NCBI GenBank assembly: GCA_001650895.1
Contig: LXYH01000009.1
Span: 1-49,350, forward strand
Length of the DNA: 49,350 nt
Source: Rhodobacteraceae bacterium EhC02
GTDB lineage: Bacteria; Pseudomonadota; Alphaproteobacteria; Rhodobacterales; Rhodobacteraceae
Direction: 5' to 3'
Made by a program: the position numbers and the translations under genes. Of the stretch, positions 1 through 49,350 are shown piece by piece (positions within the stretch are counted from its first letter, which is position 1; the number at the start of each line of letters is the position of its first letter). Below the pieces are notes generated by a model, which did not search any database, was not told the DNA's origin, and was given only the letters and a program-made list of their open reading frames with translations.

Positions 1-53
1 TGAAGGCTCCTGCGAGGATTATTTCCCGCATCTCTCCTGAGGGTACTGCCGGA

Positions 54-197
54 CTAATCCGAACCTGTCTCTGCTTGGACAATGACGTTTCCGCACACCA
101 CGCAAACGGGCCTCAGGTTGTCGAGGCTCTCGTGGTAACCGTGATTATTATAGTGATCGACGAATACGTCGATTTGTTGGGACCGGATGGTGCGACA
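54..197 (-). pseudogene. IS3-family transposase C-terminal remnant
   Basis: Read on the minus strand, this short open stretch encodes QQIDVFVDHYNNHGYHESLD followed by NLRP. That resembles the end of the integrase core of IS3-family OrfB proteins, which typically read FVEHYNHxRYHESLNNLTP. The frame is closed upstream by a TAG at 198-200 and ends at a TAG at 54-56. No start codon and no DDE residues remain, so it is a dead fragment. The following 198-375 stretch shows no gene I can recognise and is probably more decayed mobile DNA. The family call rests on one motif. Confidence 0.6.
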
Positions 198-375
198 CTA
201 GCATAGCACGGCTGCTCCGCCTTATTGTTGCTCACGGTTGGTTGTCGCCTGTTCACAACGCAACCTGTGTCATTCATCCAGATCGGCAGGGACAGAGGTG
301 GCTGCGCAAATCTGAACAGCTGGGATAAGTGGATTTTCCGCGCAACAGCAGCATGATGCTGCAAGCGAGGAGAAG

Positions 376-470
376 GGTGCTGTCAGACGAATTCGAACCA
401 GTCTCAGCTTGGACAGTGGCACTGCCCCTTATGCCGCGCCGAGACCGCGCCACTCGGCCAGAGCGGCGGC
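376..470 (-). mobile_element. IS6-family element remnant, 3' end only
   Basis: About 95 bp closely match the left end of the complete IS6-type element at 6155. The match includes the terminal sequence GTGTCAGACGAATTCGAACC and the last codons of the transposase (minus strand, ending LAEWRGLGAA and a TAA stop). The match stops at about 470, so only the terminal inverted repeat and C-terminal tail survive. Orientation is the same as in the complete copy. Scattered substitutions (for example cagtctcagctt against cagcctcaactt) show a related copy that diverged rather than a recent duplicate. Confidence 0.8.
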
Positions 471-518
471 CCGAACCGATGCCCTCGCCCGCATCATGGT
501 TCAGGCCATTCTCAAGGC

Positions 519-962
519 TCAGGTTCCCGGCCGGAAGGTCGCGCGCGTCAGCAAGGTCACGCCAGCCTCTTCGGCGGTATCGTAATAGGTGAACCCGGTG
601 CGGTTGGCCCGGCGGCCTTTCATCTTGACGGGAATGCCCGCGCTGGCCTCTGCCGCGTCGGCGTCGGGCACTTCAAAGCCAAGGTGGAACACGCCCTCAC
701 CCTTGGCATCCAGATGCAGCCGCTGCGGGCTGGGGTTGTGGTCGGGCTGGCAGAGTTGCAACTGGATATCGGGCAGGTTGCAGATGCGGTATTGCATGGA
801 CATGAAGCCTTCGGTGCTGGGCACCTGCAATTCCTCGTATTCGGTCAGCGGCGGATAGGCGACCCAAGGGCCGATGCCGATGGATTCGTAATATCTTTGG
901 GTCGCGTCGATATCATGCACGACGATGCAGATGTGATGCAGCTTGGAGAATACAGGGTTCAT
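519..962 (-). CDS. VOC family protein (glyoxalase/dioxygenase fold)
   Basis: A 147-residue protein of the vicinal oxygen chelate superfamily. The start MNPVFSKLHHICIVVHDID gives the usual first strand with a metal-ligand-type His near residues 9-10. A YYESIGIGPW helix-loop follows, and the second half repeats the pattern with GVFHLGFEVPD. VOC enzymes use a divalent metal to act on vicinal-oxygen substrates (lactoylglutathione lyase, methylmalonyl-CoA epimerase, dioxygenases); the reaction here cannot be assigned. The ATG at 960-962 was chosen because GGGAG lies just upstream. The frame stays open further upstream only as an overlap with the SDR gene. It is the last gene of the minus-strand operon, 5 nt after the SDR stop. 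Confidence 0.85.
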   Translation of the reverse strand: MNPVFSKLHHICIVVHDIDATQRYYESIGIGPWVAYPPLTEYEELQVPSTEGFMSMQYRICNLPDIQLQLCQPDHNPSPQRLHLDAKGEGVFHLGFEVPDADAAEASAGIPVKMKGRRANRTGFTYYDTAEEAGVTLLTRATFRPGT

Positions 963-967
963 ACCGA

Positions 968-1741
968 TCACTCCCTGACAGGAACGGTGTAATTCAGAAT
1001 GCGGCGCCCGCCATCGGGATAGATCGTCTCGCCGGTGATATAGGATGCATCGTCCGAGGCCAGGAAAGCCACCACACCCGCGACCTCTTCCGGCTCGCCC
1101 AAACGGCCAAGCGGCGTGCGGGCAAGGATGGCGTTCATGCCTGCGCGCTCGGTGAAGGCACCCTTGATGATCTCGGTCGCTATGGTGCCGGGGCCAACCC
1201 CACAAACACGGATGCCGTGGGGCGCGAAGGCTACGGCAGCGGTCGATGTGACCTGGTTCATCCCACCCTTGGAAATCGCATAGGTTGCCACATTGGGGTT
1301 CGCCAGCCCCGAGTTGATCGAGGACATGTTGATGATCACGCCGCCCTCGCCCTGGGCGATCATCGCCCGCGCTGCGGCCTGTGTGCCAAGGAATGCCCCC
1401 TTCAGGTTCACCCCCATCACACGGTCGAAGGTATCCGGCGACACGTCCAGAAAATCCATCACTGGGGCGATGCCTGCGTTGTTCACCATCACGTCGATCC
1501 GGCCAAAGGCCGAAACCGCCGCCGCGACCAGCGCATCGACCTGATCCTTGTCAGCCACATCGGTGACCACGGCCAAAACCGTCTCTGGCGTGCCGATCTC
1601 GGCTGCGGTGGCGTGCAGCCGGTCGGCGTTCACGTCCGCAATGACAACTTTTGCCCCTTCAGAGAGAAAGCGCACGGCGGTTGCCCGTCCGATGCCCTGC
1701 GCTCCGCCCGTGATGACGATGACCTTGCCGGAAAACCTCAT
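968..1741 (-). CDS. SDR family NAD(P)-dependent oxidoreductase
   Basis: A 257-residue classical short-chain dehydrogenase. It has the cofactor motif TGGAQGIG at 11-18, NNAG at 87-90, catalytic Ser141, and Tyr154/Lys158 in YAISK. The C-terminal SYITGETIYPDGG is typical of the FabG-like branch. Asp37 after the second strand (VVIADVNAD) suggests NAD(H) preference. It lies 11 nt downstream of the FAD oxidoreductase and 5 nt before the VOC gene, so it is almost certainly cotranscribed. In this setting it probably reduces or oxidises an aldehyde, ketone or alcohol made by the decarboxylase step; the substrate is not readable from sequence. Confidence 0.92.
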   Translation of the reverse strand: MRFSGKVIVITGGAQGIGRATAVRFLSEGAKVVIADVNADRLHATAAEIGTPETVLAVVTDVADKDQVDALVAAAVSAFGRIDVMVNNAGIAPVMDFLDVSPDTFDRVMGVNLKGAFLGTQAAARAMIAQGEGGVIINMSSINSGLANPNVATYAISKGGMNQVTSTAAVAFAPHGIRVCGVGPGTIATEIIKGAFTERAGMNAILARTPLGRLGEPEEVAGVVAFLASDDASYITGETIYPDGGRRILNYTVPVRE

Positions 1742-1752
1742 GTCCGTCTCCT

Positions 1753-2916
1753 TCAGTAGACAATGCTTTCGGGCAACGGCGTGCCCAATCGGATTCTGTG
1801 ATAGCCCAGTGGCGTCAGATCAAGGCTGACAAAGCCGCCGTGCAGGATGGTTTCTGCCACGCCCCGCCCGGCGGCGGGCGCGTGCATGACACCATGACCC
1901 GAAAACCCGGTGGACAACACAAGGTTCGTGATTTCATCATGCCGACCCACCACGCCGTTATGATCAAGGGCGTTAACCTCATAATGCCCGGCCCAAGCGC
2001 GATCCAGGCGCAGCTCCTCCATCGCCGGAATGCGGGTGGCCAAGGCGGGCCAGAACACCTCCTGCATCAATGCGTGATGCGGCTCAAAATCACCCGTGGC
2101 GTCGGGGTCGCTATCTGCAGGGGGCTGGATACCACCGATAAAGCCTTCACCTTCGGCGCGGATCCAGATGCCGGAACTGTCAAACAGCATGGGAAAGTTG
2201 GCCGCCTTCAGGGGCGCGCGGAAACTGAACACGCTGCGTTTGCGCGGGCTGACAGGCAGCGGTTGGTCAAGTTTGGCCATCAGCGCGCCCGAGGCGGCAC
2301 CCGCCGCCATGACACACCAGTCGCAGGGCAAACCATGACCGTCTGCCAGACGCACGGTCCGGATGCGGTCGCCCGCTACATCAAACCCCGTGACCTCGCC
2401 CGAAAGATAGCGCACGCCCAGATCCCTGGCCGCCCCGCGCACCAGCGACAGCAGGGACCAGGCGTCGAACCAGCCTTCGCCAGTGGCGCCGAAGGTGCCG
2501 ATCCCCACCCCCTCCGTCGAGATATAGGGGAAGCGATGCGCGATTTCGTCCGGGGTCAGGGCAATCACATCGGCCCCTTCCCCGCGCTGCATCGCGGCCC
2601 CTGCCCGGCTGTCGGCAACTGTGTCCGGGCCACCAAGGATAAGATAGCCGTTTTCGACATAGCCGATGTCAGCAGCCGGCCCGAAAACCTGCTTTATCCG
2701 GCGGAAGAAATCCACGCTGAAAAGGCTCATGTGGATGTTCACCGGCGTGCCGAACTGGGTGCGGATCGCGGCAGCCGACAGGGCGGTGGAGCAGAACCGA
2801 TAGGTCAGATCCTTTTCGACCACGGTAATATCTCCGGCGAAGCCTTGGCGACGCAGGAACCATGCGGCAAAACTGCCCATGATTGCCCCGCCGACAATGA
2901 CGATCTTTTCGCTCAT
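1753..2916 (-). CDS. FAD-dependent oxidoreductase, DAO family
   Basis: A 387-residue flavoprotein. It opens with a Rossmann dinucleotide-binding segment (KIVIVGGAIMGS, a variant GxGxxG around residues 9-14) and an acidic strand end (VVEKD). The C-terminal STGFSGHGVMHAPAAGR is typical of D-amino-acid oxidase, sarcosine oxidase and glycine oxidase relatives, which oxidise C-N bonds of amino acids or amines. The ATG at 2914-2916 overlaps the TGA of the upstream 43-codon ORF (ATGA), which indicates translational coupling. The frame could extend further upstream, but the Rossmann start fits this ATG. With the adjacent 2-oxoacid-decarboxylase-like subunits it may supply a 2-oxo acid from an amino acid; that is inference. 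Confidence 0.88.
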   Translation of the reverse strand: MSEKIVIVGGAIMGSFAAWFLRRQGFAGDITVVEKDLTYRFCSTALSAAAIRTQFGTPVNIHMSLFSVDFFRRIKQVFGPAADIGYVENGYLILGGPDTVADSRAGAAMQRGEGADVIALTPDEIAHRFPYISTEGVGIGTFGATGEGWFDAWSLLSLVRGAARDLGVRYLSGEVTGFDVAGDRIRTVRLADGHGLPCDWCVMAAGAASGALMAKLDQPLPVSPRKRSVFSFRAPLKAANFPMLFDSSGIWIRAEGEGFIGGIQPPADSDPDATGDFEPHHALMQEVFWPALATRIPAMEELRLDRAWAGHYEVNALDHNGVVGRHDEITNLVLSTGFSGHGVMHAPAAGRGVAETILHGGFVSLDLTPLGYHRIRLGTPLPESIVY

Positions 2917-3044
2917 CCCCTCAACGCATCGTGATGGGATCGAGCGCGGCAAGCGGCCAAGCCTTGGCCTTGCAGGGAGCGGACAACGCGAAAGAGGCTT
3001 TTTCCCAACAGCTCGCCCTCAACCATGTTGTTGATCCATTCCAT
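2913..3044 (-). CDS. small hypothetical protein, 43 aa
   Basis: A 43-codon ORF fills most of the gap between the decarboxylase beta subunit and the FAD oxidoreductase. It starts MEWINNMVEGELLGKSLFRV and ends in a basic, His-containing tail (RARSHHDALRG). AGGGG precedes the ATG by about 6 nt, and its TGA overlaps the ATG of the FAD gene as ATGA. These two features argue for real translation, either as a small subunit or as a coupling leader peptide. I recognise no family. No membrane segment or cysteine pair suggests a cofactor site. Confidence 0.5.
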   Translation of the reverse strand: MEWINNMVEGELLGKSLFRVVRSLQGQGLAACRARSHHDALRG

Positions 3045-3059
3045 CCCGCGCCCCTGATC

Positions 3060-3656
3060 TCAGCAGGTGCCAAGCCCAAGATGGGCGCGAAAGCGGTTCT
3101 TGATGAACACCGCATCGCGGGGCGGCAGGGATCGCGGCAGGTTCTCGGCCTTGATCTTCAGCACGAACAGGCGTGGGCCGGTCGCGGATTCGCCCAAGCG
3201 TTTGACCAGATCATCCACCTCAGCAAGGGTGCGGCACTCGCCGGTTTCGGCAAAGCCCGCCGCCTCGGCTATCTTGTGCAGTGCAATGCCGCGCCCGGTA
3301 TGACTGGTCTGCATTCCGGTTTCGCCGAAATGCTGGTTGTCCAATACGATAATGTCCAGATTTCGCGGCGCGGCCACCGCAATCGTCGCCATCGACCCGA
3401 AAGCCATCAGCATCTCGCCATCGCCAGTGATGACCATCACGCGCTTGTCCGGTTGCGCCTGCGCCAGTCCCAGCCCGGTCAAGGCGGCCCCGCCCATCGC
3501 GCCCCAAAGGTAATAGTTGTCAGCGGTATCGCCCGCCGCATGTACGTCATAACTGGGCGAGCCAAGGCCCGTCACCACCAAAACCCCATCGCGCGCGGCC
3601 AGAAGCTTGACCACGGCGGCGCGCCGATCCATCGCCGTATCCATCCCGCCTACCAT
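3060..3656 (-). CDS. thiamine-diphosphate decarboxylase, beta subunit (C-terminal TPP domain)
   Basis: A 198-residue protein matching the pyrophosphate-binding domain of ThDP enzymes, in the split-subunit layout of sulfopyruvate decarboxylase ComE and phosphonopyruvate-decarboxylase-like proteins. The Mg/ThDP motif is visible as GDGE at 78-81 with the distal Asn-containing DNQHFGETG starting at 106. Its start overlaps the end of the alpha subunit gene by 7 nt, so the two are coupled and probably form one active site at their interface. Expected chemistry is non-oxidative decarboxylation of a 2-oxo acid to an aldehyde. The true substrate (sulfopyruvate, phosphonopyruvate or another) cannot be told. 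Confidence 0.88.
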   Translation of the reverse strand: MVGGMDTAMDRRAAVVKLLAARDGVLVVTGLGSPSYDVHAAGDTADNYYLWGAMGGAALTGLGLAQAQPDKRVMVITGDGEMLMAFGSMATIAVAAPRNLDIIVLDNQHFGETGMQTSHTGRGIALHKIAEAAGFAETGECRTLAEVDDLVKRLGESATGPRLFVLKIKAENLPRSLPPRDAVFIKNRFRAHLGLGTC

Positions 3657-4204
3657 TTCTTTTTGTCCAGAAGCCGTTGCCCGATCAGAACCGCGATTTG
3701 CTGATCGGCATCAAATGCCATAACAGCCGCCTGCGAGACGATCTCCACCAGATCTTCGCCAGTTTCGGCGCGCATGACAGTGACGCCGATGGCTTTCAGC
3801 GAGGCCTCGGTGGCCTGTCCTATGGGCACTTGCCACGGGTTGAACTCTGCCCATTCGCCGCGCATCGTTACCAGCATCAGCAAGGGCGTGCGGGTTTGTA
3901 CCGGCAGTGACAGCATGTTGATGCAATTGCCCACGCCCGACGACTGCATCAGCACGACGGAACGCTGACCGCCCAGCCATGCGCCGGTGGCAATGGCGAT
4001 GCCTTCCTCTTCGGTGGTCAGCACATTGGTCTTGATCTCGGGGTCGGCGTTGAACAGCCGGATCAGTGTGGAATGCCCGGCATCGGGCACATAGGACATC
4101 TGATGGATGCCGGCCGCCTTCAGCACGTCAAACAGTTCAAGCGGCCAGTCCTGGGCCAGATCACGGGGCTTGTCCCCTGACGATATCGTTTCGGCGACTG
4201 TCAT
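3650..4204 (-). CDS. thiamine-diphosphate decarboxylase, alpha subunit (N-terminal PYR domain)
   Basis: A 184-residue partner carrying the pyrimidine-binding domain. YVPDAGHSTLIRLF is followed by TTEEEGIAIATGAWLGG, whose glutamates at 65-67 include the residue expected to activate the ThDP aminopyrimidine. QSSGVGNCINML follows. The length fits ComD-type alpha subunits, where one ThDP enzyme is split into two genes. It is the first gene of the operon and starts 100 bp from the divergent LysR gene, which probably controls it. The downstream beta gene overlaps by 7 nt. Confidence 0.88.
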   Translation of the reverse strand: MTVAETISSGDKPRDLAQDWPLELFDVLKAAGIHQMSYVPDAGHSTLIRLFNADPEIKTNVLTTEEEGIAIATGAWLGGQRSVVLMQSSGVGNCINMLSLPVQTRTPLLMLVTMRGEWAEFNPWQVPIGQATEASLKAIGVTVMRAETGEDLVEIVSQAAVMAFDADQQIAVLIGQRLLDKKKW

Positions 4205-4304
4205 TGCACGTCTCCCGGTGCCGCAGGTTTGGCCCTCTATAGCCTTATCAAGCCGTGCTTAGGTCGGCCCTTTTTGTAGAACAGATATAACGATATTGTA
4301 TAGC
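4205..4304. promoter_or_regulatory. divergent promoter region, decarboxylase operon / lysR
   Basis: A 100-bp spacer separates the divergent alpha-subunit and lysR starts, the usual layout for a LysR regulator and its target operon. The stretch from 4285 to 4303 is AT-rich in an otherwise GC-rich sequence. It contains ACGATATTGT at 4290-4299, an 8-of-10 dyad ending 5 nt before the lysR ATG. There is no Shine-Dalgarno in front of that ATG, so lysR may be translated from a short or leaderless transcript. The operator assignment is inference. Confidence 0.45.
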
Positions 4305-5228
4305 ATGGAACTTTCACAGCTTCGCACCCTGATTCATGTCGCCGAACTGGGCAGCCTGTCCAAGGCGGCAGACCGGCTACACATCGCGCAACCCGCTCTG
4401 AGCCGTCCGATCCGCCTGCTGGAGGCGGAACTGGGCGTGCGTCTGCTTGACCGCCATGGGCGCGGCATGACTGTCACCGATCATGGGCAAGAGGTGTTGC
4501 GCCATGCCTTGCGCGTCATGGCCGAGCTTGAGGAAATCCGCGCCTCGGTCAGCGATGAGGATGCGCCCTTGCGCGGCCATGTCTCGATCGGGATGCCGCC
4601 CACGGTGGCTGACATCCTGTCCGAACCGCTTGTCGCCGCCTTCCGAGAGACACATCCCGATGCGACGTTGCGCATTGTCAGCGCCTATTCCAGCTACCTG
4701 ATGGATTGGATGCACCGCGGCGAAATTGACGCGGCCATCCTTTATGATCCGAAATCCGCGCGCACATTGCGGGTGCAGCCTCTGCTGGAAGAGGTGCTTT
4801 TCCTAATCGGTCCTCCCGGTTCCGGCCTGTCGCAGGACGTTCCAGTAGATTTCAGAGAACTGGACGGCGTGCAGCTCCTGTTGCCCAGCAAAGGCCATGG
4901 CCTGCGCGCAATCCTTGATAAATGCGCAGAGCAGTGCGACTTCGCCCTGAGTGTTCCGGTCGAAGCGGACAGCTATTCCACGCTGAAATCTTTGGTGCGC
5001 GCCGGGCATGGATCGACCATCCTGCCCAAGGCCCCGATCCACCGCGATCTGGCGGCAGGAGAGCTCTGCGCTGCGCCCTTGCACAACCCGGTTCCCATGC
5101 GGCGGCTGATCCTGTCTTTACCGGCAGACCGCCCCGTTTCCCGATTGGCGCGGTTTGCCGGACAGATCATCGCGTCGAATGTGGCGGGGATGGTTGAAAA
5201 GGGGGTTTGGCCGGGGAGGCTAGGCTGA
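4305..5228 (+). CDS. LysR-family transcriptional regulator
   Basis: A 307-residue LTTR. The N-terminal winged helix-turn-helix reads MELSQLRTLIHVAELGSLSK and continues AADRLHIAQPALSRPIRLLEAELGVRLLDR, with the canonical A-x-x-L-x-x-x-Q-P-A-x-S core. A periplasmic-binding-like effector domain (about 90-300) follows, including GHVSIGMPPTVADIL and LVRAGHGSTILPK. An in-frame TTG lies 9 nt upstream, but the ATG at 4305 gives the standard LTTR start. It is divergent from the decarboxylase operon and is its likely activator, sensing a pathway substrate or intermediate. Confidence 0.93.
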   Translation: MELSQLRTLIHVAELGSLSKAADRLHIAQPALSRPIRLLEAELGVRLLDRHGRGMTVTDHGQEVLRHALRVMAELEEIRASVSDEDAPLRGHVSIGMPPTVADILSEPLVAAFRETHPDATLRIVSAYSSYLMDWMHRGEIDAAILYDPKSARTLRVQPLLEEVLFLIGPPGSGLSQDVPVDFRELDGVQLLLPSKGHGLRAILDKCAEQCDFALSVPVEADSYSTLKSLVRAGHGSTILPKAPIHRDLAAGELCAAPLHNPVPMRRLILSLPADRPVSRLARFAGQIIASNVAGMVEKGVWPGRLG

Positions 5229-5437
5229 TGATATCAAGCAAGATTTTTAGGGGGCTGAACAGGCAGCGTTGGGTCTTCCCGTAAAGCCAGGCGACCGCCG
5301 TACTCGTCTTAGATCGGCTTTGAACGCTCTATCCACCCAGCAAATCGCTTGATCAGCGGCCAAACGCAGGCGATCCTGCTAAAAAGCGGCAAGCTAATTG
5401 GGGCATGTCGGTTGTTAAGAATATGAAAAGGCTGGAA

Positions 5438-6115
5438 ATGGATCTTGATCAGGCAATGCGGGAACGTCGCTCTATTCGTGGATTTTCCGACCGGCCCGTT
5501 TCACGAGAAATGTTGGAAGAAATTATCGCCCTAGCAAACCGCGCCCCATCTTCGATGAACACGCAGCCTTGGCACCTTCACGTCCTGACCGGAGAACCTC
5601 TTGAACAGGTGCGCCGGGGTAATACCGAACGGATGCTGGGCGGTGTACCCCCGAGCCGCGAGATAGAGGATTATGCGGCCTACGAGGGCGAGCATCGCAA
5701 ACGGCAAATCGACATTGCCGTGCAATTGTTCGAAGCCATGGGGATCGAACGTCACGATGCAGAACGCAGGCAAGACTGGGTTATGCGCGGGTTTCGTCAA
5801 TTTGACGCGCCGGTATCTGTCGTTGTCTGTTTTGACAGGGTCCTTCTGAACAATACAATCGCTCATTTTGACACTGGCGCTATGACTTATGGCTTGGTGC
5901 TGGCCGCATGGAGCCGTGGGCTTGGCGCCGTGATCAACGGTCAGGGCATCATGCAAAGCCCTGTGGTGAGAGAGATCGCGAATATCCCCGAGGATCAGGT
6001 GATACTGACCTGCGTGGCGCTTGGTTGGCCGGATGAAGAGTTCGTAGCTAATTCCGTAATTTCAAGGCGGCGCGCGGTCGACAACGTCACCCGCTTTCTG
6101 GGTTTCGAAAAGTAA
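5438..6115 (+). CDS. nitroreductase family protein
   Basis: A flavin-dependent nitroreductase-fold protein of 225 residues from this start. It shows AMRERRSIRGF near the N terminus (FMN phosphate-binding RRSxR), the ANRAPSSMNTQPW motif, and the C-terminal VILTCVALGWPDEE typical of the family. These proteins use FMN and NAD(P)H to reduce nitro, quinone or enone groups. The ATG at 5438 has AAAAGG about 6 nt upstream; in-frame ATGs at 5405 and 5423 are possible but have poorer ribosome sites. The 209-bp spacer before it shows nothing recognisable. It sits between lysR and the IS6 element and could belong to the same mobile cargo. Confidence 0.87.
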   Translation: MDLDQAMRERRSIRGFSDRPVSREMLEEIIALANRAPSSMNTQPWHLHVLTGEPLEQVRRGNTERMLGGVPPSREIEDYAAYEGEHRKRQIDIAVQLFEAMGIERHDAERRQDWVMRGFRQFDAPVSVVVCFDRVLLNNTIAHFDTGAMTYGLVLAAWSRGLGAVINGQGIMQSPVVREIANIPEDQVILTCVALGWPDEEFVANSVISRRRAVDNVTRFLGFEK

Positions 6116-6154
6116 GAATCTGCCGCAAGGTCTGTTCAAGGCTAGGTTTCAGAT

Positions 6155-6971
6155 GGTGGTGTCAGACGAATTCGAACCAGCCTCAACTTGGACAGTAACA
6201 CTGCCCCTTATGCCGCGCCGAGGCCGCGCCACTCGGCCAAGGCGGCGGCGCGGTTGAACTTGAAATTGTCGCGCGAGTAGAGGTGGCGTTCCTGGTTGAA
6301 GTGGTTGTGAACCGAAGAGTGGACAGCGGCGAATTTCTGCAAACATCGCATCTGTCGAAAGCGTAGCATCGCACGTTCACGTCGTCGAAACGGCAGGTGG
6401 GAGTTCTCCGCCCGATTGTTCAACCAGCGACCCGTTTCCTGCTTCAAGATGTTGCCAACGGCCTTCATAGCCGCTCCATACGACCGGAGCTTATCCGTCA
6501 CCAGCACTTGCGGCTGACCATAACGCTTCATTGATTTTCTGAGGAATTTCAATGCAGCCTTACGATCCCGGCGCCTGGTAACGTAACTTTCCAGTACTTC
6601 GCCTTCGTGGTCCACGGCGCGCCAGAGATAGTGCGTCTCGCCGTTGATCTTCACAAAAACCTCATCCAGATTCCAATGCCAGTTCGACCATGCACGCATT
6701 CGGTTGATCCGGTTTCGCCGGATCTCGGCAGTGAACATCGGACTAATCTGTTCAACCAGAACCGCACGGTCTCGTGGCTGACGTCGATCCCCCGCTCATG
6801 CAGAAGATCCTCGACATTGCGCAACGAAAGCGGGAACCGCACGTACAGCATCACAGCCAGACGGATAATTTCGGGAGAGGTCTTGAAGTACCGGAAGGGG
6901 CTAGGTTTTGTCATCGATGAAGGCTAGCCACTCGCCCTGCCCGTCTCAAGCTGGTTTCTTCTGACAAGACC
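6155..6971 (-). mobile_element. IS6-family insertion sequence (IS26-like), complete ends
   Basis: An 817-bp element bounded by imperfect inverted repeats. The left end starts GGTGGTGTCAGACGAA and the right end, read inward on the minus strand, starts GGTCTTGTCAGAAGAAACC. It contains one transposase gene on the minus strand, broken by a frameshift. Length and terminal sequence fit the IS6 family (IS26 is 820 bp). No matching 8-bp direct repeats flank it. Its right end sits directly on a remnant of another IS6 copy (6972-7085), so it inserted into, or recombined with, that older element. Confidence 0.88.
6208..6914 (-). pseudogene. IS6-family transposase, frameshifted
   Basis: The N-terminal part (6914 downward) reads MTKPSPFRYFKTSPEIIRLA up to SHETVRFWLNR, the helix-turn-helix region. 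The catalytic part continues in another frame from MFTAEIRRNR at 6738 and contains the DDE residues in NLDEVFVKING, LVTDKLRSY and NRAENSHLP. The expected junction NRFGPMFAAEIRR shows that one nucleotide is missing near 6739 (TTAGTCCGATG where TTAGTCCCGATG would keep the frame). No slippery heptamer is present, and IS6 transposases are not known to need frameshifting, so I treat it as inactivated. A sequencing error is the alternative. Confidence 0.85.
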
Positions 6972-7085
6972 CAGGCGGATGATCTCAGGGCTGGTTTTGA
7001 AATACCGAAATGGGCTGCGTTTTTTCATCCGGCGAGGCTATGCAACCGCCATGCCCGTCTCAAGCTGGTTTCCTCTGACAAGACC
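6972..7085 (-). mobile_element. second IS6-family remnant, 5' end only
   Basis: On the minus strand this 114-bp stretch begins GGTCTTGTCAGAGGAAACC, the same terminal repeat as the neighbouring element. It then encodes MKKRSPFRYFKTSPEIIR, parallel to MTKPSPFRYFKTSPEIIR of the complete copy. It is cut off exactly where the complete element starts. Divergence outside the terminal repeat shows that it comes from a different IS6 member rather than a tandem duplication. It marks the former edge of an older insertion. Confidence 0.82.
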
Positions 7086-7256
7086 AGCCTGTGCAGATTC
7101 CGTTGGGTCGATACAGATCTCCACAAATGTAAGTCGACTCCATTCGCAAAACGGACCTGCGGTGACCATCCTGCAGACTTCAGGCTCAAGTTGCTTGTCA
7201 TGTGAAAAAATTCCATTCAGGATTGTGTCGAGCATTCATCTGTCGAGAGAAAACAC

Positions 7257-8501
7257 TTGATCATTCGCCTTTTCGCTGTCTGCCTTCTGTCTCTGCTTCC
7301 CGCGTCGCTTTTTGCCATGGAGTTCACCGTGAAGCGGACCGATATGAGGCCGATCCGCGCGCCGACGATCAGCGTCGCTGCGGTGGGTGAAATCCGTTCC
7401 GGGGATACGGAAAAACTGAAGGCCGCCTTGGCCTCTGTCGACAATAGTGGTGTGAGGGACATTATCTTCACCTTCGACAGCCCTGGCGGATCCCTGATGG
7501 AGAGCATGGAGATGGGCGAGTATATTGCGAGTCTTTCTCCGCTTGTCTCGGCCCAGGTCGGCGGAACCGATCAACCTGGGGCGATCTGCGCCAGCGCTTG
7601 TGTCTATGCCTACTTGGCGGCTGATTACCGCTACATTTCATCTGATGCCCGGATCGGGGTGCACCAGTTCAGGTTTTACACCGACGAGATTGACGGCCAG
7701 CAGGGTGCGGCTCTCGGCCAGCTCATCTCCGGGATGTTGTCGGAGTATATTCGCACCCATCGCGCTCGGCCGGAATTCTTCGAGGCGATATCCGGGGTCG
7801 ATCATGACGACATCATGTGGATTCCGCGCCAACAACTCGAGGATTGGCGTGTCGTAACCAATGCGGTCTATGATGAGCGTGAGTTCTACATCAATCTGAA
7901 CGGGAAGATCGCCTTGAGGATGGAGCAAATTGCCATCACGGGCGACAGTTTCTTGACACTCTTCTGCTCTGAGGGGCGTGTATCCGGTGTCGCAGACCTG
8001 CACGAGCCCGAGTTTGCGGCTTATGGCACCTTCGATCTCACAGTTAATGGCGTGGAATACCCGGTGGACACCTGGGATATCATCGACCGCGACGACGGCC
8101 GCGGACGGATTGTTTTCAACATGCCGTCGAGCGCGGCCCGTGCCGCCATGGCCGCAAGGACCCTGGGAGCGCGGATGGTTGCGCCAAGCAGGTATGTCTT
8201 CTTCGGTTTCGAGCAGACCCTGCGCGCCGGGCTTGTGCCGGAGATGATCCGTGGCTGTCTCAGTGCAGCACCGGCTGCCCGTGGTGCGATGACCGAACTT
8301 CCGGCGACTGATTTCCCCGGGAATGACCTGACCAGCAACGGCATTCGCGATGTTAGCTTTGCACGGTGCAAGGAAATCTGTCTCGAATATGAACAATGCC
8401 GTGCGGTGTCGTATGTCCAGGCGCGTGCCTGGTGCTGGCCCAAGGGCCAGGCCGGCAATCGCAGGTCCGTGCAGGGTGTGATCAGCGCCATCAAGAGATA
8501 G
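7257..8501 (+). CDS. exported ClpP/crotonase-like serine protease family protein with C-terminal PAN-like domain
   Basis: A 414-residue protein with a signal peptide (IRLFAVCLLSLLPASLFA). A ClpP-like domain follows: SPGG oxyanion segment at 75-78, putative nucleophile Ser113 in CASACVYAYLAAD, and His136 in ARIGVHQF. The last 70 residues (DFPGNDLTSNG, FARCKEICLEYEQCRAVSYV, then CWPKG) have the cysteine spacing of PAN/Apple domains, which bind proteins or carbohydrates. The start is a TTG preceded by GAGAG; the first ATG at 7318 would remove the signal peptide. Likely periplasmic. It stands alone in accessory DNA right after IS remnants. Substrate unknown. Confidence 0.75.
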   Translation: MIIRLFAVCLLSLLPASLFAMEFTVKRTDMRPIRAPTISVAAVGEIRSGDTEKLKAALASVDNSGVRDIIFTFDSPGGSLMESMEMGEYIASLSPLVSAQVGGTDQPGAICASACVYAYLAADYRYISSDARIGVHQFRFYTDEIDGQQGAALGQLISGMLSEYIRTHRARPEFFEAISGVDHDDIMWIPRQQLEDWRVVTNAVYDEREFYINLNGKIALRMEQIAITGDSFLTLFCSEGRVSGVADLHEPEFAAYGTFDLTVNGVEYPVDTWDIIDRDDGRGRIVFNMPSSAARAAMAARTLGARMVAPSRYVFFGFEQTLRAGLVPEMIRGCLSAAPAARGAMTELPATDFPGNDLTSNGIRDVSFARCKEICLEYEQCRAVSYVQARAWCWPKGQAGNRRSVQGVISAIKR

Positions 8502-8572
8502 CACGGCGGCACGGCTGACCAACGCCTTGGGTTCCAAAAATCGTTGCAAGCGCAATAGCCGCTTATGGCAAG

Positions 8573-8596
8573 AATACATGAATGCATGCTTGTATT
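8573..8596. promoter_or_regulatory. 24-bp inverted repeat upstream of a small membrane protein gene
   Basis: The sequence from 8573 has AATACA and TGTATT arms around a central ATGCAT palindrome, 21 bp before the GTG start of the next gene. It could be an operator or a short hairpin in the leader. No regulator is encoded next to it, so the role is open. Confidence 0.35.
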
Positions 8597-8617
8597 GCTT
8601 AACTAAAGGATCAGACC

Positions 8618-8935
8618 GTGCCCATATTTTTCGTTCTTATCATTTGTGCTTGGTTCATCTGGGGTGATCCGCCTAAAACTGTCGCCAACTGGTTCTGGGC
8701 CGATGATGCTGCGCCTTGGGAAACGGTTGATGCCTTCTATTATCCAGACCGCTCCAATCTAACACTTTACCAATCAAACAAGGGGTTAGACTCAGTGCAA
8801 GAGTGCCGCAATTGGGTGCGCTCCGCTGCCGCATCTCATGGCGATGCAAACTTAATCCGTGGTGATTATGAATGCGGCGTAGAGGTGGTAGATACGTTTG
8901 TAGGAATATCTGTATATCGGACTACTGTGCGCTAA
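8618..8935 (+). CDS. hypothetical protein with N-terminal membrane segment
   Basis: A 105-residue protein starting at GTG, with AAAGGA about 8 nt upstream. Residues 2-15 (PIFFVLIICAWFIW) are hydrophobic and look like an uncleaved anchor or signal. The rest is soluble and contains two cysteines (QECRNWV and DYECGVEV) that could form a disulfide outside the cytoplasm. I recognise no family. Codon use is AT-richer than in the core genes, in keeping with the accessory region. Confidence 0.6.
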   Translation: MPIFFVLIICAWFIWGDPPKTVANWFWADDAAPWETVDAFYYPDRSNLTLYQSNKGLDSVQECRNWVRSAAASHGDANLIRGDYECGVEVVDTFVGISVYRTTVR

Positions 8936-9037
8936 GTCTCTTACTGGATGGCATGACCATCTTGGGTTAACAAAATATTCTTCCTATTTTATATACATAT
9001 AACCCGCCTATGGGTGCCTAATAAAGGCAACATCAAG

Positions 9038-9304
9038 ATGCCCGGCCCTGACCCTCACGCACTCTGGATAGAGCAATGCGACGGACGCCTTGTGGTGAGT
9101 TTCCAAACCTACTTCTGGACCGGCAACAAAGGAAACCGCAAGGCGCGCGCTGTATCCATCCTGCGCCGCCTGACGCGGGGTGCATGGTGCTGTCGCTGGT
9201 GCGGCGATGACTTGCCCGACTATCTCAGGGCCGATGCACTTTATTGCCGCGAATCCTGTCGTAAGCGCGCTGCTAGGCAACGGCGCAAGGGAACTCGGGC
9301 ATGA
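9038..9304 (+). CDS. small zinc-ribbon-like hypothetical protein
   Basis: An 88-residue basic protein. CCRWCGDDLPDYLRADALYC is followed by RESC, placing C-x2-C and C-x3-C pairs about 14 residues apart, a plausible Cys4 zinc site. A strongly basic tail (RKRAARQRRKGTRA) could bind nucleic acid. AAAGG lies about 10 nt before the chosen ATG; an in-frame GTG at 9014 is the alternative. Together with its place next to the tRNA-Arg boundary, this hints at a DNA-related accessory function, but no family is recognised. Confidence 0.6.
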   Translation: MPGPDPHALWIEQCDGRLVVSFQTYFWTGNKGNRKARAVSILRRLTRGAWCCRWCGDDLPDYLRADALYCRESCRKRAARQRRKGTRA

Positions 9305-9447
9305 TGACCGTCCCAGGGGGGGATTCAAAGCCTGACATGCGGCGCTTCGGGACCGATGGTGGTATCCGGTCAACCATAAACCGTAACAAAAAAGTTTTCT
9401 TAATAGCACTATTGTTCCCGCACGTTCCGAGGCAGTCCACGTAAGGG

Positions 9448-9513
9448 TGGGGGATATGCTGGGGGATGCGAAAAACGCTTTCCCTTCAATTTCAATTACT
9501 TAAGGGGTGTAAG
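9448..9513. other. possible tRNA-associated attachment region
   Basis: Two copies of TGGGGGAT (9448-9455 and 9460-9467) lie 12 bp apart, just beyond the 3' end of the minus-strand tRNA-Arg. Tandem TGGGGGAT-like repeats beside a tRNA 3' end resemble arm sites of tyrosine-integrase elements. The tRNA 3' end faces the accessory DNA of 1-9.4 kb. No integrase gene is present in the window, and no second copy of the tRNA 3' end was found, so this is inference. The rest of 9305-9513 shows no gene. Confidence 0.35.
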
Positions 9514-9590
9514 TGGCGGACTGGGGAGGATTCGAACCCCCGACCCCTTGATTCGTAGTCAAGTACTCTATCCAACTGAGCTACCAGTCC
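9514..9590 (-). tRNA. tRNA-Arg (anticodon ACG)
   Basis: The minus strand folds as a full cloverleaf of 77 nt including an encoded CCA. The acceptor is GGACTGG/CCAGTCC with discriminator G. The D arm begins TAGCTCAGTTGG. The anticodon stem CTTGA/TCAAG encloses CTACGAA, giving ACG. The T arm reads GGTTCGAATCC. ACG (read as ICG after TadA modification) decodes CGU/CGC/CGA. It stands alone at the edge between accessory DNA on its 3' side and core genes on its 5' side. Confidence 0.97.
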
Positions 9591-9671
9591 GTGGAGGCGG
9601 GGTTTAGCCCCAAGGTCAGGGCTTGGCAAGGGGCGATTGCGGTTTTTTCGCACGCCCCCGAAAACAGCACA

Positions 9672-11051
9672 TCAATTCCCCTCCCGCGGCAGGGTGATCA
9701 GGAAGGTTGTGCCCTCCGGGCCTGTCGCCTCAAGCTCCAGCCGACCACCATGGCTGCGGATCAGATCCTGCGCGATCACAAGGCCAAGCCCGGACCCGCC
9801 CTTGCGCGCCCCGCCCTGAAACGGCTGGAACAGATGCTCGCGGGCCTTTGCCGGCAGACCCGGACCGGTATCGCTGACACGGATCACCCATGCCGTGTCC
9901 CGGGCTTCGGCGGCGACGCTGATTTCACCGGGCTTGCCGGTCTGCGCAATCGCCTGCCGCGCGTTGCGGACAAGGTTGAAGATGACGCGGAACAGCTGCT
10001 CTGGGTCCGCCTTGACGACGAGGGTGCCGGGCACATCCTCGGACAGGCTGACATCGGCATCGCCGACCGCAAGGCGCTCGCTGTCCAGCACATCGGACAC
10101 GACATCCAGCAACAGGATGTCGCGCAGCCGTGGTGCGGGTTCCTCGGCCTTGCCGAAGGCCAGCGTGCTTTCGCACAGATGCACCGCACGGGTGATCGAG
10201 TTCACAAGCTTGGGCGCCAGCCGCTTGACCGCCGGATCTTCGGACATCTCGATACGGTCCACGAACAACTGGGCCGAGGTCAGCATGTTGCGCAGGTCAT
10301 GGCTGATCTTGGCCACCGCGCCACCAAGTTGCGCCAGCCGTTCCTTTTGCTTGAGCGCACCGGTCAGCTGGGTCTGCAGGCTTTGCAGGGCATCTTCAGC
10401 CTGCCTGAGTTCGGTGATCCCCGAGGTCGGCTGGATGATGCGCCGCCCGTCCTCGGGTGCTTCGGCATAATGGCTCATGGCGCGCGCCACGCGCGCGATG
10501 GGCATCACGAGAAGGCGTTGCACCGCCAGGAACAGCAGCGTCGCCGTGAAGATCGAAATGACCGCCGACAGGATCAGGATGCGCACGCCATATTCCAGCA
10601 TGGCAATCCGCAGCGGCCCCGTTTCCATGGTAACCTCGATCAGCAATCCCGCCTCGCGGGTGGGGTTGCCGATCACGCGGATCACTTCGGGGGCCTGGTC
10701 CAGCAGCTGCCCCAAGGCATCACCGATCAATTCCAGCGCGGGCGGATCACGCAGGTCATAGGTGCGGTCCACCACCTGCGGCATGGGAGAGGCAAGGACA
10801 AGCTGCCGCGCCTCGTCACGGCGCAATACGACGTTGAACACCTCGGCGTTGCGCAGCAGTTCCTCTTCGAGATCGGGTGAGATCACGTCATCGGCCAGCA
10901 AGGCCAGGCTGGCGATCTGCGCGCGCTCGAGCCGCAGCAGCAGGTAGTCCTCGCGGAAGCGCGCCACGGACGGTACGAAAATCAGGATCTCGGCCAGCAT
11001 CACGAAGATGATGGTCAGGATCAGGAACCGTCCTGAAAGCGAATGCAACAT
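9672..11051 (-). CDS. sensor histidine kinase
   Basis: A 459-residue membrane kinase. Transmembrane segments at about 8-28 and 157-177 enclose a periplasmic sensor region. A HAMP-like linker (180-235) leads to the phosphoacceptor H251 in AKISHDLRNMLTSAQL. The ATPase domain has the N box LVRNARQA (N363), G1 DTGPGLP (394-400), an F region and G2 GGSGLGL (418-424). It is typical of PAS-less HisKA kinases. No response regulator is encoded next to it, so its partner lies elsewhere. The downstream gene is the tRNA-Arg. Confidence 0.92.
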   Translation of the reverse strand: MLHSLSGRFLILTIIFVMLAEILIFVPSVARFREDYLLLRLERAQIASLALLADDVISPDLEEELLRNAEVFNVVLRRDEARQLVLASPMPQVVDRTYDLRDPPALELIGDALGQLLDQAPEVIRVIGNPTREAGLLIEVTMETGPLRIAMLEYGVRILILSAVISIFTATLLFLAVQRLLVMPIARVARAMSHYAEAPEDGRRIIQPTSGITELRQAEDALQSLQTQLTGALKQKERLAQLGGAVAKISHDLRNMLTSAQLFVDRIEMSEDPAVKRLAPKLVNSITRAVHLCESTLAFGKAEEPAPRLRDILLLDVVSDVLDSERLAVGDADVSLSEDVPGTLVVKADPEQLFRVIFNLVRNARQAIAQTGKPGEISVAAEARDTAWVIRVSDTGPGLPAKAREHLFQPFQGGARKGGSGLGLVIAQDLIRSHGGRLELEATGPEGTTFLITLPREGN

Positions 11052-11069
11052 CGACGCCTCTTTACTGGG

Positions 11070-12488
11070 TCACGGCAGCCATCTCTGCACCAGCCCGACA
11101 ACCTTTTTCACGACAGGGTTATCAAACAGTCGGGGCGAGAAATAGGCCCCAGCCGCGCGTTTGTTGATCTCGGCTATCGTCGGATAAGGGGCCACCATCC
11201 CGGCCACGGCCGACATCTTGAGGTTGTTGGCAATCGCCATGGACCACAGCGCGATCAACTCGCCCGCCTGATGCCCGACGATGGACACCCCGACGGGGCG
11301 GCCCTTGTGGACCATGACCTTGATCAGGCCCTTTGTTTGCAGGGTGGCGATAGCCCGGTCGTTATGGTGATAGTCAAAGCGCGCCACCTCGAGTGCCGCG
11401 CCGAATTTCTGGCGCGCCGCAGCCTCGGTCAGGCCGACCTGGGCCAGTTCAGGGTCGGTATAGGTGGCCCAGGGGATATGGGCGGTTTTCTGCCGGGCCG
11501 GCAGACCGAACAGCGCCTGGCGGATGATCAGACCCGCATGATAGCCCGCGACATGGGTGAACTGCAGCCCGCCTGCGACGTCACCGATGGCAAAGACGCG
11601 TTTGTTCGTGGTCCGCATCCGTTCATCGACCCTGATGCCATGACGGGTCGCTTCGATCCCCGCTGCCTCAAGGTTCAGCCTGTCGGTATTGGATTTGCGC
11701 CCCACCGCCACCAGAAGATGCGTGCCCTTGAAGACGCGCCCATCCTTGACCGCGACCTCGATCGCCCCGGTGGCGCCACGCACCTCGGCGGCCAGCGCAT
11801 CCTCTGCAATGGTGATCCCTTCATGACGCAGATGATCCAGAACGACCGACGCCATTTCGGGATCGTCCTTGCCCAGCGCCTTGGCGCCTTCGATCACCGT
11901 CACCTCGCAACCCAGTCGCCGATGGGCCTGCGCCATTTCCATGCCGATCGGGCCGCCACCGATGATCAGCAGGTGATCGGGCTTTTCGCGCAGATCGAAC
12001 AGTGTCTCGTTGGTCAGATACGGCACTTTGTCCAGGCCGGGGATGGGCGGAACCAGCGGGCTTGAACCTGTCGCGATGACGATCCGCCGGGCGCTGATGG
12101 TATCCTCGCCCGCCTGTACGGTGTTCGGTCCGGTGAAATGGCCGAAGGCCCGGATCACCTTGACGCCCAGCCCCTCGAACCGTTCCTGGCTGTCGACGGG
12201 TTCGATCTGCGCGATCACGCGGGCCACATGATCCTTGGCCGCGGCATAGTCGATCTGCGGGGCGACAGGCGTGATCCCCATCGCGGCACCCGCCGTCATC
12301 GCATGGGCGGCGTGGCCCGCCGCCAGCAGCGCCTTGGAGGGCACGCAGCCGTAGTTCAGGCAATCGCCCCCCATCTTGTGACCCTCGAGCAGGATCACAT
12401 CGGCCCCCATCTGCACGGCCCCTGCCGCGACCGAGAGACCACCCGACCCCGCACCGATCACCAGGATATCTGTCTTGAGATGCGCCAT
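11070..12488 (-). CDS. FAD-dependent pyridine nucleotide-disulfide oxidoreductase (mercuric reductase / Lpd-like)
   Basis: A 472-residue flavoprotein. It has the FAD motif VIGAGSGG near the N terminus, the redox disulfide in GGDCLNYGCVPSKALL, an NAD(P) motif IIGGGPIGMEMAQ, the second FAD segment VFAIGDVAGG, and a C-terminal dimerisation domain ending HQAGELIALW through PYPTIAEINKRAA. It lacks the C-terminal vicinal cysteines and MerR-type neighbours expected of true mercuric reductase. It also does not sit with 2-oxoacid dehydrogenase genes. Its ATG overlaps the stop of the VTT membrane gene by one base (TGATG), a frequent pairing. Substrate unknown. Confidence 0.9.
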   Translation of the reverse strand: MAHLKTDILVIGAGSGGLSVAAGAVQMGADVILLEGHKMGGDCLNYGCVPSKALLAAGHAAHAMTAGAAMGITPVAPQIDYAAAKDHVARVIAQIEPVDSQERFEGLGVKVIRAFGHFTGPNTVQAGEDTISARRIVIATGSSPLVPPIPGLDKVPYLTNETLFDLREKPDHLLIIGGGPIGMEMAQAHRRLGCEVTVIEGAKALGKDDPEMASVVLDHLRHEGITIAEDALAAEVRGATGAIEVAVKDGRVFKGTHLLVAVGRKSNTDRLNLEAAGIEATRHGIRVDERMRTTNKRVFAIGDVAGGLQFTHVAGYHAGLIIRQALFGLPARQKTAHIPWATYTDPELAQVGLTEAAARQKFGAALEVARFDYHHNDRAIATLQTKGLIKVMVHKGRPVGVSIVGHQAGELIALWSMAIANNLKMSAVAGMVAPYPTIAEINKRAAGAYFSPRLFDNPVVKKVVGLVQRWLP

Positions 12489-13237
12489 CACAGGGCCTTT
12501 CCGCGCCGCAGCGCCTTGATCACGATCGGCAGCAGCGCCAGCAGGCACAGCCCCAGAAGCGGCAGCAGGATCTGCGGCTCGAAGATGATGCCGAGGTTCG
12601 GGGTCTCGCCGCGTTCGAACACCTGCCCCAGGCCAGCCCCCACGGATGTAAAGACGACCCCGCCCGGAATGATGCCAAGGAAGGTCGAGATCACGAAACG
12701 GTTGAGCGGGACGCCCACAAGCGCCGGCACAAGGTTGGCCACGAAAAAGGGAACCGCAGGCACCAGCCGGATCAGGAACAGCATGGACCACTGATTCTCG
12801 TCGATGCCGTCCTTGATGCGCTTCACGGCACCTTCGCTGCTTTCCATCCGGGCGGCCAGACGCTCGCCCAGCCCCCAGCGCGCAGCCAGAAAGATCAGCG
12901 AAGCGCCGACGGTGGCAGCCGTGATGTTGAACAGCGCGCCCGGAAAGGTCGCGAACAGGAAGCCGCCTGTCAGCGTGGCGATGGTGGCCCCCGGCAGCGA
13001 GAAGGCCACGATCACGACATAGGCCAGCATGAACAGGGCCACGGTGGCCGCATAGTTTGCGTCACGAAAGGCCAGCAGGGCCTCGCGGTTGTCGCGCAGC
13101 ATGTCGAATGTCAGCGTATCGCGCAGGGTGAAGGCACCCACAGCCGCCACAAGCAGGATGACGATCAGCGGCAGGCGGCGCATCCACCCGTCGGATGTCG
13201 CCTCGGATCGGGTCGGATGGTCTGCCTTGTCGCGCAT
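12488..13237 (-). CDS. TVP38/TMEM64 family (VTT domain) membrane protein
   Basis: A 249-residue polytopic membrane protein. The first transmembrane helix is about 21-40, and the VTT/SNARE-associated core follows: FSLPGATIATLTGGFLFA, then RLVPAVPFFVANLVPALVGV and FLGIIPGGVVFTSVGAGLG. DedA/TVP38 relatives are lipid scramblase or transporter-like proteins of the inner membrane. AAGGA lies about 9 nt before the ATG. The gene is coupled (TGATG) to the downstream disulfide oxidoreductase, an association seen in many bacteria, which suggests a joint redox or membrane function. Confidence 0.88.
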   Translation of the reverse strand: MRDKADHPTRSEATSDGWMRRLPLIVILLVAAVGAFTLRDTLTFDMLRDNREALLAFRDANYAATVALFMLAYVVIVAFSLPGATIATLTGGFLFATFPGALFNITAATVGASLIFLAARWGLGERLAARMESSEGAVKRIKDGIDENQWSMLFLIRLVPAVPFFVANLVPALVGVPLNRFVISTFLGIIPGGVVFTSVGAGLGQVFERGETPNLGIIFEPQILLPLLGLCLLALLPIVIKALRRGKAL

Positions 13238-13460
13238 CGTGTTCTGTCCTTTTTGACTCTGGTGGCCAAGATGCGCATATGGGCCCGGTTTTGACAGGCT
13301 TTTGCATCAGCCTCACGCGCGCTTGATCCGGGGTGACGAAACCCGTGAAAATCGGCGCACTTTGGCAAGGAACTGAAACATTTGCGGCCCGCCACCGCCG
13401 ATCCGGGCAGGCACATCGCGTTTTTTGTTGCAAAACCGCGCGAAAACCGCCGGGCACGGT

Positions 13461-13489
13461 TTGACTTGGGGAAAACCCCTGTCTATAGG
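13461..13489 (+). promoter_or_regulatory. sigma70-type promoter of rpmH-rnpA-yidD
   Basis: TTGACT at 13461-13466 and TATAGG at 13484-13489 are separated by exactly 17 nt, 69 bp before the rpmH ATG. The spacer contains the inverted repeat GGGG-AAAA-CCCC. The remainder of 13238-13557 holds no gene. An alphaproteobacterial rpmH gene needs a strong promoter, so the position makes biological sense. Confidence 0.75.
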
Positions 13490-13557
13490 ACGGGCTTCGG
13501 ATATCACGGGCCGGCGCGAATCTCGCGCATAATGGCATTTGTTTTGGAGACGGAGCG

Positions 13558-13692
13558 ATGAAACGCACCTTTCAACCCTCGAACCGCGTGCGCAAGAACC
13601 GTCACGGCTTTCGTGCGCGCATGGCCACCAAGAACGGCCGCAAGATCCTGAACGCGCGCCGCGCGCGTGGCCGCAAGGTGCTGAGCGCGTAA
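13558..13692 (+). CDS. rpmH: 50S ribosomal protein L34
   Basis: A 44-residue basic protein, [20 protein letters not shown] continuing to RGRKVLSA, which is the full-length L34 sequence. It sits in the large subunit near the exit tunnel. GGAG precedes the ATG by about 6 nt. The gene heads the conserved rpmH-rnpA-yidD cluster and has its own promoter 69 bp upstream. Confidence 0.98.
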
Positions 13693-13714
13693 GCGCCCGC
13701 ACGTTGTTGAAGGC

Positions 13715-14161
13715 ATGACACCGCCGGAGGCCCCCGAGACTGGCACTACCGCCAGACCAGGGGAAACGCCACCGGCGGTTTCCGTTTGTCCGCCGTCGAC
13801 CGGACCGCGTCCCGCCATCCATGTGATGAAGGAACGCGCCGATTTCCTGCGGTGCGCCCGCGCAGGTCGGCAAGGCACATCGGGAATGATGGTGCAGGCC
13901 CGCCAGCGGCGCACCGACGAAGCGGCCACCGGCATCCGCGTCGGCTTTACCTGCACCAAGAAGGTCGGCAATGCCGTGGCACGCAATCGCGCAAAGCGCC
14001 GTCTGCGCGAGGCAGCCCGCATGGTGTTGCCGGAACACGGCAGGGATGGATGGGACTATGTCCTGATCGGTCGGGCCGAGGCGACCGCCGCCCGCCCCTT
14101 TGAGGATCTCAAGCGCGATCTTATATCGGCGCTGAAGAAACTTCATCAGACCAGGCCATGA
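13715..14161 (+). CDS. rnpA: ribonuclease P protein component
   Basis: A 148-residue basic protein subunit of RNase P, which matures tRNA 5' ends. The family core is [20 protein letters not shown] with the RNR motif, preceded by [15 protein letters not shown]. The first 36 residues are Pro/Thr-rich and low in complexity; such N-terminal extensions are common in Rhodobacteraceae RnpA. The ATG at 13715 follows GAAGG. It lies 22 nt after rpmH and overlaps yidD by 4 nt (ATGA). Confidence 0.95.
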
Positions 14162-14418
14162 CACCGCTTGCCCATCTTGTCGCCCTGCCCGTACGCGCCT
14201 ACCGGCTGATCCTGTCGCCCTGGGTCGGGTTCAGCTGCCGCTATCAACCGACATGTTCCGCCTACGCGCTTGAGGCGCTGGAAAAGCACGGTGCCTTCAA
14301 GGGCAGCTGGCTGGCCGCGCGCCGGATCGGGCGCTGCCATCCCTGGGGCAGTTCCGGATATGATCCCGTCCCCGACCGCAAGGGATGCGGCCACAACCAT
14401 GACCGCATGCCCGATTGA
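14158..14418 (+). CDS. yidD: membrane protein insertion efficiency factor YidD
   Basis: An 86-residue protein with the YidD signature: [20 protein letters not shown], then [19 protein letters not shown] and the [17 protein letters not shown] end. It is a small membrane-associated helper for YidC-mediated insertion. The start overlaps the rnpA stop. The gene ends at 14418, immediately abutting the convergent DUF3833 gene with no spacer, so no dedicated terminator separates them. Confidence 0.96.
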
Positions 14419-14943
14419 TCAGCCCTGCTTTTCGAAGGTGATGATCACCTCGCCGATGTCGACGCCGAAGCGTTTCATATAGGCACGGTTCAGCAGCCGA
14501 TCTTCGGTCAGCAACCACATCCAGTCGTCGAAGGTCACCCGCAGCGTGCCATCCGGCACGGGCAGATCGATCGTGTAGCGCCAGTTGAAGCTATCGCCGC
14601 GCTCTTCCCCGAAGGCCGTGCCGATCACACCGGGCGCAGTGCCTTGCCATGTGTCCTCGCCCGTCTTGTCCAGCGTCCAGACGCGTTGTTCGGTGCTGCC
14701 GTCCTCGTAAACGAAATCCTCGACAAGGCGCAGGGTCCGGCCATCCCATGTGCCGTTGATCTCGACCGCGAAGCGGCGGCGCACGGTGCCGAAAATATCC
14801 TGGAACTGGCCGTGGGCGACTGTTCTGCCCTCGAAAAACTCCTCGAGGTTGAGGCTGCGCGTGCTGAGCTTTTCATCCTCCAGCGCCGGTTTGCCGGTAC
14901 ATCCCGCAAGCCCGATGACCAATAACATCGCCAAGATCCGCAT
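14419..14943 (-). CDS. DUF3833 family lipoprotein
   Basis: A 174-residue putative lipoprotein. A short signal ([15 protein letters not shown]) ends in a lipobox with the lipidated Cys at 15. The body contains [39 protein letters not shown] and [20 protein letters not shown], typical of DUF3833. AGGAGA precedes the ATG; a longer upstream frame exists but would bury the signal. Function is unknown for the family. It is divergent from ttcA and convergent with yidD. Confidence 0.87.
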
Positions 14944-15065
14944 CGTCTTCTCCTGTTGTCCTGCCATGGATACGCGCCGAGGGCGTGAACGGATCGACAA
15001 AGACGCGCAACGCTGGCATTCGCTGGCCTGTCGCGCTACATGGCAGGCAAAGACAGGGCGCAGAC

Positions 15066-15956
15066 ATGCTTGACGATTCCGAAGATATCCATCCGCTGTT
15101 TCACGGGGCCCCGAAAAGCACCGAGTTCAAGAAACTGCGCAAACGCATCGTGCAATACACGCGCGAGGCGATTGAACAGTACGGCATGATCGAACGCGAT
15201 CCCGCCAACCCCGAGGCGCGGCCCCGCTGGCTGATCTGCCTGTCGGGCGGCAAGGACAGCTATACCCTGCTGGCCGTTCTGCACGAACTGCAATGGCGCG
15301 GCCTGTTGCCTGTCGATCTGCTGGCCTGCAACCTTGATCAGGGCCAGCCCGGATTTCCGGCAACCGTTCTTCCCGAATTCCTGGAACGCATGGGTGTGCC
15401 GCACCGAATCGAATACCAGGACACCTATTCCATCGTGGTCGACAAGGTGCCCGCCGGGCGGACCTATTGCGCGCTGTGCTCGCGCCTGCGCCGCGGCAAC
15501 CTCTACCGCATCGCGCGCGAGGAAGGATGCTCGGCCGTGGTATTGGGCCATCATCGCGATGACATCCTTGAGACCTTCTTCATGAACCTGTTCCACGGCG
15601 GCCGCCTGGCGACAATGCCGCCCAAGCTGGTGAACGAAGAGGGGGATCTTTTCGTGCTGCGCCCCCTCGCCCATGTGGCCGAGGATGACTGCGAGCGTTT
15701 TGCCCGCGCCATGAATTACCCGATCATCCCCTGCGACCTGTGCGGATCTCAGGACGGGCTGCAACGGCAACAGGTCAAGCAGATCCTGGACGGCTGGGAA
15801 AAGAACAGCCCCGGCCGCAGGCAGGTGATGTTCCGCGCGCTGATGAACGCCCGACCCTCGCATCTTCTGGATCCGGGCCTGTTCGATTTTGCCGGCCTGA
15901 CCCGCAACTCCGTAAAATTCGACCAAGTCGAAACGGATCCACCCCGCCTGCGTTAA
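15066..15956 (+). CDS. ttcA: tRNA 2-thiocytidine(32) synthetase TtcA
   Basis: A 296-residue PP-loop ATPase. It has the ATP motif [12 protein letters not shown], an iron-sulfur cysteine pair in [12 protein letters not shown], and a second CDLCGSQ motif typical of Ttc[21 protein letters not shown] lies between them. TtcA activates C32 of certain tRNAs with ATP and inserts sulfur through a [4Fe-4S] cluster. The ATG at 15066 gives the standard [12 protein letters not shown] start; an upstream in-frame ATG at 14985 would add an unconserved leader. Confidence 0.95.
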
Positions 15957-16013
15957 ACTTGCCTTGAGAAAAGACGCCTAACTTGCCCTGGGAACAGGAC
16001 AGGAACATCAGGC

Positions 16014-17558
16014 ATGGGGCAATCCTTCGAAAAATGGCAGGCATGGCTGCGGCGCGCGGGGCGGATCATGCTGTCAGGGCCTCAGGCCCTGGCATTCATG
16101 CCGGCAATGGCACTGGCGGCCTTCTGGATCGGGGGCGAGGCGTGGTTGATCATCGTGGCGCTTGGGGTGCCGCTGATCCTTGCCGTCGCGGCACGCGGTG
16201 CAGAGGGCAGGCCAGGCTCAGCGATGACGCCCCCCTCACCGCCGGAGGAATCGATGGAGGCCCTGAACCGGGCACTTGAAACGGCCATGTCAGGCGCTGC
16301 CAGAACCGGGCGATCGACGGGATGCATCATGTTGGCGGTGGATGATCTGCGCGACCTGCTGGATCGGCACGGCCTTGGCGCCACGGAAACAATCATGCTG
16401 CGCCTCGCTGCGCGGATCACGTCATCCCTGCGCGAAGGGGACCGGGTGGTGCGCCTGCCCGGGGGTGAATTCGGGATCGCCATCGCCCCGATGCGTCATC
16501 TTGATCTGGAAAGCGCGATCCAGATGGCCGGGCGGTTGCAACTTTCCATCGAAGAACCGTTGTCCCTGGATGCGACCACCGTCTACCTGTCCTGTTCCGT
16601 GGGCTTTTGCCTCGCTTCACGCAATCCCGGGCAGGGCAGCATCGACCTGCTCGATGCCGCCCGCTTGGCATTGTCCGATGCACAGCAGAACGGACCTTCG
16701 GCCATTCGCGCCTATAACGACAGGATGCGGGCATCCCGCGTGCGCGAAGGCATTCTGGCCGACGAGGCGGCGGCCGCGCTTGAGGGCGGTCTGATCGTTC
16801 CCTGGTTTCAGCCGCAGATTTCGACGGATACGGGGCAAATCACCGGGTTCGAGGCACTGGCGCGCTGGCAACATCCCGAGCGTGGCCTGATCTCGCCAAC
16901 CGAGTTCCTGCCGGTCCTCGAACAATCCGGCCAGCTTGAACGCCTGGGAGAGGTCATGCTCTTTCACGCGCTGACCGCGCTGCGGTCCTGGGATGCGGCC
17001 GGGCTCGACATTCCGCGTGTCGGGGTGAATTTCGCAACCGAGGAACTGCACAATCCCAAACTTCTGGACAAGATCCGGTGGGAGCTTGACCGCTTCGATC
17101 TGCCTCCCTCGCGTCTATCGGTCGAAGTGCTGGAAACCGTCGTGGCGGCAGCCCCTGACGATACGGTGTCCCGCAACATCAACGGCTTGGCGAAACTGGG
17201 CTGCGTCATCGACCTGGATGATTTCGGCACCGGGCATGCCTCCATCTCGTCGATCAGGCGCTTTGCCGTGGCCCGCATCAAGATCGACCGTTCCTTTGTC
17301 CTGAAGGTCGACCGCGATCCCGAACAGCAAAGAATAGTCAATGCGATCCTGACGATGGCAGACCGCCTTGATCTGGACACACTGGCCGAAGGCGTGGAGA
17401 CCCTTGGCGAACATGCCATGCTGGCGCAGCTTGGATGCGGCCATGTACAGGGATTCGGCATTGCCCGCCCGATGCCCTTTGACCAGACGGCGGACTGGAT
17501 CCGCAACCATAACGCCAAGCTGCAGCAGGCACCCACGATTGGCCATTCCGCCGGGTGA
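16014..17558 (+). CDS. bifunctional-type GGDEF/EAL domain protein (likely c-di-GMP phosphodiesterase)
   Basis: A 514-residue protein. Two hydrophobic segments at about 24-60 anchor it in the membrane. A GGDEF domain follows in which the signature is degenerate (VRLPGGEFGIAI, P-G-G-E-F at 149-153), so cyclase activity is unlikely. The C-terminal EAL domain appears intact: FEALARW at 279-285, VNFATEEL, LSVEVLET, DLDDFGTGHAS, IKIDRSFV, EGVET and HVQGFGIARPMP. It probably hydrolyses c-di-GMP. AGGAA precedes the ATG. It lies 57 bp after ttcA, separating it from yidC. Confidence 0.92.
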   Translation: MGQSFEKWQAWLRRAGRIMLSGPQALAFMPAMALAAFWIGGEAWLIIVALGVPLILAVAARGAEGRPGSAMTPPSPPEESMEALNRALETAMSGAARTGRSTGCIMLAVDDLRDLLDRHGLGATETIMLRLAARITSSLREGDRVVRLPGGEFGIAIAPMRHLDLESAIQMAGRLQLSIEEPLSLDATTVYLSCSVGFCLASRNPGQGSIDLLDAARLALSDAQQNGPSAIRAYNDRMRASRVREGILADEAAAALEGGLIVPWFQPQISTDTGQITGFEALARWQHPERGLISPTEFLPVLEQSGQLERLGEVMLFHALTALRSWDAAGLDIPRVGVNFATEELHNPKLLDKIRWELDRFDLPPSRLSVEVLETVVAAAPDDTVSRNINGLAKLGCVIDLDDFGTGHASISSIRRFAVARIKIDRSFVLKVDRDPEQQRIVNAILTMADRLDLDTLAEGVETLGEHAMLAQLGCGHVQGFGIARPMPFDQTADWIRNHNAKLQQAPTIGHSAG

Positions 17559-17717
17559 TGCGCTCAGTGGCATGACCGGTGCGGCAGGCCGCCCCGGATC
17601 GCCGCAGAGCATGGCGAATGGCCGCAGAGAACCGGGTTTTTCCCATAATCCGCTTGACCTTTCGGCTCGCACTCTGTTGAACCAGCCTCACTCAGACAGG
17701 ACTGGCGGGAGCCCCCG

Positions 17718-19541
17718 ATGGACGATCAGAACAAGAACCTACTTCTGGCAACAGCACTCAGCTTTGCCGTCATTCTGATTTGGTTCGTACTGTTCCCTCC
17801 ACCGGAACAGCCCGCCGTTGACCCGAACGATCCCGCCGTGGCATCGGCGCCCCTGGCGACCACGCCACAGACGGCAACCGGCGATCTGCCTTCCGAAACC
17901 GAGGCTGCCGTCGCACCGGCGGAAGATACCCCGCGCATCATGATCGAAACGCCGCGTGTGTCCGGATCGATCTCGCTGTTGGGTGGACGCATCGATCAGC
18001 TGTCGCTCAAGAACTACCGCGTCAGCCAGGAGCCGGGCGCGGATATCGTGACCGTGCTGTCCCCGATCGGAAAGCCCAACGCCTACTACGCCCTCTATGG
18101 ATGGGCGCCCGGCGCCGGTGTCGCGCCCGAGGATGTTCCGGGCGCCAACACGATGTGGCAGCAGGAAGGCAGCAACACGCTCAGCCCCGAAACACCGGTG
18201 GCCCTGGTGTGGGAAAACGGCAAGGGCCTCACGTTCCGGCGCCAGATCGCGATCGACGCGAATTTCATGTTCACCGTCACGCAAAGCGTCGAGAATACCG
18301 GCGCAAACAGCGCCAGCATGGCACCCTACGGGATCCTCGCCCGCCACGGAGAGCCGCAGGGCCTGAAGAATTTCTTCATCCTGCATGAAGGCCTGATCGC
18401 CATGGCCGACGGCACCTTGACGGAGACCGATTACAAGGACATGCCGGACTTCGCCTTCAACGATCGCGAAGGCGCGCGCGCCGAAGTCACGCAAGTCACC
18501 GAGAATGGCTGGATCGGCTTTACCGATCATTACTGGATGTCCACCCTGATCCCGGCGGCGGGCAGCCCCTTCAAATCCGTCGCGAAATACGACAACCAGC
18601 GCGACATCTATCAGACCGAGGCCGTGCTGCCGACGCAGACCGTCGCGCCCGGCCAGACCATCACCGCGGAAACCCGGCTTTTCGCAGGACCGAAGGAATG
18701 GGCGACGATTCGCTCCTACGAAAAGGATGGTGGCGTCGACCGTTTTCTTGATTCCATCGACTGGGGCTGGTTCTTCTTCCTGACCAAGCCGATCTTTGCC
18801 GTCCTGCATTACATCAATGTGACCCTGGCCGGCATGGGGCTGACCGGGTCCATGGGCTGGGCCATCATCGGGCTGACGCTGCTGATCAAGGCGCTGCTGT
18901 TCCCGCTGGCCTACAAATCCTACGTGTCGATGGCAAAGATGAAGGAACTCCAGCCCAAGATGGAGGAACTGAAGAAAGCGGCGGGCGACGACCGTCAAAA
19001 GCTTCAGAAAGACATGATGGAGCTTTACAAGAAGGAAAAGGTGAACCCCGCCTCGGGCTGTCTGCCGATCCTGCTCCAGATCCCGATCTTCTTCTCGCTC
19101 TACAAGGTGATCTTCGTCACCCTCGAATTGCGCCACGCGCCCTGGATCGGCTGGATCACCGACCTCAGCGCGCCGGATCCCAGCTCTCTCTTCAACCTGT
19201 TCGGTGTGCTGCCGTGGGATGCGCCCGATCCCAACTCCTTCCTGGCGCTGATCTTCATCGGCATTCTGCCGATCCTGCTGGGTATCTCGATGTGGCTGCA
19301 GCAGAAGCTGAACCCGGCGCCGACCGATCCGACACAGGCCATGATCTTTGCCTGGATGCCTTGGGTCTTCATGTTCATGCTGGGCGGTTTCGCCAGCGGC
19401 CTGGTGGTGTACTGGATCGCGAACAACACGATCACCTTCACGCAGCAGTACCTGATCATGCGCAGCCAGGGCTACAAGCCTGACGTGTTTGGCAACATCA
19501 AGGGCAGCTTCAAGCGCAAGCCGAAAACCGGCGCGAAGTGA
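17718..19541 (+). CDS. yidC: membrane protein insertase YidC
   Basis: A 607-residue insertase. An N-terminal transmembrane helix (about 8-24) is followed by a Pro/Ala-rich linker and the large periplasmic domain (60-340). The conserved C-terminal insertase core then begins SIDWGWFFFLTKPIFAVLHY and contains KMKELQPKMEELKKAAGDDR and VNPASGCLPILLQIPIFFSL. The tail is basic (KGSFKRKPKTGAK). GGGAG precedes the ATG. The stop overlaps the MOSC ATG by one base (TGATG). The 159 bp upstream hold no gene. Confidence 0.97.
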   Translation: MDDQNKNLLLATALSFAVILIWFVLFPPPEQPAVDPNDPAVASAPLATTPQTATGDLPSETEAAVAPAEDTPRIMIETPRVSGSISLLGGRIDQLSLKNYRVSQEPGADIVTVLSPIGKPNAYYALYGWAPGAGVAPEDVPGANTMWQQEGSNTLSPETPVALVWENGKGLTFRRQIAIDANFMFTVTQSVENTGANSASMAPYGILARHGEPQGLKNFFILHEGLIAMADGTLTETDYKDMPDFAFNDREGARAEVTQVTENGWIGFTDHYWMSTLIPAAGSPFKSVAKYDNQRDIYQTEAVLPTQTVAPGQTITAETRLFAGPKEWATIRSYEKDGGVDRFLDSIDWGWFFFLTKPIFAVLHYINVTLAGMGLTGSMGWAIIGLTLLIKALLFPLAYKSYVSMAKMKELQPKMEELKKAAGDDRQKLQKDMMELYKKEKVNPASGCLPILLQIPIFFSLYKVIFVTLELRHAPWIGWITDLSAPDPSSLFNLFGVLPWDAPDPNSFLALIFIGILPILLGISMWLQQKLNPAPTDPTQAMIFAWMPWVFMFMLGGFASGLVVYWIANNTITFTQQYLIMRSQGYKPDVFGNIKGSFKRKPKTGAK

Positions 19542-20284
19542 TGGGGCGCCTGGCGCAGATCTGGCGCTATCCTGTCAAGTCGCACGGGCGCGAGGCCATT
19601 GCATCGGCCCGGCTTGCAGCAGGCTGCTGCCTGCCCGGCGACAGGATTTGGGCCGTCGCGCATGAGGCATCGCGGGCCGATGATACGGCGTGGTCGCCCT
19701 GTTCGGGTTTCACCCGCGTGGCCTCTTCGCCGGCGCTTGCGGCGATCCGTGCCGAACTGCATGCGGACGGGCAGACCATCACTCTCTCGCACCCCGATCA
19801 AGGCAGCCTGACCGTGGCGCCTGACCTGCAACCCTCCACCCTGCTGGACTGGGTGCGCCCCTTGACCGCGGAAGGTCGCGCGGCACCCGCGCGTATCGTC
19901 CGCGTGCCAGGCCGCGGCCTGACCGACAGCGACTACCCATCCCTGACCATCGGCAACCTGGCATCGCATCGCGCGGTCGAAGGCCGTTTGGGGCGAACGC
20001 TTCAGGTCGAACGCTGGCGCGCGAATATCTGGCTTGACGATCTTCCGCCTTGGGAAGAGTTCGACTGGATCGGACGCACCATCCGGATCGGAGAGGCCAG
20101 CTTGCGCGTGACGGAACGGACCGGGCGTTGCGCCGCGCCCTCAGCCAATCCCGATACCGGAAAACGCGATAGCGATCTGTTGGGCTTTCTGGAAGAACAG
20201 TGGAACCATCAGGATTTCTGCGTGCATGCCGAGGTCATCACCTCAGGCACCATCGCAATCGGTGACACAGCAAAGGTCGTGTGA
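19541..20284 (+). CDS. MOSC domain-containing protein
   Basis: A 247-residue protein. The N-terminal beta-barrel region reads MGRLAQIWRYPVKSHGREAI, and the MOSC domain core contains NIWLDDLPPWEEFDWIG, RIGEASLRVTERTGRCAAPS (the Cys is a candidate sulfur carrier) and VITSGTIAIGD. MOSC proteins relate to molybdenum cofactor sulfurase and mARC-type enzymes. It is translationally coupled on both sides (TGATG with yidC and with engB), an arrangement typical of Rhodobacteraceae. The physiological substrate is unknown. Confidence 0.9.
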   Translation: MGRLAQIWRYPVKSHGREAIASARLAAGCCLPGDRIWAVAHEASRADDTAWSPCSGFTRVASSPALAAIRAELHADGQTITLSHPDQGSLTVAPDLQPSTLLDWVRPLTAEGRAAPARIVRVPGRGLTDSDYPSLTIGNLASHRAVEGRLGRTLQVERWRANIWLDDLPPWEEFDWIGRTIRIGEASLRVTERTGRCAAPSANPDTGKRDSDLLGFLEEQWNHQDFCVHAEVITSGTIAIGDTAKVV

Positions 20285-20937
20285 TGCAACAACTTCCCTT
20301 CCCCCTCGCAGAAGAGCCGGATGCACAGACGGCTGAAATCGGGCGCCTTCTTTTCGCGGGCGAGACCGAGTTTCTCAAAGGTGTTGTCGCCATGTCCGGA
20401 CTGCCGCCAGCAGACCGGATCGAGGTGTGTTTCGCAGGCCGTTCCAACGTTGGGAAATCCAGCCTGATCAATGCCCTGACGGGTCGCAAAGGGCTGGCGC
20501 GCGCCTCGAACACCCCGGGACGCACGCAGGAAATCAACTTTTTCACCGTCGGGGCCCAGCATTACCTGGTCGACCTTCCGGGCTATGGCTACGCCAACGC
20601 CCCGGTGGCCGTCGTCGCCAAATGGCAGAAACTGCTCAAGCAATATCTGTCGGGCCGCCAGACCCTGCGTCGCGCCTTCGTGCTGATCGATGCGCGCCAC
20701 GGGATCAAACCCGTGGACGAGGAAATCCTGTCCCTGATGGACAGCTCTGCCCTGGCATTTCAGGTGGTTCTGACCAAGACCGACAAGATCAAGACGTCGG
20801 AGCGCGATGCGGTTCTGACCCAGGTCCGCGGTGCGCTGGCAAAACATCCCGCCGCCTTCCCCGAGATCATCCTGACCTCTTCCGAAAAGGGCGAAGGCAT
20901 CGCCACCCTGCGCGCCGTGATTGCCACGCTGGTCTGA
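20284..20937 (+). CDS. engB: ribosome biogenesis GTP-binding protein YihA/YsxC (EngB)
   Basis: A 217-residue GTPase. G1 is GRSNVGKSS at 52-60. The G2/switch region TPGRTQEINFF, G3 DLPGYGYA and G4 TKTDK are all present, and the end reads LTSSEKGEGIATL (G5 SSEKG). EngB acts late in 50S assembly. The ATG overlaps the MOSC stop by one base. A GC-rich hairpin region follows. Confidence 0.95.
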   Translation: MQQLPFPLAEEPDAQTAEIGRLLFAGETEFLKGVVAMSGLPPADRIEVCFAGRSNVGKSSLINALTGRKGLARASNTPGRTQEINFFTVGAQHYLVDLPGYGYANAPVAVVAKWQKLLKQYLSGRQTLRRAFVLIDARHGIKPVDEEILSLMDSSALAFQVVLTKTDKIKTSERDAVLTQVRGALAKHPAAFPEIILTSSEKGEGIATLRAVIATLV

Positions 20938-20969
20938 CCTCTTTTCTTCTTGCCCGAAATATCCCGGGG

Positions 20970-21010
20970 GGAGCGTTCGCCGCAGGTGAACGCTGGGGGC
21001 GGCGCCCCCC
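20970..21010. terminator. GC-rich double hairpin between convergent genes
   Basis: Two adjacent inverted repeats occupy the 87-bp gap between the convergent engB and SDR genes. The first has AGCGTTC and GAACGCT arms around GCCGCAGGT. The second is GGGGGCGGCGCCCCC. Neither has a long U-tract. They may act as a bidirectional terminator. Similar GC-rich intergenic hairpins are common in Roseobacter genomes. Confidence 0.5.
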
Positions 21011-21024
21011 CTGCCCCGGTTCGT

Positions 21025-21759
21025 TCAGACGTGCTGGCCGCCGTTCACCTCGATCTCGGTTCCCGTGATGTAGGATGACTGATCCGAGCACAGGAAAAAG
21101 ATCGTCGCCGCGACTTCATCCGGTTGGCCCAGACGCCGCATCGGCAGTTTCTCGACGATCTTGTCCGTGCCCGGCGACAGGATCGAGGTTTCCACCTCTC
21201 CCGGGGCCACGGCATTCACGCGCACACCGAACGGGCCGAAATCATGCGCCATCTCGCGGGTCAGCGCGGCAAGTGCAGCTTTCGACGTGGAATATGCGGC
21301 CCCGGCAAAAGGATGCACGCGCGCCCCTGCGATCGAGGTGATGTTGACCACCGACCCCTGAGCGGCCGCCAGTTCTTCCTTCAACCCACGCGCCAGCACA
21401 ACCGATGCGAAGAAGTTGACATGGAACACATGCCCCCATGTCCGCAGATCGGTGCTGATCGTGTTGAGCCGCTCGCCCGTGTTTCCCTTGGGCGAGATGC
21501 CCGCGTTGTTGACCAGCGCATCCAGTCGCCCATCCAGCCGCTCGCGGATATCGGTCAGCTTGGCGATCGTATCCTTGGGATCGGCAAGGTCGATCTGCAC
21601 ATGGTTCTCGGCCCCGCCACCCCAGGGGCATTCCGCCGGAAAGGCATGGCGCGAACAGGTGATGACGCGCCAACCTTCGGCGTTGAACCGTCGCACCGTG
21701 GCATGTCCGATCCCGCGGCTTGCGCCGGTCAGCAGCAATGTCTTCTGTCTGTCACCCAT
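21025..21759 (-). CDS. SDR family oxidoreductase
   Basis: A 244-residue short-chain dehydrogenase. The cofactor loop is TGASRGIG near residues 11-18, the NNAG motif is in [12 protein letters not shown], the catalytic Ser is in [10 protein letters not shown], and the YSTSK motif carries Tyr and Lys. The C terminus [17 protein letters not shown] is FabG-like. The start follows AAGGGG; the upstream frame has no family similarity. It is transcribed divergently from argB with a short spacer. Substrate not assignable. Confidence 0.9.
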
Positions 21760-21877
21760 GCATAGCACCCCTTGTTGCATTGCTGCGCCGAGCCTATCAC
21801 TTAGCTTGGCCGATACAACGCGACACTTGGCAGGCCGGACCCCAGCCGATAGGACAAGGGGGCAAGAGGAACACGGG

Positions 21878-22747
21878 ATGAAGAAAAGAGACATGAACCG
21901 CGACTGGATCGCCACCGCCCGGACCCTGTCCGAGGCCCTGCCCTACCTGCAACGCTACGCCGGGGCCATTGTCGTCATCAAGTTCGGCGGCCATGCCATG
22001 GGCGATGACGAGGCCATGGACACCTTCGCCCGCGACATCGTGCTGATGCGGCAGGTTGGCGTGAATCCGGTCATCGTTCATGGTGGCGGCCCCATGATCA
22101 ACGAGATGCTGGACAAGCTGCAGATCAAGTCCGATTTCGTTCGCGGCAAGCGGGTGACCGATGAAGCCACGATGGAAGTGGTGGAGATGATCCTGTCCGG
22201 CCGGGTCAACAAGCGGATCGTCCAGGCGATCAATGCACAGGGTGGCCGCGCTGTCGGGCTGTCCGGCAAGGATGCGAACCTGATCTTCTGCAAGCAGACC
22301 AACCCCGAGCTTGGTCTGGTTGGCACCCCCTCGGAGATCGACCCGTCGATCCTGCGGACATTGTTCGATGCGGGCGTGATCCCCGTCATAGCACCTTTGG
22401 GTGCCGGCCATAATGGCGAGACCTTCAACATCAATGGCGACACCGCTGCAGGGGCGATCGCCGCGGCGCTCAAGGCTGACCGGTTGTTGCTGCTGACGGA
22501 TGTCGCCGGGGTGAAGAACAAGGAAGGCGAAGTCCTGACAGCGATCACCGCCGAGCAGATTCGCGAAATGACAGCCGATGGCACGATTGCTGGCGGCATG
22601 ATCCCCAAGACCGAAACAGCCCTTGAAGCCATCGAAGGCGGCGTGCGGGCCGTTGTCATTCTGGACGGGCGCGCGCCCAATGCGACGCTTCTGGAACTGT
22701 TCACGGAACATGGTGCGGGATCGTTGATTCGCGCCAGTTTCGATTGA
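21878..22747 (+). CDS. argB: acetylglutamate kinase
   Basis: A 289-residue amino-acid kinase that phosphorylates N-acetyl-L-glutamate in arginine biosynthesis. It shows [48 protein letters not shown] and [14 protein letters not shown], and the end [23 protein letters not shown] lies 8 nt before the ATG at 21878; an internal ATG at 21893 is possible. Other arg genes are not nearby, as is usual in this group. The downstream iron-sulfur gene begins 26 nt later. Confidence 0.96.
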
Positions 22748-22773
22748 ACCGGACCGGCGCGCAGGCACCCCGC

Positions 22774-23418
22774 ATGCAAGCGGTCCTGACTGCGGCCAAG
22801 GCTGTCCATCTGGATATCGCGGGCGCGTTTCATCCGCGCCCGGACCAGGGGTGCCCGCCCGGCACCGGCACCCTGCTGTTGCTGGCCCCGCAAGAGCCGC
22901 AGTTCTGGCCAGCCTTCACCGAAAGCGCCGAATACCGCGATGGTGCGCCCGATCCGATGGACAGATGGTCGGCAAAGGTCATTGGGCAATTGGCGCAGGA
23001 TCTTGGTGGAACCGCGCTTTTTCCCTTTGGCGGTCCGCCGTTTCACCCGTTCTATTCCTGGGCGCTGGCCTCGGGGCGGGCCTGGGCCTCACCCGTGCGG
23101 CTGCTTGTTCATGACAGCGCGGGGCTGTTCATATCCTACCGCGGGGCGCTGGCCCTGCCGGGGCGGATGCAGCTTCCAGCCCCCACAGCCCCCATGCCCT
23201 GCACGACATGCATGGACAAGCCTTGCCTGTCCGCCTGCCCTATCGGCGCATTGGGGGCAGAGGGCTATGACGTCCCGGCGTGCCGTGCCCATATTGCAGG
23301 CAACGCGGGCCGCGATTGCGCCGAAGGCGGCTGCCTGGTGCGCAGGGCCTGTCCCGTCAGCGCGCGCCATGGCAGATTGCCGGAACAATCCGCCTTTCAC
23401 ATGAAAGCCTTTCGATGA
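22774..23418 (+). CDS. 4Fe-4S ferredoxin-type protein
   Basis: A 214-residue protein whose C-terminal half carries cysteine motifs: CTTCMDKPCLSACPIGAL, then CRAHI, GRDCAEGGCLVRRACPVS. This resembles the ferredoxin domain of epoxyqueuosine-reductase-like proteins. The N-terminal half (FYSWALASGRAWASPVRLLVH) is unassigned. The ATG at 22774 is preceded by GCAGG; a TTG at 22744 overlapping the argB stop is the alternative. Its stop overlaps the sixA ATG (ATGA), so the two are coupled. A redox role is likely; the substrate is unknown. Confidence 0.82.
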   Translation: MQAVLTAAKAVHLDIAGAFHPRPDQGCPPGTGTLLLLAPQEPQFWPAFTESAEYRDGAPDPMDRWSAKVIGQLAQDLGGTALFPFGGPPFHPFYSWALASGRAWASPVRLLVHDSAGLFISYRGALALPGRMQLPAPTAPMPCTTCMDKPCLSACPIGALGAEGYDVPACRAHIAGNAGRDCAEGGCLVRRACPVSARHGRLPEQSAFHMKAFR

Positions 23419-23906
23419 CCCTGACGTTGATCCTGATGCGCCATGCGAAATCCGACTGGGGCAGCCCCGGCCTTGCCGATCATGATCGCCCGCTGAACGG
23501 TCGGGGATTGCGCGATGCGCCTGCGATGGGGCAATGGCTGCGGGAAATGGGCCATCTTCCCGATCAGGTCCTGTGTTCCACCGCCACGCGGACCCGCCAG
23601 ACACTCAGCGGGCTTGGGATCGACGCGCCCACGACGTTCCTGCCGGCACTCTATCATGCCGACCCCGCCACCATGCACGACGCCTTGCAGCAGGCGCAGG
23701 GGCGCAAGGTGCTGATGATCGGGCACAACCCCGGCATTGCCGCCTTTGCCGATGGCATGCTGCGTGACGCCCCGGACCATCCAAGGTTTCACGACTATCC
23801 GACCTGCGCCACGCTGGTCGCGGAGTTCGATCTGGAAAGTTGGGCGGATCTGCGTTCCGAAACGGGACGGGCCATGGACTTCGTGATCCCTGCGGACCTT
23901 GCCTAG
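23415..23906 (+). CDS. sixA: SixA-type phosphohistidine phosphatase
   Basis: A 163-residue histidine phosphatase. The RHAK catalytic motif is at residues 9-12 (LILMRHAKSDWG). The partner histidine is in VLMIGHNPGIAAFA, and LCSTATRTRQTL supplies a phosphate-binding arginine. SixA enzymes dephosphorylate phosphohistidine on proteins such as the phosphorelay HPt ArcB or NPr. The start overlaps the upstream stop by 4 nt. The gene ends 10 bp before a strong hairpin. Confidence 0.88.
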   Translation: MTLTLILMRHAKSDWGSPGLADHDRPLNGRGLRDAPAMGQWLREMGHLPDQVLCSTATRTRQTLSGLGIDAPTTFLPALYHADPATMHDALQQAQGRKVLMIGHNPGIAAFADGMLRDAPDHPRFHDYPTCATLVAEFDLESWADLRSETGRAMDFVIPADLA

Positions 23907-23916
23907 CCGAAACGCA

Positions 23917-23940
23917 AAACGCCGCCCGAGGGCGGCGTTT
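23917..23940. terminator. bidirectional terminator hairpin, sixA / aapP
   Basis: AAACGCCGCCC-GA-GGGCGGCGTTT is a perfect 11-bp stem with A- and T-rich flanks. It lies between the convergent ends of sixA and the transporter ATPase gene and so can stop transcription from both sides. Confidence 0.85.
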
Positions 23941-23963
23941 CACGTCAATCTTGTTCAACCGCT

Positions 23964-24758
23964 CTAGTGCCCCAGGATCTGGCTGAGGAACAGCTTGGTA
24001 CGCTCGGACTGCGGATTGTTGAAGAACTCTTCCGGTTCGTTCTGTTCCACGATCTGGCCCTGATCCATGAAGATCACTCGGTTCGCCACCTGACGGGCAA
24101 AGCCCATCTCATGCGTGACGCAGAGCATGGTCATGCCTTCTTCGGCCAGGCTGACCATCGTATCCAGCACTTCCTTGATCATTTCGGGGTCAAGTGCCGA
24201 TGTCGGCTCGTCGAACAGCATGATCCGGGGGCGCATGCACAGCGAGCGGGCAATCGCCACGCGCTGCTGCTGACCACCGGACAACTGACCGGGATATTTG
24301 TCGGCCTGCTCGGGGATCTTCACCTTGGTCAGGAAATGCATCGCGATTTCCTCGGCCTCGCGCTTGGGGATCTTGCGGACCCAGATCGGCGCGAGAGTGC
24401 AGTTTTCCAGGATCGTCAGATGCGGGAACAGGTTGAAATGCTGGAACACCATGCCGACCTCGGACCGGATCCGGTCGATGTTCTTGAGGTCGGAGGACAG
24501 CACGGTACCGTCCACCGTGATCTTGCCCTTCTGGTGTTCTTCCAGCGCGTTGATGCAACGGATCAGGGTGGACTTGCCCGACCCCGACGGCCCCGCGATA
24601 ACGATACGCTCGCCGCGATAGACGGTCAGATCGATGTCGCGCAGCACATGAAAGCTGCCATACCACTTGTTCATATTCTCGATGGAGATGGCAACTTCGT
24701 CAGAGACGTTTGTTGCAACGCGCCCGGTCGATTCCGTGTTCAGCCCAATCTCGGCCAT
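23964..24758 (-). CDS. aapP: amino acid ABC transporter ATP-binding protein
   Basis: A 264-residue ATPase of the polar amino-acid uptake family (AapP/BztD/GlnQ). It has Walker [11 protein letters not shown]-loop [16 protein letters not shown], signature [15 protein letters not shown], Walker [15 protein letters not shown] and the H-loop [12 protein letters not shown]. It is the last gene of the aapJQMP operon, 10 nt after aapM, with GGAG before the ATG. The Aap/Bzt system takes up glutamate, glutamine, aspartate and asparagine. Confidence 0.95.
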
Positions 24759-24768
24759 GATGGTCTCC

Positions 24769-26268
24769 TCAGCGATGATCGGTCCGGAGGCGCTGCTCCA
24801 GATACATTGAATAACGTGACATGAAGAAGCAGAAGACGAAGAACAGCAGGCCTACGAAAACATAAAGCTCCCAGTAGATGCCGTTCCATTCTGCCGTAGC
24901 CCGGATCGCATTGGTCAAGCCAAGCGGATCGCGCAGGCCGATGAAGACCACCAGCGTGGTATCCTTGAACAGGCCGATGAAGGTGTTCACGATCCCTGGG
25001 ATCGAAATCTTCAGCGCCTGCGGCAACACGATCAGCCGCATCGACTTCCAGTAGTCCAGACCCAGCGAATCCGCCGCCTCATACTGACCGCTCGGCAAGG
25101 CCGCCAGACCGCCGCGCACCACTTCGGCCAGATAGGCCGAGGCAAAGAGCGTCACCATGATGATCACGCGCAGCAGCAGGTCAAAGGTGGTGCCCGGCGG
25201 CAGGAAGTAGTTCAGCAGCAAGGATGCCGTGAAGAGCCACACGATCAGGGGCACGCCGCGGATCACCTCGATGAAGGAGACGCAGACCCATTTGATCAGT
25301 GGCATGGAAGATTGCCGCCCAAGCGCCAGCATGATGCCCAGCGGCAGCGACAGCACGATGCCGGACGTCCCGATGATGATCGCCAGCATGAAGCCGCCGA
25401 ACTGGTCCGATGATACGGCGGTCAACCCCCAGGGCATGATCCCGTCCAGCGCGCCCATCACATGGGGCAGCAGCGGAAACAGCCCGGCCGCGCCGATGAA
25501 GGACAGCGGGTTCATGAAGATCATCAGGAAGGCCAGGATGCCCGCCAGCGACCCGCCCAGCATCCCGAAGCGCGCACCGACAGCCCGCCCGATCAGGATC
25601 GTCGCCAGAAGACCCAGCGCGACCAGCACCGGCAGCCAGACCGACCCGCCCCAGAGCAGGAAGAACGCGACGAAGGGATAGGCCAGAGAGAACACCAGCA
25701 GGGATCGCGGCAGACTGGAATAAAGGATGGGCGCGACGGCCACGACCAGCAGCAACAACGCGACCAGAGGACGCCAGTAACCGAAGATGAAGATCAGGCC
25801 ATTGCTCAGTTCGTTCTTCATGGCCGACACGAATTCGATGCGCTGCGTGGCGTTCATACCGCCACCAAACACCTGGTCCGCCCCACCGGCAGCCGCAAGG
25901 GCGTCACCATGGAACAGCGTCGCCAGAAGCACATCGTCGGTCGGATAGAAACCGAACAGGATCTGCAGCCACCGTTCGTTGATCACGGCCCAGCAGGCGG
26001 CCGTTTCAAGGCCGCGCGCATCGCGGATCTCGCGGCATTCGCCCAGCGATCCCGCATCCCAGATGCCACCCAGCGTCCAGGGAAGCACGCCGGACAAGAC
26101 GTACCAGATCACATAGAGCGACAGCAGCGTCAGGATCGTGTTGAACCAGCCCGAGAACAGATTCTCGCGGGCCCATTTCAACGCGCCGGTCTGCCCCAGA
26201 GGTGGTGCCGCGGCTTCGATCATGTCGCGGCGCACGAAGGCGACGGATTTGGATCTGTCCTGGCTCAT
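24769..26268 (-). CDS. aapM: amino acid ABC transporter permease (AapM/BztC-like)
   Basis: A 499-residue inner-membrane permease with about eight to ten hydrophobic segments. The EAA-type loop is in [20 protein letters not shown] followed by QALKISIPG, the contact site for the ATPase. Such long permeases with an N-terminal extra domain are characteristic of AapM and BztC. It pairs with AapQ; only 1 nt separates the two genes. Confidence 0.93.
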
Positions 26269-26269
26269 C

Positions 26270-27484
26270 TCACCGCTCCTTCAATTTGACGCTGGAGTTG
26301 TAGAGGTTCATCAAGGCCGAGATGATCAGACTGGTGATCAGGTAGAAGATCCCCAGAAGCAACATCCCTTCAAGCTCGCGCCCGGTCTGGTTGATGGTGA
26401 TCCCGCCCAGGGTCGAACGAACGTCCATGTAACCCACCGCGATCGCCAGCGAGGAGTTCTTGGTCAGGTTCAGATACTGCGAAATCAGCGGCGGAATGAT
26501 CACCCGCAGCGCCTGCGGCAGGATGATCAGCTGCATGGTGCGGTTAGGCTGTATCCCCAGCGCAAAGGCCGCTTCGGTCTGCCCCTTCGAGATGGCGAGG
26601 ATGCCCGAGCGCACGATTTCCGCGATGAAGGCCGAGGTATAGAGCGACAATGCCAGCCAGAGCGCGATGAACGAATTGCGGATCTGCAAACCGCCCGAGA
26701 AGTTGAAGCCACCCAGTTCAGGCAGTTCCAGCGTGACCGGACGCCCCATGACGAAATAGGCCAGCAGGGTCGGCACGAAGAAAATCAGCAGCGAAAGGCG
26801 CAGGACCGGAAGCTGCTGCCCGGTGGCCTGCTGCCGCTTGCGCGCGATGCTGCGCAGCACGAAGATGCCGATGATGGACAACACGAAAACGGCCACGACG
26901 ATGCCTGAGCCTGACTCCCAGATCGGGCGGGGAATGTAGACGCCACGGTTCGAAATCGCGACGCTGTCCCACAGGATCATCGACGCCCCGCCCCCCTCGC
27001 GGAATTCGCGGGGTTGCGGCGTGGCCTCGGTCATCACGGCGAACACGATCAGGATCCAGATCAGAAGCGGCGTGTTGCGCATCGCCTCGACGTAGAATGT
27101 CATGATCCGCGCCACGATCCAGTTCTTGGAAAGGCGCAGGACACCCGCCAGAACCCCGATCACGGTGGCAAGGATACAGCCCAGAAAGGCGACAAGAAGC
27201 GTGTTCAGGATCCCGACCACGGCGGCACGCGCATGCGTGTCCTGCGAGGAGAAGGGGATCAGCTGCTGGTTGATGTCATAGCCAGCCGTGCTCCAGAGGA
27301 AGCCAAAGCGGATATCCTTGCCCAGCGCCGCCAGGTTGGTGACGGTGTTGTCCACCAGTTCGACCAGCAGCAGCATGATCAGGATGGCTGCGACAACCTG
27401 GATGGTCATCGAGCGATAACGCGCATCGTAGAGAAGCTGGCTTAGCCGGAATGTCTCGCGCGGGGGGTCGGTCGCTTCGGCCAT
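26270..27484 (-). CDS. aapQ: amino acid ABC transporter permease (AapQ/BztB-like)
   Basis: A 404-residue permease. Hydrophobic segments start at about 30. The conserved loop is TEAAFALGIQPNRTMQLIIL followed by PQALRVIIPPLIS. AGGAG lies about 5 nt before the ATG at 27484; a GTG two codons upstream is less likely. It forms the membrane channel with AapM. A hairpin separates it from the binding-protein gene upstream. Confidence 0.93.
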   Translation of the reverse strand: MAEATDPPRETFRLSQLLYDARYRSMTIQVVAAILIMLLLVELVDNTVTNLAALGKDIRFGFLWSTAGYDINQQLIPFSSQDTHARAAVVGILNTLLVAFLGCILATVIGVLAGVLRLSKNWIVARIMTFYVEAMRNTPLLIWILIVFAVMTEATPQPREFREGGGASMILWDSVAISNRGVYIPRPIWESGSGIVVAVFVLSIIGIFVLRSIARKRQQATGQQLPVLRLSLLIFFVPTLLAYFVMGRPVTLELPELGGFNFSGGLQIRNSFIALWLALSLYTSAFIAEIVRSGILAISKGQTEAAFALGIQPNRTMQLIILPQALRVIIPPLISQYLNLTKNSSLAIAVGYMDVRSTLGGITINQTGRELEGMLLLGIFYLITSLIISALMNLYNSSVKLKER

Positions 27485-27572
27485 ACGCACTCCTGAACGG
27501 AAAATGAGAGATGGAGGGCCATACTGCGCATGGCCCGCGAAGAGGTATCAGTCGATCAGACGGTACAGGACC

Positions 27573-27600
27573 CAGGGGGCCGGCACAGGCCAGCCCCCTG
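27573..27600 (-). terminator. intercistronic hairpin between aapJ and aapQ
   Basis: CAGGGGGCCGGC-ACAG-GCCAGCCCCCTG forms a strong stem with one mismatch and no U-tract. It lies just after the aapJ stop. Such hairpins commonly stabilise the binding-protein mRNA or partly terminate, giving more binding protein than permease. Confidence 0.7.
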
Positions 27601-27611
27601 AAAGTCAGATA

Positions 27612-28631
27612 TCAGCGGAACGGCGGAGCGTAGAGCAGACCACCTTCGGTCCACTGTGCGTTCAGGCCGCGTGCCAGGCCGACAGGCGTGGCTTCGCCGA
27701 TGTTGCGCTCGAACACTTCACCGTAGTTGCCCACGGCTGCGATGGCGCGAACGGCCCAATCCTTGTCCAGGCCGATCATTGCGCCCAGTTCACCTTCGGT
27801 GCCCAGAAGACGGTTGATCTCGGGGTTGGCGGTCGGGCCTGCGGCCAGTTCCATCACGTTTGCCGAGGTCACGCCGTACTCTTCAGCAGCAACCAGTGCG
27901 TTCAGCGTCCAGCGGACGATATCGCCCCAGTCGTTGTCGCCATGGCGCACTGCGGGTCCCAGAGGCTCTTTGGAGACGATTTCCGGCAGGATCACGTGCT
28001 CGCTTGCGTTCTCGAAGGTTGCGCGGGTCGCGGCCAGGCCGGACACGTCGGTGGTGTACACGTCGCAGGCACCGGCAAGGTACTGCTGCTGGCCTTCTGC
28101 GTTCGTCGCAACAGGCACGGGCTCGTAGCTGATGTTGTTGGTACGGAAGAAGTCCGCCAGGTTCAGCTCGGTCGTGGTGCCGGTCTGGATGCAGACGGTG
28201 GTGCCGTCCAGTTCCTTGGCCGACGAAACGCCGATGTCATTGCGCACCATGAAGCCCTGACCGTCGTAGTAGTTCACACCGACGAAATCCAGTTTCAGGT
28301 CCGTATCGCGCGAGAAGGTCCAGGTGGAGTTACGCACCAGAACGTCGACTTCGCCAGCGGCCAGCGCGGTGAAGCGGGTCTGGCTGGTCAGCGGAACGAA
28401 TTCCACGGCCTGCGCGTCACCCAGCACAGCGGCAGCGATTGCGCGGCACAAGGACACGTCGAAACCCTGCCAGACACCGTTGGCATCCGGTGCAGCGAAA
28501 CCCGCCAGACCTTCGTTGGATCCACACTTGAGCGAGCCGCGTGCCTTGACGTCGTCAATCGTGGCTGCAGCGGCGGCACCGGCAGCCAGCCCAGCAACTG
28601 TGAGCGCGCCCAAGAAAACTTTTTTGTTCAT
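27612..28631 (-). CDS. aapJ: amino acid ABC transporter substrate-binding protein (AapJ/BztA-like)
   Basis: A 339-residue periplasmic binding protein. A signal peptide (KKVFLGALTVAGLAAGAAAA) leads into TIDDVKARGSLKCGSNEGLA. Family motifs include GFDVSLCRAIAAAVLGD, STWTFSRDTDLKLDF and GDNDWGDIVRWTLNALVAAE, all typical of AapJ/BztA. It is the first gene of the transporter operon, with AAGAGG before the ATG. The 195 bp upstream hold no gene and should contain its promoter, which I could not place with confidence. Confidence 0.94.
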   Translation of the reverse strand: MNKKVFLGALTVAGLAAGAAAAATIDDVKARGSLKCGSNEGLAGFAAPDANGVWQGFDVSLCRAIAAAVLGDAQAVEFVPLTSQTRFTALAAGEVDVLVRNSTWTFSRDTDLKLDFVGVNYYDGQGFMVRNDIGVSSAKELDGTTVCIQTGTTTELNLADFFRTNNISYEPVPVATNAEGQQQYLAGACDVYTTDVSGLAATRATFENASEHVILPEIVSKEPLGPAVRHGDNDWGDIVRWTLNALVAAEEYGVTSANVMELAAGPTANPEINRLLGTEGELGAMIGLDKDWAVRAIAAVGNYGEVFERNIGEATPVGLARGLNAQWTEGGLLYAPPFR

Positions 28632-28826
28632 TTTTACCTCTTCCTGATTGACCGCTCTTTAAGCAGAGCGCTTTTACCGGCCCAGCGGACGGTTGGATTG
28701 TTCTGGGGAGAGTGGCCCCCAGTGTTCGCAACTTTGGTCGGATTCATCGCATTCCGTCAAGTCAATCATCACGAAACGCAAAGGGAGAAAAGATCATTCC
28801 GTTGCGGAAGCCTGAGGATTCGGCAG

Positions 28827-29543
28827 TTATTCGGAAGGCCGCGAAAGATCGTGGAAGAATTTTGCGTGCAGGAATGCCGATCGTTTCGTCGCGGCCATGG
28901 CCTCTGCCTCGTCATCGACGCCCCATTGCTCGATCTGCCAGTCTTCATCGACCCGCGACAAGCGCCAGACGTCCTCGGCGGGCAGGTGATTCATCATGGC
29001 CGCAAAGCCGAGAATCAGCGAACCGGACAGGCTGACCAGGTCGTGAAATGCGGCCAGCGCGAAATTGTCCATCGCGTGAACCCGGTCCGCCAACCGCCTG
29101 AGTGCAGCGCCATCCTGGGGAACGTGCATCACGCCTGATGCGGTCGCCAAGCGTGCATCCAGCGCCTCGGCAGCCCAGTCAAGGACCGGGTCCCACATCT
29201 GCGCCTGTCGCGCGATCAGTTCAGCCGGCCCCGGCGCGCGATAGCACAGCAGATCACTGTCACCGTAGTCGGCGATCATCTGCGCCACCTCGGCATGCTG
29301 GATGGCGACCTTGTCGATGGCCGCGTTGGCCGAGCGCGTGACAGGCATGGTCCGCGGGTCGATCGCACCCTCCTGGGCATCCCATTCGGCGGCGATGGCC
29401 GCGGCCATGGCGCGCGTCGGCACGATCAGTGCGGTCTTGGCCGGTGTCTTTACCGGACGCCCATCCAGATGAACGGCAAAGCCCCCCGATGCCTCGACGG
29501 CACTGGCCGCTTTCCAGAAACGCTTGGCTTTCCATTCGCTCAT
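28827..29543 (-). CDS. ATP12 family chaperone (F1-ATPase assembly)
   Basis: A 238-residue homologue of mitochondrial ATP12, an assembly factor for the F1 alpha subunit found in eukaryotes and alphaproteobacteria. It reads KRFWKAASAVEASGGFAVHL, DGRPVKTPAKTALIVPT, then SDLLCYRAPGPAELIARQ and a C-terminal VDEDWQIEQWG. Its start overlaps the end of the upstream HAD gene by 4 nt, placing it at the end of the crcB-rluC-HAD-ATP12 run. Confidence 0.92.
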   Translation of the reverse strand: MSEWKAKRFWKAASAVEASGGFAVHLDGRPVKTPAKTALIVPTRAMAAAIAAEWDAQEGAIDPRTMPVTRSANAAIDKVAIQHAEVAQMIADYGDSDLLCYRAPGPAELIARQAQMWDPVLDWAAEALDARLATASGVMHVPQDGAALRRLADRVHAMDNFALAAFHDLVSLSGSLILGFAAMMNHLPAEDVWRLSRVDEDWQIEQWGVDDEAEAMAATKRSAFLHAKFFHDLSRPSE

Positions 29544-30223
29544 GCTGCGACCCTCCAGATTTCGTCAAGCCGGGATGGCAGATCCTCGAACCTCTCGATG
29601 ACATGGTCGGCCGCATGAAGCGCCGTCGGCGCGTGATAGCCCCAGCTGACGCCAATGGCCCGGATCCCGGCAGCCCGCGCCATATCCATGTCATAGCTGG
29701 TATCGCCCACCATGACCGCGTCGCGCGCCTCGACGCCGGTTTCGCGCAGCGCCGCCAGCAGCATGGAGGGATGCGGCTTTGACGGGTGGTGATCGGCAAC
29801 CTGCCGGGTCTGGAACAACCCTTCCAGACCGTGGCTGGCGATCAGCGCATCAAGACCGCGCTGCGACTTGCCCGTGGCCACGCCCAGCAGCGTGTGGGAC
29901 TGTTTTGACAACAGATCCAGCACCGCACGCGCACCCGGATAAAGCGGCGAGGTCTGGCGCGTATCGCTGGATACGCGGGACGTCATGTAAGCCTGCTTGT
30001 ATCCCGCCACCAGATCGGCGCGCAGCCCTTCGGGCAGGTCGGGCACAAGCCGGGCCATCGCCTCGTTCAGCGACAGGCCGACAATCGACAGCACGGCCTC
30101 ACGCGGCGGCACGTCCAGCCCGTGCATGGTAAAGGCCGCAGCCATGGCACCCAGGATATCCGCCTGGCTGTCGACAAGCGTGCCATCGACATCGAAGATC
30201 ACCAATCGCAGCCGATCCGTCAC
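29540..30223 (-). CDS. HAD-IA family hydrolase (phosphoglycolate phosphatase-like)
   Basis: A 227-residue haloacid dehalogenase-type phosphatase. Motif I is FDVDGTLVDS with nucleophile Asp near residue 11, motif II is GVATGKSQRGL, motif III is in SKPHPSM (Lys), and motif IV is MVGDTSYDMDMARAAG. The helical cap (about 18-85) fits the Gph/PGP subfamily, but the substrate is not certain. It overlaps rluC and the ATP12 gene by 4 nt each. Confidence 0.9.
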   Translation of the reverse strand: MTDRLRLVIFDVDGTLVDSQADILGAMAAAFTMHGLDVPPREAVLSIVGLSLNEAMARLVPDLPEGLRADLVAGYKQAYMTSRVSSDTRQTSPLYPGARAVLDLLSKQSHTLLGVATGKSQRGLDALIASHGLEGLFQTRQVADHHPSKPHPSMLLAALRETGVEARDAVMVGDTSYDMDMARAAGIRAIGVSWGYHAPTALHAADHVIERFEDLPSRLDEIWRVAA

Positions 30224-31263
30224 CGCAGCGCCTCGAACGGATCCTCTGCGGCCAGATCCTCGGTCCAGCCGAACGTGTCCCAGCTATGGGCCATGTGATC
30301 GGGCAGCGGGGCGGTGATGGTGATGACCTTGCGCGTATGCGGGTGCTCGAACCGCAGCATCCGCGCATGCAGGTGCAATTTCTTCGAGATGATGCCGCCC
30401 AGTTGCGCACCCCAGCCGTCGCCAAGGTTCTCCTGACCCGAACCGCCATATTTGCCATCACCGACAATGGGATGGCCGATCTCGGCCATATGCGCGCGCA
30501 ACTGGTGCGTCCGCCCTGTCAGGGGCTCCATGGCCACCCAGGACGCCCGCCCGCCGACACGGTAGAGCGTGGCGTAAAGCGTATGCGCCCGTTTGGCGCC
30601 CGGCGTCTTGTCGATGTCGCGCGGGTGGACGGCGTGCATCTTTTCGCCTTCGCCCTTGGCCCCATGTCCCGGCGCCTTGACCAGCCCGAACTTGATTTCG
30701 CCCAGGTAGGGTGTCGGCACACCGGCGACCAGCGCCCAGTAGATCTTGCGCGTCTCGCGATGGCGGAAGGCTTCGGTCAAGGCCGCGGCGGTCTTGCGGT
30801 CGCGCGCCAGTACCAGAACACCGGTGGTGTCCTTGTCCAGACGGTGCACAAGACGCGGCTTTTCCTCGTAGCCAAAGCGCAACGCCTCGGCCAGGCCGTC
30901 CACATGCTTGACCGTCTTGCTGCCCCCCTGCGTCGGCAGACCCGCAGGTTTGTTGATCGCAATGATGTAATCGTCGCGATAGATCACCGCATTCTGCATC
31001 ATCTTGATATCTGCAGGGTTCAGCCGGGTTTCGGTGACAAGGGTCATCTGCTCGGCGTCCGGCAATGGCGGGATGCGCACCTGCTGACCGGCAACAAGCC
31101 GGGTTGCGGCCTTCACCCGGCCACCATCGACACGCAATTCACCCTTGCGGCACATCTTTTCGACCATGCCCTGGGTCAGGTGCGGGAAGATCCGCCGCAG
31201 CCAGCGATCAAGGCGCTGATCACTGTCGGCATCGGAAACGGGAATGGTTTGGACACGGCTCAT
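30220..31263 (-). CDS. rluC: RluA-family 23S rRNA pseudouridine synthase (RluC-like)
   Basis: A 347-residue pseudouridine synthase. An N-terminal S4 RNA-binding domain (about 14-70, DQRLDRWLRRIFPHL) is followed by the catalytic domain with the HRLDKDTTG motif bearing the catalytic Asp. GRTHQLRAHMAEIGHPIVGD is typical of the RluA/RluC/RluD group. RluC modifies 23S rRNA positions 955, 2504 and 2580 in E. coli; the precise member here is not certain. Its start overlaps the crcB stop. Confidence 0.9.
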   Translation of the reverse strand: MSRVQTIPVSDADSDQRLDRWLRRIFPHLTQGMVEKMCRKGELRVDGGRVKAATRLVAGQQVRIPPLPDAEQMTLVTETRLNPADIKMMQNAVIYRDDYIIAINKPAGLPTQGGSKTVKHVDGLAEALRFGYEEKPRLVHRLDKDTTGVLVLARDRKTAAALTEAFRHRETRKIYWALVAGVPTPYLGEIKFGLVKAPGHGAKGEGEKMHAVHPRDIDKTPGAKRAHTLYATLYRVGGRASWVAMEPLTGRTHQLRAHMAEIGHPIVGDGKYGGSGQENLGDGWGAQLGGIISKKLHLHARMLRFEHPHTRKVITITAPLPDHMAHSWDTFGWTEDLAAEDPFEALR

Positions 31264-31637
31264 TGGAGCACCTCTCTTGCGACCACCATGGCCAGGACCA
31301 GCGCACTGAGCGACAGGATCACCGAGGCCCCTACATAGAAGGCCGCAAGCATCGTCTCGCCGCGCTCATATAGAGCCATCGCATCCAGCGAAAACGCCGA
31401 AAACGTCGTGAACCCGCCAAGAACCCCTGTCAGCAGGAAAGGGGCCAGCCGGGTCGCATCGCGCTGTGCCAGAACCACGACAAGCAGCCCCATCAGGAAC
31501 GACCCGATCACGTTGACGGCCAGCGTGCCCCATGGAAAACCCGCCCCAAGCAGGCGCAGCGCGCCCATGGAGGTCAGATAACGGGCCGTAGCCCCGATGG
31601 CGCCGCCGAGGGCGACCTGCAGCAATGTGGTCAACAT
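31260..31637 (-). CDS. crcB: fluoride efflux channel CrcB/FluC
   Basis: A 125-residue four-helix membrane protein. It starts MLTTLLQVALGGAIGATARY and has the family motifs GTLAVNVIGSFLMG and TGVLGGFTTFSAFSLD, whose Asn and Phe residues line the fluoride pore. FluC dimers expel fluoride. The ATG at 31637 fits the family start; an in-frame ATG 36 nt upstream would add an unconserved leader. No fluoride riboswitch is apparent in the short spacer to rarA. Confidence 0.92.
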   Translation of the reverse strand: MLTTLLQVALGGAIGATARYLTSMGALRLLGAGFPWGTLAVNVIGSFLMGLLVVVLAQRDATRLAPFLLTGVLGGFTTFSAFSLDAMALYERGETMLAAFYVGASVILSLSALVLAMVVAREVLQ

Positions 31638-31695
31638 GCCCGCACCAGTGAAGAGGGGGGCGGGGAATGTCAAGTTTTCCCAGAAAAACGGCGCG

Positions 31696-33009
31696 CTAGC
31701 CCTGCTCGCGCCTTGAACGCAACTTGCTGAAATAATCCAGCCGCCGCTTCAATTCCCGCTCAAAGCCACGCTCGACGGGCTGATAGAGAACCGGGCGTTT
31801 CACCCCGTCCGGGAAATAGTTCTGCCCGGAAAATCCGTCTTCGGCGTCATGGTCATAGGCATAGTCGGCACCATAACCCTGTTCCTTCATCAGACGGGTC
31901 GGCGCGTTCAGGATATGTTTGGGTGGCGGTTCCGATCCGGTCTTGCGCGCCAGCGCCATCGCCGCCTTGAACCCCACATAGCCCGCGTTCGACTTGGGCG
32001 CCAAGGCCAGGTAGGTGACCGCCTGCCCCAGCGCCAACTCGCCTTCGGGGCTTCCCAGTCGCTCATATGTCTCCCAGGCCTGCAGGCACACGGCCTGCGC
32101 CTGCGGATCGGCAAGTCCGATATCCTCGACCGCCATGCGCGTCAGACGGCGCGCCAGATAGCGCGGATCCTCACCCCCGGTCAGCATCCGCGCGAACCAG
32201 TAGAGGGCCGCGTCAGGGTCTGACCCGCGCACGGATTTGTGCAGGGCTGAAATCAGGTTGTAATGCTCGTCCCCCGACTTGTCGTATTTCGCGGCGCGCC
32301 GCATCAGGCGGGTCGCCAGCGCATCGGTATCCAGCTTGCCATCGACACGCCAGGCCGCGACCTGTTCGATCAGGTTCAGCAGCGCGCGCCCGTCACCATC
32401 GGCCATCTCAAGCAGCGCCTCACGCGCAGGGCCGGTCAAAGGCAGGGCGCGGTCCAGTTCCTTTTCCGCCCGCTGCGCCAGCCGTTCCAGATCCGCGGGA
32501 TCCAGCCGCTTGAGCACCAGGACCTGGGCGCGGCTCAGAAGTGCGGCGTTCAATTCGAAACTGGGGTTTTCGGTGGTGGCCCCCACCAGAAGGATCGTTC
32601 CATCCTCCATATGTGGCAGGAAACCGTCCTGCTGGGCCTTGTTGAAACGGTGGATCTCGTCCACGAACAGCAAGGTGCCCTGCCCGTTCGCACGGCGGAT
32701 CTTGGCCGTCTCGAAGACCTTTCGCAATTCGGGCACACCGGTGAAGATCGCGCTGATCTGGACGAAATGCAGATCGGTTTCATCCGCCAGAAGCCGCGCG
32801 ATGGTGGTCTTTCCCACACCGGGCGGCCCCCACAGCACCAGTGAGGACAGCGAACCCGAGGCCAGCATGATCCCCAGCGGCGCGTCAGGCCCAAGGACCT
32901 GCTCCTGACCGATCACCTGGTCCAGCCGCTGCGGACGCAGACGATCCGCAAGGGGGCGCGGCGACCCCTTTGCCGGTTCCTTGCCTTCGGTGTCGAAAAG
33001 ATCAGCCAT
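31696..33009 (-). CDS. rarA: replication-associated recombination protein A
   Basis: A 437-residue AAA+ ATPase (RarA/MgsA). It has Walker A LWGPPGVGKTTIARLLAD, Walker B LLFVDEIHRFNKAQQD, the sensor-1 region GATTENPSFELNAALLSR, and the C-terminal tetramerisation domain with QNYFPDGVKRPVLYQPVERG. RarA acts at stalled forks. It begins 3 nt after the DegP-type gene and may share its transcript. Confidence 0.95.
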   Translation of the reverse strand: MADLFDTEGKEPAKGSPRPLADRLRPQRLDQVIGQEQVLGPDAPLGIMLASGSLSSLVLWGPPGVGKTTIARLLADETDLHFVQISAIFTGVPELRKVFETAKIRRANGQGTLLFVDEIHRFNKAQQDGFLPHMEDGTILLVGATTENPSFELNAALLSRAQVLVLKRLDPADLERLAQRAEKELDRALPLTGPAREALLEMADGDGRALLNLIEQVAAWRVDGKLDTDALATRLMRRAAKYDKSGDEHYNLISALHKSVRGSDPDAALYWFARMLTGGEDPRYLARRLTRMAVEDIGLADPQAQAVCLQAWETYERLGSPEGELALGQAVTYLALAPKSNAGYVGFKAAMALARKTGSEPPPKHILNAPTRLMKEQGYGADYAYDHDAEDGFSGQNYFPDGVKRPVLYQPVERGFERELKRRLDYFSKLRSRREQG

Positions 33010-33012
33010 GGC

Positions 33013-34413
<1,401 letters not shown>

Positions 34414-34494
34414 CGGAACCTCCCTTGTCCTTTGCCGTCATATGATCCCCGCAGCGGCAAGATGCAAGTTCCGCAAGACCGGGCGCGGCAAACG

Positions 34495-34523
34495 AAAAAC
34501 CCCCGCCCTTGCGGGACGGGGGT
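34495..34523 (-). terminator. rho-independent terminator of the ribosomal operon
   Basis: Read on the minus strand, ACCCCCGTCCC-GCAA-GGGCGGGGGT is followed by TTTTTCG, a strong stem with a short U-tract. It sits 29 bp beyond the rplQ stop and ends the r-protein superoperon. Confidence 0.85.
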
Positions 34524-34551
34524 CTCTGTTCTTGGCCAAAAGGCCCGAGGA

Positions 34552-34971
34552 TCAATCCTCGGCAACCTCTTCGGCAGCGACGCGCGCCTTGTCGGCGGCA
34601 CCTTTGGCGGCCGGATCGCGGTCGACGAATTCGATGATCGCCATCGGCGCCATGTCACCATAACGGAAACCGGCCTTCAGGATGCGGACATAACCGCCCT
34701 GACGTTCCTTGTAGCGCGGGCCCAGGATGTCGAACAGTTTTGCCACATAGGCATCCTGCTTCAGCTGGGATGCGGCCTGACGGCGGGCATGCAGATCGCC
34801 GCGCTTGCCCAGCGTGATCAGTTTTTCAACGATCGGGCGCAGTTCCTTTGCCTTGGGCAGGGTGGTCTTGATCTGCTCATGTTCGATGAGCGAGCCGGCC
34901 ATGTTCGCCCACAGCGCCTTGCGGTGCTCATGGGTACGGTTCAGGCGGCGGTAGCCTCTTGCGTGACGCAT
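34552..34971 (-). CDS. rplQ: 50S ribosomal protein L17
   Basis: A 139-residue L17. It begins [20 protein letters not shown] and carries the [20 protein letters not shown] core. The C-terminal tail is Ala/Glu-rich ([15 protein letters not shown]), longer than in E. coli. Last gene of the operon, 144 bp after rpoA and followed by a terminator. Confidence 0.98.
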
Positions 34972-35084
34972 TGTCGTTCTCCTTCAAGCTTTATGAAGCT
35001 TTTTGCTTTGTCTGACGGCCGATGCGTGTCAGCCGCTCTCCTTGGGGCACCATGCCCTTGTTTTCCCCGCTACTGCGGGCATTC

Positions 35085-35111
35085 ATGGGGCAGGCTTGCG
35101 GCCTGCCCCAT
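35085..35111 (-). other. hairpin in the rpoA-rplQ spacer
   Basis: ATGGGGCAGGC-TTGCG-GCCTGCCCCAT is a perfect 11-bp stem directly after the rpoA stop (35116). No U-tract follows on the minus strand. It may protect the upstream mRNA 3' end or attenuate rplQ expression. Confidence 0.6.
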
Positions 35112-35115
35112 ATTC

Positions 35116-36132
35116 TCAGAACGCGTCTTCGAATTTCTTGGCCAGATCTTCGATGTTGTCTGGCGGCCAGTCCTCGACATCCATGCCAAGGTGCAGGCCC
35201 ATGCCGGACAGCACTTCCTTGATCTCGTTCAGCGACTTGCGGCCGAAGTTCGGGGTGCGCAGCATCTCAGCTTCGGTTTTCTGGATCAGGTCGCCGATAT
35301 AGACGATGTTGTCGTTCTTCAGGCAGTTTGCCGAACGCACCGACAGTTCCAGCTCGTCCACCTTCTTCAGCAGAAGCGGGTTGAACTCCAGACCGTCGTC
35401 GTCATCCGAACGGGTGGCGCTTTCCGGCTCGTCGAAGTTGACGAAGATCGACAGCTGGTCCTGCAGGATGCGCGCGGCATAGGCCACGGCATCATCAGGG
35501 GTCAGCGACCCATCGGTTTCGATCTTCATGGTCAGCTTGTCATAGTCCAGAACCTGACCTTCACGGGTCGGGGTCACTTCGTAGGACACGCGCTTGATCG
35601 GCGAATAGATCGCGTCGATCGGAATCAGACCGATCGGTGCATCTTCCGGCTTGTTCTTGTCGGCCGAAACATAGCCCTTGCCGGTGTTGACCGTCAGTTC
35701 CATGTAAAGGTCCGCACCATCGTCCAGGTGACAGATCACGTGATCCTTGTTCAGGATCTCGATGCCCGCGCTGTCCGAAATGTCACCAGCGGTGACGACG
35801 CCCGGACCCTTTGCATTCACGGTCAGGCGCTTGGGCCCTTCCACTTCCATGCGGATCGAGACACCCTTGAGGTTCAGGATGATGTCGGTGACATCCTCGC
35901 GCACACCGGCGACCGAGGAAAACTCGTGCAGCACGTTGTCGATCTGCACAGAGGTGATGGCGGCGCCCTGCAGCGACGACATCAGGATGCGGCGCAGCGC
36001 GTTGCCCAGCGTCAGGCCAAAGCCCCGCTCCAGCGGTTCGGCGATCACGGTGGCCTGACGGGCCGGATCGTTGCCCGGCTTGACTTCAAGCTGTGTCGGC
36101 TTGATCAGTTCGGCCCAGTTCTTGTGGATCAT
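35116..36132 (-). CDS. rpoA: DNA-directed RNA polymerase subunit alpha
   Basis: A 338-residue alpha subunit. It starts [20 protein letters not shown] (ATG at 36130-36132 with GGAGGG about 5 nt upstream; an in-frame ATG four codons earlier is less likely). The N-terminal dimerisation domain has [20 protein letters not shown]. The C-terminal domain carries [20 protein letters not shown] and the helix-hairpin-helix [14 protein letters not shown] that contacts UP elements and activators. Conserved rpsK-rpoA-rplQ order. Confidence 0.98.
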
Positions 36133-36202
36133 GCGTCCCTCCATTCTTGTCTTGTCCTCATGTCCAAAAGGCCAAGACGCCCGAGGTTTCTAAATGACGT
36201 CG

Positions 36203-36230
36203 AGGGGCCGAGCGCAAGGCGCGGCCCCCT
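36203..36230 (-). other. hairpin in the rpsK-rpoA spacer
   Basis: AGGGGCCG and CGGCCCCCT arms pair around AGCGCAAGGCG in the gap after rpsK. The rest of this 113-bp spacer shows no gene. It is one of several spacer hairpins in the operon; termination or mRNA-stability roles are both possible. Confidence 0.55.
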
Positions 36231-36245
36231 GAAAAATAAGCGGGA

Positions 36246-36638
36246 TCAGACCCGGCGACGCTTGGGAGGGCGGCAGCCGTTGTGCGCGATCGGGGTCACA
36301 TCACGGATCGAGGTGATGTTGAAACCGACAGCGGCCAGGGCGCGCAGTGCGCTTTCACGGCCCGAACCGGGGCCCTGCACTTCGACTTCCAGCGTCTTCA
36401 CGCCATGTTCCTGAGCCTTCTTGCCGGCGTCTTCAGCGGCCATCTGGGCGGCATAGGGGGTCGACTTGCGCGAACCCTTGAAGCCCATGGTGCCGGCCGA
36501 GGACCATGCAATCGCATTGCCCTGCACGTCCGAGATCAGGATCTTGGTGTTGTTGAACGACGAGTTCACATGCGCCACGCCTGCAGCGATGTTCTTGGAG
36601 ACCTTCTTCTTGCCTCCGCGACGGGTATCACGTGCCAT
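36246..36638 (-). CDS. rpsK: 30S ribosomal protein S11
   Basis: A 130-residue S11. It starts [20 protein letters not shown] and contains the conserved [31 protein letters not shown] and the [15 protein letters not shown] end. It binds 16S rRNA on the platform near the E site. Lies 15 nt after rpsM and is cotranscribed with it. Confidence 0.98.
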
Positions 36639-36653
36639 TGATGCAGCCCTCCC

Positions 36654-37022
36654 TTATTTCTTCTTGCCGGCAATGGCCTTTGCGGGGCCTTTGCGGGTGC
36701 GAGCGTTGGTATGGGTGCGCTGGCCGCGAACCGGCAGGTTGCGACGGTGGCGCAGGCCACGGTAGCAGCCAAGGTCCATCAGGCGCTTGATGTTCATCTG
36801 CGTCTCACGGCGCAGGTCGCCTTCCACGGTGTAGTTGGCGTCGATGTGCTCGCGGATCGCGAGGACTTCGGCGTCCGACAGCTCGTTCACGCGACGGGTT
36901 GCGTCGATGTTCACGGCTTCGCAGATGGCTTTGGCCGAAGTATGGCCAATTCCGGTGATGTAGGTCAGGGCGATCGGGACCCGTTTCTGGGTCGGGATGT
37001 TTACGCCGGCGATACGTGCCAC
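36654..37022 (-). CDS. rpsM: 30S ribosomal protein S13
   Basis: A 122-residue S13. It starts [20 protein letters not shown] and ends with the basic [20 protein letters not shown] tail that reaches the P-site tRNA. The helix-two-turn-helix segment is [20 protein letters not shown]. First gene after the adk spacer, which carries two hairpins. Confidence 0.98.
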
Positions 37023-37080
37023 GTGTCACTTTCCTTTTCGTTGCGGTTCCGTGGTGCCAGAACCTTTTTTCACAACGTAG

Positions 37081-37104
37081 GCCCGAGGCATCGTGCCATC
37101 GGGC
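37081..37104 (-). other. hairpin in the rpsM leader
   Basis: GCCCGAGGCA-TCG-TGCC-A-TCGGGC forms a 10-bp stem with one bulge, about 60 bp upstream of the rpsM start. In E. coli the alpha operon leader is where S4 represses translation, but no equivalent pseudoknot was demonstrated here. Confidence 0.5.
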
Positions 37105-37186
37105 CGCAGCTGAATTCAGGTGTCGATTCGTTTGCAGGTACGACCCGCGCAGAATCAAGTCTCGTGTCCGAGATAGGGCTGGTTAT

Positions 37187-37214
37187 GGAGAAAACCGGGG
37201 GCCGTCAAGCCCCC
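37187..37214 (-). terminator. terminator-like hairpin after adk
   Basis: On the minus strand GGGGGC-TTGACG-GCCCCC is followed by GGTTTTC, 30 bp beyond the adk stop. The stem is only 6 bp of G-C pairs and the U-run is short, so partial rather than full termination is likely. Confidence 0.6.
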
Positions 37215-37243
37215 TGCCCGTGGTTTCCTGCTTTCCCTCCGGA

Positions 37244-37881
37244 TCAGTCCAGAACGGCGGCGATCGCCTTTTGCACATCGCCGATTTCGGCCAGACCATC
37301 AACCGAGCGCAACTGACCCTTGGCATAGTAATACCCGATCAGCGGCGAGGTCTTCTTGTAATACTCCATGAGGCGCTGGCGCAGGCTGTCTTCGTTGTCA
37401 TCCGCGCGCCGCTTCATGTTGGTGCCACCGCACTTGTCGCAGACTCCGTCCACGGTCGGGCGATGGGTGACGTCATGATAGACCTCGCCACAGTCGCCGC
37501 ATGTGAAGCGGCCTGTGATCCGCGCCACCAGGGCGGCATCGTCCACCTGCATCTCGATCACGGCATCGAGCGTCTCGCCGGTGCTGGACAGCAGATCGGC
37601 CAAGGCATCGGCCTGGGGCAGCGTGCGCGGGAAGCCATCGAAGATGAACCCGCCCGCCTTGTCGCCTTCCAGTTTTTCGCGGATCAGCCCGATGACGATC
37701 TCGTCCGTCACCAGCTCTCCTCGATCCATCACATTGGCCACGACACGCCCCATCTCGGTCCCGCTGGTGCGGGCCTCGCGCAGCATGTCACCAGTGCTCA
37801 GCTGGATCATGTTGCGCGTCTCGACCAGATGGCGTGCCTGTGTACCCTTGCCTGCCCCGGGGGGCCCCAGAAGTATGATGT

Positions 37882-37885
<4 letters not shown>
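37244..37885 (-). CDS. adk: adenylate kinase
   Basis: A 213-residue kinase converting ATP + AMP to 2 ADP. The P-loop is [11 protein letters not shown] at 7-17. The AMP-binding segment has STGDMLREA, and [13 protein letters not shown] follows. The lid has a Cys4 zinc-type site ([11 protein letters not shown] then CDKCGGTN), as in the long, zinc-bearing form. Its ATG overlaps the secY stop. Placement of adk between secY and rpsM is characteristic of alphaproteobacteria. Confidence 0.97.
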
Positions 37886-39246
<1,361 letters not shown>

Positions 39247-39267
39247 TCGCGGTCTCTCTCATGTGAC

Positions 39268-39304
39268 AACGCCGCCAGAGCGGTTTTCCGGCTCAGGCGG
39301 CGTT
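39268..39304 (-). other. hairpin 1 in the rplO-secY spacer
   Basis: AACGCCGCC and GGCGGCGTT form an outer 9-bp stem. Inside it AGAGCGG and CCGGCTC pair around TTTT. It is a large, stable structure 22 bp upstream of the secY start, probably acting on rplO mRNA stability or as partial attenuation. Confidence 0.6.
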
Positions 39305-39326
39305 CAGGAAAACTAGGGCCTATGTA

Positions 39327-39344
39327 AGCGGCGCGCGCGCCGCT
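39327..39344 (-). other. hairpin 2 in the rplO-secY spacer
   Basis: AGCGGCGCG-CGCGCCGCT is an 18-nt perfect palindrome, 10 bp after the rplO stop. As a hairpin it leaves an 8-bp stem at most. It could help define the rplO 3' end. Confidence 0.5.
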
Positions 39345-39353
39345 CACAACCCG

Positions 39354-39836
39354 TTATTCAGCCGCAGGGGCCTCGGCAGCTGCCGCAACGTTCAGCGCGC
39401 CACCCAGTTTCGCAACCGCTTCCACGGCTTGAGCCGAAGCACCGGTGACGTTCAGCGTGACCTTGGCCGAGAATTCGCCCTTGGCCAGAACGCGCACGCC
39501 GTCCAGTTTGCGACGCACGAGGCCCGAGGCCACCATGACATCTTCGGTAATCGGCGCGGAGGCGTCGATCTTGCCGGCTTCGATGAACTTCTGCAGGATG
39601 CCCAGGTTCACGACAGCATAGGCCTTGCGGTTCGGCTTGTTGAAGCCGCGCTTCGGCAGACGCTGATAGAGCGGCATCTGGCCACCCTCGTAACCACCGA
39701 TCGAGACACCCGAACGGGATTTCTGACCCTTGATACCACGGCCACCGGTCTTGCCGGTACCCGAGCCGGGGCCACGGCCCACGCGCTTGCGCTTCTTGGT
39801 TGCGCCTTCGTTGTCGTGCAGTTCATGCAGTTTCAT
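39354..39836 (-). CDS. rplO: 50S ribosomal protein L15
   Basis: A 160-residue L15. It starts [20 protein letters not shown] and contains [20 protein letters not shown], then [16 protein letters not shown]. The C-terminal tail [14 protein letters not shown] is an Ala/Glu-rich extension absent in E. coli L15. Followed by two hairpins and secY. Confidence 0.98.
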
Positions 39837-39908
39837 GTCGCTTCTCCTTGTGCCGGATGCGGCCCCCAGCGACGGGAGCGGCCGAACACGGCTTTGAATG
39901 TTGAAACA

Positions 39909-39928
39909 GGGCGGGACTGATCCCGCCC
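39909..39928 (-). other. hairpin in the rpmD-rplO spacer
   Basis: GGGCGGGA-CTGA-TCCCGCCC forms a perfect 8-bp stem just after the rpmD stop, in a 99-bp spacer that is unusually wide for this gene pair. It lacks a clear U-tract. Confidence 0.55.
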
Positions 39929-39935
39929 CGAATGA

Positions 39936-40124
39936 TTATTCGCGCTCTTCGATGATCTGGACGAGATGCGGGATCTTGGCGACCATACCGCGGATCGAGG
40001 GTGTATCCTCGAGTTCGCGGGTCTTGTGCATCTTGTTCAGACCCAGACCGATCAGGGTCTGGCGCTGCTTTTCCGGACGGCGGATCGGCGAACCGATCTG
40101 CTTGACCACGATAGTTTTTGCCAT
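39936..40124 (-). CDS. rpmD: 50S ribosomal protein L30
   Basis: A 62-residue L30. It starts [20 protein letters not shown] and contains [20 protein letters not shown], the typical L30 core. Lies 12 nt after rpsE; a 99-bp spacer with a hairpin follows before rplO. Confidence 0.97.
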
Positions 40125-40136
40125 GGGACCGTTTCC

Positions 40137-40703
40137 TTACGCTTCAGCCGCTTCGGCAGCCGGCGCATCGTCCTTGCGCAGGATGTCGGCGACCTTCTTG
40201 CCACGACGCTGTGCCACGGAACGGGGGCTGGATTCTTTCTTCAGCCCGTCGATGGTGGCGCGGATCATGTTGTAGGGGTTCTGCGAACCGAGCGACTTGG
40301 ACACGACGTCCTTGAGGCCCAGCATCTCGAACACGGCGCGCATCGGACCACCGGCGATGATGCCGGTACCTTCCGGTGCTGCCCGCATCACGACCTTGCC
40401 GGCGCCGTGGCGACCTTCCATGTCGTGGTGCAGCGTGCGGCCTTCGCGCAGCGGCACACGGATCATCTGGCGCTTGGCCTGTTCCGTTGCCTTGCGGATG
40501 GCTTCGGGCACTTCTTTCGCCTTGCCCTTGCCAAAGCCCACGCGGCCCTTCTGGTCACCCACGACCACGAGCGCTGCAAAGCCGAAACGCTTGCCGCCCT
40601 TCACGGTCTTGGACACGCGGTTGATCGCCACGAGACGATCGGCGAACTCCGGAGCGGCCTCTTCGCGGTCGCGACGGTCGCGGCGGTTGTCTTCTCTTGC
40701 CAT
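40137..40703 (-). CDS. rpsE: 30S ribosomal protein S5
   Basis: A 188-residue S5. The N-terminal extension ([20 protein letters not shown]) is highly charged. The conserved core has [20 protein letters not shown] and [20 protein letters not shown]. The C-terminal tail is Ala/Glu-rich ([11 protein letters not shown]). S5 contributes to decoding accuracy. Confidence 0.98.
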
Positions 40704-40715
40704 TCTCTCGTCTCC

Positions 40716-41075
40716 TTAGAACTTGAGGCCACCTTCACGCGCAGCGTCGGCCAGAGCCTTCACCTTGCCGTGAAAGAGGAAACCACCACGATCGAAGTAG
40801 CAGTCTTCGACACCGGCCTTCTTGGCACGCTCGGCGATCGCCGCGCCCACCTTGGCAGCTGCTTCGACGTTGTTCTTGCCAACGACACCAAGCGCCTTCT
40901 CCAGGGTGGAGGCAGCGGCCAGGGTAACGCCACGCACATCGTCGATCAGCTGCACGCTGATGTTCTTGTTGCTGCGGTGAACCGAAAGACGCACGCGACC
41001 CGCGTTCACCTTCCGAAGTTTGTTCCGAACGCGCAGGCGGCGCTTCAGAAACAGGGTTCTTTTGCTGTTTGCCAT
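40716..41075 (-). CDS. rplR: 50S ribosomal protein L18
   Basis: A 119-residue L18, which binds 5S rRNA. It begins [20 protein letters not shown] and contains [20 protein letters not shown] and the family end [20 protein letters not shown]. Spacing of 12 nt to rpsE and 11 nt from rplF indicates one transcript. Confidence 0.98.
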
Positions 41076-41086
41076 CTCTCGCGTCC

Positions 41087-41620
41087 TTACTTCTTCTTGC
41101 CTTCCTTGCGGAAGATGTACTCACCCTTGTACTTGATGCCTTTGCCCTTGTAGGGCTCGGGCTTGCGCCATTCGCGGATATTCGCCGCGACCTGGCCCAC
41201 AAGCTGGGCGTCGTCACCTTCCACAACGATTTCGGTCTGCTTGGGGCAGGTCACCGTCACGCCGTTGGGCACCTCGAAGTTGACTTCGTGGCTGTAGCCC
41301 AGCGACAGTTTCAGCGTGTTGCCCTGCATCGCGGCGCGGTAACCCACACCGGTGATCTCAAGCTCTTTCTTGAAGCCGCTGGTCACGCCGGTCACAAGGT
41401 TCGCCACCATCGAGCGGGACATGCCCCACTGCTGGCGCGCGCGCTTGGACGTACCACGCGGGGTGATCGACACCAAGTTGCCATCGACGGCAATGGTGAC
41501 ATCGTCGGTTGCGTTGAAATGCTTGGTCCCCTTGGGGCCCTTCACTTCGACGGTCTGGCCGGACACGGACGCCGAAACGCCTGCGGGCAGCTCGACCGGT
41601 TTCTTACCAATACGAGACAT
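41087..41620 (-). CDS. rplF: 50S ribosomal protein L6
   Basis: A 177-residue L6. It starts [20 protein letters not shown] and contains [20 protein letters not shown] and the C-terminal [21 protein letters not shown]6 sits near the factor-binding site. Normal order after rpsH. Confidence 0.98.
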
Positions 41621-41631
41621 TGCCTTCCTCC

Positions 41632-42024
41632 TTAGAAGACCGTGCAGAGCACTTCACCGCCAACATTGGCGCTGCGTGCTGCTGCATCCGACATCACACC
41701 TTTCGGAGTGCTGACAATCGACACACCCAGGCCCTGACGGACCGACGGGATGTCCTTGACGCCCATGTAAACGCGACGTCCGGGCTTGGAGACCCGCTTG
41801 ATTTCGCGAATGACGGGGGTGCCATCGAAATACTTCAGGCTGATGATCAGGGTCGGGTGACCATTCTCATCGGTGCCCTTCTCGTAACCGCGGATGTAAC
41901 CTTCATCCGCCAGCACATCCAGAACCCATGCCCGCAGCTTGGATGCCGGGGTCATGACGGTGGACTTGCCACGCGCCTGGCTGTTGCGGATACGGGTGAG
42001 CATATCGCCGATAGGATCGTTCAT
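41632..42024 (-). CDS. rpsH: 30S ribosomal protein S8
   Basis: A 130-residue S8. It starts [20 protein letters not shown] and ends [18 protein letters not shown], with STPKGVMSD as the rRNA-binding loop. In E. coli S8 represses the spc operon by binding rplE mRNA; such a site was not identified here. Confidence 0.98.
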
Positions 42025-42037
42025 ATCAGTCTCTCCC

Positions 42038-42343
42038 TTACCAGCTGGATTTCACCAGGCCGGGGATCTGGCCCATGGAGCCCAGGTCCCGCAGCGCGAT
42101 ACGCGACAGTTTCAGCTTGCGATAATACGCGTGCGGACGGCCGGTCAGTTGGCAGCGGTTGTGCAGACGCACAGCCGAGCTGTTGCGCGGCAGCTTCGCC
42201 AGCTTCAGGGAGGCGCGGAAACGCTCTTCCATCGGCTTGGACTGGTCGTTCACGATCGCCTTGAGCGCAGCGCGCTTGGCGGCGAACTTGTCCACCAGCT
42301 CCTGACGCTTCTTTTCGCGTTCGATCATAGATTTCTTAGCCAT
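42038..42343 (-). CDS. rpsN: 30S ribosomal protein S14
   Basis: A 101-residue S14 of the long, zinc-independent type. Only one cysteine ([20 protein letters not shown]) remains where zinc forms have a C-x2-C pair. It starts [20 protein letters not shown]. Lies 17 nt after rplE. Confidence 0.97.
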
Positions 42344-42360
42344 TACTCTCTCTCCCGCGC

Positions 42361-42924
42361 TTAGCTGTTGAAGGGCATGTTGAATTGCTTCAACAGCGCC
42401 TTAGCTTCCGCGTCGGTTCTCGCGGTGGTGGCGATGACGATGTCCATACCCCAGACCTCATCGACCTTGTCGAAGTTGATCTCGGGGAACACGATATGCT
42501 CCTTCAGGCCCATGGCGTAGTTGCCGCGGCCATCGAAGGATTTGCCCGACACGCCGCGGAAGTCGCGGATACGGGGCATTGCGATCGTGATCAGACGATC
42601 CAGGAATTCGTACATGCGGTCGCCGCGCAGCGTGACCTTTGCACCCATCGGCATGCCCTCGCGGACGCGGAAGCCCGCGATCGAGTTCTTGGCGATGGTC
42701 GTGACGGCCTTCTGGCCAGCGATCGTCGACAGGTCTTCCTGCGCCGATTTGGCCTTCTTGCTGTCGCGCACGGCTTCTGCACCGCAGCCGATGTTCAGGA
42801 CGATCTTGTCCAGACGCGGGATCTGCATGTCGTTCTTGTAGGAGAATTCCTCCTTCAGAGCGGCGCGGATCGCGTCCTTGTAGAGCGCCTTCAGACGCGG
42901 GGTATAGGTTGCGGTATCAAGCAT
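42361..42924 (-). CDS. rplE: 50S ribosomal protein L5
   Basis: A 187-residue L5, a 5S rRNA-binding protein. It contains [40 protein letters not shown] and [20 protein letters not shown]. Its start overlaps the rplX stop by 8 nt, so the two are translationally coupled. Confidence 0.98.
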
Positions 42925-43228
42925 CGATCACGTCCCCCGTGGTCTTGGCGAAACGCACCTTCTTGTCGCCTTCAACCTTGAAGCCGACGCGCGTTGCCTT
43001 GCCGTTCTTGTCCAGCATGGCCAGATTCGACAGGTCGATCGGCATCGCCTTGGGGATGCGGCCGCCCTGGCTGGTCTGGCTCTGACGAGTGTGACGGATG
43101 GCCATGTTCAGACCCTCCACCACGGCTTTGCCGGCCTTGGGGTCAACGGACGAAATCGTGCCCTGCTTGCCCTTGTCCTTGCCGGCCAGTACGACGACCT
43201 TGTCGCCCTTCTTCAGCTTGGCAGCCAT
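42917..43228 (-). CDS. rplX: 50S ribosomal protein L24
   Basis: A 103-residue L24. The KOW motif is [20 protein letters not shown] near the N terminus, followed by [20 protein letters not shown]. It is an assembly-initiation protein of the 50S subunit. Lies 1 nt after rplN. Confidence 0.98.
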
Positions 43229-43229
43229 C

Positions 43230-43598
43230 TTACAGCACCTCCGGCGCGAGCGAGATGATTTTCATGAAGTTCTTGGCGCGCAGCTCACGAACCACCGGCC
43301 CGAAGATACGGGTGCCGACCGGCTCGTTGTTGTTGTTCAGGATGACTGCTGCGTTGCGATCGAAACGGATCGCGGTGCCGTCTTCACGGCGAACTTCCTT
43401 GGCGGTGCGAACGACGACGGCCTTGCGGACATCACCCTTCTTTACGCGACCGCGCGGAATGGCTTCCTTGACGGACACCACGATGATGTCGCCAACGGAC
43501 GCATACCGGCGGTGCGAACCGCCGAGAACCTTGATGCACTGCACCCGGCGTGCGCCGGAGTTGTCAGCAACATCCAGATTGGTCTGCATCTGGATCAT
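43230..43598 (-). CDS. rplN: 50S ribosomal protein L14
   Basis: A 122-residue L14. It starts [20 protein letters not shown] and contains [20 protein letters not shown] and the end [12 protein letters not shown]. It is preceded by a 72-bp spacer with a hairpin that embraces the rpsQ stop codon. Confidence 0.98.
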
Positions 43599-43661
43599 TT
43601 GGTTTCTCCCGACCTTTGGGGGCTACTATCGGCTTCTCCCCAGGGTTTCGATGAACCGAAA

Positions 43662-43686
43662 GGTTATCGCTTAGGACGCGATAACC
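43662..43686 (-). other. hairpin with the rpsQ stop codon in its loop
   Basis: GGTTATCGC-(7 nt)-GCGATAACC is a perfect 9-bp stem. Read on the minus strand the loop is GTCCTAA, which contains the rpsQ TAA. A terminating ribosome would melt this hairpin, so it may couple translation termination on rpsQ to mRNA stability or to rplN expression. The role is inferred. Confidence 0.6.
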
Positions 43687-43901
43687 TCCCAGCGTTTCGT
43701 TTTCGACTTGGGCGCACATTCCTGGATACGGACGGTGTCGCCGACGTTGAAAGCGTTCGTCTCATCGTGAGCCCGGTATTTCTTGGACTTACGGATGGTC
43801 TTTTTCAGAACAGGATGCGTGAAGCGGCGTTCCACCAGAACGGTAACGGTCTGGGCATTGGCCGTGCTTGTCACGGTGCCTTGAAGAATACGTTTGGGCA
43901 T
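43671..43901 (-). CDS. rpsQ: 30S ribosomal protein S17
   Basis: A 76-residue S17. It starts [20 protein letters not shown] and contains [20 protein letters not shown] and [20 protein letters not shown]. Its stop codon lies inside a hairpin loop. Lies 12 nt after rpmC. Confidence 0.97.
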
Positions 43902-43913
43902 CTGTCAGGCTCC

Positions 43914-44117
43914 TTATTCTGCGGCCGCGGCTGCGGCTTTTTCGTTCAGCACGGTCTTCACGCGCGCCACTTCACGGCGAACCGTCTTGATGCGGGCGGT
44001 GGATTCCAGCTGGCCAGTCGCCTGTTGAAAGCGCAGGTTGAATGCTTCTTTCTTCAGCGCAACCAGATCCTCGCGGAGCTGATCGAGGGATTTATTGCGT
44101 AGTTCCTGGGCGTTCAT
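43914..44117 (-). CDS. rpmC: 50S ribosomal protein L29
   Basis: A 67-residue L29. It starts [20 protein letters not shown] and has the typical [20 protein letters not shown] helix pair. The tail [10 protein letters not shown] is an Ala-rich extension. The ATG at 44117 has AAGGA upstream; the frame stays open further upstream but without L29 similarity. An unusually wide 196-bp spacer separates it from rplP. Confidence 0.97.
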
Positions 44118-44201
44118 GTCGCCGGTCCTTTTTAACAACGTCACCGGAGAGCCCCTTGTGACAGGGTCACCCTGATTCCCGGTGGAGATGGATGAAGGGG
44201 C

Positions 44202-44230
44202 CGTATAGGCCGGTTCCCTCAAGTTGACAA
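44202..44230 (-). promoter_or_regulatory. putative internal sigma70-type promoter upstream of rpmC
   Basis: On the minus strand TTGTCA (44225-44230) and TATACG (44202-44207) are separated by exactly 17 nt. Transcription would start about 80 bp before the rpmC ATG and could boost the distal half of the operon. It lies just beyond a terminator-like hairpin, which makes an independent transcription unit plausible. Confidence 0.6.
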
Positions 44231-44255
44231 GGCCTGTTTGCAACAGACCCCGGTT

Positions 44256-44286
44256 CGGAAAAAGACAAGGCGGGGTTACCCCCGCC
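44256..44286 (-). terminator. terminator/attenuator-like hairpin after rplP
   Basis: On the minus strand GGCGGGG-GTAA-CCCCGCC is followed within a few bases by TTGTCTTTTTCC. It lies 27 bp after the rplP stop and could terminate a fraction of transcripts before the internal promoter. Confidence 0.65.
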
Positions 44287-44313
44287 CTGCCCTGTCATCT
44301 GACGGCGAAAACC

Positions 44314-44727
44314 TTACCAGTCTTCGCGCGCGACCACGCGGGTCTTGATCGGCAGCTTCATCGCGGCCAGGCGCAGGGCCTCGCGTGCGATGGTCTCGTC
44401 AACGCCGTCGATCTCGAACATCACGCGACCCGGCTTGATGCGGGCTGCCCAGTAATCCACCGAACCCTTACCTTTACCCATACGGACTTCGGTCGGCTTC
44501 GAGGTAACCGGAACATCCGGGAAAATCCGGATCCAGACACGGCCCTGACGTTTCATGTGACGGGTCAGAGCGCGGCGAGCCGCCTCGATCTGACGCGCCG
44601 TGACCCGCTCAGGCTCGGTGGCCTTGAGGCCGAACGACCCGAAGTTCAGGTCGCTGCCGCCTTTGGCCAGACCGTGGATACGGCCTTTGTGCTGCTTGCG
44701 GAATTTTGTGCGCTTAGGTTGAAGCAT
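44314..44727 (-). CDS. rplP: 50S ribosomal protein L16
   Basis: A 137-residue L16. It starts [20 protein letters not shown] and contains RKQH-type basic segments, [40 protein letters not shown] and [11 protein letters not shown]16 organises the peptidyl transferase region. Lies 13 nt after rpsC. Confidence 0.98.
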
Positions 44728-44740
44728 CTGTCATTCCTCC

Positions 44741-45448
44741 TTAACGGCGGCCGCCGGCGCCACGGGGCGCGGGACCATCCTGGAGTTCCTGCAGACGACG
44801 GTCATGGGCAGACGGATCGTGCTCCATGATTTCGCCTTTGAAAATCCAGACCTTGATACCGATGATGCCATAGGCCGTGGTGGCCTCGACATGGGCGTAA
44901 TCGATATCGGCACGCAGCGTGTGCAGCGGCACGCGACCTTCACGGTACCATTCGGTCCGTGCGATCTCGGCACCGCCCAGACGACCGGCGACGTTCACCC
45001 GGATACCCAGGGCGCCCATGCGCATCGCGTTCTGAACAGCACGCTTCATTGCGCGGCGGAAGGACACGCGGCGTTCCAGCTGCTGCGCAATGCTTTCACC
45101 GACCAGAGCGGCGTCCAGTTCCGGCTTGCGGACCTCGACGATGTTCAGGTGCAGTTCGCTTGCCGTCAGCTTGGCCAGCTTCTTGCGCAGGGTTTCGATA
45201 TCGGCGCCTTTTTTGCCGATGATCACACCCGGACGGGCCGCATGGATCGTGACGCGGCACTTCTTGTGCGGACGTTCGATGATCACGCGGGCAATACCGG
45301 CCTGCTTGGCTTCTTCCTTGATGAACTTGCGGATCTTCAGGTCTTCCAGAAGAAGATTACCGTAGTCCTTGGTATCGGCGTACCAGCGGCTGTCCCAGGT
45401 GCGGTTGACCTGAAGGCGCATGCCGATCGGATTGACTTTCTGACCCAT
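44741..45448 (-). CDS. rpsC: 30S ribosomal protein S3
   Basis: A 235-residue S3. It starts [20 protein letters not shown]. The KH domain [20 protein letters not shown] is followed by [20 protein letters not shown]. The C-terminal tail is short and Gly/Arg-rich. The ATG overlaps the rplV stop by one base (TAATG). Confidence 0.98.
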
Positions 45449-45828
45449 TAGGCTTGCTCCTCAACTTGACGCACCTTGATGGTGAGTTCCGAGAACGGCT
45501 TGACGATACGGCCGAAACGACCGCGTGCACGCGGACGACCGCGCTTGAGCGTCAGGTTCTTGCCCACATAGGCCTCGGCGACGACCAGTTCATCGACGTC
45601 CAGGTTGTGGTTGTTCTCGGCGTTGGCGATTGCGGACTGAAGGCATTTCTTCACGTCCACTGCAATCCGCTTTTTCGAGAAGGTCAGGTCCGTCAGGGCC
45701 TTGTCCACCTTCTTGCCGCGGATCATCGCTGCCACCAGGTTCAGCTTCTGCGGGCTGGTACGAAGCATGCGCAATTTTGCCATTGCTTCGTTATCTGCCA
45801 CGCGGCGGGGGTTTTTTTCCTTGCCCAT
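45448..45828 (-). CDS. rplV: 50S ribosomal protein L22
   Basis: A 126-residue L22. It starts [20 protein letters not shown]; the conserved segments are [20 protein letters not shown] and [20 protein letters not shown], the latter lining the exit tunnel. An internal ATG (MAKLRML) is an alternative start. Lies 3 nt after rpsS. Confidence 0.97.
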
Positions 45829-45831
45829 GAC

Positions 45832-46110
45832 TTACTTCCGCTTCGCTTTTTTATCGGCCGCGTGACCGTAATAGGTCCGGGTCGGGGAGTATTCGCCGAA
45901 TTTCTGGCCGATCATGTCCTCGGAGACGTTCACCGGGATATGCTTCTTGCCGTTGTAGACGCCAAACGTCAGGCCCACGAACTGGGGCAGGATCGTCGAG
46001 CGGCGCGACCAGATCTTGATAACTTCACTGCGTCCGGATTCGCGGGCAGCTTCGGCTTTCTTCAGCACGTAAGCGTCGACGAACGGACCTTTCCATACAG
46101 AGCGAGACAT
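45832..46110 (-). CDS. rpsS: 30S ribosomal protein S19
   Basis: A 92-residue S19. It starts [20 protein letters not shown] and contains [40 protein letters not shown] and the [20 protein letters not shown] end. It lies in the 30S head near S13. Three nt after rplB. Confidence 0.98.
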
Positions 46111-46113
46111 CTG

Positions 46114-46956
46114 TTAACGCCCCTTCTTCTTGGCGTGACGCGAGCGCAGAATGAGCTTGCTGGACGCTTTGTTCTTGTTCCGGGTGCGCGCACCCTTTGT
46201 CGGCTTGCCCCACGGCGTCACCGGATGACGGCCACCCGAAGTCCGGCCCTCACCACCACCATGCGGGTGATCGATCGGGTTCATGACCACGCCGCGAACG
46301 CTCGGGCGGATGCCCTTGTGACGCATGCGGCCTGCCTTGCCGTAGTTCTGGTTGCTGTTGTCGGGGTTCGACACGGCACCGACGGTGGCCATGCATTCCT
46401 GACGCACGAGACGCAGTTCACCAGACGACAGGCGGATCTGGGCGTAACCGCCATCGCGACCCACGAACTGGGCATAGGTGCCCGCCGCGCGCGCGATCTG
46501 ACCACCCTTGCCGGGCTTCATCTCGATGTTGTGGACGATCGTACCGATCGGCATGCCCGAGAACGGCATCGCGTTGCCCGGCTTGATGTCGACCTTGTTG
46601 CCTGCGACGACAGCGTCGCCGACGGCCAGACGCTGCGGTGCCAGGATATAGGCCTGTTCGCCATCCTCGTACTTCACCAGCGCGATGAAGGCGGTCCGGT
46701 TCGGGTCATACTCGATCCGCTCGACGGTGGCCGCCACATCGAATTTGTTACGTTTGAAATCGACGATCCGATAGAGGCGTTTCGCCCCGCCGCCCTTGCG
46801 GCGCATCGTGATCCGTCCGGTGTTGTTCCGGCCGCCATTCTTGGTCAAACCCTCGGTGAGGGCCTTGACCGGACGTCCTTTCCACAGCTCCGAACGGTCG
46901 ATCAGAACCAGCCCACGCTGGCCCGGCGTCGTCGGCTTATACGACTTGAGTGCCAT
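46114..46956 (-). CDS. rplB: 50S ribosomal protein L2
   Basis: A 280-residue L2. It starts [20 protein letters not shown] and contains [20 protein letters not shown] and [20 protein letters not shown], the conserved histidine loop near the peptidyl transferase centre. ATG at 46956 with GGAAGA upstream. A longer open frame exists upstream but carries no L2 sequence. Preceded by a 150-bp spacer with two hairpins. Confidence 0.98.
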
Positions 46957-46980
46957 GCTTTCTGTCTTCCGTTGTGCGTA

Positions 46981-46997
46981 GCGGGGCCAGGCCCCGC
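46981..46997 (-). other. hairpin 1 in the rplW-rplB spacer
   Basis: GCGGGG-CCAGG-CCCCGC gives a 6-bp G-C stem 25 bp upstream of the rplB start. Between it and hairpin 2 is a pair of imperfect direct repeats (GCCCCCGAAGGTGCC and GCCCCGAAGGTCCCC). Confidence 0.5.
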
Positions 46998-47058
46998 GAT
47001 GTTGAAGGCCCCCGAAGGTGCCCATGGTATAGGGCCCCGAAGGTCCCCGTCTCAAAAG

Positions 47059-47089
47059 TCCATGGCCCCGGTAAATCCGGGGCCATGGA
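47059..47089 (-). terminator. hairpin 2 in the rplW-rplB spacer, terminator-like
   Basis: TCCATGGCCCCGG-TAAAT-CCGGGGCCATGGA is a perfect 13-bp stem, 18 bp after the rplW stop. On the minus strand it is followed by CTTTTGAG, a short U-run. A partial terminator or attenuator inside the S10 operon is possible. Confidence 0.6.
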
Positions 47090-47106
47090 AGATTCGCGTC
47101 CTACTA

Positions 47107-47403
47107 TCAGAGACCTGTGGTCACGTCGATAGTGTTTCCCTCTTCCAGGGTCACATAGGCTTTCTTGACGTCCCGACGCTTGCCCGGCTGGCCGCGGAAG
47201 CGCTTGGTCTTGCCTTTGGTGATCGTGGTGTTGACGGCCTTGACCTTCACACCAAACAGCGCCTCGACGGCCTGCTTGATTTCGGGCTTGTTGGAATCCA
47301 TCGCCACCTCGAAGACGACCGCACCGTTCTCGGACACCATGGTGGCCTTTTCGGTGATGATCGGCTTGCGGATCACGTCGTAATGTTCAGCCTTCGCGCT
47401 CAT
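47107..47403 (-). CDS. rplW: 50S ribosomal protein L23
   Basis: A 98-residue L23, the docking site for trigger factor and SRP at the tunnel exit. It starts [20 protein letters not shown] and contains [40 protein letters not shown]. Its start overlaps rplD by 4 nt. Confidence 0.98.
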
Positions 47404-48017
47404 TTCAGACGAGCCTCCAGTGCTTCGACACCCGCTTTCGTGATCACCAGGGTGTCACGCTTGAGGATGTCATAGACGTTTGCGCCCATCGACGGCAGGA
47501 TATCCAGACCTTCGATGTTGCGGGCGGCCTTTGCGAACATGTCGTTGACGGTTGCCCCGTCAATGATCAGCGCGCGCTTCCAGCCCAGCTTTGCGACCTG
47601 CTTGGCCAGAACCGAGGTCTTGCCTTCGGCTTCGGCGGCAGAGATGACGACCAGTTCACCGGCCTTCAGCTTCGCGGACAGGGCATGCTTGAGGCCCAGT
47701 TTGCGGAACTTCTTGGTCAGCTCGTGGCCGTGGCTGCGCGGGGTCGGGCCCTTGTAGACACCACCATGACGGAAGATCGGCGCGTTCTTGTCACCGTGGC
47801 GTGCGCCGCCGGTGCCCTTCTGGCGATAGATCTTCTTGGTCGAGTAGGAGGTCTCCGAGCGGGTCTTCACCTTGTGGGTGCCGGCCTGCGCATTGTTGCG
47901 CTGCCAGCGGACCACGCGGTGCAGGATGTCGGCGCGCGGCTCAAGACCGAACAGCGCCTCATCCAGGTCCACGGAACCGGCCTTGCTGCCGTCCAGATTG
48001 ATCACATCAAGTTTCAT
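47400..48017 (-). CDS. rplD: 50S ribosomal protein L4
   Basis: A 205-residue L4. It contains [20 protein letters not shown], the tunnel-lining extended loop, and the C-terminal [20 protein letters not shown]. In E. coli L4 also autoregulates the S10 operon by attenuation; the leader lies outside this evidence. Overlaps rplC and rplW by 4 nt each. Confidence 0.98.
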
Positions 48018-48751
48018 GCTTCACCCCCTTCGGCGGGCGCTTCTGCGGCCGGTGCCTCGGCGGCAGCCGCGGCCATGGCCGATTTCAGGGCCGCCGGGAA
48101 CGGAACGTTCTCGGGCAGCTTCTTCTTGACGGCGTCCTTGATCGTGACCCAGCCACCTTTGGAACCGGGAACCGCGCCCTTGACCATGATCAGGCCACGT
48201 TCAGCATCGGTTCTCACGACTTCCAGGTTCTGCGTGGTCACACGCACGGCACCCATGTGTCCGGCCATCTTCTTGCCCTTGAACACCTTGCCGGGGTCCT
48301 GGCACTGACCGGTCGAACCATGCGAACGGTGGCTGATCGACACACCGTGCGAGGCACGCAGACCGCCGAAGTTGTGGCGCTTCATCGCACCGGCAAAACC
48401 TTTGCCGATGGAGGTGCCTGCAACGTCGACCTTCTGACCGGCAACGTAATGTTCGGCCGAGATTTCCTCGCCCACGCCGATCATGTTGTCGGGGCTGACG
48501 CGGAATTCCGCGATCTTCCGCTTGGGGGCCACGTTGGCCACCGCGAAATGACCACGCATGGCCTTCGAGGTCCGCTTGGCCTTGGCATTGCCAGCACCCA
48601 GCTGAACGGCGGTATAGCCGTCCCGCTCGGGCGTGCGCTGTGCCACGACCTGCAGGTTCTCAAGCTGGAGAACGGTCACAGGGATCTGCTTTCCGTCTTC
48701 CATGAAAAGCCGGGTCATGCCGACTTTCTTTGCGATTACACCAGAGCGCAT
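48014..48751 (-). CDS. rplC: 50S ribosomal protein L3
   Basis: A 245-residue L3. It starts [20 protein letters not shown] and contains [40 protein letters not shown] and [20 protein letters not shown]. The C-terminal tail is an Ala/Glu-rich extension ([15 protein letters not shown]), making it longer than the 209-residue E. coli protein. Confidence 0.98.
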
Positions 48752-48768
48752 CCTGGATACCCTCCTTC

Positions 48769-49083
48769 TTACGACTGCAGCTTGATCTCGACGTCCACAC
48801 CAGCGGCCAGGTCGAGCTTCATCAGCGCGTCCACGGTCTGGGGAGTCGGATCAACGATGTCGAGCAGACGCTTGTGCGTACGGATCTCGAACTGATCACG
48901 GGATTTCTTGTCGATGTGCGGCCCACGGAGAACCGTGAACTTCTCGATCTTGTTCGGCAGCGGAATCGGGCCACGCACCGTCGCGCCAGTGCGCTTTGCG
49001 GTGTTGACGATTTCCTGCGTGCTGGCGTCCAGTACGCGGTAATCGAATGCCTTCAGCCGGATGCGAATGTTTTGGCTTTGCAT
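48769..49083 (-). CDS. rpsJ: 30S ribosomal protein S10
   Basis: A 104-residue S10. It starts [20 protein letters not shown] and contains [40 protein letters not shown]. First protein of the S10 operon. It lies 81 bp after tuf, with a hairpin in the gap; AAAGG precedes the ATG. Confidence 0.98.
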
Positions 49084-49115
49084 AGTCTAGCCTTTCGCGG
49101 CGTTGGAGTTGATAG

Positions 49116-49144
49116 GAGGACCACCGGCTCATCCGGTGGCCCTC
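49116..49144 (-). other. hairpin between tuf and rpsJ
   Basis: GAGG-A-CCACCGG-CTCAT-CCGGTGG-C-CCTC forms an 11-bp stem with one internal mismatch in the 81-bp spacer. It has no U-tract, so read-through from tuf into rpsJ is likely. Confidence 0.55.
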
Positions 49145-49164
49145 TTCGAACCCGAAGTGGTCTT

Positions 49165-49350
49165 TTACTTCAGAATTTTGGACACGACACCCGCACCGAC
49201 GGTACGACCGCCTTCACGGATGGCGAAGCGCAGGCCGTCTTCCATCGCGATCGGTGCGATCAGTTCGACGGTGAACTTCAGGTTGTCGCCCGGCATCACC
49301 ATCTCAGTGCCCTCGGGCAGCGTCACGGTCCCGGTCACGTCGGTCGTGCG
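49165..49350 (-). CDS. tuf: elongation factor Tu, C-terminal part (cut by window edge)
   Basis: The last 61 codons of EF-Tu are present. They read [20 protein letters not shown] through [20 protein letters not shown] and end [11 protein letters not shown], then a TAA. The rest, including the GTPase domain, lies beyond the window. tuf directly upstream of rpsJ is the usual alphaproteobacterial arrangement. Confidence 0.97.

Follow-up and report, generated by a model that had tools for sequence, protein, structure and literature searches.

The window, 49,350 nucleotides long, is the entire contig C9 of a 60-contig draft assembly of 4.09 Mb. It holds an insertion sequence of the IS6 family whose terminus stands directly against a piece of a second IS6 member (Table 1). 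The left limit of the element, 6155, was set by full-length homologues with the same start, and both ends of 6155-6971 are common to full-length homologues in the genome comparison. The 5′ terminus of the element is GGTCTTGTCAGAAG and the opposite terminus GGTGGTGTCAGACG; both start with GG and carry G at base 7, as the terminal inverted repeats of IS6/IS26 elements do in the relevant part of PMC6807381. The length of 817 bp falls within the 789-880 bp that the family section of PMC7986276 gives, and the transposase is of the IS6 DDE type, with a PF13610 score of 143 bits (cut-off, 27). Model NF033587 matched both frame parts (124 and 55 bits), each score alone lying below the cut-off of 125 because the transposase frame is split. 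The same section of PMC7986276 states that an 8-bp target duplication is generally made on insertion; here TTTCAGAT and CAGGCGGA, the 8 bp on either side, are not the same. Membership is compatible with this, since the source says "generally" and later rearrangement removes such duplications. We conclude that the element is a member of the IS6/IS26 family. As far as table entries in PMC6807381 go, the alphaproteobacterial members placed there with clade III (ISRssp3, 810 bp; ISPpa9, 812 bp; ISRsp9, 818 bp) resemble it in length, IS6 transposase and GG...G7 terminal repeats, but the element here is frameshifted and has no target duplication. Because of the broken transposase frame, it is probably non-autonomous now. 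The first-pass annotation had called it complete, which holds for its two ends but not for its transposase. Its nearest relative in the same genome is a truncated copy (C1:111447-112088, 96% identity).

Table 1. IS6-related features of the window
Feature	Position	Strand	Remarks
IS6-family element	6155..6971	-	817 bp, both ends intact, transposase frame broken
Transposase, N-terminal part, up to the frameshift	6651..6914	-	ORF; NF033587 positions 1-51, 55 bits
Transposase, C-terminal part (DDE domain), other frame	6208..6738	-	ORF; PF13610; NF033587 positions 56-201, 124 bits
5′-terminal 114 bp of a second, divergent IS6 member	6972..7085	-	Outer terminus kept; 78% to the abutting element; 95% / 93% to full-copy ends on C40 / C19
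Junction of the element's terminus with internal sequence of the second member, no spacer	6971..6972	.	No 8-bp target duplication
3′-terminal 98-bp IS6 remnant, same orientation	376..473	-	91% to 6155-6252; other genome copies 88-90%
Further 3′-terminal IS6 remnant, ~65 bp, same orientation	42..106	-	IS6 piece comparison; 43 bp also matched in a separate comparison

There is no spacer between the 5′ terminus of the element and the fragment, which follows in the same orientation and in register with the 5′-terminal 114 bp of the element. The two form a direct repeat of 114 bp with 78% identity and a spacing of exactly 114 bp (6857-6970 and 6971-7084), in which the single C at 6971 can be assigned to the element or to the fragment alike. 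A terminus-to-terminus match of 114 bp is not a product of chance. The fragment has its own outer terminal repeat, with the 5′ terminus GGTCTTGTCAGAGG, and holds a transposase start; its N-terminus, MKKRSPFRYFKTSPEIIRL, corresponds to MTKPSPFRYFKTSPEIIRL in the element. Both the abutment at the exact terminus and the terminal repeat and transposase start common to the two members are thus as the first-pass annotation described them. The fragment matches 12 places in its own genome, counting itself and the abutting element, and none besides itself exceeds 95% identity. The search for a full-length version, which the same annotation had proposed, found near relatives in the full-length copies C40:18031-18845 (95.5% over 110 bp; match C40:18731-18841) and C19:7665-8478 (93.0% over 114 bp; match C19:8364-8478), and a match of 95% within a truncated copy (C1:98235-98344). 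A single element with an internal duplication, named beforehand as the reading that would overturn a junction, is excluded, since the fragment shares 95% and 93% identity with other full copies and 78% with its neighbor. As judged by sequence, what lies at 6971/6972 is two IS6 lineages placed end to end.

Two further remnants of IS6, which the first-pass annotation did not mention any more than the frameshift or the unlike flanks, lie on the other side of the element. Between them, at 107-375, the minus strand seems by eye to hold the end of another transposase type (YHESLDN-like motif). The block 519-6115, with IS6 remnants on both sides, consists of metabolic genes: VOC-like (label by eye) and SDR proteins, an FAD oxidoreductase, two sulfopyruvate-decarboxylase-like subunits, a LysR regulator and a nitroreductase. 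The nitroreductase shares 72-86% identity with proteins from four genomes that belong to the family but to other genera, and six same-genus genomes gave matches of 26-29% only; among the 101 genomes searched, its close relatives are solely outside the genus. That the nitroreductase is close to other genera and distant within its own suggests that the block was horizontally acquired. An IS26-type pseudo-compound transposon consists of two directly oriented, near-identical IS copies that bound a cargo. Beyond the gene block 474-6154 a near-identical second copy is absent; there is only the 98-bp end at 376-473, which has 91% identity with the right-hand copy. That one resident was split by this gene block together with the element is unsupported: the remnant is nearest to the element's own lineage (91%, versus 88% to C40, of the fragment's lineage), and no duplication is seen between AGGAGAAG and AGCCTGTG, the outer flanks.

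On the fragment's side, a ClpP-like gene (7257-8501; label by eye) gave a weak PAN_4 match. It has matches in 26 of the 101 genomes, one of which, besides itself, is strong (43%, G053), and had none when searched against named genome contigs. The DNA of 7086-9531 has matches in seven of the 101 genomes, its own included, and those outside its own genome are all short. Synteny with three same-genus genomes starts near 9500, adjoining tRNA-Arg (9514-9590), and most of the searched sequence before ~9500 had no counterpart within the genus. Neither an ancestral full IS6 copy nor a pre-event locus was found in relatives by the comparisons with the ClpP-like gene, the 7086-9531 DNA and synteny. The stretch 9108-9520, beside tRNA-Arg, has an 87% identical copy in the same genome (G000:C19:14588-14999, L095), whose start coincides with the terminus of an IS6 copy (C19:13774-14588). 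Phage records gave no match to the query; 90 plasmid records did, and 5 of these covered at least 80% of it.

Comparable joins are present elsewhere in the same genome (on C40, a 176-bp 3′ end lies against a full copy) and in relatives. We counted how often the end of a full copy abuts another IS6 piece, taking pieces of at least 30 bp with E ≤1e-4 and a gap of -16 to +20, in samples made up of the best-scoring copies and not of all copies. The first sample comprised 91 stretches, in which there were 92 full copies, and 180 ends had at least 60 bp beyond them; L168, L191 and L207 were without a full copy at the 93% rule, and L208, fetched as seemingly nested, held no full copy and is outside every end count. 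Eighteen ends abutted another IS6 piece, 17 of them in the same orientation, and the piece had kept its outer terminus in 15 (exceptions, L130, L199 and L200). The 17 same-orientation pieces were ~69-87% identical to the abutted copy, one over 15 bp only; the opposite-orientation piece, in L175, was 91% identical, and its nearest relative is the very copy that it abuts. The expected number of abutting ends was 1.9 from the IS6 density of the flanks and 4.7 when full neighbors were counted as targets.

For the second sample, an alignment of eight transposases was searched against named genome contigs and gave 79 loci, most of them labelled as Rhodobacteraceae. Twelve were dropped as lying on contigs seemingly already used and three more for overlap; full copies, 80 in all, were present in 63 of the 64 left and offered 157 usable ends. 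Here 14 ends were abutted, all in the same orientation, and the outer terminus was kept in 13 (exception, L304), against an expectation of 1.3 or 3.5, or of 7.6 (P 0.02) on the strictest density, applied to this sample only, in which the abutting chains themselves were counted within 1.5 kb. Over both main samples 32 of 337 ends, about 1 in 10, were abutted, 31 of the 32 pieces in the same orientation and 28 with the outer terminus kept. The enrichment is thus about twofold to tenfold, as set by the choice of background. A wider sample of 18 out of 20 class-level loci (two overlapping ones dropped) had 23 full copies in 17 loci, L227 being without one, and 46 ends. It yielded three junctions: L210, in the same orientation; L216, with two full copies 20 bp apart, also in the same orientation; and L222, in the opposite one. 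As in L175, the opposite piece in L222 has as its best match the copy that it abuts, and both may be what replicative inversion of the element itself would be expected to leave.

Truncated IS6 ends are stacked head to tail, all in one orientation, in L126, L135, L225 and L244. Contiguous 5′-end pieces of 310, 146 and 305 bp come after a full copy in L126, as do contiguous 3′-end pieces of 490 and 240 bp in L135, and L244 has a row of three similar 5′ ends, each of 73-93 bp. In L191 (the place of L262), positions 1-747 and 741-817 of an IS6 copy are set apart by 216 bp, as by a short insert. The kept pieces averaged 228 bp, shorter than uniform breakpoints predict (p 0.0003); later trimming or an end preference is needed to account for this, and later trimming would suffice.

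Could the junction be an artefact, two repeat copies having been wrongly joined in a 60-contig draft that is rich in IS6 copies? The junction lies inside a contig of 49 kb, the fragment comes from another lineage, and the same type of junction was found in other assemblies, among them the single-contig assembly G051 (L122). We regard an assembly artefact as extremely improbable.

It may also be that the element entered a resident IS6 by simple insertion, the other half of the resident being lost later by an unrelated deletion and the same orientation reflecting replication-strand bias only. An old IS would perhaps be a harmless insertion site, and the remnant at 376-473 is a co-oriented 3′ end; its affinity to the element's lineage and not to that of the fragment argues against its being the missing half. 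Moreover, none of the 168 sampled full copies with both flanks had an 8-bp target duplication, even allowing one mismatch. Duplications of 2-14 bp, scanned in 140 copies with clean termini, did not clearly exceed shuffles at any length (exact matches versus shuffles: 5 versus 2.0 at 3 bp, 1 versus 0.04 at 6 bp). Among the 31 copies that were abutted, at a total of 32 ends, not one was directly flanked by both halves of one resident. The sole copy abutted on both sides, in L269, lies between a 567-bp 5′ piece and a 521-bp 3′ piece, which come from two elements, as their coordinates overlap; they also have different best relatives. With no 8-bp duplication at this locus or in the 168 copies and no resident halves at both sides, simple insertion is rather unlikely.

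The orientation of IS6 copies was compared with that of their neighbors and with GC skew in a set of 40 family stretches, four own-genome stretches and the window, places shared with the first sample, plus 18 class-level loci (90% full-copy rule, pieces of at least 40 bp; the 59-locus count below), and in the second sample. Neighboring IS6 pieces were mostly co-oriented at every distance examined, in 66/72 and 59/63 pairs, respectively, and still in 12/15 and 12/13 pairs when more than 5 kb apart. The transposase strand was G-rich in 46/59 loci of the former set (p 6e-5) and in 33/54 of the latter (20 against, 1 tie; p 0.0014); where skew exceeded 0.03, the counts were 18/21 and 17/19. With 3 kb of flank only, it was G-rich in 56/92 (p 0.03), at class-level loci in 10/15, and on second-sample contigs of more than 200 kb in just 10/17. 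In the window, skew before 9500 is nearly nil (-0.004), and the remaining contig has -0.029, of the expected sign.

Chromosome-wide skew was sampled in two genomes, G051 and G162, G143 (6 matches) being left out; IS6 places are clustered on chromosomes and hence non-independent. In G051, a single contig, the six windows sampled between 0.1 and 1.45 Mb have positive skew and the five between 1.8 and 2.95 Mb have negative skew, and 22/26 IS6 places agree with the sign; 68% of ordinary ORFs in this genome are on the G-rich strand (102/151), and the difference from IS6 is not clear (p 0.10). In G162, 27/29 IS6 places fit two half-circle arms, with which skew in 16 windows mostly agrees (3.15 Mb disagrees, 1.75 Mb is zero). 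In G179, 17/19 places fit two arms drawn from the places alone. These results resemble a published bias in which IS orientation follows the direction of replication (PMC5371812, which cites Gomez et al. 2014 for a bias of IS families); a partial search of the literature found no statement of it for the IS6 family.

A bias of this kind is what simple insertion would need to account for the same orientation of element and fragment, and it bears on a further possibility, that members of this clade home in on IS6 DNA already in place, even on divergent copies, and join it co-oriented. The 31 same-orientation pieces among 32 and their excess over local density would fit such targeting, as would the ~69-87% identity of the 17 co-oriented pieces of the first sample to the copies they abut. 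But neighbors that do not abut are mostly co-oriented too, orientation tracks GC skew, and one of the three class-level junctions is opposite. Moreover, the published targeted reaction, as set out in part of PMC7885326, proceeds only between copies that have a common transposase and are identical at the reacting end. The probability of 31/32 is 0.002 if the chance of the same orientation is 0.77, and 0.18 if it is 0.905. Strand bias thus accounts for part of the same-orientation pattern, possibly all of it. The skew results weaken orientation-specific targeting as the sole cause of the pattern, and we consider such targeting very unlikely. As distant neighbors are co-oriented and orientation follows skew, the same orientation is also weaker evidence for a deletion between direct neighbors.

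We favor, as the probable origin of the junction, IS6-type replicative transposition that involved an older resident IS6 copy in the same orientation. The incoming element, together with other DNA, would have used the resident as the target of copy-in cointegration, or the element, already beside the resident, would have made an adjacent deletion that ended inside it. By either route, the resident's outer end would become joined to an intact IS end, on a single side, and no target duplication would surround the element. That the junctions fall at the exact terminus speaks for transposase action and against ordinary homologous recombination. The exact join, the fragment's separate lineage and retained outer terminus, the missing target duplication and the like arrangement in relatives are direct observations, while the work of a transposase, the sequence of events and the route taken are inferred. 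Intramolecular IS6 events give deletion or inversion according to the pertinent text of PMC7986276; the direct products of IS26 are cointegrates, single copies with a target duplication not being known as such in the part of PMC7885326 that treats them. That 8-bp duplications and flanking resident halves are both missing fits this behavior of IS26 and favors copy-in or adjacent deletion. In keeping with such an origin, abutting ends exceed local IS6 density, nearly all are co-oriented, most retain the outer terminus, and outer ends are stacked in L126 and L135. The two opposite cases (L175 and L222), the merely twofold excess on the strictest background and the shortness of the kept pieces count against it. 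The same orientation may come in part from replication-strand bias, and orientation-specific targeting is not required.

The first-pass annotation had proposed insertion into, or recombination with, a resident copy, followed by deletion of the rest. A divergent resident truncated where the element begins agrees with the first part, but simple insertion is unlikely and ordinary homologous recombination is argued against; deletion of the rest is compatible with copy-in cointegration and with adjacent deletion alike. The locus alone fits each of these routes, and insertion as well as recombination. Either copy-in or adjacent deletion may have taken place here, as no partner junction with the flank CAGGCGGA occurs among the sampled copies and no pre-event locus was found in the relatives compared.

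In losing segments against an intact IS end with no target duplication, the locus resembles IS26 adjacent deletions in resistance islands, as these appear in the portions of PMC13228073 and PMC7986276 that deal with them. The difference is that here the deletion or target end is inside a divergent IS6 copy, among metabolic genes. Targeted conservative cointegrate formation by IS26, IS257 and IS1216 likewise involves two directly oriented IS copies, but in the description available in PMC7885326 these must share a transposase and an identical reacting end, whereas here identity is 78% and the join lies inside one copy.

The IS6 family and its mechanism are already known, and the junction alone is an ordinary scar of IS6 activity, recurring mostly co-oriented in related bacteria; the recurrence of this layout is mildly new. 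A broader claim, which we put forward as distinctly unlikely, is that this IS6 clade joins inside divergent IS6 copies above chance and nearly always co-oriented, leaving stacked outer ends. If true, this would imply an IS6-seeking, orientation-aware step without the sequence identity that the published targeted reaction needs. On complete genomes, the abutting rate of about 1 in 10 and the link to skew could separate replication-strand bias from IS-seeking in co-oriented IS6 clusters.
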